Below are positions 1-36,708 of a DNA stretch of 36,708 nt, piece by piece; the stretch's first letter is position 1; each line of letters opens with the position of its first letter. The DNA lies in the IMG/VR virus record IMGVR_UViG_3300000128_000006, positions 3,284 through 39,991 of that record. One strand, given 5' to 3'. A program made the position numbers and the translations under genes. A model generated the notes under the pieces. The model saw nothing but the letters and a program-made list of their open reading frames with translations, ran no database searches and was not told the DNA's origin. The stretch comes from a virus.

Positions 1-687
1 TTCATGACCTTTCACATCTTTTCTGTGATATTCGTCACCTTTATTCATACCGTAATGTCCTTCTTCCATATCTTCTTCTTCGATTCCACCATATGATTCA
101 TCAAAAACTCTTGAAACTATATCTTCAATAGATTCTTCATCAAAGTCTTCCTCTTCATCTAATTCGATTTCCGAATCAAATTCCAAGTCTTCTTCCAATT
201 CGATTTCAGTCTCTTCTTCACCTTCACCAACAATCATATATTCTTTTTCGTCGTCTTTTAAGTTAATATTACCTGCGTCATCTTGTGTTACCACAATATT
301 ATCATCAGGACCCATTAAACCAAAGACACGTAGAATTTCATCTTCATCGTCAATATCAGTTAAGTCGATAGTTTCTTCATCATCATCATCCATACCCAAC
401 CCTAAGGCTTCGATGTCTAACGATAATTCGTTTTCTAATTCGTCGTTATCATCATCCATATCAAATTCAAGTTCTTCAGACTCATCGTCATCAATACCTA
501 AATCATCTACGTCTAATTCCATTTCAACCTCTTCATCTTCCTGTTCGGAAAGAGATTCTTTTACTAAATCACTGATTTCTTCTTTCATCGTTGAACGAAG
601 TATTCCTTTTGCGTTTTCGGCTAATACGTCCTCTAATCCTTTGATTTGAGTGATAGCGTCTTCTACTAATGATTTTTCTTTTGCCAT
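1..687 (-). CDS. Acidic scaffold / prohead core-like protein (gp22-like position), 3' end outside window
   Basis: An open frame of 229 codons starts at the ATG at 685-687 and runs off the left edge without a stop. The first ~45 residues are a mixed helix-like segment (MAKEKSLVEDAITQIKGL). After that the protein is dominated by long Asp/Glu runs, as is usual for phage internal scaffold proteins. It lies directly downstream of the gp21-like protease, which is where T4 has its scaffold gene 22 and then the major capsid gene. The role (removable core for prohead assembly, digested by the protease) is inferred from position and composition, not from a recognised motif. It has its own TATATTTATA-type promoter motif 19 nt upstream and is separated from the previous gene by a terminator. 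It could instead be another acidic internal head protein. Confidence 0.7.
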   Translation of the reverse strand, partial: MAKEKSLVEDAITQIKGLEDVLAENAKGILRSTMKEEISDLVKESLSEQEDEEVEMELDVDDLGIDDDESEELEFDMDDDNDELENELSLDIEALGLGMDDDDEETIDLTDIDDEDEILRVFGLMGPDDNIVVTQDDAGNINLKDDEKEYMIVGEGEEETEIELEEDLEFDSEIELDEEEDFDEESIEDIVSRVFDESYGGIEEEDMEEGHYGMNKGDEYHRKDVKGHE

Positions 688-705
688 TAAATGTTTTTTT
701 ATTTT

Positions 706-717
706 ATTATAAATATA
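706..717 (-). promoter_or_regulatory. Phage-type promoter motif for the scaffold-like gene
   Basis: Read on the minus strand this is TATATTTATAAT, 18 nt before the ATG and followed by an A-rich leader. The same motif lies before at least eight other operon-leading genes in the window. It differs from the host-type TAnnTTTG by lacking the final G. Confidence 0.5.
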
Positions 718-797
718 CGAGTTTACTAAAAAATACCTTTTTACGGGGTTTTACTATTAGCACTCTCTATACCATGATAAATATAGCGTTATAGCAT

Positions 798-833
798 AAA
801 AAAAAGTGTGATTGTAAAAAACCACACTTTTTT
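798..833 (-). terminator. Intrinsic terminator after the 69-aa gene
   Basis: GTGTG at 806-810 pairs with CACAC at 823-827, extended by flanking A and T runs. On the minus strand the stem is followed by eight T, so it ends the transcript of the gene stopping at 855. The T run on the other side could also let it work on the plus strand. Confidence 0.75.
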
Positions 834-854
834 ATTTTTTTAATTAGATAAACC

Positions 855-1064
855 TTACTCGATTACCTCATCAATTTTACTTTCAACAATTGCTGTTATC
901 CTCCAATCCATACTGTAAGCCTCAAAAACCTTAGTTACTTTAGCTTCTATGTCCGTAGGATTATACCCGTGTACTAATTTCTCTTCTCTTAATTTTTTTA
1001 CTTTTCCTGTCTCAGTATCTACTGAATCTAATGCTATTTTTGCAACAAAATACTTTTCTTCCAT
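855..1064 (-). CDS. Small DUF4494-like protein
   Basis: This 69-residue protein starts MEEKYFVAKIALDSVD and contains a basic KVKKLREEKLV stretch followed by an alternating strand/helix pattern. The arrangement (YFVAK..., a 'k.v.e.yLV' strand, a helix, then 'RITAIVESKI') resembles the DUF4494 family known from Bacteroidota and their phages. Family function is unknown. It sits between the prohead protease and the scaffold-like gene, the same place where T4-like phages keep small core genes, and is followed by a strong terminator. A structural or assembly role is possible but is only inferred from position. Confidence 0.75.
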   Translation of the reverse strand: MEEKYFVAKIALDSVDTETGKVKKLREEKLVHGYNPTDIEAKVTKVFEAYSMDWRITAIVESKIDEVIE

Positions 1065-1088
1065 TTTTTTTATTTTTTAATTATTTTT

Positions 1089-1814
1089 TTATTTACCTAA
1101 ATAATCGTCTAATTTTTTCATTAAGTCAAGTGATTTGTTACCTGTTTCACCAACTTGACGTTCAACTTTAACTTTATTTTCTTCTTCTAAGTTCTCATCA
1201 TACTTATCTTTATCCTCAGGATTTAAGAAAAGATACGCTCCCGGAGTAGATGGTGATGACACTAAGTCAAAACAGATTAATTCAAAATCGTCTTGAACTT
1301 CGTTCTGTTCCCCCACTTTTTTAAGTGAACCTACACCTCTTGAAGATATACCTAATGTAACACCTTGTCTAAGGTAGTTAGCCGCCATATCACCTTTAGT
1401 AGATACTATACCTCTCTCATGGAATCCCGGAGATGTAAGTAACTTTATCTTACCCATTAAAACATTATCTTCCCACCACACTTCTGTGATTGAATGTGAA
1501 ACTCTGTCTAAATCTATTAAAGATGATTCAGGGTGATTTAACTCTGAAAGAGCAATTCCCTTATCAATCATCTTCTTATAGTTTATAGCTTCTCTTTTTA
1601 ATATTTTTTCAGGGTACGTTCTACCATTCCTATTTGGAGTATTATATTTTTGTAATACTGCGTAGAACTCGAAAGGTTTGGAGTGGTCCATCGTCTCATT
1701 TGACTCCTTCAACATTATGTTATTTCTTTCCTCTTTAGGAGATATGTGACCAGCGTCCATTTCAATTAAGATACCTGTACCTATTTCGTTTTCTTTTAAA
1801 ATTCTTAAACCCAT
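1089..1814 (-). CDS. Prohead core protease (T4 gp21-like)
   Basis: This 241-residue protein matches the T4 gp21 / U9 type of serine protease that digests the scaffold and trims head proteins during capsid maturation. The early NRNGRTYP block, the ELNHPESS block with the likely catalytic His at about residue 94, and LGISSRGVGS with the likely nucleophilic Ser at 157/158 all fit the family, as does the VWWEDN...GKIKLLTSPG segment between them. Length is close to that of T4 gp21. It precedes the acidic scaffold-like gene, as in T4. A weak AATATTTATT motif lies just upstream of the start. Substrate sites in this phage are unknown, but several proteins in the window share N-terminal peptides that could be cleaved. 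Confidence 0.92.
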   Translation of the reverse strand: MGLRILKENEIGTGILIEMDAGHISPKEERNNIMLKESNETMDHSKPFEFYAVLQKYNTPNRNGRTYPEKILKREAINYKKMIDKGIALSELNHPESSLIDLDRVSHSITEVWWEDNVLMGKIKLLTSPGFHERGIVSTKGDMAANYLRQGVTLGISSRGVGSLKKVGEQNEVQDDFELICFDLVSSPSTPGAYLFLNPEDKDKYDENLEEENKVKVERQVGETGNKSLDLMKKLDDYLGK

Positions 1815-1838
1815 TGTGTTAGTTTTAATTAATAAATA

Positions 1839-2309
1839 TTAAGTAATACCTGTTTCTGTTAAAACTTTTTCTTTATTATTTGATTTTGTTAGATGAAACT
1901 CAAAATATTTATTATTGTTGAACTCATATTTGAATATATTATTAACGATTTCTTTTAAATTTTCTCTTATCTTCCTATCCCTAAAATCTAAAACATTATC
2001 AGTTAAGAATAATGTTATTTCTAAACTTAGAAATGATTTTTTACCTTTATATATACCACTGTATCTCAAATCAAAATCAACAATAAACTTTTTACTAAAA
2101 ATATCGTCCTTTATTGTTTCTAAAACTAAATGTTTTACTTTCCTACTCATATTAAGAACAATACGTTCCCAATTATCACTATCTTCTTTTGGGTTAACCC
2201 AAGTATGTAGATTTAGATATAAAGATTTCAATTCTACTGAATCTACAGTCCCATACATGACTTTTGCCCGTTTGTAACCGGTTATTTTTGCTGTTTTTCC
2301 TTTTTTCAT
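1839..2309 (-). CDS. Conserved-looking phage protein of unknown function
   Basis: This 156-residue protein has a basic N-terminus (MKKGKTAKITGYKRAK) and alternating strand-like segments, including FIVDFDLRYSGI and SFLSLEITLFL. I do not recognise the family. It lies in the head operon between the 96-aa protein and the protease, which suggests a role in head assembly. The plus-strand bS21 gene separates it from its upstream neighbour, so it must be read through that interval or have its own promoter, which I could not identify clearly. No signal peptide or membrane segment is seen. Confidence 0.75.
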   Translation of the reverse strand: MKKGKTAKITGYKRAKVMYGTVDSVELKSLYLNLHTWVNPKEDSDNWERIVLNMSRKVKHLVLETIKDDIFSKKFIVDFDLRYSGIYKGKKSFLSLEITLFLTDNVLDFRDRKIRENLKEIVNNIFKYEFNNNKYFEFHLTKSNNKEKVLTETGIT

Positions 2310-2349
2310 TCATTTAAAATATGTTTTGTTTATTTTTAATAATGATAGG

Positions 2350-2359
2350 TATATTTATG
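2350..2359 (+). promoter_or_regulatory. Phage-type promoter motif for the bS21 gene
   Basis: TATATTTATG on the plus strand, 25 nt before the bS21 start codon. It is the same motif as before the minus-strand structural genes, so bS21 is probably expressed with the virion genes although it faces the other way. Confidence 0.5.
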
Positions 2360-2384
2360 GTTATAGTCAAAAATATAAAATCAA

Positions 2385-2579
2385 ATGTTAATTATAAAGG
2401 TAGATAAACGTAAAGGAATTGAAAAAGCTCTTAGGGAATATAAGAGTAAAGTTATTAAAACTCGTCAGAGTAAAGAAATAAATAAACGTAAAGAGTTTGT
2501 TAAACCATCAGTAATTAAAAGACAGGAATTAAATAAGGCAAAATACGTTGAAAAAAAGTTTAAGTCGGATAATAATTAA
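2385..2579 (+). CDS. rpsU: Ribosomal protein bS21
   Basis: This 64-residue, strongly basic protein reads MLIIKVDKRKGIEKALREYK and continues with KRKEFVKPSVIKRQELNKAKY. This matches bS21, most closely the Bacteroidota form (MLII.V..G..I..ALK.YK..., then F.KPSV.RR....KA.Y). bS21 sits on the 30S platform near the 3' end of 16S rRNA. In Flavobacterium it helps hide the anti-Shine-Dalgarno sequence. A phage copy probably exchanges into host ribosomes and shifts initiation; this is inference from known phage bS21 cases. It is a lone plus-strand gene inside a minus-strand head operon and overlaps the 96-aa gene tail-to-tail by 4 bases. The leader is A-rich and has no Shine-Dalgarno sequence. The C-terminus is slightly longer than usual (KKFKSDNN). 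Confidence 0.9.
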   Translation: MLIIKVDKRKGIEKALREYKSKVIKTRQSKEINKRKEFVKPSVIKRQELNKAKYVEKKFKSDNN

Positions 2580-2866
2580 TCCCAAAACCAATCCACCTTA
2601 TTAAAGTAGTGACCTCGGGTATATTCTCTAAATAACATAATACCATCTTCAGTGGTCTCTTTTATATATTTAAATAATTCTTCCTCAAAGTTATCATCAG
2701 ACTGAAGTCTATCATGACCTTCCCAAGTGGGGTGGACCCATACTGTGTAATCGAAATTACCATTACCAATGTCTCTACCGGAAACGTTAATTTCGTTAAC
2801 AGGATACTTACGTTTGACCATCCTGTTTAAAAAACTATTTAATTGTTTGGTAAGACCGACTTCCAT
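2576..2866 (-). CDS. Unknown 96-aa phage protein
   Basis: This 96-residue soluble protein begins MEVGLTKQLNSFLNRMVKRK. It is rich in aromatic residues in the second half (YTVWVHPTWEGHD, HYFNKVDWFWD). I do not recognise a family. It begins 2 nt after the stop of the 240-aa gene, so the two are translationally linked in the head operon. It overlaps the 3' end of the bS21 gene by 4 bases on the opposite strand. A head-assembly accessory role is only a guess from location. Confidence 0.75.
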   Translation of the reverse strand: MEVGLTKQLNSFLNRMVKRKYPVNEINVSGRDIGNGNFDYTVWVHPTWEGHDRLQSDDNFEEELFKYIKETTEDGIMLFREYTRGHYFNKVDWFWD

Positions 2867-2868
2867 CG

Positions 2869-3591
2869 TTATAGGTTTTCATTTAATTTGGTTAACTTAT
2901 AATAACCTAATTTCGTAAAAGATTCTGAAGTTAATTTAGTCATAGTTTCTTTGACCTTATTTTTTACCTCAACATCAACTTCCTCAATAATAACCGAATT
3001 TAATTTTCCAATAGCCTCAGATTTTAAAGTTTCAAACTTTTCTTCCAAAACTTTTTCATCTTCAGTTAAAATTGACATCAATTCTTTTTTATCACTTTCA
3101 TTTAATGATTCGATATATTTTTTAGCAGTACTATTAACTATATTAACCATAGACTTAAAAGGTACGTTACCAGCGAAGGTTGATTCAACAACAACAACTT
3201 CCTTTTGTAAATTTTCGGAAATAGTTTTTCTAACTTCTATTTTTGAAGTAATATTTAAAACGTTATTAGAAAATAAAGTATCAATATCTTCATATATGTT
3301 TTTAGAATTAGTATTTGATACCCACTTATTTAAACCACTTAGACTTTTCGTATCAATCTTATTAATGGTATTTTCATAAATGGTAATACATTCGTTAATA
3401 TATGAGTCGACAATATCTTTAGAAAGACCTTTATTTGTTGTTAGGCCGTCGTAAAGGTAAAACAATTTACTTACGTTTTTATTTTCTAAAACATATTTCT
3501 TGAAGTTTTTAAATTCTTCTTTAAATGTTTTAGTTTTATATGACTCTAATAAAGTCTCTTCAATTCTAGATTTTAGTATACCAAATTTCAT
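2869..3591 (-). CDS. Helical protein between portal and protease genes, possible prohead core component
   Basis: This 240-residue protein is rich in Lys, Glu, Ser and Leu and looks almost entirely helical. Its N-terminus (MKFGILKSRIEETLLES) resembles the short amphipathic leader peptides on other proteins in this window. T4 carries small prohead core genes (67, 68) in the same place between portal and protease, so a core role is plausible, but no sequence family is recognised. The gene is preceded by an ATATTTATAT motif and a leader with AAACAAAAAACAAG just before the ATG. Confidence 0.75.
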   Translation of the reverse strand: MKFGILKSRIEETLLESYKTKTFKEEFKNFKKYVLENKNVSKLFYLYDGLTTNKGLSKDIVDSYINECITIYENTINKIDTKSLSGLNKWVSNTNSKNIYEDIDTLFSNNVLNITSKIEVRKTISENLQKEVVVVESTFAGNVPFKSMVNIVNSTAKKYIESLNESDKKELMSILTEDEKVLEEKFETLKSEAIGKLNSVIIEEVDVEVKNKVKETMTKLTSESFTKLGYYKLTKLNENL

Positions 3592-3610
3592 AATTCTTGT
3601 TTTTTGTTTA

Positions 3611-3620
3611 ATATAAATAT
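3611..3620 (-). promoter_or_regulatory. Phage-type promoter motif for the 240-aa gene
   Basis: Minus-strand ATATTTATAT, 19 nt before the ATG at 3591 and abutting the stop codon of the portal gene. The leader between motif and ATG is A-rich. Confidence 0.45.
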
Positions 3621-5455
3621 TAGCTTTTCATTACTTTTTGCAATTCTTTTTCAATTTCACCCAAAGAATTACTTCCTTTAGATAAATCTATAAAAGAATT
3701 TGAGCTAGTTATGTCGTCATTTTCTAATAGAATTTTTAAATTATCTCTATTAAGTGATTCCATTGGATTGACATCACCACCTAAATCACCACCTAAATCA
3801 CCACCTAAGTCTCCACCTAAATCTCCACCTACATCCCCCATTCCACCATCAGGTGATTCAGGAGGTACGACTTCAGAATTTTGAGTGTCACCAGTTTTAG
3901 TACCGTATAATTTATCTATGTTATCAAATACTCCGGTATGTGTAATAATTGTAGGGGTATTCATTAATTCAGCGCCAACAGCTTTTTCAACACGTTGTTG
4001 TTGTAAATCTAATTTAATTTCTTCATCTGAGAACCCTAAAATATTTTTCTTAGCCCAAGATACGGAAACAGGTGCAATACCTTCAACGGGCATAACGGCG
4101 TCTTTGTATAAAAGAACCTTTTCTTTCCACACATCAATCTTAAGTAAATCAGCTTGTGTCGATGGATTTGTTAAACCTAACGTAAAGTTAGATAACTCAT
4201 CTTCAAATCCTAACAAGAATAAGTGTACTATTGCAATCTTATTTAACTCGGCAATCATAGAATTCTGTATTCTATTAATCGTTCTAGCAAATCTAATATC
4301 TTGTAATGAAAGATTTTTACCGTCACCGACAACTTCCTCAAAACCTAAAAAGGCTTTAGGTACTCTAAGAGCGGTTAACAATTTCTTTTGAATATATTCT
4401 ATATCCGCAATTTCTGATAAGTTAGTTGCTCCCGGTAAAGTATCTATAGGGTTAGGTGCGTTAGGGTCTCTAACAGGTATGAAATAATCTTGGTCAACCG
4501 CCATTTGGTTGAATCTCATATCAACATTACCATTCTTAGGGTCCGTTACTTGGTCTCTTTTAAATTTATTGGCAACACGTTGTACATACGGTTCAACATC
4601 CTTATCATCCATATTACCTACGAAAACTTTAAATACTCTTCGTTCAGGCGCTCTTGAAGTTCTATAGATTAACATTGCGTCTTCAGAAAGTAATAATTGT
4701 TTCCAAATACGTCTAGCTTTCTCCAACATAGAGGTACCATAAGGTAATTTTCTATCATCACCTAATAACCTAAAGTGAGCAACTTCCCAAGATTTAAATT
4801 CCATATCTTTGGATTTCCACTTAAACCTTAGATTTTTATTTTCACTAGTTTCATCGGCTTTAACATTAGAATTAGCACTAGTCATAGTACCTTCTAAACG
4901 TTCGATTTCTATGTTTGGTAATTGATTACACCCTACAACACCTTTTTCAGAATCTAATTTTAAATATACAAAGTTATCACCATATTTACAGGTGTTTCTA
5001 GTCCACATAGGTAGATTCGTTGGGATATCTAAAACATTATTAAATAAGTCTGACAAAATTCCTTTTATCCTTTTAGACTCAGAATAAATTTGTAATACGT
5101 ATCCATTTTGGTCGGCGGTTGTTGATTCTTCACCATAAATGTCCAAAGCCGCTGAAATTTCAGGAGTATATTCCATAGATTCGTAATCATAAAATGACGC
5201 CAATCTAGTCGGTTCATAATAAACGGCTTGAGTGTATAGATTATTTTCAATTTTAGTCCATTGGTTAGATAGATAAAATGATTGTTGAGCTTGTAATTTT
5301 TCTTTTTCGTACTCATCTTTAGAAGTAGTCTTTAGTAACTGCTTCTTATCTACTTTATATGTTGGATAATCTTGATTTAATTGGGCATCCGGACCGAATG
5401 TTTTATTCAGCCTTTGCCAAACCGTCATATTATCTTTATTTAAATTATTTTCCAT
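3620..5455 (-). CDS. Portal vertex protein (T4 gp20-like)
   Basis: This 611-residue protein forms the dodecameric portal through which DNA is packaged and the tail attached. Recognisable gp20-family blocks run LPYGTSMLEKARRIWKQL, then SEDAMLIYRTSRAPERRVF, DVEPYVQRVANKFKRD and LPGATNLSEIADIEYIQKKL, followed by ALRVPKAFLGFEE. It lies in the T4 order after the terminase gene. The C-terminal region carries tandem GGDL repeats (about residues 540-560) encoded by 12-nt DNA repeats, which is not typical of T4 gp20 and is likely a flexible linker. The length is a little greater than T4 gp20, largely because of this tail. Confidence 0.93.
   Translation of the reverse strand: MENNLNKDNMTVWQRLNKTFGPDAQLNQDYPTYKVDKKQLLKTTSKDEYEKEKLQAQQSFYLSNQWTKIENNLYTQAVYYEPTRLASFYDYESMEYTPEISAALDIYGEESTTADQNGYVLQIYSESKRIKGILSDLFNNVLDIPTNLPMWTRNTCKYGDNFVYLKLDSEKGVVGCNQLPNIEIERLEGTMTSANSNVKADETSENKNLRFKWKSKDMEFKSWEVAHFRLLGDDRKLPYGTSMLEKARRIWKQLLLSEDAMLIYRTSRAPERRVFKVFVGNMDDKDVEPYVQRVANKFKRDQVTDPKNGNVDMRFNQMAVDQDYFIPVRDPNAPNPIDTLPGATNLSEIADIEYIQKKLLTALRVPKAFLGFEEVVGDGKNLSLQDIRFARTINRIQNSMIAELNKIAIVHLFLLGFEDELSNFTLGLTNPSTQADLLKIDVWKEKVLLYKDAVMPVEGIAPVSVSWAKKNILGFSDEEIKLDLQQQRVEKAVGAELMNTPTIITHTGVFDNIDKLYGTKTGDTQNSEVVPPESPDGGMGDVGGDLGGDLGGDLGGDLGGDVNPMESLNRDNLKILLENDDITSSNSFIDLSKGSNSLGEIEKELQKVMKS
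3772..3836 (-). repeat. 12-nt tandem repeats in the portal gene (GGDL repeats)
   Basis: Five near-identical copies of a 12-nt unit (plus strand CCACCTAAATCA with drift to CCACCTAAGTCT) encode successive Gly-Gly-Asp-Leu units in the C-terminal tail of the portal protein. The unit length preserves the reading frame, so copy number can change without breaking the gene. Confidence 0.85.
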
Positions 5456-5492
5456 ACGTCTAATTTAACTTTTTTTAAAAAGAATTAAATAC

Positions 5493-5654
5493 TTACTTTA
5501 CACCCTTATTACCTTTATTTGTATTATTAGGCCTATTATTATTAATTTCTGAGTTAAGTTTATCGACCTTCGAAGTACTAATACCTTGTCCCGGAACGAT
5601 TAACTTACTTCCATTAAATATTTTATCTGTTTTTTTTCTACCAATTCTCCCCAT
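5493..5654 (-). CDS. Small basic 53-aa protein between terminase and portal
   Basis: A 53-codon frame begins MGRIGRKKTDKIFNGSKLIV and ends in an Asn/Lys/Gly-rich tail. It is tightly packed between the terminase stop and the portal start and is preceded by a good AATATTTATATA motif, both of which support a real gene. The basic composition might suit nucleic-acid or portal/terminase contact, but I do not recognise a family. Confidence 0.7.
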   Translation of the reverse strand: MGRIGRKKTDKIFNGSKLIVPGQGISTSKVDKLNSEINNNRPNNTNKGNKGVK

Positions 5655-5665
5655 AGTTATTTTAC

Positions 5666-5677
5666 TATATAAATATT
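5666..5677 (-). promoter_or_regulatory. Phage-type promoter motif for the 53-aa and portal genes
   Basis: Minus-strand AATATTTATATA, overlapping the terminase stop codon and 11 nt before the ATG at 5654. It probably adds transcription of the small gene and the portal gene. Confidence 0.45.
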
Positions 5678-7448
5678 ACCTACTACCAAATAACCACCCA
5701 TACTTAATATAATCCTCTTTACTCACACCTTGTCGATTTCTATTCATATCGATATTCTGATTCATATTGGGCATGACCGGATTAAATTCCAATTTTTTAA
5801 CTGCATCGTCATTATTACTAACGGACCAAGAATCAATCATTGCTTTAGTTTGTTCCGTAACTTTAGTTAATTTACCAAAGGACGATTCTCCTACGTAAGT
5901 ACACATAGCTATAGACATAATTAAATCATCGTGATGACCTTTTTGGTGGTCAGGTCGACCATTGATGTAAATAAATGTATTCATCTCATCATATAACCTA
6001 GAACTATATATTCTAAAATCGTGTCTCATAGACTCCTCAAATGATGAAATTATTTGAACACGTTTATTATTAAAATTTAATCCCGGTATTTTTTCGGCTG
6101 ATTTTGGGACATATTTCCACTTATTCGAAGTATCAATACCGTCAACATATAAATCCTTATATCCCATCTCCTGTAATTTTCTAGCGGTCGCAACTCCCAT
6201 ACCACCTGTAATATCGATAACAACAAATGATTTATACATATTAGCCCACTTAAAGGCAATTTCGGCTATCACATCAGGTGGAACTTTACCAACATATTCT
6301 AACACTTGTTCTCTGGCGTCGAAGTCAATGATTTCAATCGAACTAAAATCTTCACTATCACCACGACTAACATCAATACCCATAATGTATTTATGCCCGA
6401 CTACAGGTTCCTTCCAAATCCATAACATATTACCCATCATTTTATTCTGAGGTTCTCTTACGTGATTTTCCTTTATATCTTGTAATAAATTAGAATCGAA
6501 TACATTATCTCCCGAACCTAAAAAACTACATTCAATCTCCTGAGAAACTTTACGTTTATCATACTTAAGTTTTTTAACCATACTCTCAAACCATGATGAA
6601 CTTGTCTTATAACCTTCAGATATTAACTTATCCAAATCCGTATAATTACGTTCCGACGGTTTTAAATCTGACCAATCAATAATATCATCCTCACTATATT
6701 GTTCTTTATTTAACAAATAATGTATAATATTATTAGTTTTAACCATATATAAATCCTTAGTGTATCTAGGGTCTCGGTACCAATACATTTCAGAAATTTT
6801 GAATTCATTCATCCCTCTATTGGATTGGTCGTATATTTCATAATAAATTTGGTCAAACCCGTTAGGTGTTGACACAACAATTACTTTACCCCCTGTAGAT
6901 AGAGATGCCATACACGCAGCCCAAAAGTCACTATCGGCCTCAATAAAAGCGGCCTCATCAAATATTAGTATGGTGGGTGTAAAACCCCTCAAAGCATCCT
7001 TAGATGTTGCAACAGCTTTAACCTCACAACCGTTAGTTAATTTAAAATGTTTTTGAGAATTCTTATCAAGTGAAAAGTCAACACCTAACCAAGAGGGCCA
7101 TTGACCTATGAAAGACCTAATTTTATTAGCCATCTCTTGAGATGTATCTAATTTATTGGCAATAATGAGGACTTTTTCCGGTTCAGTTTTTTTAGCGAAA
7201 ACCAATTTCTTAGAAGCCCAACCTGCGGTAACCGTAGTTACACCAGCTTGTCTATATTTTAACGCTATATTTTCGTTATATTCTTCATAATCATTTACCA
7301 ACGATTCTTGGTCCGGAAATAACTCTAAAGGTACGTATTTCTTAACCGTGTTATCGTATGTTTCTAAATACGTCTTTAACGCATATGGGGTACTTTTCTG
7401 ACACCTTACATATTCGACTAATATTTGTTCCTTTGTTAAGTTGGCCAT
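5676..7448 (-). CDS. Terminase large subunit (packaging ATPase and nuclease)
   Basis: This 590-residue protein is the DNA packaging motor and headful nuclease. The ATPase domain has a Walker A-like RQAGVTT (about 66-72), a Walker B with acidic pair LIFDEAAF (Asp164, Glu165) and a coupling-type VVSTPNG. The C-terminal RNase H-like nuclease has its three acidic sites in GIDVSRGDSEDF (Asp359), VVIDITGGMG (Asp412) and KGHHDDLIMS (Asp507/508). The Walker A loop has Val where T4 gp17 has the Lys of RQLGKTT. The early Arg is kept, so the P-loop is of a deviant type. The domain order and length match T4 gp17 relatives. It follows the 463-aa gene by 26 nt and precedes the portal region. Confidence 0.95.
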   Translation of the reverse strand: MANLTKEQILVEYVRCQKSTPYALKTYLETYDNTVKKYVPLELFPDQESLVNDYEEYNENIALKYRQAGVTTVTAGWASKKLVFAKKTEPEKVLIIANKLDTSQEMANKIRSFIGQWPSWLGVDFSLDKNSQKHFKLTNGCEVKAVATSKDALRGFTPTILIFDEAAFIEADSDFWAACMASLSTGGKVIVVSTPNGFDQIYYEIYDQSNRGMNEFKISEMYWYRDPRYTKDLYMVKTNNIIHYLLNKEQYSEDDIIDWSDLKPSERNYTDLDKLISEGYKTSSSWFESMVKKLKYDKRKVSQEIECSFLGSGDNVFDSNLLQDIKENHVREPQNKMMGNMLWIWKEPVVGHKYIMGIDVSRGDSEDFSSIEIIDFDAREQVLEYVGKVPPDVIAEIAFKWANMYKSFVVIDITGGMGVATARKLQEMGYKDLYVDGIDTSNKWKYVPKSAEKIPGLNFNNKRVQIISSFEESMRHDFRIYSSRLYDEMNTFIYINGRPDHQKGHHDDLIMSIAMCTYVGESSFGKLTKVTEQTKAMIDSWSVSNNDDAVKKLEFNPVMPNMNQNIDMNRNRQGVSKEDYIKYGWLFGSR

Positions 7449-7474
7449 TAATCATGATTATTTTGTTTTTATTA

Positions 7475-8866
7475 CTAGACACCCATTGGGTCATCATCAT
7501 CAGTCGGCATATCAATACCTAAACTACCTAAGAGTCCACCTAAATCCGGTCCCTCATCTTCGTCTTCGTCATCATATTTACCCATTGCTTCATCGTAGTC
7601 CTCTTGTTTGAGTTCTTCAACGATTTCATTAACCATTCTTTGTATAAAATCTTTACCCCTTTTATCTCCGCTTAGTATAAGTTTAGATATTTCTAAAAAT
7701 TCTTTAGCGTTTAACTTAGAGAACCTAAAAAACAAATAATGTTGTAAATGTTTTTTACCCTCATCATATAGTTCGTCAGGATAAGTCTCGGTAAATTTTT
7801 CCCAAAAAACAGGACCTATTCTTGAATCCCATATTTCTGATGGTAAAGTATCTTCAGCCCCTAAGACCATCTCAGCTTGTTTAGGGTCGTCGGGTAAACC
7901 ATGAGTTCCAAAAACCTCATACACCCCTTTTACTAATTCGTGAACTAATAGTGGGAACGTCATCGCTTTAGCTCTAACTGTTGGAGGGTCTGTTTCTTCA
8001 TCAACTTCACTCTGACCAGCTTGTCCCCCACCACTTCCGGCCATACCTTCCATATCAGGATATAACCAATATAAGTGTTCCATTAACGCTTGGTTAACTC
8101 CGTATAAGTTTAATAGGTTAGAGTCAATATTATTTAATTCTTCCCCAACTAATACAAACATATGACCACCTTTAAAGGCCGCCCCCTGTATTAATGAGTT
8201 AATTAATCTTCGTTTAGCTTTCTCTAAGTTGAATTTTTCAAACTCATCAACAAAATCCTCTAATTCTTCGGTATGTTCGTCAGATTCATCATTGGCTTCT
8301 TTAAAAGCATCTTTGATTTCATCCTCATCAAAATCCTCAGATTTCTTTTTCATACCTTGAGCGGCACCCATCGGGGCCATAATCAATTGGGCGTCGAATT
8401 GTAGAGAACCTTCAGGGATTCCTAATTCTTTAATAATTAAATCAACGGCTAATTTTTCTAAAGTTTCTTTATTTTGAGACTGTATCGTCATTATCTGTCT
8501 CATACCATTCATAACTGAACCCATAAGATTCATAATAGGATTATCCCCTTGAATCATCTGAGTATCACCTAAATATCTTCTCACTTTCTCTACTGAGTCC
8601 TTAAATCTCTTTGATGATACTAACTCGACAAAATCTCTATCACCTGTAGGTAATGCGGGATGTTCGGCGTATGGGGTTTCTCTATCCGTAATTTTCTTCT
8701 CAATTCCCGGTTCCATCCTTTCAGGACCATCGTAATCGATTGGAGCTTCCTTAATCAATCTATTAAGTAATTGTTTCTCATTCTTAGTTAGACCTTCTTT
8801 AACCAATTTATTTTTTAATTGGTTTTTAACCCTTATTTTTTTTTCCATTTTAATATTTAAACTCAT
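7475..8866 (-). CDS. Acidic virion-type protein upstream of terminase
   Basis: This 463-residue protein has a basic N-terminus (MSLNIKMEKKIRVKNQLK) followed by LTKNEKQLLNRLIKEAP, which resembles the short leader peptides of other proteins here. The middle contains FNLEKAKRRLINSLIQGAAF and the later part LVHELVKGVYE, and the C-terminus is Asp-rich. I do not recognise a characterised family. The gene is packed into the terminase-portal operon (7 nt after the previous stop), which suggests a structural or packaging role. The Met at codon 7 is an alternative start. HELVK lacks the second His of a zincin, so I do not call a protease. Confidence 0.8.
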   Translation of the reverse strand: MSLNIKMEKKIRVKNQLKNKLVKEGLTKNEKQLLNRLIKEAPIDYDGPERMEPGIEKKITDRETPYAEHPALPTGDRDFVELVSSKRFKDSVEKVRRYLGDTQMIQGDNPIMNLMGSVMNGMRQIMTIQSQNKETLEKLAVDLIIKELGIPEGSLQFDAQLIMAPMGAAQGMKKKSEDFDEDEIKDAFKEANDESDEHTEELEDFVDEFEKFNLEKAKRRLINSLIQGAAFKGGHMFVLVGEELNNIDSNLLNLYGVNQALMEHLYWLYPDMEGMAGSGGGQAGQSEVDEETDPPTVRAKAMTFPLLVHELVKGVYEVFGTHGLPDDPKQAEMVLGAEDTLPSEIWDSRIGPVFWEKFTETYPDELYDEGKKHLQHYLFFRFSKLNAKEFLEISKLILSGDKRGKDFIQRMVNEIVEELKQEDYDEAMGKYDDEDEDEGPDLGGLLGSLGIDMPTDDDDPMGV

Positions 8867-8873
8867 TTTAATA

Positions 8874-10343
8874 CTATTTTAATTTTACCCCTATTTTATT
8901 AAAACTTAACCATTCAGGTATATCGTTTTTTTCAGCTTTAGGAGCCGGTTTAGGTCCCGGTTTAGGTTTATATGGTGTTGAGGGTCTTTTAGGTTTTGTA
9001 CCTGGCTTAACCGTAGGTCTAACCGGTGATATCTCAGGACTCTCACTTACTAAATTAATAAAGTCTTTTTTACTTATTTTAGTAGGGAGGTGTTTTTCTA
9101 CTATTTGAATTAACTTTCTCTCAATTATAGATTCAAATTTTAAATTCTCTTTAGTTTCTTTCTTTTTTTTCTTTTTAGGTAGACCTTTTAGTTTTGTATT
9201 AACAAAATCCATAACATCTTTCTTAGACATTTCTTTTGCAACGTCACCCGCTTCACCTTCTTTTGGGGTATCTCCATCTTGCATTGACTTAACTACACCA
9301 AAGAACTTTTGTTGTTGTTTTGAAACCGCTTTCTCTTGCATTTCACTTCTATTGTTGTCCGAATCATCATCCATACCATCAGGGGCCATATCGTCCTCAT
9401 CATGTGGGGTTTCTTGTCCGGTTAGTTTTTGCATAGCTAAATCACCTAAAGCATTAGACGATGTTATATTTTCAGAAACATCATTTTTTATCTTTGAGTT
9501 ACCAAATAACACGTTACCTAATCTACGAATATCGTCACTTGTTGGGTTAATATTTTTTAATTTATCTGAAAGGGAACCTAATTTATCCTTTATATCGGTT
9601 TTATTTAATTTATCCGCTATTTTAGTAGTACCTTTAGAGACAATTTTTGAACCAAAATCATTTACCATTTTTCGGGCTTCCGGGTTTTCTTGATAATATT
9701 TTAATAATTTAGACCCTACCATTTTAAGTCCGTCCACATATATATTCTCATCTAATTCATTATATATCTCTTCATCATCGCCAAATTCATTATTCCAATC
9801 CTCTAGCTCCTCATCTTCAACCGCCGGTTCAAACATTTTAACTAACATATCAAATTTTTCCTTAAAGTAACTTCTTAAATAACCTCTTTTAGCGTGGTCA
9901 ACTAAACCTTCTCTATCTGTTTTGTATTCTTCCCATTCATCCCAATAATTATCAACCGCTTCAGATGCCGCATCTTCAAGGTCAGATTCAAATGGACTTG
10001 GCATTTCATTAGGTTCCCCTAAGTATTCATGTATATATCTATTAAAATAACCTTGGTCAGAACTACCCCAACCATGTCCACCTTCTTCAGACATTTCCCC
10101 TTCATTAGGTTCCGCCATGACTTTTCCGTCAGAACCTTTTTTAACGGTATAACCTTTAGGTGATGGAGGTAAAGAACCACCATCGTCACCAATTTGGTAC
10201 TGGGTTTTTGTTGAGGTAACCGGATTAACTTGTTCCATTAACCTACTATGTAAAACATTTATCTGTCTTTCAGTCATAGACATTAAATTTTTAGTTTTAA
10301 ATCCTGCCTCAGCTAACTTTAAAATTTTTATATTATTTTTCAT
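8874..10343 (-). CDS. Large acidic/low-complexity virion-type protein
   Basis: This 489-residue protein has an amphipathic N-terminal segment (ILKLAEAGFKTKNLMSMTER) similar in style to other leader peptides in the window. It then has an aromatic/acidic central part and a mixed-charge region with a Lys run (KKKKKKETKENL). The Pro/Lys-rich tail holds a KPGTKPKRPSTPYKPKPGPK run that looks like an extended linker. No enzyme motif is seen. The start codon overlaps the end of the 136-aa gene by 11 nt, so the two are translationally coupled. An internal head or neck protein is possible. Confidence 0.75.
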   Translation of the reverse strand: MKNNIKILKLAEAGFKTKNLMSMTERQINVLHSRLMEQVNPVTSTKTQYQIGDDGGSLPPSPKGYTVKKGSDGKVMAEPNEGEMSEEGGHGWGSSDQGYFNRYIHEYLGEPNEMPSPFESDLEDAASEAVDNYWDEWEEYKTDREGLVDHAKRGYLRSYFKEKFDMLVKMFEPAVEDEELEDWNNEFGDDEEIYNELDENIYVDGLKMVGSKLLKYYQENPEARKMVNDFGSKIVSKGTTKIADKLNKTDIKDKLGSLSDKLKNINPTSDDIRRLGNVLFGNSKIKNDVSENITSSNALGDLAMQKLTGQETPHDEDDMAPDGMDDDSDNNRSEMQEKAVSKQQQKFFGVVKSMQDGDTPKEGEAGDVAKEMSKKDVMDFVNTKLKGLPKKKKKKETKENLKFESIIERKLIQIVEKHLPTKISKKDFINLVSESPEISPVRPTVKPGTKPKRPSTPYKPKPGPKPAPKAEKNDIPEWLSFNKIGVKLK

Positions 10344-10743
10344 ATGTAATATTTTTTTCGTATTCTAAAACGAAATCTCGTTCGTATAATTTATCTTTAA
10401 TTATTTCTTCGGTGTCTCCAAATCTGAAAACCAATCTTTTTTTGTTGGTAAAATCGACATCACCACTTTCATCTTCCCAAGATAATGCAACAACATCGTC
10501 CATAGCATCAATCATAGAAAAATAATCTGAGTTTTGGATAGTTGTGAGAGTTACGTTATCGTTCTTCAACCAACCAACTTTTATTATTAAATCTAAATTG
10601 GGGGGAGCCGGATAACCATTAGATGGTTTTGATTCCCAGTTCTCCCCCCAAATATCATTAATATTCTCAGAAAATATAAATTCGTATATGTTATCACCCT
10701 TATAATCCGGACCTAGTTCATTTACAAATATTAAATAATTCAT
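10333..10743 (-). CDS. Unknown 136-aa protein in head operon
   Basis: This 136-residue acidic protein begins MNYLIFVNELGPDYKGDNIY and is rich in Trp and Asp, with strand-like segments such as LDLIIKVGWLKND and KRLVFRFGD. I do not recognise the family. Its ATG shares one base with the stop codon of the 448-aa gene, and its end overlaps the next start by 11 nt, so it is clearly part of the operon. No membrane or signal segment is visible. Confidence 0.8.
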   Translation of the reverse strand: MNYLIFVNELGPDYKGDNIYEFIFSENINDIWGENWESKPSNGYPAPPNLDLIIKVGWLKNDNVTLTTIQNSDYFSMIDAMDDVVALSWEDESGDVDFTNKKRLVFRFGDTEEIIKDKLYERDFVLEYEKNITYEK

Positions 10744-12089
10744 TATATAACCATACCCTTAGACGAGATTCGGTATTGTCTGTCTCTATTTTCAAAGACC
10801 AAATTACCTTTATTCGTTTTACCAATTAACTTAGCTTTAGGGTTTTCTTTTAAAAACTTAATTGAGGCAACTTCCTGTGATATACTTTCTGAATGTTTTC
10901 TCGCGTTTTTAGTATTAACTTTCTTACTGTTCTCAATTTTCTTTTCACCCTCATTAACAACGAAGTATTTTTTTAAAACTGAATCAACTTTAGATTCTGA
11001 AAATATAGTTTCAATCATATCTCCAACCTTTTTAGTCATTTTAGACTCTACACTTTCTTCTTTTCTGTATCTTCTACTATCTCTGTGTTTTTTACTCTCT
11101 CTATGTTTTTTAGCATCATATTCAGCATCTCGTTTTAAATCCTCAATTTCTGAGTAATCGCCTTCAGCAGCATCTCCAAAGTAATTACCATCATCTTCTT
11201 TCATTTCTGAAAATTCCTCAGAAGAATCATCAAAACCTATCACATCATCATCTTCAAAATCAATCTCAGATTCAGATTCTGTATCATCCTCAAAGTCCAT
11301 CTCATCTTCAGATTCATAATCTTCAAATTTTTCTAATATATCTTCTTTATCATCATCATTTAAAGAACTTAAATCTACAGCCGATAAAATTGAGTTAATA
11401 ACGTATTTAACGTCTTTTGACGACATTTGGTCACCTGAATCTAAGAAACTTCTTATCTTCTGGCCTAATTTACCCGTTAACTTTTGAATAACCTTAAATG
11501 ATACTTCTTCATCATTTTCAGATTCCTCATCTTCTATATCTTCATCTTCCATAGATATATCTTCATCTTCCATAGATATTTCTTCATCTTCAATACCCAT
11601 ATCTTCGTCACCTAAGTCCATAGGTAAATCCGTATCTTCACCACCTAAATCCATAGCAACATCTTCCATATCTGAAATTGGTTCTTCAACCGGTGATGGT
11701 GTTGGTGTCTTTAATGTGTATTTTTTATTAGATTGTTCATATAATGAAGTTTCTTCATCATGACTTTCATTAACATTAATTTCTCTAGCGATTAAATTTA
11801 ATCTTTTAAAGGCTTTAGAATACGATGAATAATGTTTTCTATTTTCCATACGGTCAAGATACACAGCATCATCTATAGATTCTGTTAAACTTCTTTTAAT
11901 TACATACCCTACTTTTTCTTTTGAAATTACATATGTATGTCCGTCGGCTAGTGTTTTACTATAAACCGATTTTTTATCTTCATTGATTGTTGTAGGTTTA
12001 ACTTCATTGTATCGAGCAATTTCCATTATACGGGAAATTTTGTCAATACCTTCTAATTTTTCACTACCTATAGGTTTTAGTCCTGCCAT
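10743..12089 (-). CDS. Very acidic protein with repeated Glu/Asp blocks
   Basis: This 448-residue protein leads the terminase-portal operon. The first ~120 residues are mixed. Residues ~135-200 and ~245-300 are Asp/Glu-rich and include imperfect repeats of ISMEDED. The C-terminal ~90 residues are basic and end with GNLVFENRDRQYRISSKG, a small strand-rich unit. The composition suggests an internal head or scaffold-associated protein, but no family is recognised. The start is supported by a CATATTTATAGA motif upstream and a poly-A leader (nine A) directly before the ATG. Confidence 0.75.
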   Translation of the reverse strand: MAGLKPIGSEKLEGIDKISRIMEIARYNEVKPTTINEDKKSVYSKTLADGHTYVISKEKVGYVIKRSLTESIDDAVYLDRMENRKHYSSYSKAFKRLNLIAREINVNESHDEETSLYEQSNKKYTLKTPTPSPVEEPISDMEDVAMDLGGEDTDLPMDLGDEDMGIEDEEISMEDEDISMEDEDIEDEESENDEEVSFKVIQKLTGKLGQKIRSFLDSGDQMSSKDVKYVINSILSAVDLSSLNDDDKEDILEKFEDYESEDEMDFEDDTESESEIDFEDDDVIGFDDSSEEFSEMKEDDGNYFGDAAEGDYSEIEDLKRDAEYDAKKHRESKKHRDSRRYRKEESVESKMTKKVGDMIETIFSESKVDSVLKKYFVVNEGEKKIENSKKVNTKNARKHSESISQEVASIKFLKENPKAKLIGKTNKGNLVFENRDRQYRISSKGMVI

Positions 12090-12118
12090 TTTTTTTTCTT
12101 ATTTAAAATAATTATTTA

Positions 12119-12130
12119 TCTATAAATATG
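12119..12130 (-). promoter_or_regulatory. Phage-type promoter motif for the terminase/portal operon
   Basis: Minus-strand CATATTTATAGA, 29 nt before the ATG at 12089. It lies at the head of the longest block of head genes in the window. Confidence 0.5.
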
Positions 12131-12160
12131 CGGGGAATTAAAAATGTTCCCTTTTATTAT

Positions 12161-12964
12161 TTAATTTGTAATGTTCCTCTTCTTGGTGATTCTATTTCTC
12201 GGTGTTGACGACTCTAACATCATTTCAGTTAAAGTTAGTTCTTTGTCAATATATTTCCTTTGGAAATCAAAAATTTTACCGATATACCCATTTCGTCTTA
12301 ATGCTTTAAATACAAGATTCTCATCTGAATATTCCCCACCTTCTTCTAAACCACAACTACGGAATTTTTTTAGTTTGTCTTTTAACATCCTAACTTTATC
12401 GGTCATTTCTTCTATAGACCCGTCTTTAATGTTATCTAAAATAGTGTCGATAGTTTCCATCCATCGTTTACTCTTTTTAGTAATTGATTCTTTATCAACT
12501 GAATGATTACCATCATTTGATGGTTTAACCACCCATTCGTCAAATAGGACTGAATACACACCACTACTAGCGTGAGGCTCATTCTCATTTTGAACGTATA
12601 GTTCAACTTCATAACCGTATATCGATATATCGTGTTCTGAATTAAATAGAGTTTTCTTTAACCTAAAAAGTTCATCATATAAAGGTTTTCCAGTTTCACT
12701 AAATTGTTCGAAGTCCGCTAATATATGTAAATCAACATCAGAATATTCAGACCAATTATAATTAGATAACGAACCGGTCATAGTAATATCGCTTATAATT
12801 AAATCGACACCTAAAAATTCCATAAACTCATAAGAGATATCCAATAACTTTTCTCTAACGTCGTCATCTAATTTCACATCCCCATTTTTAGGCTCATCCC
12901 AAATCTTAGGGTTTAATTCATCCCTTAGTTTGAAACTTCTAATAATTTTCTTTAAATCCCCCAT
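12161..12964 (-). CDS. Nucleotidyltransferase-fold protein
   Basis: This 267-residue protein has the polymerase-beta-like nucleotidyltransferase signature TMTGSLSNYNWSEYSDVDLH: Gly64-Ser65 and then Ser75-Asp76-x-Asp78 for metal binding, with a likely third acid in EVELYV (Glu121). The C-terminal half is helical. Such enzymes transfer NMPs to proteins, RNA or small molecules; the substrate here is not visible. It is encoded among head genes, 29 nt after the KTSC protein. The final LTEMMLES segment resembles the amphipathic '..E' peptides seen in other phage proteins here. It could be a modifier of host targets or an RNA-end enzyme. Confidence 0.85.
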   Translation of the reverse strand: MGDLKKIIRSFKLRDELNPKIWDEPKNGDVKLDDDVREKLLDISYEFMEFLGVDLIISDITMTGSLSNYNWSEYSDVDLHILADFEQFSETGKPLYDELFRLKKTLFNSEHDISIYGYEVELYVQNENEPHASSGVYSVLFDEWVVKPSNDGNHSVDKESITKKSKRWMETIDTILDNIKDGSIEEMTDKVRMLKDKLKKFRSCGLEEGGEYSDENLVFKALRRNGYIGKIFDFQRKYIDKELTLTEMMLESSTPRNRITKKRNITN

Positions 12965-12993
12965 TAACTATAAGTACTTTAATAATTGGTTAA

Positions 12994-13236
12994 TTACAAT
13001 TTTACGTATTTAAACGTTCTCCCTATATTCGAGTTGAAGAATTTACCCTGTGATTCGGACATTCTAAATTGAGTGTAAGTTTTGTGAGGTACGTCAGAGT
13101 ACTCGTAACGAGTACCGTTTTTAAATTCTACGATTACTTTTTTTGTTGCCGTATCGTATTCAGTCTTTTTTAAATTTGATGAGTCAATCTCGTTGAATAT
13201 TTTGGTTCCCTCTATAATTTCTTTTTTAATCGCCAT
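12994..13236 (-). CDS. KTSC-domain protein
   Basis: This 80-residue protein shows the KTSC domain pattern: a strand 'KKVIVEFKNGTRYEYSDVP', then a helix 'YTQFRMSESQGKFFNSNIG' with the conserved Ser-x-Gly-x-x-Phe, ending FKYVKL. The family occurs as a stand-alone domain in bacteria and phages and has no firm function, though links to RNA processing have been suggested. It overlaps the upstream 106-aa gene by 11 nt and precedes the nucleotidyltransferase, so the three are likely co-expressed. Confidence 0.88.
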   Translation of the reverse strand: MAIKKEIIEGTKIFNEIDSSNLKKTEYDTATKKVIVEFKNGTRYEYSDVPHKTYTQFRMSESQGKFFNSNIGRTFKYVKL

Positions 13237-13546
13237 TTTTTGTTGTATTTAAATCTTCGTTTAGTGGTGTTTTATCGTCAATTCTTTGTAGAATTACTGT
13301 AAGATACTCATTAAACTCTTCAAAATCAATATCGAATATTCCTTTTAAATCAAAAAATAATTTATTTTGTTCATTACTAAATCTCTGAAAATTTCTCATA
13401 ATGTCATTTGGGTAATACGGTGGTTTTTCTAAATCTTTCTGAGACCACCCTTCTCTAATGAATGCTAATCGTAAAGCATAATATATATCAACAATGTCTT
13501 TAGATGTGATTTCAAGGTATTTTGGTATGAGGTTTTTTTTATCCAT
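13226..13546 (-). CDS. Unknown 106-aa protein
   Basis: This soluble 106-residue protein begins MDKKNLIPKYLEITSKDIVD and is rich in aromatic residues (YYALRLAF, KPPYYPNDIMRNFQRF). No family is recognised. It lies between the Cys-rich protein (7-nt gap) and the KTSC protein (11-nt overlap), which makes it a genuine operon member. The tail TTKNGD is encoded within the overlap. Confidence 0.78.
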   Translation of the reverse strand: MDKKNLIPKYLEITSKDIVDIYYALRLAFIREGWSQKDLEKPPYYPNDIMRNFQRFSNEQNKLFFDLKGIFDIDFEEFNEYLTVILQRIDDKTPLNEDLNTTKNGD

Positions 13547-13553
13547 AATTAAA

Positions 13554-14003
13554 TTATTGTCTAGATTGCCAATCGTAGGAAATCTTATCCTCGGTTATGG
13601 GTCCACCTTTAGCCCAAGTTCTACAAGTTCTTGCGGAATGACATTTAAAGTTATGCATCCAACAATAACCTAACTCACCATCACCATCACTAGTTTTACC
13701 TGGCATACACTCTTTCATTCTTTCCGATATATCAAAAGCGACACAATTACCACATAGTGATTTTTTAGCGGCTTCTTCAGTGGTTTCCCAATGTTTAGCT
13801 AAGTCAACCCAATAATTTCCCGGTTCGTCCACATTTAAAGGTCCGTACTTAATATATTCGGCCTTTATTGATTTATCTCTATTTTCAGTATTTAATTTTA
13901 AATTTTCACTGGCTTCAGGACAGTCCATTTCAGACTCACCTAAAATTTTACGATTATTTCTTTCAATTATTAAAGATTTTTTTCTTCTATTTTCTGAACT
14001 CAT
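13554..14003 (-). CDS. Cys-rich phage protein, possible metal or Fe-S binder
   Basis: I chose the ATG at 14001-14003 (MSSENRRKKSLIIERNNRKI), giving 149 residues. The longer open frame upstream would run through the divergent clp promoter. The C-terminal half holds a compact cluster: LCGNCVAFD, then MKECMPG, GYCWMHNFKCHSARTCRTW, i.e. six Cys and two His spaced like a metal or iron-sulfur site. Preceding YGPLNVDEPGNYW and TTEEAAKKSL look like a conserved docking part. I believe similar proteins occur in aquatic T4-like phages, but no function is known to me. A TATATTTATG motif and an AAAACAAAAA leader precede the start. Confidence 0.8.
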   Translation of the reverse strand: MSSENRRKKSLIIERNNRKILGESEMDCPEASENLKLNTENRDKSIKAEYIKYGPLNVDEPGNYWVDLAKHWETTEEAAKKSLCGNCVAFDISERMKECMPGKTSDGDGELGYCWMHNFKCHSARTCRTWAKGGPITEDKISYDWQSRQ

Positions 14004-14017
14004 AGTTTTTGTTTTAA

Positions 14018-14031
14018 CATAAATATAAATA
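14018..14031 (-). promoter_or_regulatory. Phage-type promoter motif for the Cys-rich/KTSC/NTase operon
   Basis: Minus-strand TATTTATATTTATG, 14 nt before the ATG at 14003, followed by an AAAACAAAAACT leader. It is back to back with the host-type clp promoter. Confidence 0.5.
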
Positions 14032-14062
14032 GTCGGTGTTTTACTAAATGTAATAATTTTAG

Positions 14063-14093
14063 TTTGATAATCTAAAAAATTTGAGTACATTTG
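14063..14093 (+). promoter_or_regulatory. Host-type Bacteroidota promoter of the clp gene
   Basis: TTTG at 14063-14066, a 19-nt spacer, then TACATTTG at 14086-14093. This is an exact match to the Bacteroidota -33/-7 pattern (TTTG-N19-TAnnTTTG). Transcription should start near 14098, giving a short A-rich leader of about 14 nt with no Shine-Dalgarno sequence. Confidence 0.8.
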
Positions 14094-14111
14094 TAAAAAC
14101 AAACATAACAT

Positions 14112-16148
14112 ATGATAGAAGAAGCAGATAACGGAAGTAGAGAAGAGAAGAAATCTCACTCAGATAGTTCAACACCGGTATTAGATAATTTTAGTAGAGA
14201 CTTAATTAAATTTGCTGAAGAAGGTAAGTTAGACCCTGTAGTTGGTCGAGAAAGAGAGATTACTAGAATTGCACAAATACTATCCCGTAGAAAAAAAAAT
14301 AACCCTATTATATTAGGTGAACCCGGATGTGGTAAAACAGCTATAGTCGAAGGTCTTGCCAATATGATATATAATGGTGATTGTCCAAGAAATTTGATGG
14401 ATAAGAGAATCGTTTCATTAGATATGGGTTCTATCGTTGCGGGTACAAAATATAGGGGTCAATTCGAAGAAAGAATGAAGGTAATCATTGAAGAAATTCA
14501 ATCAGACCCAAATATAATCCTATTTATCGATGAAATTCATACTATTGTAGGGGCAGGAAATTCGTCAGGTTCATTAGACGCTTCCAACATATTCAAGCCG
14601 GCATTGGCCAGAGGTGAGATACAATGTGTGGGAGCCACTACTTTAGATGAATATCGAAAAAACTTTGAAAAGGATGGTGCTTTGGAGAGAAGATTTCAAA
14701 AAGTCATTGTTGACGCATCAACTAAAGAGGAAACTTTAACAATTCTTACTAATATTAAAGATAAGTACGAGGATTATCACAAAGTAATCTATTCTGATGA
14801 AATTCTAAAACTATGTGTGGATTTAGCAGATAGATATGTGACAGATAGAGAATTCCCTGATAAAGCTATTGACATCATTGATGAGGTGGGGGCGAGATGT
14901 CAAGTTGACGTTAAATTACCTGAAATAATTGAACGATTAAAAGTTAGGGCTCATACTATAAAAAACGAAAAAATGGATGTGGTTAAGAAACAAGATTATG
15001 AAAAAGCCGCAAACCTTAGAGATAAAGAACGTAGAATTCTTCACGAATTAGAAAACGAGAAAGGGAAATTTGAGGTTTCCTTAGAAACAAATAAAAAAAT
15101 AGTACCAGTTGATTTAGTTTATGAAGTGGTGTCGAATATGACTAAAATCCCCATTAGTAAATTAAATTCCGACGAAACTAGACAATTAACCGGATTAGAA
15201 AACACTTTAAATAAAAAGGTTATTGGACAAAGTGAGGCGGTTAAAAAGATTTCTAAATCAATTAGAAGAAATAGGTTAGGTATTAAGGACCCAAATAAAC
15301 CAATAGGTTCGTTCATCTTTTTAGGTTCAACAGGTGTTGGTAAAACTCATTTGGCTAAAGAACTTGCTAAAGAGATGTTTGGTAGTGTTGATAGTATGAT
15401 ACGTGTCGATATGTCGGAGTATCAGGAAAAACACACAATTTCAAGACTTATAGGTTCCCCTCCGGGATATGTTGGTCATGACGAAGGGGGTCAACTTACG
15501 GAACAAGTTAAGAATAAACCTTATTCGGTTATTTTATTTGATGAGATTGAAAAGGCAAATAAAGACATTTTTGCAACTTTATTACAGGTCTTAGATGATG
15601 GTCATTTAACCGACGGTTTAGGTAGAAAGATTAATTTTAAGAACTGTGTCATCATAATGACATCCAATATAGGAGTTAAAAAACTTCAAGACTTTGGGAG
15701 TGGTATAGGGTTTCAAACAGGGGATAATAACTATATTGAGGAAGAAAGAAGGGCTGACACACTTAAAAAAGAACTTAAAAAGTTTTTCGCACCTGAGTTC
15801 CTGAATAGGATTGACGATGTAATAATATTTAATTCATTAGGTAAAGATGAGGTTAAACATATCATACAATTAGAAATGGATAAACTCTCTGTTAGATTAA
15901 GTGAAATGAAATATTATATCGAGTTTGATAAAACAATAATTCAAATGTTATCCGAGATAGGTTATGATACCACATACGGAGCAAGACCAATTAAAAGAGC
16001 AATTCAGGATAAATTAGAGGACTTCATATCAGAAGAAGTTTTAGTCGGTAATATAACCGTTGAGGAAAAATACACCTTAATATCTAAGGATGGTGAGGTT
16101 AAGATTAAACCTAAACGAGGACGTGTAACAAAAAAAGGGGGTAAATAA
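14112..16148 (+). CDS. ClpC-like AAA+ unfoldase lacking the N-domain
   Basis: This 678-residue protein has two AAA+ modules: Walker A GEPGCGKT (69-76) with FIDEIHT (Asp140/Glu141), and GSTGVGKT (405-412) with LFDEIEKA (Asp477/Glu478). Between them lies a UVR-type segment [12 protein letters not shown] (from ~295), typical of ClpC. The paired N-terminal repeat domains that bind adaptors in ClpC (about 140 residues) are missing; instead there is a short charged stretch. A loop GIGFQTG (Ile532-Gly533-Phe534) lies where ClpC/ClpX carry the tripeptide that docks on ClpP, so it may feed host ClpP. No clpP is seen in this window. It is monocistronic, with a host-type promoter and its own terminator. 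A role in degrading tagged or host proteins is inference. Confidence 0.93.
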
Positions 16149-16159
16149 CCCCCCTTTTT
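16131..16159 (+). terminator. Intrinsic terminator of the clp gene
   Basis: A run of A and five G at 16131-16141 pairs with six C and T run at 16149-16159 around a TAAATAA loop. The stop codon of the clp gene is inside this loop. Confidence 0.85.
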
Positions 16160-16160
16160 C

Positions 16161-16191
16161 TTTGTGGTTAGGTTTATTTGTTGTATATTTA
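16161..16191 (+). promoter_or_regulatory. Host-type promoter, leaderless start of the glycosidase gene
   Basis: TTTG at 16161-16164, 19-nt spacer, TATATTTA at 16184-16191 (last base A instead of G). Only 4 nt (CAGT) separate it from the ATG at 16196, so the transcript would begin at or next to the start codon. Confidence 0.6.
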
Positions 16192-16195
16192 CAGT

Positions 16196-16891
16196 ATGAC
16201 AAGCAAAATAACATATATATTAATACTTCTACTATTCTTAAGTGGTAAAAATAATGATGGGTACCTATCAAAAGGTGTCGAATCTGAAATTTTAACAGAA
16301 TTAAAATATAATGTGTTTATCATTAAAAAAGGTGAGATGACTTTTAAGGTTTCTGAAAAAAAACCTGAGTCGTCTGACTTCTACATCAACAGTAACTTTT
16401 TTACCTCTAAAAACCCAATAGGGTTAGTTGTAATTGACGGTAAACGAAAAAGTAAACGAGTTAAAGGTGGTGGGTTTTTCTACGTTAAAAACAACAAGCC
16501 CTACGTCAAAAGTAAAACCTGTCCGACCACAACGGAATACTCATCTCAAACTATATTATGGGGAATTGATAACGGTAAACCTAATGAACGTTTATTCAGA
16601 AAATCTCACGCTAAATTAAAAAGATACCGAACCTTAATGGGTCAAACCAAAGATGGTGATATAATTATAGTATCATCTAACAGAATGGGTTTAGTTACGA
16701 TTGAAGAAATTGTGAAGTTTTCAATCAAATTCAATATTGTTGACGGAATATTATTAGATGGTGGCACATCGGTTGATTATAAATTCAAAGATAATACCCA
16801 AACAATTTCCTTTATGTCGGTTCCTTTAGGTTTGAAGAGTCCTTTAGATATTAAAGAACCTACAACTTACATTTACGGTAATTTCAATTAA
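16196..16891 (+). CDS. Secreted phosphodiester glycosidase (NAGPA/DUF2233-like)
   Basis: I chose the ATG at 16196 (MTSKITYILILLLFLSG), giving 231 residues; upstream TTG codons lie in the promoter. Residues ~6-16 form a hydrophobic signal-peptide or anchor core. The rest fits the NAGPA / phosphodiester glycosidase family: INSNFFTSK, IGLVVIDGK, GGGFFYV, RTLMGQTKDGDIIIVSS, EEIVKFSIKFNIVDG and the hallmark LLDGGTS (Asp188-Gly-Gly). Family members cleave sugar phosphodiester links. A phage protein exported to the envelope could alter host surface glycan or peptidoglycan modifications, which is inference. It ends tail-to-tail with the lytic transglycosylase gene (4-base overlap). Confidence 0.82.
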   Translation: MTSKITYILILLLFLSGKNNDGYLSKGVESEILTELKYNVFIIKKGEMTFKVSEKKPESSDFYINSNFFTSKNPIGLVVIDGKRKSKRVKGGGFFYVKNNKPYVKSKTCPTTTEYSSQTILWGIDNGKPNERLFRKSHAKLKRYRTLMGQTKDGDIIIVSSNRMGLVTIEEIVKFSIKFNIVDGILLDGGTSVDYKFKDNTQTISFMSVPLGLKSPLDIKEPTTYIYGNFN

Positions 16892-17745
16892 AAACAGTTT
16901 AATTTTTTATAATAACCTGCAACTTCCTCTACGTAACCATGTGTCGATATATTGACACCATCTATTCTTGTATTTTTATAGTTAGGTATATAATTTTGAA
17001 CTACTTTATCACTTACTTTATATGTCTTTTTTGCAGGAGGATTAGCGGAATGTTGTCCAATTCCCATTCTTCTATCCATAACCGAATCGGGCGGACCTTG
17101 TTCATTAATATTACTCACTGACTCAACTAATTTACCTTTAAATTTACAATCTCTCTTTACATTTGAGTCATTAGTTTTACACCATTTATGTATCTTCCCC
17201 ATCCCTATATTATATGATGCAACTGCGATATCATAAATAGCGTTACCGGTACCTTTACTACCTATACTTGACGGACCACTACTGTATCCCGACTTTTTGG
17301 CTTTATTAATCGCCTTACGTAAATATCTACAAACTCCATCTAACGCACCTAAATTAGAGGTGATTTGACTGAGGTTTAAACCTAAATTTTTTGCCGTCTC
17401 AGGTTTCATCTGAGCGGGTCCGATTGATGTAGAACCACCAAGCCAAGCCCATAATTCTTTTGCGGGTTCCAATGTTGAGTATCTAGTTCCTGATGCAAAA
17501 CTACTTTCTCTACCTATAATACCTAAAGCTAGTTTCAATATGTCTTTACTATAACCTTTATCAATTAAAGTCGCCAATGGTACTCTAAACGCTGAGTTAA
17601 CACAGTTATAATCTTTATTTGTTTTAACAAGTTGAGTTTTAACCGTATTAGTAAAATTTTCTATCGAAGTAGATTCTTCTTTAATTACCATTTTAACTAT
17701 CGAATATAACTCTGTTTCAGTTAGTTTTATAATTTTCTTTTTCAT
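16888..17745 (-). CDS. Lytic transglycosylase (SLT-type)
   Basis: This 285-residue protein has the transglycosylase SLT pattern: catalytic Glu80 in IIGRESSF, then SIGPAQMKPETAKNLGL (~107) and AVASYNIGMGKI (~175), equivalent to the AYNxG motif. It cuts the glycan strands of peptidoglycan. The N-terminus, MKKKIIKLTETELYSIVKMV followed by IKEES, is a leader-like amphipathic peptide ending in an IxE-type site and may target the protein to the prohead or tail. It follows the papain-like gene by 8 nt in the same operon, so the two are likely parts of one virion lysis apparatus. The C-terminal ~80 residues contain no motif that I recognise. Confidence 0.85.
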   Translation of the reverse strand: MKKKIIKLTETELYSIVKMVIKEESTSIENFTNTVKTQLVKTNKDYNCVNSAFRVPLATLIDKGYSKDILKLALGIIGRESSFASGTRYSTLEPAKELWAWLGGSTSIGPAQMKPETAKNLGLNLSQITSNLGALDGVCRYLRKAINKAKKSGYSSGPSSIGSKGTGNAIYDIAVASYNIGMGKIHKWCKTNDSNVKRDCKFKGKLVESVSNINEQGPPDSVMDRRMGIGQHSANPPAKKTYKVSDKVVQNYIPNYKNTRIDGVNISTHGYVEEVAGYYKKLNCF

Positions 17746-17753
17746 CTTAATTT

Positions 17754-18953
17754 TTATACTTTGACACGTTTAGTACCACCTTTTCTTTTAACCCAAGCGA
17801 TATTTAAATTAGAAGCCGGGTCACTTATGACATTTCCTCCAATATTGTGGAAGATAAGTGGTACACCATCCTTAATTGCTCCAACGATACCTATATGAGT
17901 ATTCATACCCCAACCATTACCCCTTCTAATAGTCTTTCCGGGTTTACCACCATCTACAAACCACGCTTTACCTCCATGATAAAAGGCTTTTTCATGATTT
18001 TCGGAATCGTCGTAATAAAGACCAACTACATCATCTATTTTTAAATCAGGGTTTAATCCACTACCTACTAATCCCTTAATAAACGATTTAACCTCTCCAC
18101 GAGTTATATTACTCTTCTTTTCAGCACCACCCTTTTTGTGTATTTGTTGCCACAACTTAATCGCTTTATCTTGTTTCGATGTATTCAAACCTTTAAATTT
18201 AGAAGACATCGTAGGACCTAATTTTGTATCATTCCTATAAGCTGACCACGCATTACCCACTTCACGAAATTTGTCTGAAAAGTCATTAACAAATTGACCA
18301 CATTCTTCATCATTAGGTGTACATATTCTCTTTGTTGAACCCCCTGTTTTTAAATTTTGAAAATCTATCTGCGACCTGAATGCGGGGTTAATGGTGTCAC
18401 TAACAAATATATTACCTTTATTATTTGGTTTTGACGAACTCTTTCCACCACCTTTAGATAAGACTCTTTTAGTGTAAATATCCCCTTTGATACCACCTTT
18501 TCCGTTATGGTTCCACGCTTTTCTAATGTAAGAATTCTTAAAACCTCCATTTGACCCTTTTTTGTCCAACTTTAAACCTTTAGATGTGTTTGGGTAATAT
18601 TTATTCATCCAAACCCTAAACTTATCTCCCTCTTCATTTGATTTAAATGGTAGGTCGTGTTTAGATTTCGTCGTTGTAGATTTCGGCGTTGCGGTGTTAA
18701 CTTTTGTTGTGGATGGTTTTTCTTTGAAAACTTTAATCTTTATTTGTTCCTCAGCTTTTCCACCTGTAGCCGCTTTTTTAAATGTTTTCTCACCCTTTTT
18801 ACGATAGAAATACTTATCACCTTCTTTTTTATAGTCGTAAGTTCTGTCGTGAGTTGTATTAACTTGCTCTGATAAATAATGTCTTTTGGTTGCTGATTCG
18901 TGTAAAGTTAAGATTCTTTCTTTTTCTTCTTCACCTAATATAAATCTATCCAT
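17754..18953 (-). CDS. Virion-associated papain-like peptidase/amidase (CHAP/NlpC-type)
   Basis: This 399-residue protein is modular. Residues 1-29 (MDRFILGEEEKERILTLHES, then RHYLSEQ) are a leader shared with the next gene upstream. Residues ~100-165 (FKSNEEGDKFRVWMNKYYP ... NSYIRKAWN) are a second shared module that looks like a wall-binding unit. The C-terminal part has Cys218 in DEECGQFVNDFSD, His353 in NTHIGIVGAI and His369 in PLIFHNIGGNV, with a GNAW motif, in the order used by CHAP/NlpC-P60 cysteine peptidases that cut peptide cross-links. It is promoter-proximal in a two-gene operon with the transglycosylase. The catalytic call rests on motif pattern only. Confidence 0.75.
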   Translation of the reverse strand: MDRFILGEEEKERILTLHESATKRHYLSEQVNTTHDRTYDYKKEGDKYFYRKKGEKTFKKAATGGKAEEQIKIKVFKEKPSTTKVNTATPKSTTTKSKHDLPFKSNEEGDKFRVWMNKYYPNTSKGLKLDKKGSNGGFKNSYIRKAWNHNGKGGIKGDIYTKRVLSKGGGKSSSKPNNKGNIFVSDTINPAFRSQIDFQNLKTGGSTKRICTPNDEECGQFVNDFSDKFREVGNAWSAYRNDTKLGPTMSSKFKGLNTSKQDKAIKLWQQIHKKGGAEKKSNITRGEVKSFIKGLVGSGLNPDLKIDDVVGLYYDDSENHEKAFYHGGKAWFVDGGKPGKTIRRGNGWGMNTHIGIVGAIKDGVPLIFHNIGGNVISDPASNLNIAWVKRKGGTKRVKV

Positions 18954-18969
18954 TCTGTTTTTGTTTTAT

Positions 18970-18980
18970 TATAAATATAA
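18970..18980 (-). promoter_or_regulatory. Phage-type promoter motif for the papain-like gene
   Basis: Minus-strand TTATATTTATA, 16 nt before the ATG at 18953, followed by AATAAAACAAAAACAGA. Confidence 0.55.
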
Positions 18981-18984
18981 CGAA

Positions 18985-19012
18985 TAAAAAAAAACACTCC
19001 GAAGAGTGTTTT
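18985..19012 (-). terminator. Intrinsic terminator with UUCG loop
   Basis: AAAACACTC (18991-18999) pairs with GAGTGTTTT (19004-19012). Read on the minus strand the loop is TTCG closed by C-G, the very stable UUCG tetraloop, followed by a run of T. It ends the SH3 gene transcript. Confidence 0.85.
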
Positions 19013-19051
19013 AATGTTTTGGTTAGACGTACTTGATATATTCGTAATTCC

Positions 19052-19891
19052 TTACTTTAGTGTTACGACATCTTCTCTTACATATCCACCATCTATTTGG
19101 TACCATTTTTTAGAATTACCACCTGTATCGTATACAACAGATTTAACCTTTCCTATTACTTTATTTTTACCATTTACTTTTTTCCCTGTGTTCCAGTTGA
19201 ACCCACCATCATCGACCTTTGGGCTACTTCTTAAATTTACAAAATCTCCTTTTACATAAGCTATTTTACCCACCGCTTCTTGATTTTTACTTAAATAGTA
19301 TCCGGCATCATTCTTTTTACCCTTTGTTTTGGTTCCTATGGTTTGGGCACCCGAAGCCATTTTCCCCGCAACTTTACCAATATTACTAGATTTTAAAACC
19401 TGTTTGTTATACAAATCACCATAGGTGGATACACCAAATTTAGTACTCACACTCTTATCTAAAGATGTATTCCAAGCTTTTTTCATGTAAGAATTGTTAA
19501 AACCATCACTCCTTGTACTTTTCGCATCCAACTGTAAACTTTTAGATGTTTTTGGGTAATATTCATTCATCCAAGCCCTAAACTTATTTCCCTCTTCATT
19601 TGTCGTAAAAGGGAAAGATGTCTCAGATTTACCTACATTGGGGGTTGGGTTTGTAGAACCACCTTCTTTATAAACTTTAGTTTTTATAGATTCTAACCCC
19701 TTACCTGATGCCTTAGTCCAATCCGCAGCATTTTTTAACTTGTAAAAATACTCTTCACCTTCTTTTTTATAGTCGTAAGTTTTGTCGTGAGTTGTATTAA
19801 CTTGCTCTGACAAATAGTGTCTTTTATTTGCGGATTCGTGTAAGTTTAAGATTCTTAACTTCTCTTCCTCGTTCAGTATAAATTTATTCAT
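19052..19891 (-). CDS. SH3-domain protein, paralogue of the papain-like protein N-terminus
   Basis: This 279-residue protein shares its first ~165 residues with the next gene downstream: the same leader (MNKFILNEEEKLRILNLHES, then KRHYLSEQ), the THDKTYDYKKEG segment and the NEEGNKFRAWMNEYYPKTSK module. The C-terminal ~75 residues are a bacterial SH3 domain: GDFVNLRSSPKV, then NKVIGKVKSVVYD, KKWYQIDGGYVREDVV, which usually binds peptidoglycan. It has no catalytic motif. It is likely a wall-binding virion or tail component made by domain duplication. It has its own promoter motif and a UUCG terminator, so it forms a single-gene unit. Confidence 0.82.
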   Translation of the reverse strand: MNKFILNEEEKLRILNLHESANKRHYLSEQVNTTHDKTYDYKKEGEEYFYKLKNAADWTKASGKGLESIKTKVYKEGGSTNPTPNVGKSETSFPFTTNEEGNKFRAWMNEYYPKTSKSLQLDAKSTRSDGFNNSYMKKAWNTSLDKSVSTKFGVSTYGDLYNKQVLKSSNIGKVAGKMASGAQTIGTKTKGKKNDAGYYLSKNQEAVGKIAYVKGDFVNLRSSPKVDDGGFNWNTGKKVNGKNKVIGKVKSVVYDTGGNSKKWYQIDGGYVREDVVTLK

Positions 19892-19907
19892 TTTGTTTTT
19901 ATTTAAC

Positions 19908-19918
19908 TATAAATATAA
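19908..19918 (-). promoter_or_regulatory. Phage-type promoter motif for the SH3 gene
   Basis: Minus-strand TTATATTTATA, 16 nt before the ATG at 19891, with an AAATAAAAACAAA leader. The whole segment resembles the one before the papain-like gene. Confidence 0.55.
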
Positions 19919-19942
19919 GAAAAAATAAAAAAATAATAACGA

Positions 19943-20776
19943 TTAAAATAATCTACTCTTATTTACACCAAATTCAGGCTTCATATATTGTTTAGTCGTA
20001 CCCAATTTTTTTATTATCCCCATTCCGGTCTCGATACCTGAATATACTTCATCTATTACAACATACTCTTCACTAGTGTGATAGTTGTAATAACCTATTG
20101 AAAAATTAATACATTGGAAATCATATTTTTTTCTCAACATAATAACATCGGTATATGGGTGACTACCATATATCTGACGACCGTTAAAGTTTTCGGTAAT
20201 AACCTCATCACAAACTTTAAAGAACTCACTATCCCTATCAAATAATTTAACACCCATAAGATATTCACTAACCATCCAATTTTCAGGTGCGTCGAATTGT
20301 ATTGAGTATCCAACATTTTTAAAGAACTCGTCGTCAGCAACTGAAGAACCATGACAACCGGTTTCCTCAGAAACAAAAAACGCCACTTTTAAATCAGGTA
20401 ATTCTTGAAGTAATACCAAACAAGCAAATACTCCAGCTTTATCATCACCTCCGATTCCGGTTTGGATACCTTCGTCATTTAATGACATTAGAGAGGGTTT
20501 TACCTCATTTAGGTAATTTGGTAAGTCAACCTCAAATATATTGATTGTATCGATATTATGAACGGTGTCGGTATGTGATACCACACAAGGATAGTGAAAG
20601 TTTTCATTAACCTCACTAGTTGTTTTTGTAACGTAGATGTTACCATTATCTTGAACATAATAGTCGTAACCATTGGATTCCAACCAATTAGTTAAAAATT
20701 CAACCATCTTTTCTTCCTGATAAGTTTTAGTTGGTACGGATAAAACGTCCTTAAGTAATGAATAGTATTTTTCCAT
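19943..20776 (-). CDS. M20-type metallopeptidase (aminopeptidase/peptidase T-like)
   Basis: This 277-residue protein has the zinc-site order of M20/M28/M42 exopeptidases: SHTDTVH (His68, Asp70), GIGGDDKAG (Asp111/112 bridging), SEETGCHGS (Glu137 general base, Glu138), FDAPE (Asp162) and a late NYHTSEE (His233). No lid-domain insertion of full M20 size is evident, so it is a compact form. Such enzymes trim short peptides or remove terminal residues. It is expressed from a host-type promoter placed directly at the ATG. Recycling of peptides from the phage Clp route is an attractive but untested idea. Confidence 0.88.
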   Translation of the reverse strand: MEKYYSLLKDVLSVPTKTYQEEKMVEFLTNWLESNGYDYYVQDNGNIYVTKTTSEVNENFHYPCVVSHTDTVHNIDTINIFEVDLPNYLNEVKPSLMSLNDEGIQTGIGGDDKAGVFACLVLLQELPDLKVAFFVSEETGCHGSSVADDEFFKNVGYSIQFDAPENWMVSEYLMGVKLFDRDSEFFKVCDEVITENFNGRQIYGSHPYTDVIMLRKKYDFQCINFSIGYYNYHTSEEYVVIDEVYSGIETGMGIIKKLGTTKQYMKPEFGVNKSRLF

Positions 20777-20780
20777 ACCC

Positions 20781-20788
20781 CAAATATA
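20781..20788 (-). promoter_or_regulatory. Host-type promoter, leaderless start of the M20 peptidase gene
   Basis: Minus-strand TATATTTG with TTTT 19 nt upstream (TTTG expected). Only GGGT lies between the -7 element and the ATG at 20776, so a leaderless transcript is expected. Confidence 0.6.
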
Positions 20789-20823
20789 AGTAAAATAAAT
20801 GGAATATAAAAATATTATTTAAA

Positions 20824-21075
20824 TTAAATTGGTTGTGAATCATCAGTCCACTCAGGAGTTGCAAGTATAGTCAATATTTCTGAGTGAGTATAAGGACCTA
20901 CCTTAGTGGTTAACGATTGAACCGTAGGTGGTGTTGTTATCCCTTCCCACTTAACAAATGTCTTAGTTCCATTCACGGATTTCCTAACCGTGTCGATTGA
21001 GGTTTCTAAAACCTCATTAAAATTAATATCACTTAATTCACTCACATTAAAAATCATATATTCTTTAGTTCCCAT
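20824..21075 (-). CDS. Unknown 83-aa protein
   Basis: I chose the ATG at 21073-21075 (MGTKEYMIFNVSELSDINFN), 7 nt after the stop of the 463-aa gene; the longer frame would overlap that gene by 98 nt. The protein has strand/helix segments and a VKWEGITTPPTVQSL stretch followed by KVGPYTHSEIL and ATPEWTD. I do not recognise a family. Similar small acidic proteins are common next to structural genes in large phages, but no role can be given. Confidence 0.72.
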   Translation of the reverse strand: MGTKEYMIFNVSELSDINFNEVLETSIDTVRKSVNGTKTFVKWEGITTPPTVQSLTTKVGPYTHSEILTILATPEWTDDSQPI

Positions 21076-21082
21076 AATCTTT

Positions 21083-22474
21083 TTAAAATAATTCAGGTTG
21101 ATTAAGGAACAAGTTAAACCCTTCCTCGTCGTATTCTCTACTTTGAAAATTGTTAGGTTTGTCTTTACCCACCCCAACAATGATTTTATTATTCTTTTTA
21201 TTTACACCTTCTATTCTGAAGAAATCTCCGGATATTGGGTTCTTATGATGTTCTTTAAATCCGTATTTACCGACATATTTAGTATATAAGTTACTATATT
21301 CTTCAATATCGATAAACTCGTCTGACTCCTCTATTTTCTCGATGATTGATTCAAGAGATGTTTTAATCTGTTTATTTAACTCCGGATTAAAATCATCATT
21401 ACAATACGACTCATACTGCCATTCGTCATAATTAATATCCTCGCCGTCTACAAGTTCACTAAATAAAGAACTTAATGGTTGTGACCTACTACCACTTTTA
21501 TCATATAACCCAATTAATATGTCTACGGTAGTAAAATAACGACTGAAACATTCACCCATAAAGATACCATACTCCCCTAGTCTATCGCAGGCATCCTCTT
21601 TTATATCTTCCATTAATTGTTTCGTCCTACACCCATTCTCTAAATCAGTGGCATCAGTAATAATCCAATCGATTTCTCTTTCAAACATATCGTTAAGAGT
21701 TGTGGATACGGCACTATCCCAAGAATCTACATTACCATCCGGCTTGGATGACAACTCAGGTGAGACGTAAGTCAAAATATGTTTTAATAATTTATTATTT
21801 TCTTCATTAAATGTAGACAGTAGATAACCTTCGTTAAAATCCTCATAAGTTTGGTCATAACTAGTAATCTCAATGTCGGAGTAATAGTTATCAAACAAAT
21901 CCTTAATTAGGTATAAAGAATCTTCATTTGTACCTAAAGCCAAAAAGTAATCCTCAGCATCGTCAAATTTTAACGATACCATACTCTTACCCGGACGTTT
22001 TTCGTTATATCTAATTTTATTTATTATATCCGAAGAATCTATTAAATCATTATTGGGTCCATCACCGTTTTTAATATCCATTAAAAACCCATAAGTAGAC
22101 CCATCATAAAAAAATGGGTTTAAAACCTCAAAAACTCCAGATGATAATGGAGTAATCCCAAACATACGCTGAACAAGTAATAAATCGTCTTCATTCAAAT
22201 CGTTAAAATTCTCACCATCAAAGTATCTAATTTCTATCTTACCATCATCATTTTCAATTCCATAGAAATTAGTCGGTGTATTTTTCTTATCTATAATTAA
22301 TAAAAAATCTTTATCATTTGAATGTTCAGACCAATATTTAACGTAACCAGTGTTGTTATTAGTAAAATAATAAACTGACTCTTCACTTAAAGGTTCGATT
22401 ACCATAAAGTCATCCCCATCATATAATATGTTTGTTTCTTTGTAAACTTCGTTTTTCATTTCCCTTTCAGACAT
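21083..22474 (-). CDS. Large acidic protein of unknown function
   Basis: This 463-residue acidic protein (many Asp/Glu, Tyr and Asn) begins MSEREMKNEVYKETNILYDG. The N-terminal third contains strand-like segments (FLLIIDKKN, IRYFDGENFND) and the middle has EDYFLALGTNEDSLY; the C-terminus ends DEEGFNLFLNQPELF. I see no catalytic motif, membrane segment or signal peptide. It leads a two-gene unit with the 83-aa protein behind a TATATTTAT motif. A virion or host-interaction protein is possible. Confidence 0.75.
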   Translation of the reverse strand: MSEREMKNEVYKETNILYDGDDFMVIEPLSEESVYYFTNNNTGYVKYWSEHSNDKDFLLIIDKKNTPTNFYGIENDDGKIEIRYFDGENFNDLNEDDLLLVQRMFGITPLSSGVFEVLNPFFYDGSTYGFLMDIKNGDGPNNDLIDSSDIINKIRYNEKRPGKSMVSLKFDDAEDYFLALGTNEDSLYLIKDLFDNYYSDIEITSYDQTYEDFNEGYLLSTFNEENNKLLKHILTYVSPELSSKPDGNVDSWDSAVSTTLNDMFEREIDWIITDATDLENGCRTKQLMEDIKEDACDRLGEYGIFMGECFSRYFTTVDILIGLYDKSGSRSQPLSSLFSELVDGEDINYDEWQYESYCNDDFNPELNKQIKTSLESIIEKIEESDEFIDIEEYSNLYTKYVGKYGFKEHHKNPISGDFFRIEGVNKKNNKIIVGVGKDKPNNFQSREYDEEGFNLFLNQPELF

Positions 22475-22492
22475 TTATTAGGTATTTATAAA

Positions 22493-22502
22493 ATAAATAT
22501 AG
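22493..22502 (-). promoter_or_regulatory. Phage-type promoter motif for the 463-aa gene
   Basis: Minus-strand CTATATTTAT, 18 nt before the ATG at 22474. It is divergent from the tmRNA promoter 30 nt away. Confidence 0.45.
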
Positions 22503-22532
22503 AAATAAATGGATTTAACCGAATAAAGGTTG

Positions 22533-22540
22533 TATATTTG
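22533..22540 (+). promoter_or_regulatory. Host-type -7 element of the tmRNA gene
   Basis: TATATTTG on the plus strand, 20 nt before the mature 5' end. I see no good TTTG at the expected -33 position, so this promoter is weaker than that of clp or needs help. Confidence 0.6.
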
Positions 22541-22560
22541 TATTAGTTATTTGAAATCAT

Positions 22561-22943
22561 GGGGGTAACTTGGAATTGACCGGTATTTGTCAATTATTCA
22601 GGGCACGTAGTGAGATGTATTCTATCACTTTAATCTATGAATACAATTTTCAAACGGAAACGTTTTAAATAAGATGTCGGCTGTAGGTTTACTTAGAGCT
22701 GATGAAGTAGCAGTAGCGTAAGACGCACTCCTACAACGGGTAAGTGAGTGAAATACCTAGGAACAGAAACTCCTAAAAAGGTGAATGACCGTTGAATCTT
22801 AAATCGAATGGTCCATCGGTGGTTGTCTAACGATGGTGAAAGACAAGACAACAAATTTCGGAGTATTAGAAAATACTGGCCTAAACGTGTAGTCCTTAGT
22901 AGTTGGGGTATTCGACACGAGGGTTCGAGTCCCTCTACCTCCA
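22561..22943 (+). ncRNA. ssrA: Transfer-messenger RNA (tmRNA)
   Basis: The 5' end GGGGGTA (22561-22567) pairs with TACCTCC (22936-22942) as a 7-bp acceptor with a G3-U70 wobble, the alanine identity signal; the discriminator is A at 22943 and CCA is not encoded. The T arm is GAGGG-TTCGAGT-CCCTC (22919-22935). Pseudoknot 1 is visible: AGTGA (22609-13) with TCACT (22625-29), crossed by TGTATTC (22616-22) with GAATACA (22639-45). A late pseudoknot is CCATCG/CGATGG (22813, 22831) crossed by TTGTCT/AGACAA (22823, 22841). The tag frame that best fits is 22680-22721, encoding AVGLLRADEVAVA and TAA, with the stop in a small hairpin. The exact resume codon is uncertain. It rescues stalled ribosomes together with SmpB, whose gene lies 1.5 kb downstream. 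Confidence 0.93.
22680..22721 (+). other. Putative tmRNA tag reading frame
   Basis: GCT at 22680 opens a frame of 13 sense codons (AVGLLRADEVAVA) ending at TAA 22719-22721. The other two frames stop within a few codons. The final residues AVA differ from the usual ALAA end. The upstream hairpin AAACG-GAAA-CGTTT (22652-22665) lies where many tmRNAs are single stranded. Confidence 0.65.
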
Positions 22944-22952
22944 CAAAAAAAA

Positions 22953-22990
22953 AAGAAACTTTTATTTGATAGTTAGATAAAAGTTTCTTA
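22953..22990 (+). terminator. Terminator hairpin after tmRNA, overlapping a promoter
   Basis: AAGAAACTTTTAT (22953-22965) is repeated inverted at 22977-22990 with one extra A. No long T run follows on the plus strand. The -33 TTTG of the next promoter is in its loop, so termination and restart share the same bases. Confidence 0.6.
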
Positions 22991-22997
22991 TCTTTGT
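22965..22997 (+). promoter_or_regulatory. Possible upstream host-type promoter of the large RNA
   Basis: TTTG at 22965-22968, 21-nt spacer and TATCTTTG at 22990-22997, both exact. It lies inside the preceding hairpin and would start near 23002. Confidence 0.5.
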
Positions 22998-23037
22998 AAA
23001 ACAAAAGAAGTTCATTTAAAAGAAAAATGAATTTTTA

Positions 23038-23069
23038 CTTGACAATAACATATTTATATGTTACATTTG
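23038..23069 (+). promoter_or_regulatory. Host-type promoter of the large structured RNA
   Basis: CTTG at 23038-23041 (one mismatch to TTTG), 20-nt spacer, TACATTTG at 23062-23069. The predicted start near 23074 is just before the first RNA hairpin ATTAGG-GAAA-CCTAAT. Confidence 0.7.
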
Positions 23070-23073
23070 TCAA

Positions 23074-24001
23074 ACAATTAGGGAAACCTAATAAACGTTC
23101 TTTAACATTTTAGCATTATCCAATAAAACACTTAGGTGTTTTATGAACAGATAATCGGCGGTATATCGTCGTTAAATAAACCATGAAAGTGGTGTAAAGT
23201 GAATTGACTTGTGTTAGTTAGTTTGCGTCTTAAACCCTGTTGGGTTTGAGGTCGAGTATACAAGTGAGATATCATCTAACCTTAAGTATCGAGGGTGACA
23301 CTGTAGAAAAAGTGGTTAGATGACCGGGTAACGTGGATTATCAGGTTGAGGGGGGAACCCCAATAAAAATAACTCGTAGGAATCAAGCAAAAAGTATCCA
23401 TCCAAAGATATGATTGCGGTTTCCAATATAAAAGGTATTTTAAAACCGAAAGGTAAGATAAGTAACGAGTGGTGTCGACATTATCCTTATCAAAGACCCA
23501 CCAAGGTCTTGGTATGAAATTGTCTTGAGATATAGAGATGGGGACATCTCACTGAGTAGGTAGGTATTTTGTGGTTTAATAAACTTCAAAACTTAAGACA
23601 CACCCCTACTTGGAACATCCACAACACACTTAACTAACATTACTAACAAGGTAATTGTATAACAATGATAGAAAAGCAAAAGTGTGTGTCAGGTTTTATA
23701 GAAAGGTGACTACATAGTTATGGGCTGTCCATAGCACATGAGAACCGCAAGTTCGAGTGTATTCTCAAGAAAAACCTCTAAAGGGTCGAACCTTAAATTA
23801 GTCCGCAAGACTGAAGAGAGTTAATTAATGAGAGAGTATATAAAACCTTAAGGAGTGATTAGTCAAACTAATCGTCACTGAGAGTTACTGTTCAAAAGAC
23901 AGTGGAAACGAAGGGAAACAATAATCCTTTTAAAGACTTTCAATAAAACGAGTATTCTCATCGTATTAGCCAAAAACCTCAGCGAAAGTTGAGGTTTTTT
24001 T
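23074..24001 (+). ncRNA. Large (~0.9 kb) ornate structured non-coding RNA, GOLLD/ROOL-like class
   Basis: The interval has no plausible ORF but is bounded by a promoter and a strong terminator and is full of helices. Hairpins include ATTAGG-GAAA-CCTAAT at the start, AAAACAC/GTGTTTT, AAACCC/GGGTTT (23232, 23242), GGGG-GGAA-CCCC, GAGATG-GGGA-CATCTC, GATTAGT/ACTAATC and AGTC-CGCAA-GACT. Long-range helices include GATAATC (23152) with GATTATC (23336), which closes a multibranch domain holding ACTTGT/ACAAGT (23207, 23260) and CATCTAACC/GGTTAGATG (23273, 23314). Many loops are GNRA. Size, GNRA loops and position beside tmRNA, tRNAs and phage genes fit the giant phage RNAs GOLLD or ROOL. I cannot assign a family by sequence. 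The role of such RNAs is unknown, though some form large multimeric cages. Confidence 0.75.
23972..24001 (+). terminator. Intrinsic terminator of the large RNA
   Basis: AAAAACCTCAGC (23972-23983) pairs with GTTGAGGTTTTT around a GAAA tetraloop, followed by a T run. Confidence 0.9.
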
Positions 24002-24071
24002 GTTTAAAAACCTTTTTTATTTAAAAAAAGTGGTTATATATTAATTATAAATAAAATTAAAAATTAAAATT

Positions 24072-24449
24072 ATGAATTTATTATCAGTATTATTAGGTGG
24101 TTTGATAGTCCTATCTATCCTCGGAATTATTAAATTAGTTTCACATATTATAAAACGTATTACTTTAGAAAAAAGAATCGATGCCGAAATCGAGTCACTG
24201 TCTGATTGGTGTGAAGATATATCAGAAGAGGTAAGTGAGGGAGACAGTAAAGTTATTAGTATTTTTTCACAAGAGATTGAAAGGTTAGAAAATCTAATTA
24301 CCGTTAACAGACAAAATGTCGAAAGGAATGTTGAACTCGAATTAAAGACATTACACGATAGAGTGGACGTATGTGAAAATAAAAAATGTGGTAAAAAGGG
24401 GGGATGTAAACCCGGAGGTTGTAAAAACTGTCAAGACACTAAGAAATAA
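24072..24449 (+). CDS. Small membrane protein with Cys-rich tail
   Basis: This 125-residue protein has one N-terminal membrane segment (residues ~3-26, LLSVLLGGLIVLSILGIIK), a helical, probably coiled-coil middle (ISIFSQEIERLENLITVNRQ) and a Cys/Gly/Lys tail with VCENKKCGKKGGCKPGG and CKNC: five Cys in ~20 residues, suggesting metal binding or disulfides. I do not recognise a family. It lies between the large RNA and smpB, each with its own terminator. A spanin-like or other envelope role is possible but unproven. An A-rich leader precedes the ATG. Confidence 0.8.
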   Translation: MNLLSVLLGGLIVLSILGIIKLVSHIIKRITLEKRIDAEIESLSDWCEDISEEVSEGDSKVISIFSQEIERLENLITVNRQNVERNVELELKTLHDRVDVCENKKCGKKGGCKPGGCKNCQDTKK

Positions 24450-24452
24450 GTT

Positions 24453-24479
24453 AAAAACCGGCTATTAGTCGGTTTTTTT
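24453..24479 (+). terminator. Intrinsic terminator between the Cys-tail gene and smpB
   Basis: AAAAACCG (24453-24460) pairs with CGGTTTTT (24470-24477) followed by more T. The smpB promoter element begins only 3 nt later. Confidence 0.85.
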
Positions 24480-24482
24480 ATT

Positions 24483-24490
24483 TATATTTG
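24483..24490 (+). promoter_or_regulatory. Host-type -7 element, leaderless start of smpB
   Basis: TATATTTG with TATT before the ATG at 24495, so the transcript should begin at the start codon. No clear -33 TTTG is visible; that position falls in the terminator. Confidence 0.55.
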
Positions 24491-24494
24491 TATT

Positions 24495-24932
24495 ATGGAT
24501 AAATTAACTAATGTGGTCAACAAAAAGGCGAAGTTTGAATATACGTTCATTAGGACGTTAACCTCAGGTATTAAACTAGTTGGTTCCGAAGTCAAATCTA
24601 TTAGACAAGGTAAGGTTTCGATTTCTGAAGGATATTGTTATTTCAACGACGGGGAATTATTCATCAAAGGCATGACAATATCTGATTACGGATATGGTTC
24701 TTCTCATGTCATAAATAGAGATAGGAAATTATTACTAAAACGTAAGGAACTCAATAAACTAGAAAAAGACCTAATTAACGGATTAACAATAATACCTTAT
24801 CGAGTTTTTATAAATGAGTCTGGTTTAATCAAAATGGATGTGGTTTTATCTAAAGGTAAGAAGATATATGATAAGAGAGAAGATATTAAGAAAAAGGATA
24901 TAGATAGGGATATTCAAAGACACCTAAAGTAA
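24495..24932 (+). CDS. smpB: SsrA-binding protein SmpB
   Basis: This 145-residue protein is SmpB, which binds the tRNA-like end of tmRNA and places it in the A site of stalled ribosomes. Diagnostic blocks in order are NKKAKFEYTF, LVGSEVKSIRQGKVSISEGY, GELFIKGMTISDYGYG, RDRKLLLKRKELNKL, GLTIIPYRVFIN, MDVVLSKGKKIYDKREDI and a final DIDRDIQRHLK. The length is near the usual 150-160; the basic C-terminal tail that lines the mRNA channel is short, ending HLK. It lies 1.5 kb from the phage tmRNA. It overlaps the convergent 166-aa gene by 9 bases. A dedicated phage pair of tmRNA and SmpB is inferred. Confidence 0.95.
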   Translation: MDKLTNVVNKKAKFEYTFIRTLTSGIKLVGSEVKSIRQGKVSISEGYCYFNDGELFIKGMTISDYGYGSSHVINRDRKLLLKRKELNKLEKDLINGLTIIPYRVFINESGLIKMDVVLSKGKKIYDKREDIKKKDIDRDIQRHLK

Positions 24933-25424
24933 TTTTTTAATTCTTTTTAAGTTTTCATTAATTTTTTCTTCATCGTCTTTTGGTTTAAATATGTCATATA
25001 CAGAATTAACCGTATAATCAAATAATCCCAAATCACCTTTAATATCTGTATAATTATTTACATTATTTTTGGTTTTTTTATCTTCGAATAAAGATAATTC
25101 AACCTTAATATTTTTAGAGTCTTTAACAGTGATAACTAATGGTGACCCTGTTGAAACCCCTATTCTTTCACCACTACTAACTTTAGTATTTGATGAGTTG
25201 TAATTTTTATACGAAACTTCACACATTTCCATAGTATATTTTCTATCCTTATACTCAAAAGAAATAGTAACTTTACCACCACAGTCTTCATCGTTAAATT
25301 CGATTATATTCCCATTTACCGGAGACATAATTTTATCAAACCTATCTTTACGAATTTTTAGACTTTTAGTGTTTAATTCTAATTTTTTATTTGAATTAGT
25401 ATTATTTATATTGAAGTTAATCAC
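24924..25424 (-). CDS. M23-like beta-barrel protein without catalytic residues
   Basis: This 166-residue protein contains MSPVNGNIIEFND ... GGKVTISFEYKDRKY ... NTKVSSGERIGVSTGSPLVI, which follows the lysostaphin/M23 fold pattern (SPv.G.I ... G..I.I ... v..G..IG..G). The HxH and HxxxD zinc residues of active M23 enzymes are not present, so it is likely a catalytically dead binding module. It is the last gene of an operon with an M15-like peptidase and a membrane-anchored protein; its start overlaps the M15 stop by 4 nt. The N-terminus is Asn-rich and the tail is helical (INENLKRIKKLL). Confidence 0.62.
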   Translation of the reverse strand: MINFNINNTNSNKKLELNTKSLKIRKDRFDKIMSPVNGNIIEFNDEDCGGKVTISFEYKDRKYTMEMCEVSYKNYNSSNTKVSSGERIGVSTGSPLVITVKDSKNIKVELSLFEDKKTKNNVNNYTDIKGDLGLFDYTVNSVYDIFKPKDDEEKINENLKRIKKLL

Positions 25425-26104
25425 ATTAATCTTTTTATTATGTTTATCTCGTCTTTCACCGATTCGGATAAAGAGCTTTCGTTCTTGGATGCGGTACTCG
25501 CTAAATTGTTTAACACATCATTGGTTAAACCAATACCCCCCTCTAGCGCAGAGGTACCTTTATTAGTTGAGGTAATTTTAACATTATCGGATGTTTCAAC
25601 AGAGCTACTCGTATCAGAACTACCACTATCAATTGGAGGTGAACCCTCTCCTGAAGTATTTGATACGTGTAAATGGTTAAAATGGTTACCACCTGTATTA
25701 GTTTGCCATAACACAGCTTTAGGATTTGACTTACCTTCACTATTCCATTTATATCCCAATTTAACTAAAGCGTCTTTTATTTTATTACCGTTATCCCTAA
25801 ATTGAGCACTACCATTTTTACCGTTAGACGCTCCACTAGAACCCTGACCGTTTAGTCTGGCTATGTCGACGGCTTGATTAGTGTAGTGTCTACTGACGTT
25901 ACCTGATTTAGTACCTTTACCGTGGTCAGATTTCGCGGATGTTATTTGAATCTTAATACCGGTTTGTTGAGATACGGTTTTAAGGTCATTTATTAAATAA
26001 CTATTTATATTATCGGTGGAAATATCATTATCCACATTTACATTACCACCCGTTAAATCTTTAATCGGGACATATTTTTCGTTTAAGTTAATTATTTTTT
26101 TCAT
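25421..26104 (-). CDS. M15-type D,D/L,D-peptidase-like endolysin
   Basis: This 227-residue protein has a peptidase M15 zinc site: NVSRHYTNQAVDIA gives His73 and Asp80, and GGNHFNHLHVS gives the later His (His146). Between them are IQITSAKSDHG and KIKDALVKLGYKW. These enzymes cut stem-peptide bonds in peptidoglycan. The N-terminal MKKIINLNEKYVPIKDL is leader-like, and the Ser-rich tail ends with ESVKDEINIIKRLM, an amphipathic helix. It overlaps both neighbours by 4 nt, so the three genes are one unit. It could be the endolysin or a virion-borne enzyme; no classical signal peptide is present. Confidence 0.82.
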   Translation of the reverse strand: MKKIINLNEKYVPIKDLTGGNVNVDNDISTDNINSYLINDLKTVSQQTGIKIQITSAKSDHGKGTKSGNVSRHYTNQAVDIARLNGQGSSGASNGKNGSAQFRDNGNKIKDALVKLGYKWNSEGKSNPKAVLWQTNTGGNHFNHLHVSNTSGEGSPPIDSGSSDTSSSVETSDNVKITSTNKGTSALEGGIGLTNDVLNNLASTASKNESSLSESVKDEINIIKRLM

Positions 26105-26709
26105 AATTCACCATTCATTAAAACACCTCCAAGAGATGAAGAGTATACAATAAGACTATTAATTACATCATCATCTAATTTTGTTTTTCTTTTAGTATAA
26201 TCAAGTCCCAATACACCGATAAATTTATCATCTATAGTTCTAATGGCAAATAAGTATCCAGATTTACAACCCGTATCTTGTGCGATATACTTTAAACCAT
26301 AAGTCGCTATAGTCTCATCTTTATAGTCAGGTATCTCAATAGTTTCATTCGAGACTAATTGATTCATTGATTTAGAAAATAGGTTAACCGGTATATTTTG
26401 AAAATTCTGTTGTATCGAAGAAACTCCTGTACCAACCGTTTCGTACATTACTGAAAACTTAGCAATAGATTTACCTGTTGGGTAAAAATGACCACCATTA
26501 TGAAATTGTGTTATCCAAACACGGTCAGGTTTAAACTCGTCTTTAATGTCCTCTATTTTAGATTCAACAAGTTTACCTACTTTTAAAGCGTCTAAAACCA
26601 TATCAGGTTTTGGAGAGTTTCTTTTATCTATAATATTTTTTATTACCAATAGTAATACGGGACCTAATACCCCTGTTATAAAGGCAATTATAATTTCAGA
26701 TGTAAACAT
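26101..26709 (-). CDS. Membrane-anchored GAF-like domain protein
   Basis: This 202-residue protein has an N-terminal membrane helix (residues ~5-27, IIIAFITGVLGPVLLLVIKN). A globular part follows with VWITQFHNGGHFYPTGKS, FSVMYETVGTGVSSIQQNF and a late FIGVLGLDYTK, resembling a GAF-type sensor fold. It is the first gene of the operon with the M15-like and M23-like genes. The single N-terminal helix and operon context would also allow a holin-like or lysis-control role. No ligand residues can be named. Confidence 0.6.
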   Translation of the reverse strand: MFTSEIIIAFITGVLGPVLLLVIKNIIDKRNSPKPDMVLDALKVGKLVESKIEDIKDEFKPDRVWITQFHNGGHFYPTGKSIAKFSVMYETVGTGVSSIQQNFQNIPVNLFSKSMNQLVSNETIEIPDYKDETIATYGLKYIAQDTGCKSGYLFAIRTIDDKFIGVLGLDYTKRKTKLDDDVINSLIVYSSSLGGVLMNGEL

Positions 26710-26785
26710 ATATATAATTTTAATAAATGATGACTTATTTTAATTTACCAAACTATAAAATAGTTTTAGTCGATTTTAAACATCA

Positions 26786-26797
26786 TATATAAATACA
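26786..26797 (-). promoter_or_regulatory. Possible phage-type promoter for the lysis-type operon
   Basis: Minus-strand TGTATTTATATA, about 75 nt before the ATG at 26709. It fits the phage motif but the distance is longer than for other genes, so support is weak. Confidence 0.3.
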
Positions 26798-26813
26798 ACA
26801 ATACTTAAAAAAG

Positions 26814-26966
26814 TTAAATTTTATCATTAAAATTACTAATAGAATTAATTATAGTTGGACCAATTAGTAACGCCCATAAAGGTACTAATGAACCTGAAAA
26901 GTAACAGGTAAACCCTATAAGGGTAAAAAAGGTAACATAAGTTATCGCTATCGCAAAATATTTCAT
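26814..26966 (-). CDS. Small two-helix membrane protein (50 aa)
   Basis: A 50-codon frame begins MKYFAIAITYVTFFTLIGFT and continues with CYFSGSLVPLWALLIGPTII, giving two hydrophobic segments. Its ATG lies one base after the stop of the RmlD-like gene (TAA-A-ATG), strong evidence for translational coupling. I do not recognise it. Small two-helix phage proteins include holins and superinfection-exclusion factors, but I cannot choose between these. Confidence 0.65.
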   Translation of the reverse strand: MKYFAIAITYVTFFTLIGFTCYFSGSLVPLWALLIGPTIINSISNFNDKI

Positions 26967-26967
26967 T

Positions 26968-27645
26968 TTATAAAATTTTATTAAGTTTATCAGTGTTCAT
27001 AGTCACATCCTTAGGAGTTTCTTTTGGTGACTTTATAGATTTGACTTTTTTTGTTTGTAATGCCAACTCAAGTATCGTCTTTTTACCGGTACCCACATTG
27101 TAAGTTCCTAATTTACCAAGATTTATTAAATTAACTAATAGATTGACTATTTTTGGTGTGTAGTCGGCATTTGTAATAACATCACCCCACGCACTATCGT
27201 AAGGAAATGGTGTTGGTTTATGTGATAATCGACAAATTAAATGGTTATGAGACTCCATCTCAACATGAGCGTCCCCCAATAGTTTACTATACCCATACCA
27301 ACTACAATGATGGACCGGAACATCTATTTCTTTCCTTCCATTATTTGAATTAGCGTAAATATAGTCTGTGGATATATGGACTAACTTTTTATCTGAATAA
27401 TTACAATATGTAACTAAATCTTTAACGAAATGGTAGTTTAGTTCTAAGTGGCTCTCTTTGTCCTCGGAATAAGTGTTTGTATTCGCAATACAATTAACTA
27501 TCACATCATATTCGGATAGTTTAGTCATCCAATCGTTAAAGTATAATACTTCAATACCATCTTTTTTACGAGACATATAATCCCATTCAGTTTGTTTTAC
27601 GATTTCACTACCAAGTAAACCGTCTCCTAATATTAATACCCTCAT
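26968..27645 (-). CDS. RmlD-like NAD(P)-dependent sugar-nucleotide reductase
   Basis: This 225-residue protein has a Rossmann GxxGxxG at MRVLILGDGLLGSEIV, then DVIVNCIANTNT and LVHISTDYIY, followed by the SDR YxxxK at GYSKLLGD. It matches the dTDP-4-dehydrorhamnose reductase group, but is shorter than the ~290 residues usual for RmlD, with most of the missing length in the C-terminal substrate part. It probably reduces or epimerises a nucleotide sugar used for glycan or capsid decoration. It lies near the glycosyltransferase cluster 2 kb to the right. The substrate is unknown. Confidence 0.82.
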   Translation of the reverse strand: MRVLILGDGLLGSEIVKQTEWDYMSRKKDGIEVLYFNDWMTKLSEYDVIVNCIANTNTYSEDKESHLELNYHFVKDLVTYCNYSDKKLVHISTDYIYANSNNGRKEIDVPVHHCSWYGYSKLLGDAHVEMESHNHLICRLSHKPTPFPYDSAWGDVITNADYTPKIVNLLVNLINLGKLGTYNVGTGKKTILELALQTKKVKSIKSPKETPKDVTMNTDKLNKIL

Positions 27646-27770
27646 ATTGCTTTCTTCTTTTTATTTTTTAAAACATAACCAAACAACCATTCTGGTTCTC
27701 GTAAACAGAAACCCCATCTTATTTAACCCTACTGTACGATACGGGTAGTTGAGTTAGATTATGTTTTTAG

Positions 27771-27842
27771 TAGCCCGTGGGAGAATCGAACTCCCATTTT
27801 ACGGATGAAAACCGCATGTCCTAACCGGTAGACGAACGGGCC
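27771..27842 (-). tRNA. tRNA-Glu (TTC)
   Basis: Read on the minus strand: acceptor GGCCCGT with ACGGGCT (first pair G-U), D arm, anticodon arm TGCGG-TTTTCAT-CCGTA with anticodon TTC, T loop TTCGATT closed by TGGGA-type pairing, discriminator A. CCA is not encoded. Confidence 0.9.
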
Positions 27843-27849
27843 AAATAAA

Positions 27850-28178
27850 GAGAGACTTCGGGTCTTTCAAGGTTTCTGATAATAGATTGCCTGAATTTTG
27901 AACTACTCTAAACCTTTTTTCATTCATCAATAGTGTCTATTATTACAGCTTCACTGCCTCTCTTTTAATAATAAGGGTAAATGTTTGCAACCACTTACCC
28001 TCGCAAATGGACTTATCCTGGTACGCTCGACCGGTAATAAACCAATCCATTAAAGCGTGATAAGTACGTTTTATTTTAATAATAAGACATAGCCACATTT
28101 ACTATATCTCAACTCAGTGACCTCTGCAGTTGTGAATCTGTTTTAAAGGGTTCCTCGGTTCTGAGTTTATTATTAAAA
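27850..28178 (-). ncRNA. Candidate pseudoknot-rich structured RNA between tRNA-Glu and the 47-aa gene
   Basis: No ORF explains this stretch, but it holds an unusual density of complementary segments (plus-strand coordinates): AGGGTAA 27974-80 with TTACCCT 27995-28001, crossed by TTTGC 27984-88 with GCAAA 28003-07; AAGGTTT 27869-75 with AAACCTT 27910-16, crossed by ATAATAGA 27879-86 with TCTATTAT 27936-43; ACTTATC 28011-17 with GATAAGT 28059-65, with ACGCT/AGCGT inside and AATGG/CCATT crossing. TTTTAATAATAA occurs at 27963 and 28074 and both could pair with TTATTATTAAAA at 28167. The helices exist on both strands; I give the minus strand because the tRNAs and genes around it are on that strand. 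The family is unknown. Confidence 0.45.
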
Positions 28179-28180
28179 TT

Positions 28181-28324
28181 TTAAATTGCTCGGTTACGTC
28201 TTCTATTGTCCCAAGCCACTTTTTTTGTACTACCTAACATTTTAAGTTTAGATACCTTATCGTTAAATGAGTTTCTGGTACTGTTCACCTGAGTGTTCCC
28301 ATTATTAGATTGAATTCCTTCCAT
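28181..28324 (-). CDS. Small 47-aa basic protein
   Basis: A frame of 47 codons begins MEGIQSNNGNTQVNSTRNSF and ends with KVAWDNRRRNRAI. It sits just downstream of tRNA-Gln and upstream of the pseudoknot-rich region. Coding is plausible because the frame is clean and the amino acid mix is protein-like, but it is not recognised and may be only a chance frame. Confidence 0.45.
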   Translation of the reverse strand: MEGIQSNNGNTQVNSTRNSFNDKVSKLKMLGSTKKVAWDNRRRNRAI

Positions 28325-28350
28325 TGATTTTATTTTATTTTATTTTTATG

Positions 28351-28423
28351 TTGTCCCACAAGGGCTCGAACCTCGACTCTTCTCGACCAAAACGAGACGT
28401 GTTGCCAGTTACACCATAGGACA
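28351..28423 (-). tRNA. tRNA-Gln (TTG)
   Basis: Minus strand: acceptor TGTCCTA with TGGGACA (one T-G pair), anticodon arm TCTCG-TTTTGGT-CGAGA with anticodon TTG, T loop TTCGAGC, discriminator A. CCA is not encoded. Confidence 0.9.
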
Positions 28424-28430
28424 TAAATTG

Positions 28431-28501
28431 AGGACAATACAAGATTCGAACTTGTGTATATGGGTTTGCAATCCATCGTATATCCTCTCTACCAATTGTC
28501 C
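28431..28501 (-). tRNA. tRNA-Cys (GCA)
   Basis: Minus strand: acceptor GGACAAT with ATTGTCC, anticodon loop TTGCAAA with anticodon GCA, T arm with TTCGAAT, and discriminator T, the expected U73 of tRNA-Cys. The last pair of the anticodon stem is A-C. CCA is not encoded. Confidence 0.87.
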
Positions 28502-28508
28502 ATACTCA

Positions 28509-28724
28509 TTAACAAAATGATTTTTGTTGTTTTACCCAACCTCGCATTATACGCAAAGTCTTTGTAATACTCATTGGTTTATATGTCTTCTCTTTGGGAC
28601 ACCATTCTTGACAATCCTTTTCTCTTTCCCACCAAATATAACCGGCATCCCTATAACTATTATGTTTTTCCATCCAGTTAATATAAGATGCTTCTAAGTT
28701 AGATAATTTTTGTTCTACATTCAT
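28509..28724 (-). CDS. Unknown 71-aa protein
   Basis: This protein begins MNVEQKLSNLEASYINWMEK and is rich in Trp and Lys, with GYIWWEREKDCQEWCPKEK containing two Cys. I do not recognise a family. A host-type TATATTTG lies 5 nt before the ATG, implying a leaderless or nearly leaderless transcript. It directly precedes the tRNA-Cys on the same strand, so the tRNAs may be co-transcribed with it. Confidence 0.72.
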   Translation of the reverse strand: MNVEQKLSNLEASYINWMEKHNSYRDAGYIWWEREKDCQEWCPKEKTYKPMSITKTLRIMRGWVKQQKSFC

Positions 28725-28729
28725 AAGTA

Positions 28730-28737
28730 CAAATATA
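28730..28737 (-). promoter_or_regulatory. Host-type promoter element for the 71-aa gene and possibly the tRNAs
   Basis: Minus-strand TATATTTG with TTAG 20 nt upstream (TTTG expected). The ATG follows after 5 nt. Confidence 0.5.
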
Positions 28738-28765
28738 CTACATTTAAATCGTTTATCCTAATAAA

Positions 28766-29155
28766 TTAATTAAATAACTCCCAATTCTTTTCTTCAGCGT
28801 AAGCTTGAACCTCATAAGGGTGGTCATTATAACCATAACCCATATCATAATACCTTTTAAACCATGATGGGGATTGTAGGTAGTGTTGGTATTCGTGAAC
28901 TAATGTTTGAATAATATGTTCTCTACTTACCATATTAGGATAATAAATAACAATACTATTATCAGTTCTATCGTACTCGGCATGACAATCATCTTGTTCA
29001 CCCTCAGCTTCAGGTTCACCACTGTGTCTAGCATAAATATTATAGTGAGTCTCAACGTAAGGGGTTTCACTAGACATGAACTTAGAAAAACCATAGTATT
29101 TTTCAATTTTTGGATAAACCTCTTTAATTATTTCTTTAACTTTATCTAATTTCAT
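28766..29155 (-). CDS. Zincin-type metalloprotease domain protein
   Basis: This 129-residue protein has TLVHEYQHYLQ with HEYQH at 87-91, two zinc-binding His and a catalytic Glu, and HPYEVQAYAEE (~Glu115) as a likely third ligand, the order seen in gluzincin-like domains. The N-terminal half is probably the small lobe. The target is unknown; a phage protease that attacks a host or virion protein is one option. It has its own host-type promoter about 20 nt before the ATG, with an A-rich leader (CAAAAACAATAG). No signal peptide is seen. Confidence 0.8.
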   Translation of the reverse strand: MKLDKVKEIIKEVYPKIEKYYGFSKFMSSETPYVETHYNIYARHSGEPEAEGEQDDCHAEYDRTDNSIVIYYPNMVSREHIIQTLVHEYQHYLQSPSWFKRYYDMGYGYNDHPYEVQAYAEEKNWELFN

Positions 29156-29175
29156 ATCTATTGTTTTTGATAATA

Positions 29176-29183
29176 CAAATATA
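29176..29183 (-). promoter_or_regulatory. Host-type promoter element for the zincin gene
   Basis: Minus-strand TATATTTG with TTAG upstream at a 20-nt spacer. The leader to the ATG is 20 nt and A-rich. Confidence 0.5.
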
Positions 29184-29214
29184 CAAATAAAAATTAAACC
29201 TAACTAATTTAAAA

Positions 29215-29433
29215 TTAAAAATCTTCCTCAGTATCTTTAATCGAATAAACTTTCAATATCTCTTCGTTGTGTTTCCATTCCTTCCAAAAATCAAAATCTT
29301 TGAGTCTTTCTAAAGTTTTCTCAGGTATCATTACAAACCCTTCAGGAGCTATACCTGAAAATTTATGATAATGAGAATCTTTAATTTTTTTTTTGATTAT
29401 ACTTTCCACGTTATTTTTTTTTATTTTTACCAT
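29215..29433 (-). CDS. Small 72-aa basic protein
   Basis: I chose the ATG at 29431-29433 (MVKIKKNNVESIIKKKIKDS), which overlaps the end of the glycosyltransferase by 23 nt; an upstream ATG at 29466 is possible but increases the overlap. The protein is Lys-rich at the start and acidic at the end (KDTEEDF), with GIAPEGFVMIPEKTLERL. I do not recognise it. It is co-transcribed with the glycosyltransferase. Confidence 0.6.
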   Translation of the reverse strand: MVKIKKNNVESIIKKKIKDSHYHKFSGIAPEGFVMIPEKTLERLKDFDFWKEWKHNEEILKVYSIKDTEEDF

Positions 29434-30616
29434 CCCCAAAACCCATCTTATTCGCCAATTCCGCAATAGAATTCTTTTTTATTTTTGATGGTTGAGATTT
29501 AGGAATAACTTTAATCGATACGGTACCTTTTTTAGGTATATAAATATTTTTATTAACTATGCTTTCTTTAATCCGTTTAATGGATATAGGTTTATTAACC
29601 TTAGTTGGGTTAAGATTTTCTATTAACTTTTTTCGTTTTAACGCAATTAACTCGTTACGATTATTTGGTTTGTGTTGTTTAATAGTTGAATCACCTTTAT
29701 TAGTTTTATCCGGTATAGATGACTTACCTAATGTTTTACTCACCTCATTATAATCAATAGTTTTATTTATCTGTTTTAGATTTAAATCTTTAAGTGGGAC
29801 CTTAACACCCTTAGAATTAAAATCCTTAGGTATTGAATCAACACTCATAACTTTCTTTCGTGTATTTTGAATATTTGAAGAGTCACTTAACTTGACAGGT
29901 AAATAACTTTTTAAACCGTATATGTGTTTTGCCGTCCTTCCTTGTAAGGTTTTATCTTTAAAATCTGTTTTATCAGAATAAGACTGTCTATCATGCCATA
30001 TATATGTATATAATGGTTCGTCTATATAATGAAAGTGTTCGTTACCACACATCTCTAAAATAGGGATTCCATGGCCTAAATCACACCCCGCTTTAAAATA
30101 AGAACCTTCAAACTTTAAATCATCATCATCAATTAAGTTAAATAAAAAAGACCTAAATGTTCTAAGATGAGAGAAATTCCAAGAGGTCTTTCTCGCCCTA
30201 TGTGGTTTAGGTTTACCGTAATTACCCAATCTACCGTGTTGGTCTTTCCATTTAGACCCGCAAACCCATATATTTTCGTCCATAAAAACCTTATTTATTC
30301 TCCCTAAAACAAAATTATCAGATAATCTATCATCCCCATCTAATTCAACGATAACATCATCCCACCTAATGTCGTTATTATCCCTAATAATATCAATAAA
30401 ATTCTTTGTTTTATGTTTTTTTATCGTATTTTTAATAAGAACAAAACGGTTATCATCACCGATAGTTTTTTTAGCGACATCGTAGGAATTATCTGTCGAA
30501 ATATCATCTATAAAATACGCTTTAAAACTAGTGTAGTATTGACTTTTTAACGATTCAATACATTTTTTAGTTAATTCAGGTGAATTCCAAAAAGGGGAGA
30601 CAATTATTAAGTTCAT
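29411..30616 (-). CDS. GT2-family glycosyltransferase with basic C-terminal extension
   Basis: The first ~230 residues of this 401-residue protein are a GT-A fold glycosyltransferase: MNLIIVSPFWNSPELTKKC, FIDDISTDNSYDVA and the metal-binding VIVELDGDD (DxD), with SYFKAGCDLGHG and YTYIWHDRQSYS later. From about residue 240 a long basic, low-complexity region follows (KRKKLIENLNPTKVNKPISI), unlike the usual GT2 end; it may bind nucleic acid, capsid or membrane. The transferred sugar is unknown. It diverges from the plus-strand glycan genes. Confidence 0.85.
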   Translation of the reverse strand: MNLIIVSPFWNSPELTKKCIESLKSQYYTSFKAYFIDDISTDNSYDVAKKTIGDDNRFVLIKNTIKKHKTKNFIDIIRDNNDIRWDDVIVELDGDDRLSDNFVLGRINKVFMDENIWVCGSKWKDQHGRLGNYGKPKPHRARKTSWNFSHLRTFRSFLFNLIDDDDLKFEGSYFKAGCDLGHGIPILEMCGNEHFHYIDEPLYTYIWHDRQSYSDKTDFKDKTLQGRTAKHIYGLKSYLPVKLSDSSNIQNTRKKVMSVDSIPKDFNSKGVKVPLKDLNLKQINKTIDYNEVSKTLGKSSIPDKTNKGDSTIKQHKPNNRNELIALKRKKLIENLNPTKVNKPISIKRIKESIVNKNIYIPKKGTVSIKVIPKSQPSKIKKNSIAELANKMGFGDGKNKKK

Positions 30617-30629
30617 AAAATAGATTTAT

Positions 30630-30640
30630 TATATTTATAT
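30630..30640 (+). promoter_or_regulatory. Phage-type promoter motif for the plus-strand glycan operon
   Basis: TATATTTATAT, 25 nt before the ATG at 30666. The motif is nearly palindromic with TAATAAATA to its right, so it may also serve the divergent glycosyltransferase gene. Confidence 0.5.
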
Positions 30641-30665
30641 TAATAAATACAAGTTTAATTCATAT

Positions 30666-31235
30666 ATGTCAAGTCAAATTTTCAAAAAACCTAAAAGTAA
30701 GGTTTTTCACATAATACCATGGGATTCCAATAAAAATATTGGTGATTCATATAATGATTCTATGTCTAATGTTGGGTCTAAGGATTGGGTGTGTTTTTTA
30801 GATGGGGATGCGGTACATACCACAACATTTTTCGGAAAACATATCGAAGATGTGATTAACAACAATCCCGAATATGACTTATTTACTTGTTATACCAACA
30901 GGATAGGTTTTCCACCCCAAATAGCTCCGGGAGTTGATAATGAAAGTAACGACCAAAAATACCATAGGGATTTTGGTACTCAAATGTGGGAGAAATTTGG
31001 TACTAATATTTTAGACGTCACTAAACTTAAGTATATTAGTGGTGTTATTTTATTAATACGAAAAGATACATGGGAAAAAGTAGGGGGTTTCAAATCAACG
31101 AAAATGTTAGGAATTGATAACGATATTCATATGAAGGTTAGTAAATATGGTGGTAAGGTAGGGTTAATGCAAGGGATATATGTACAACATTGGTATAGAG
31201 GTGGTAATAATAGTTATATAAAACATTTAAAATAA
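30666..31235 (+). CDS. GT2-type glycosyltransferase domain protein
   Basis: This 189-residue protein has the glycosyltransferase core: NKNIGDSYNDSMSNVGSKDW, then VCFLDGDAVHTT with the DxD-type metal site (DGD), and GVILLIRKDTWEKVGGF, a common GT2 acceptor-side segment, followed by GIDNDIHMKVSKYGGKV. It lacks the nucleotide-binding first strand that GT2 enzymes usually carry, starting just before it, and so looks compact or 5'-shortened. It begins a three-gene plus-strand operon with the DUF616 gene 6 nt away. The acceptor is unknown. Confidence 0.8.
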   Translation: MSSQIFKKPKSKVFHIIPWDSNKNIGDSYNDSMSNVGSKDWVCFLDGDAVHTTTFFGKHIEDVINNNPEYDLFTCYTNRIGFPPQIAPGVDNESNDQKYHRDFGTQMWEKFGTNILDVTKLKYISGVILLIRKDTWEKVGGFKSTKMLGIDNDIHMKVSKYGGKVGLMQGIYVQHWYRGGNNSYIKHLK

Positions 31236-31241
31236 CCGTAA

Positions 31242-31973
31242 ATGAATGTAATAGTATATAGTGCTAATATAGGTGGTTATGATTTATTTAGTTACCCAAC
31301 TAAATTTGATGATAATATAAGGTATATATTATTTACAGACAATAAGTACTTCAAATCTGACGTGTGGGAAGTTAACCACATCGATTTTTTACCTAACGAT
31401 TTAGATAACCGATTAAAGGCGAGATACCTAAAAACTAATCCTCATAAAGTATTACCTGACCACGATATCAGTTTGTGGGTTGACCATTGTTTTACACCAA
31501 AATTTAATAGTTTTGAAAATATGTTGCAACAAATATTATTTGATGGGAATCAAATAATGTGTTACAAACATGATGAGAGAAAATGTATTTATGACGAATC
31601 TATCGCCGTAGAACGTTTAGGTTTAGATGACCCACATAAGGTAAAGATTCAAATGGATAGATATCGAAAAGATAATTTTCCTAAAAATATGGGTCTTTTT
31701 CAGTCAGGTTTTATGTTTAGACTTAACAATGAACGAGTTAACGAATTTAATGATAAGTGGTGGTCAGAAATAAAGGGTGGATGTGGGAGAGACCAATTAT
31801 CTCAGGTATATTGTTCGTGGAAAACAGGAATACCAATTAAAAAAATAGAGAAAAATGGTGGTGTTTATGGTAACACGTTTTTAACACCTAAGACTAAACA
31901 TATCCCCAAAAGAAATAATATTCAAGCAGATTTGGATTTACGTAGAAGAATAAATAATTTATATATTAAATAA
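31242..31973 (+). CDS. DUF616 / TOD1-like glycosyltransferase
   Basis: This 243-residue protein fits DUF616 (TOD1/MUCI70 glycosyltransferase-like): VYSANIGGYD at the start, IRYILFTDNKYFKSDVWEV, LKARYLKTNPHKVLPDHDIS and LWVDHCFTP, and a later GRDQLSQVY. The family acts on cell-surface glycans in plants and bacteria. It shares an operon with a GT2 protein upstream and the UDP-sugar dehydrogenase-like gene 1 nt downstream, suggesting a common glycan product, perhaps a capsid or tail-fibre modification. Confidence 0.85.
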   Translation: MNVIVYSANIGGYDLFSYPTKFDDNIRYILFTDNKYFKSDVWEVNHIDFLPNDLDNRLKARYLKTNPHKVLPDHDISLWVDHCFTPKFNSFENMLQQILFDGNQIMCYKHDERKCIYDESIAVERLGLDDPHKVKIQMDRYRKDNFPKNMGLFQSGFMFRLNNERVNEFNDKWWSEIKGGCGRDQLSQVYCSWKTGIPIKKIEKNGGVYGNTFLTPKTKHIPKRNNIQADLDLRRRINNLYIK

Positions 31974-31974
31974 T

Positions 31975-32796
31975 ATGAAGAAAACAGTAGGAGTAATAGG
32001 TAATGGTTTTGTGGGAGAATCACAAGCTTTTGGGTTTTCCCCAACAACTGACGTTAAAATTTACGACATTAACCCTCTGAAGTCGACACATACATTAGAT
32101 GACGTTCTAAAACAAGAATTTATCTTTATATGTTTACCAACACCCATGAAAGAAAATGGAGAGCAAGATTTATCTTTTATTAAAAACTTCTTTGATGGTA
32201 TTACCAATAAAACTGAATCGATATTCATTATTAAATCTACAGTTTTACCCGGTACTACGAAAGAGTTAGTTGGTGAATTTGGTTTAAATATCGTATTTTC
32301 ACCTGAATTTTTAACTGAGAGAACCGCTAAATTAGATATGTTAACTCAAGCTAGAATTATTATTGGTGGTGAAGATAATTTAGTGTTGAGAGTTAAATCG
32401 TTATTTGACGAAAGGTTTATGAATCGTAATATTATATTAACAGATTCTACAACGGCCGAATTTGTTAAGTATATGAATAATACTTATTTCGCAGCTAAGA
32501 TTAGTCTTATGAATGAATACTATAGACTTTCACAATCATTAGATGTTGATTGGGAAACCGCTAAATTTGGATTTGTTTCTGATGGTAGAATAGCCGACTC
32601 ACATTTACACGTTCCCGGACCCGATGGTAGGGTTGGGTTTGGAGGAACTTGTTTCCCTAAAGACATTAACGCCATTATAACTATGGGTAAGGACTTAGGA
32701 GTACCTATGAACACCTTAGAGGGAGCTTGGACTACTAACTTAGAAGTTAGACCTGAACAGGATTGGAAAATGTTAAAAGGTAGGGCAATTAGTTAA
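31975..32796 (+). CDS. UDP-sugar 6-dehydrogenase-like protein, lacking the C-terminal domain
   Basis: This 273-residue protein has the N-terminal NAD site (VGVIGNGFVGESQA), IFICLPTPMKENG, SPEFLTER and the catalytic FGGTCFPKD with Cys226, plus a conserved Lys in EFVKYMNNTY (~174). It thus keeps the NAD-binding and central domains of the UDP-glucose/GDP-mannose dehydrogenase family. It stops where the C-terminal UDP-binding domain (about 100 or more residues) should begin, and family members usually run to 390-450 residues. The downstream DNA is the convergent GT-D gene, so no separate fragment is seen. Either it works in a shortened form or needs a partner. Confidence 0.88.
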   Translation: MKKTVGVIGNGFVGESQAFGFSPTTDVKIYDINPLKSTHTLDDVLKQEFIFICLPTPMKENGEQDLSFIKNFFDGITNKTESIFIIKSTVLPGTTKELVGEFGLNIVFSPEFLTERTAKLDMLTQARIIIGGEDNLVLRVKSLFDERFMNRNIILTDSTTAEFVKYMNNTYFAAKISLMNEYYRLSQSLDVDWETAKFGFVSDGRIADSHLHVPGPDGRVGFGGTCFPKDINAIITMGKDLGVPMNTLEGAWTTNLEVRPEQDWKMLKGRAIS

Positions 32797-32801
32797 ATTA
32801 T

Positions 32802-33665
32802 TCACTCTCCCCCTTTCAATCTTCTCATAACTTTTTTGTGGTATGGTCTACTAATAATACCACAATAAGGGTCCCATATAGCCCCCATATCTATTTGTGT
32901 GATAGTATTCGAATATTTTTTATAAAACTTATCACACATAATTTTGGCGACGAAGGAACAAGAATATAAAACAACGGGGTTGTCAGTTTTATATTTTTCA
33001 AGTAAAACCCCAAGATTGGTTTCAATCGTACCCATAACCTTTTTTTCAAATAACCCACCCATAGGGGTTTCAATATGTTCCCTCTTAAATCCCTCTAATT
33101 TTTCTAAATAATCAGGACCAACTAAAATTACAGTTCTATTTTTAATAGCATTAATGAAATCATCTAACCCCTTAGTAACCGATACACTTCTAAATATTTC
33201 GCCAACAATTAAATTTTTCAAATCTTTAAGATAAGGCCAAGCTAAACCAACTCTTTCGTCAAAAGTTCCGGCATTAACAGTAATATAGTATTCAGGTTTT
33301 TGTTTGAGAATGTCTAATAATTCATCACTTAAAGGTTCTAGTCTAGGTCGAGGACCATTTCTATATTTTCTACTATAGTGAGGTTCTATTCTTAACATAC
33401 AAGACCATTCACCATCTTGATATCTAACTAAAGTGAAGTTATCGATTTTATTAATTTTATTAATGACCACAGGATAACTCATATATTCCCATTCTATTTT
33501 TTCGGCCAATCTTATAATAAATTCTTTTAGGTATTCGTTTGAACTTAAAACATAATCTACCTCATTCTTTATATGTGAATGATTATCTTCACTAGAAAAA
33601 TAATCACCATCATTAATCATTTTACGTAATCCATCAATTTTTTCGGGTTCGTTAGTTAATTTCAT
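32802..33665 (-). CDS. GT-D-fold (DUF1792-like) glycosyltransferase, copy 1
   Basis: This 287-residue protein shows the GT-D signature TLVRYQDGEWSCML (Arg81, Asp84-Gly-Glu86, the DxE metal site), followed by a helical region, TVILVGPDYLEKL and the late ITQIDMGAIWDPYCGI. The GT-D fold was described for the DUF1792 enzymes that add sugars to serine-rich adhesins. It is a paralogue of the next gene upstream (identical order of RYxDGEW, LVGP, TQIDxG). An N-terminal extension of about 50 residues is unique to this copy. It is likely in one operon with its neighbour (6-nt gap) and part of the glycan cluster. Confidence 0.78.
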   Translation of the reverse strand: MKLTNEPEKIDGLRKMINDGDYFSSEDNHSHIKNEVDYVLSSNEYLKEFIIRLAEKIEWEYMSYPVVINKINKIDNFTLVRYQDGEWSCMLRIEPHYSRKYRNGPRPRLEPLSDELLDILKQKPEYYITVNAGTFDERVGLAWPYLKDLKNLIVGEIFRSVSVTKGLDDFINAIKNRTVILVGPDYLEKLEGFKREHIETPMGGLFEKKVMGTIETNLGVLLEKYKTDNPVVLYSCSFVAKIMCDKFYKKYSNTITQIDMGAIWDPYCGIISRPYHKKVMRRLKGGE

Positions 33666-33671
33666 ATTATT

Positions 33672-34391
33672 TTAGTTATTAAATCGTTCATTTGTTTTAA
33701 ACACTCTCTTCACCTCTAATCCGTTTTCACCCATATAATTTCTGTGTCCCGACCTAGATATGACTCCGGCATGCGGGTCTAACGTGGAACCTAAATCTAT
33801 TTGAGTGATAGAATTTTTATATTCCCCATATAATTCATCGATTATTATGTTTGTTGCGATACTAGCCGAGTAAACTATTATTGGGTCGTTATTATTATTT
33901 ATAAACTGTCTGATTTCGGACATCAAATTTTCTGTATGGTCCCACACAAATTTCTCAGGTGTTATTGTGTGAGACCTAAAGAAATTTAAAACACTTAAAT
34001 ATTTTGGTCCAACCAATAAAGTATTTTTTGTTTTAAGTAATTCTAGAAAATCTTTGAACTCCTTAAAGGGCCTTGAGTGTAGTATTTCAGAATTAATTGG
34101 TTTTATGTTAGGGTTTATCACTGATTCGATATCTTCGAACCAAACCCTAACTAATTTGGGGGGTATACCAACAAAATATTCTAAAGGTTTTTCAACTATA
34201 CTTTTTAATTTATACGTTAATTCATTAAGAGGTATACCCCATCTACGTTTAATTGTGTCGTAATGAGGTTGTTTTTCTAATATTATCCCCCATTCCCCAT
34301 CGTTATATCTGGCAAATGAAAAATGTTTATCATTTTTAACCCAATCTAAGAGTTCCGGGTAAATTGTATTATTCTTTATATTAATATCCAT
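33672..34391 (-). CDS. GT-D-fold (DUF1792-like) glycosyltransferase, copy 2
   Basis: This 239-residue paralogue of the neighbouring gene has SFARYNDGEWGIIL (Arg28, Asp31-Gly-Glu33), NTLLVGPKYLSVL, IIVYSASIATNI and ITQIDLGSTLDPHAGVIS. It lacks the N-terminal extension of copy 1, so the GT-D domain starts almost at the N-terminus. The motifs place it in the same fold, but its substrate may differ since the loops between motifs have diverged strongly. It is promoter-proximal; a TATATTTA element ends 5 nt before the ATG. Confidence 0.78.
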   Translation of the reverse strand: MDINIKNNTIYPELLDWVKNDKHFSFARYNDGEWGIILEKQPHYDTIKRRWGIPLNELTYKLKSIVEKPLEYFVGIPPKLVRVWFEDIESVINPNIKPINSEILHSRPFKEFKDFLELLKTKNTLLVGPKYLSVLNFFRSHTITPEKFVWDHTENLMSEIRQFINNNNDPIIVYSASIATNIIIDELYGEYKNSITQIDLGSTLDPHAGVISRSGHRNYMGENGLEVKRVFKTNERFNN

Positions 34392-34396
34392 ACCAT

Positions 34397-34404
34397 TAAA
34401 TATA
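34397..34404 (-). promoter_or_regulatory. Promoter-like element close to the GT-D gene start
   Basis: Minus-strand TATATTTA, 5 nt before the ATG at 34391, with no clear -33. It fits the leaderless arrangement seen elsewhere in the window. Confidence 0.4.
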
Positions 34405-34410
34405 TAATAA

Positions 34411-34437
34411 AAAAAAAGGTGTCAATAATGACACCTT
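34411..34437 (-). terminator. Intrinsic terminator after the 433-aa gene
   Basis: AAGGTGTCA (34416-34424) pairs with TGACACCTT (34429-34437) around ATAA, with a T run on the minus strand. A second smaller hairpin (AAGGG/CCCTT) is at 34484-34500. Confidence 0.85.
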
Positions 34438-34507
34438 CTTTAGATACTTGAATTCCCCCTTTCTTTTAATTGGTTTATTCTCCAAGGGTTCTACCCCTTA
34501 AGCATCG

Positions 34508-35809
34508 TTACACTCCTACTACGGAGGCCTTAATCTGTTCTTCAGCATCTTTCATCTTACCTTTAATACCTCCCATAAGTGGACATAACACACCTTCTAA
34601 ATATCCTGAAATTTTATTTTCGACTGAACTATCTTTAAAATAATCACCGGCAATGTTACGTAGTAAATCCATAAACACCCCATCTTTACCTGACTTCTTT
34701 TCAACATTAAGAGCAATTGATTCGACTACCGAGTTAGTTATTAAATCACTTAAAAACTTACAGTCGGTTAGTTTACCATAATCACTAAGTGGTAAGTTAC
34801 CAAAGGCAACTATAATAAAATTAGATAAATAACCGTCTGTACTTAAACCTAATTTAGAAATTATCCAAGTGGCCATCTTTTCTTTAATTATCTGACCTAT
34901 ACCACCACCTGCGGCTCCAAATAATCCACCTAACATATCGAATAAACCTTCACTAATAACTTCAGTTTCGAATCCTTGAGAACGTAATTCGAACATTTCT
35001 GTTATAACGTCATCCGCAAATGAATTTTTATCAATCTTCGTTTTAACATTTCTCCCTTCAGATAATACAGAAAACCTACTCTTAACTATATTACGCTCTT
35101 CTGTTAATGTTTTTTTTTTTGATTTAGAAATTAATATTAAATTTTCTTTAATTATTTTAGATAGTTCATTATTTTTAGATTCTCTAATAAGGTAAGACCT
35201 AGTAACTCTACTTCTTTTATCTCTACCGGTTAAAATTTTCCAAATTTCTTTAAAACTCAACTCTTTACCTTTTTTCCAAAAACCGAATGGAGATAACTTC
35301 TTTCTAAGAGGTAATCCCTCAAGTCCAGAGTCCGCATCAAAATTAACAAAGTCATCTTTAGTTAAAGGTTCCATATCTTCGAACATACCAGCACCATAAC
35401 ATTTTACAAGTTCACCTTTCATTTTTCTTAATTGGGGATGTACGTTGTCAAGAACTCTAGCATTATGTAACAACCCTGAAAGTAAATATTCTTTTATAGT
35501 TGTACGACATCCTTGAGGTGTTACTTTAACTTGAGTTGTAACTAACTTATCTGAATCACTATTCACTACGACATCTTCTAACCCTTGACATTTCCAAACA
35601 GCCGTTTTTCCAGTGTCTATATTTTTAGCCGTTAAATCTGAATAGAAAGCATATTTATCTTTAGGGTCTTTACCGTAACCTATTATAACGTCTTTACCTT
35701 CATACGTACTGTATTTAGTATCAACTAACCATGTGGGTAAACATTTATTTTTAACCGCATATTCTAATCTTTTACGACCATTACTTTTTTGTTCTTTTTG
35801 TTCGTTCAT
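34508..35809 (-). CDS. Virion-type protein of unknown function
   Basis: This 433-residue protein has a soluble N-terminal half with Cys residues and Lys-rich linkers (KSKKKTLTEERNIVKSRFSV). A Gly/Ala-rich hydrophobic middle follows (FDMLGGLFGAAGGGIGQII, ~290-310), and then a helical region with MATWIISKLGL and a C-terminal KISGYLEGVLCPLMGGIKGK. The internal LTEERNIVKSRFSVLSEGRN repeats the amphipathic '..SE' style of the leader peptides of other proteins here. I do not recognise a family. It follows the peptidoglycan-binding gene by 10 nt in one operon. An internal head, neck or tail-tip protein is possible. Confidence 0.7.
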   Translation of the reverse strand: MNEQKEQKSNGRKRLEYAVKNKCLPTWLVDTKYSTYEGKDVIIGYGKDPKDKYAFYSDLTAKNIDTGKTAVWKCQGLEDVVVNSDSDKLVTTQVKVTPQGCRTTIKEYLLSGLLHNARVLDNVHPQLRKMKGELVKCYGAGMFEDMEPLTKDDFVNFDADSGLEGLPLRKKLSPFGFWKKGKELSFKEIWKILTGRDKRSRVTRSYLIRESKNNELSKIIKENLILISKSKKKTLTEERNIVKSRFSVLSEGRNVKTKIDKNSFADDVITEMFELRSQGFETEVISEGLFDMLGGLFGAAGGGIGQIIKEKMATWIISKLGLSTDGYLSNFIIVAFGNLPLSDYGKLTDCKFLSDLITNSVVESIALNVEKKSGKDGVFMDLLRNIAGDYFKDSSVENKISGYLEGVLCPLMGGIKGKMKDAEEQIKASVVGV

Positions 35810-35819
35810 AATATTTTAT

Positions 35820-36708
35820 TTAAAATTGACTATTGTTACTTACAGTCGTGTCTTGAGTGTTTATATCATTATTCGTTGATGGTTCAGGGATTATAGTTTC
35901 ATCATCGATTTCTATTTCCTCCGAATCCGTATTAATTACAACGTTAGGTGAGCCATCTTCTGAATCTCCACCTTTAACTATCTTAGATACATCGGCGTCT
36001 GTAAATCCGTTCTTATAACCCGCCTTTTCTAAAGCCGTTTGAGTTATTGGTCCGTAAGCTCCATCATCCTTAATACCTAAGGCCTTTTGAACTTTACCAA
36101 TTACTTCTTTATTGAAACAATACATTTTATAAGTCCCTGTACATTTTTTATATTTTTTCTTAGTCTTTTTATCATCACCATCGATAGGAACGACAGGTTC
36201 AACCCCTTCAATTTTTTCATCTTCAGCCATCTTACCTATCTCAAGTAAAGAATCTTCAACACAGTTTCTAATTGGTCTATATATTTTTTTCCACTCACCA
36301 GATGTGTCAATATCTCCATCTAAATCGGATAATAAATTTTCACCCTGTTTATTATAATATTGAACTAAAGCACAGAAGTCAGTTGCGTTACCATCATTTA
36401 GTTTGTTAAACGCCCCAAATAAAAGTTCCTCATCCGTACCCCAAGTGTAGTTAACTGCATCGTAAATATCGTCTGACATTTGTCTTATATCCGATTGACC
36501 AAGTTTAGCTGGTAGTTTTTTGAAGGCCTCCGCGTTTGTTGAACACATCTGAAACAATGCTTCAATTTTAGGATACTCACCGTCCTTCGTAACTAACCAA
36601 TAAACTAATGGTGCTAACACCAAAGCTCCGGCACCACCTATAATCGCACCTGCCGTTGCTGCTCCGACACCTAACGCACTCATTACGGGTACCACCGTCG
36701 TCGTTAAG
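35820..36708 (-). CDS. Peptidoglycan-binding, annexin-like repeat protein, 5' end uncertain
   Basis: The frame stays open to the right edge (LTTTVVPVMSALG...), so the start may lie outside; an internal ATG at 36681-36683 is also possible. A Gly/Ala-rich hydrophobic segment (AATAGAIIGGAGALVLAPLV) would cross or insert into a membrane. Then a segment with YTWGTDEELLFGAFNKLNDG and YYNKQGENLLSDLDGDI resembles an annexin-type repeat seen in bacterial and phage proteins. VIGKVQKALGIKDDGAYGP is a peptidoglycan-binding type 1 module, and the tail is acidic. It may anchor the virion to the cell wall during entry or lysis. Confidence 0.75.
   Translation of the reverse strand, partial: LTTTVVPVMSALGVGAATAGAIIGGAGALVLAPLVYWLVTKDGEYPKIEALFQMCSTNAEAFKKLPAKLGQSDIRQMSDDIYDAVNYTWGTDEELLFGAFNKLNDGNATDFCALVQYYNKQGENLLSDLDGDIDTSGEWKKIYRPIRNCVEDSLLEIGKMAEDEKIEGVEPVVPIDGDDKKTKKKYKKCTGTYKMYCFNKEVIGKVQKALGIKDDGAYGPITQTALEKAGYKNGFTDADVSKIVKGGDSEDGSPNVVINTDSEEIEIDDETIIPEPSTNNDINTQDTTVSNNSQF

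Follow-up and report, generated by a model that had tools for sequence, protein, structure and literature searches.

A GOLLD RNA encoded beside a phage tmRNA, and the recurrence of this neighbourhood in viral records

Here we report that an interval of about 930 nt in a phage genome fragment is, with near certainty, a member of the GOLLD family, an already named class of RNA, and that GOLLD genes recurrently lie beside a gene for tmRNA. The window, by which we mean the whole 36,708-nt stretch of DNA analysed, is part of a virus record of 39,991 bases (IMG/VR IMGVR_UViG_3300000128_000006, positions 3,284 to 39,991). Membership of the family, covariation in the 5′ domain, a promoter and a terminator, and adjacency to tmRNA were all observed directly. 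The RNA itself is an added member of a known family; the novelty is the conserved tmRNA neighbourhood of GOLLD. A search of the open-access literature turned up no mention of this linkage, although the first description of GOLLD and the paper on Mycobacterium tRNA arrays, which lie outside that scope, may note it; one open-access paper that names both GOLLD and tmRNA treats them as separate host ncRNAs.

Results

A cmscan search of the window against all of Rfam matched GOLLD (RF02032) at 23552-23964 on the + strand with 286.2 bits (E 5.8e-81), against a gathering threshold of 150 bits and over the full length of the model (positions 1-416 of 416). The model spans the conserved GOLLD 3′ domain only; directly upstream lies a structured 5′ domain of 478 nt, which brings the total to the ∼800-900 nt of a GOLLD RNA. 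Neither strand holds an ORF of at least 60 aa between 23005 and 24071, the longest such gap in the window, as the preliminary description had recognised in reporting some 930 nt with no plausible ORF, and the window carries T4-type genes for terminase and portal, which, like the virus record itself, mark the RNA as phage-encoded. For 23074-23995 the predicted folding energy is -248.8 kcal/mol (z -6.9), and none of 20 dinucleotide shuffles was equally stable. A fold so much better than that of the shuffles, together with the Rfam match, indicates that the RNA is real and that GOLLD is the right candidate. The best explanation of the interval is a GOLLD transcript of ∼890-920 nt with its own host-type promoter.

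The preliminary description had offered GOLLD, ROOL or a new class as possible identities, and had proposed an Rfam search and a test for covariation. The search returned GOLLD as the sole large-RNA family in the window, with no match to ROOL anywhere at the Rfam gathering thresholds, and covariation is present across 35 homologues. The GOLLD option thus stands, while ROOL and OLE are set aside for want of an Rfam match and a new class is made needless by the full-length GOLLD match.

The 5′ domain occupies 23074-23551 on the + strand, its start being approximate to within a few nucleotides. In an alignment of 36 sequences (the window and 35 homologues) that runs from the start site through P13, 84 of the 124 predicted pairs show compensatory changes, P13/P14 included. 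A covariance model of the core of this domain (window 23261-23379) recovered the same fold in two very large phages, LR745206 (635 kb, 115.7 bits) and LR756502 (642 kb, 103.6 bits); it did not find the fold in the carriers of GOLLD 3′ domains among Acinetobacter, streptococcal, mycobacterial and Roseobacter-group phages. This restricted distribution, and the position of the 5′ half outside the Rfam model, would be expected if the giant RNA belonged instead to ROOL or to a new class and resembled GOLLD in size alone. Such an identity has next to no likelihood and is already refuted by the full-length 286-bit match to GOLLD and the lack of any to ROOL. Confinement of the core to Bacteroidota-type phages also agrees with the published account of GOLLD, in which the 5′ region is the less conserved (PMC12286853).

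Many of the hairpins and GNRA loops first noticed in the interval are real and conserved, and a conserved stem with a GAAA cap, towards the end of the 5′ domain, may correspond to L11a of the solved GOLLD structure. The long-range GATAATC/GATTATC helix (23150 with 23336), previously thought to close a multibranch domain, did not survive the comparison: across the 36 sequences it shows no compensatory changes, 64.7% of its cells are paired compared with 64.3% in shuffles, and one of its pairs forms in just one sequence. GATTATC belongs instead to a local hairpin at 23327-23342 on the + strand (GGTAAC-GTGG-ATTATC), whose first five pairs form in 36/36 sequences and whose sixth forms in 35, with compensatory changes. 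A candidate alternative helix between ATTATC (23115) and GATAAT (23150) is mostly paired, with little informative variation.

Transcription signals flank the RNA, as the preliminary description had proposed in calling for a host-type promoter and a terminator. Upstream, sequence and homologues together identify a Bacteroidota-type promoter at 23039-23069 on the + strand, made up of TTGACA (23039-23044), a 17-nt spacer and a TAnnTTTG element, TACATTTG (23062-23069); since the promoter ends at 23069, transcription is expected to start at about 23071-23076. Among 37 dereplicated GOLLDs, the window counted, that were gathered from IMG/VR by motif patterns and from relatives of the smpB gene, TAnnTTTG lies 479-540 nt upstream of the 3′ domain in 34; in most of these a TTGAC-like box precedes it and the RNA then begins with ACAAAT or a close variant. 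Downstream, an intrinsic terminator lies at 23975-24001 (+ strand), with an AACCTCA-GCGAAAGT-TGAGGTT stem at 23975-23996 and a T-run to 24001, and close relatives carry a stem of differing sequence followed by a T-run at the same place past the 3′ domain.

The GOLLD RNA env-38 has been solved by cryo-EM as a hollow 14-mer RNA cage, in which the intermolecular bridge B8 is formed by the self-pairing loop L21a, with a reported GC to CG (and reverse) switch (PMC12286853). A hairpin at 23780-23794 (+ strand) with the loop GUCGAA maps to L21a by its position in the model, on which the assignment depends. Its loop in the window carries UCGA, and among the homologues with the hairpin the loop is self-complementary in 39/39, in line with what B8 predicts, as UCGA in 17 and as CGCAA, which contains GC, in 22; two distant GOLLDs have no hairpin of this type. 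Self-complementarity of the loop is consistent with multimer formation without being proof of it. By analogy with env-38, we consider it likely that the transcript would fold into its 5′ and 3′ domains and that many copies would be joined by loop-loop contacts into a closed hollow cage.

The carrier of this GOLLD is most likely a large T4-like phage infecting Bacteroidota. Its TAnnTTTG promoters point to such a host, as does a 5′ domain shared with phages of more than 634 kb; phages above this size form a published clade, the Mahaphages, with predicted hosts in the Bacteroidetes (PMC7162821), and from their size we infer that LR756502 and LR745206 belong to it. Terminase similarity to named phages, at below 30%, is too low to refine the host.

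Upstream of GOLLD, a phage tmRNA gene (ssrA) lies at 22561-22946 on the + strand (Rfam RF00023, 80.2 bits), preceded by a TAnnTTTG promoter element, TATATTTG, at 22533-22540 (+ strand). Besides the covariance match, it has a tRNA-Ala-like end, with an acceptor stem GGGGGUA/UACCUCC that includes the G3-U70 alanine-identity pair, and a tag that ends in small hydrophobic residues: the tag reading frame (22674-22718) ends ...SAVGLLRADEVAVA, with the stop TAA at 22719. The tag ends in AVA in the window and in VVA, TVA, SVA or NVA in homologues, and the phage tags have in common a core G-L-(I/V/L)-R and a VA end (...GLLRADEVAVA in the window). The usual host tmRNA tag differs in ending in ...ALAA, and the phage tags may direct the proteins that carry them to another protease. 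At 14112-16148 (+ strand) the window also encodes a two-domain Clp ATPase of ClpA/ClpB type (PHROG ‘ATP-dependent protease’, 801 bits) with a GSGIGF loop at what we take to be the place of the ClpP-docking loop of ClpA and ClpX, and Clp ATPase, tmRNA and SmpB may together form the phage's own tag-and-unfold route. On a practical level, ARAGORN overlooks the window tmRNA that Rfam detects, and phage tmRNAs of this type may thus be under-annotated where ARAGORN is used alone.

The gene smpB follows at 24495-24932 on the + strand (PF01668, E 4.7e-46; TIGR00086 above cut-off). The earlier placement of GOLLD between tmRNA and smpB is therefore right for the two genes, but GOLLD and smpB are not direct neighbours: the ORF list places an ORF of 125 aa between them (24072-24449, + strand). 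It has no match in Pfam, PHROGs or NCBIfam; its N terminus has a hydrophobic stretch and its C terminus is rich in Cys and Gly (KKGGCKPGGCKNCQ). The relatives that we checked have only a short gap at this place. Elsewhere in the window, between genes for tRNA-Glu and tRNA-Gln, ∼500 nt (27843-28349) hold neither a substantial ORF nor a match to an Rfam family.

Counted over redundant records, which are not independent events and come mostly from one phage lineage, GOLLD and an Rfam-detected tmRNA lie at most 5 kb apart in 97 of the 101 viral records with both, where random placement would give ∼28, and in 34/37 of the contigs of at least 70 kb (∼3.4 expected). Given this redundancy, much of the adjacency count reflects shared descent; 27 of 28 cases remain when near-duplicates are removed from the first samples. 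In those samples, 47 of the 50 records with both have the tmRNA on the strand opposite to GOLLD and downstream of it, at a distance of 137-3341 nt and so within 5 kb, and a further sample selected by GOLLD has a tmRNA within 5 kb in 21/21. A reverse sample picked by tmRNA yielded GOLLD in 30 of 50 records, 28 of the 30 within 5 kb, so the adjacency holds whether records are chosen by smpB, by GOLLD motifs or by tmRNA. The window is the one near case with another layout: here tmRNA and GOLLD share a strand and the tmRNA comes first, ending ∼130 nt before GOLLD begins. In the Roseobacter-group phages DSS3_MAL1 and MD18 a permuted, alphaproteobacterial tmRNA lies 58 and 211 nt after GOLLD, on the same strand and inside a tRNA array. 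In both of these phages a tRNA gene (annotated as tRNA-Arg) sits inside the GOLLD 3′ domain (L248 5630-5703; L249 5629-5702).

These patterns bear on the main alternative, namely that GOLLD is unrelated to translation (housing other phage molecules, for example, or having a role in lysis) and that tmRNA adjacency is a co-inherited neighbourhood of small-RNA and translation genes. In its favour, most long Bacteroidota-type records have an array of 13-28 tRNA genes at 3-20 kb from GOLLD, some isolated tRNAs being nearer; Acinetobacter, streptococcal and 635-642 kb phages have GOLLD beside tRNAs but no tmRNA there; and most counted records come from one lineage. However, the tmRNA of the main lineage mostly lies 0.1-3.5 kb from GOLLD, nearer than the tRNA array, and is on the strand opposite to both the tRNAs and GOLLD; the adjacency persists through changes of spacing and gene content and, in the window, of side and strand; and it recurs with a different type of tmRNA in the Roseobacter-group phages, though there inside the tRNA array. 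Strand, persistence and recurrence speak against a purely passive cluster, with shared descent and membership of tRNA arrays not fully removed, and we regard this alternative as a real possibility.

No tmRNA was detected in four long GOLLD contigs (G074, 214 kb; G103, 140 kb; G054, 115 kb; G113, 109 kb), in a further GOLLD phage with kilobases of flank (G057), or in the GOLLD phages of streptococci, mycobacteria and Acinetobacter. Conversely, some phages with a tmRNA have no GOLLD. Flavobacterium phage immuto has no GOLLD. A second group of phage tmRNAs (G121, G134, G145, G147, G151, G167, G170 and others), with mostly higher Rfam scores, lacks GOLLD. Substitution by some other giant RNA was rejected, since neither a giant noncoding gap nor an Rfam family lies beside the GOLLD-less tmRNAs.

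SmpB was likewise rejected as an obligate partner of GOLLD. The gene follows closely after GOLLD in the lineage selected by smpB. Of the 34 motif-chosen records, 4 carry smpB, in 3 of them close behind GOLLD; the other 30, many of them fragments, are without it. SmpB is present and GOLLD absent in Lak phages and in a 735 kb phage, and in the two GOLLD-bearing phages of 635-642 kb SmpB lies 67-88 kb away. The constant neighbour is therefore tmRNA rather than SmpB, tmRNA itself being missing from some long GOLLD contigs.

Two direct links between the RNAs were considered and dismissed. In a crude test of base pairing between GOLLD and tmRNA, the cognate duplex energy (-171.4) showed no special excess over the non-cognate one (-167.0, sd ∼10). 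A mechanism in which convergently transcribed GOLLD and tmRNA overlap in antisense is excluded as a general one because the window and the Roseobacter-group phages carry both on one strand.

Discussion

We propose that the GOLLD cage would act on the host translation apparatus during infection: as phage tmRNA and SmpB free stalled ribosomes, the cage would bind, store or set aside ribosomes, their subunits or tRNA-like RNAs. Taken whole, as a cage acting on translation in partnership with tmRNA-SmpB rescue, this explanation is plausible, if short of probable. The translation role of GOLLD itself is drawn from its gene neighbourhood and from pull-downs of GOLLD in which ribosomes were reported bound (PMC12286853), and we put it forward tentatively. 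A more specific version makes the cage a phage device within a GOLLD-tmRNA(-SmpB) cassette, where it would trap or store ribosomes, subunits or tRNA-like RNAs and the phage's trans-translation system would rescue stalled ribosomes; in that form we consider it unlikely. The case for a translation role is weakened by GOLLD phages without tmRNA, by tmRNAs without GOLLD, by the absence of special pairing, and by a Lactobacillus brevis prophage in which GOLLD was reported dispensable for phage production, as cited in PMC7567579. The link to ribosome rescue at which the preliminary description hinted does gain support from the conserved GOLLD-tmRNA adjacency; its hint at packaging finds none here.

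In a second alternative the cage stores or protects the phage's tRNAs or tmRNA rather than acting on ribosomes. The tRNA genes within the 3′ domains of DSS3_MAL1 and MD18 fit this, as do the proposal that linker tRNAs are cargo (PMC12286853) and the place of tmRNA as the conserved neighbour of GOLLD; against it, the window GOLLD has no internal tRNA and a short, A/U-rich linker, and it shows no special complementarity to tmRNA. We think storage of this kind improbable.

The cage structure of GOLLD is already solved. That one neighbour is conserved in two unrelated phage groups, of which one has a tmRNA of different structure, directs the search for a function towards translation and ribosome rescue, and the GOLLD-tmRNA partnership offers a testable hint on what the cage does. 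DSS3_MAL1 (by its name probably on Ruegeria pomeroyi) and MD18 (on Phaeobacter inhibens) are phages of laboratory hosts in which the idea can be tested. If true, a GOLLD-tmRNA(-SmpB) cassette would give GOLLD its first assigned function and would represent a new type of compartment made of RNA alone.

Among known systems, ROOL is likewise a giant cage-forming phage RNA often found near tRNA islands (PMC12286853), but the window has no Rfam ROOL match. The translation-takeover sets of huge phages, comprising tRNAs, tmRNA and SmpB (PMC7162821), resemble the gene set of the window phage, which has tRNAs, tmRNA, SmpB and a Clp-type ATPase; where that paper deals with tmRNA and SmpB, GOLLD goes unmentioned. 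The closest counterpart is GOLLD env-38 (PMC12286853), which the window RNA resembles in its full-length 3′-domain match, its length of ∼900 nt, its layout of 5′ and 3′ domains with a variable linker, its self-complementary L21a loop, and its setting in a phage genome with tRNA genes nearby. It differs from env-38 in a conserved tmRNA adjacency (with smpB added in one sub-lineage) of which we saw no mention in the open-access literature, in a 5′ core whose type was confined, in our searches, to Bacteroidota-type phages, the two of 635-642 kb included, and in having its own TAnnTTTG promoter.
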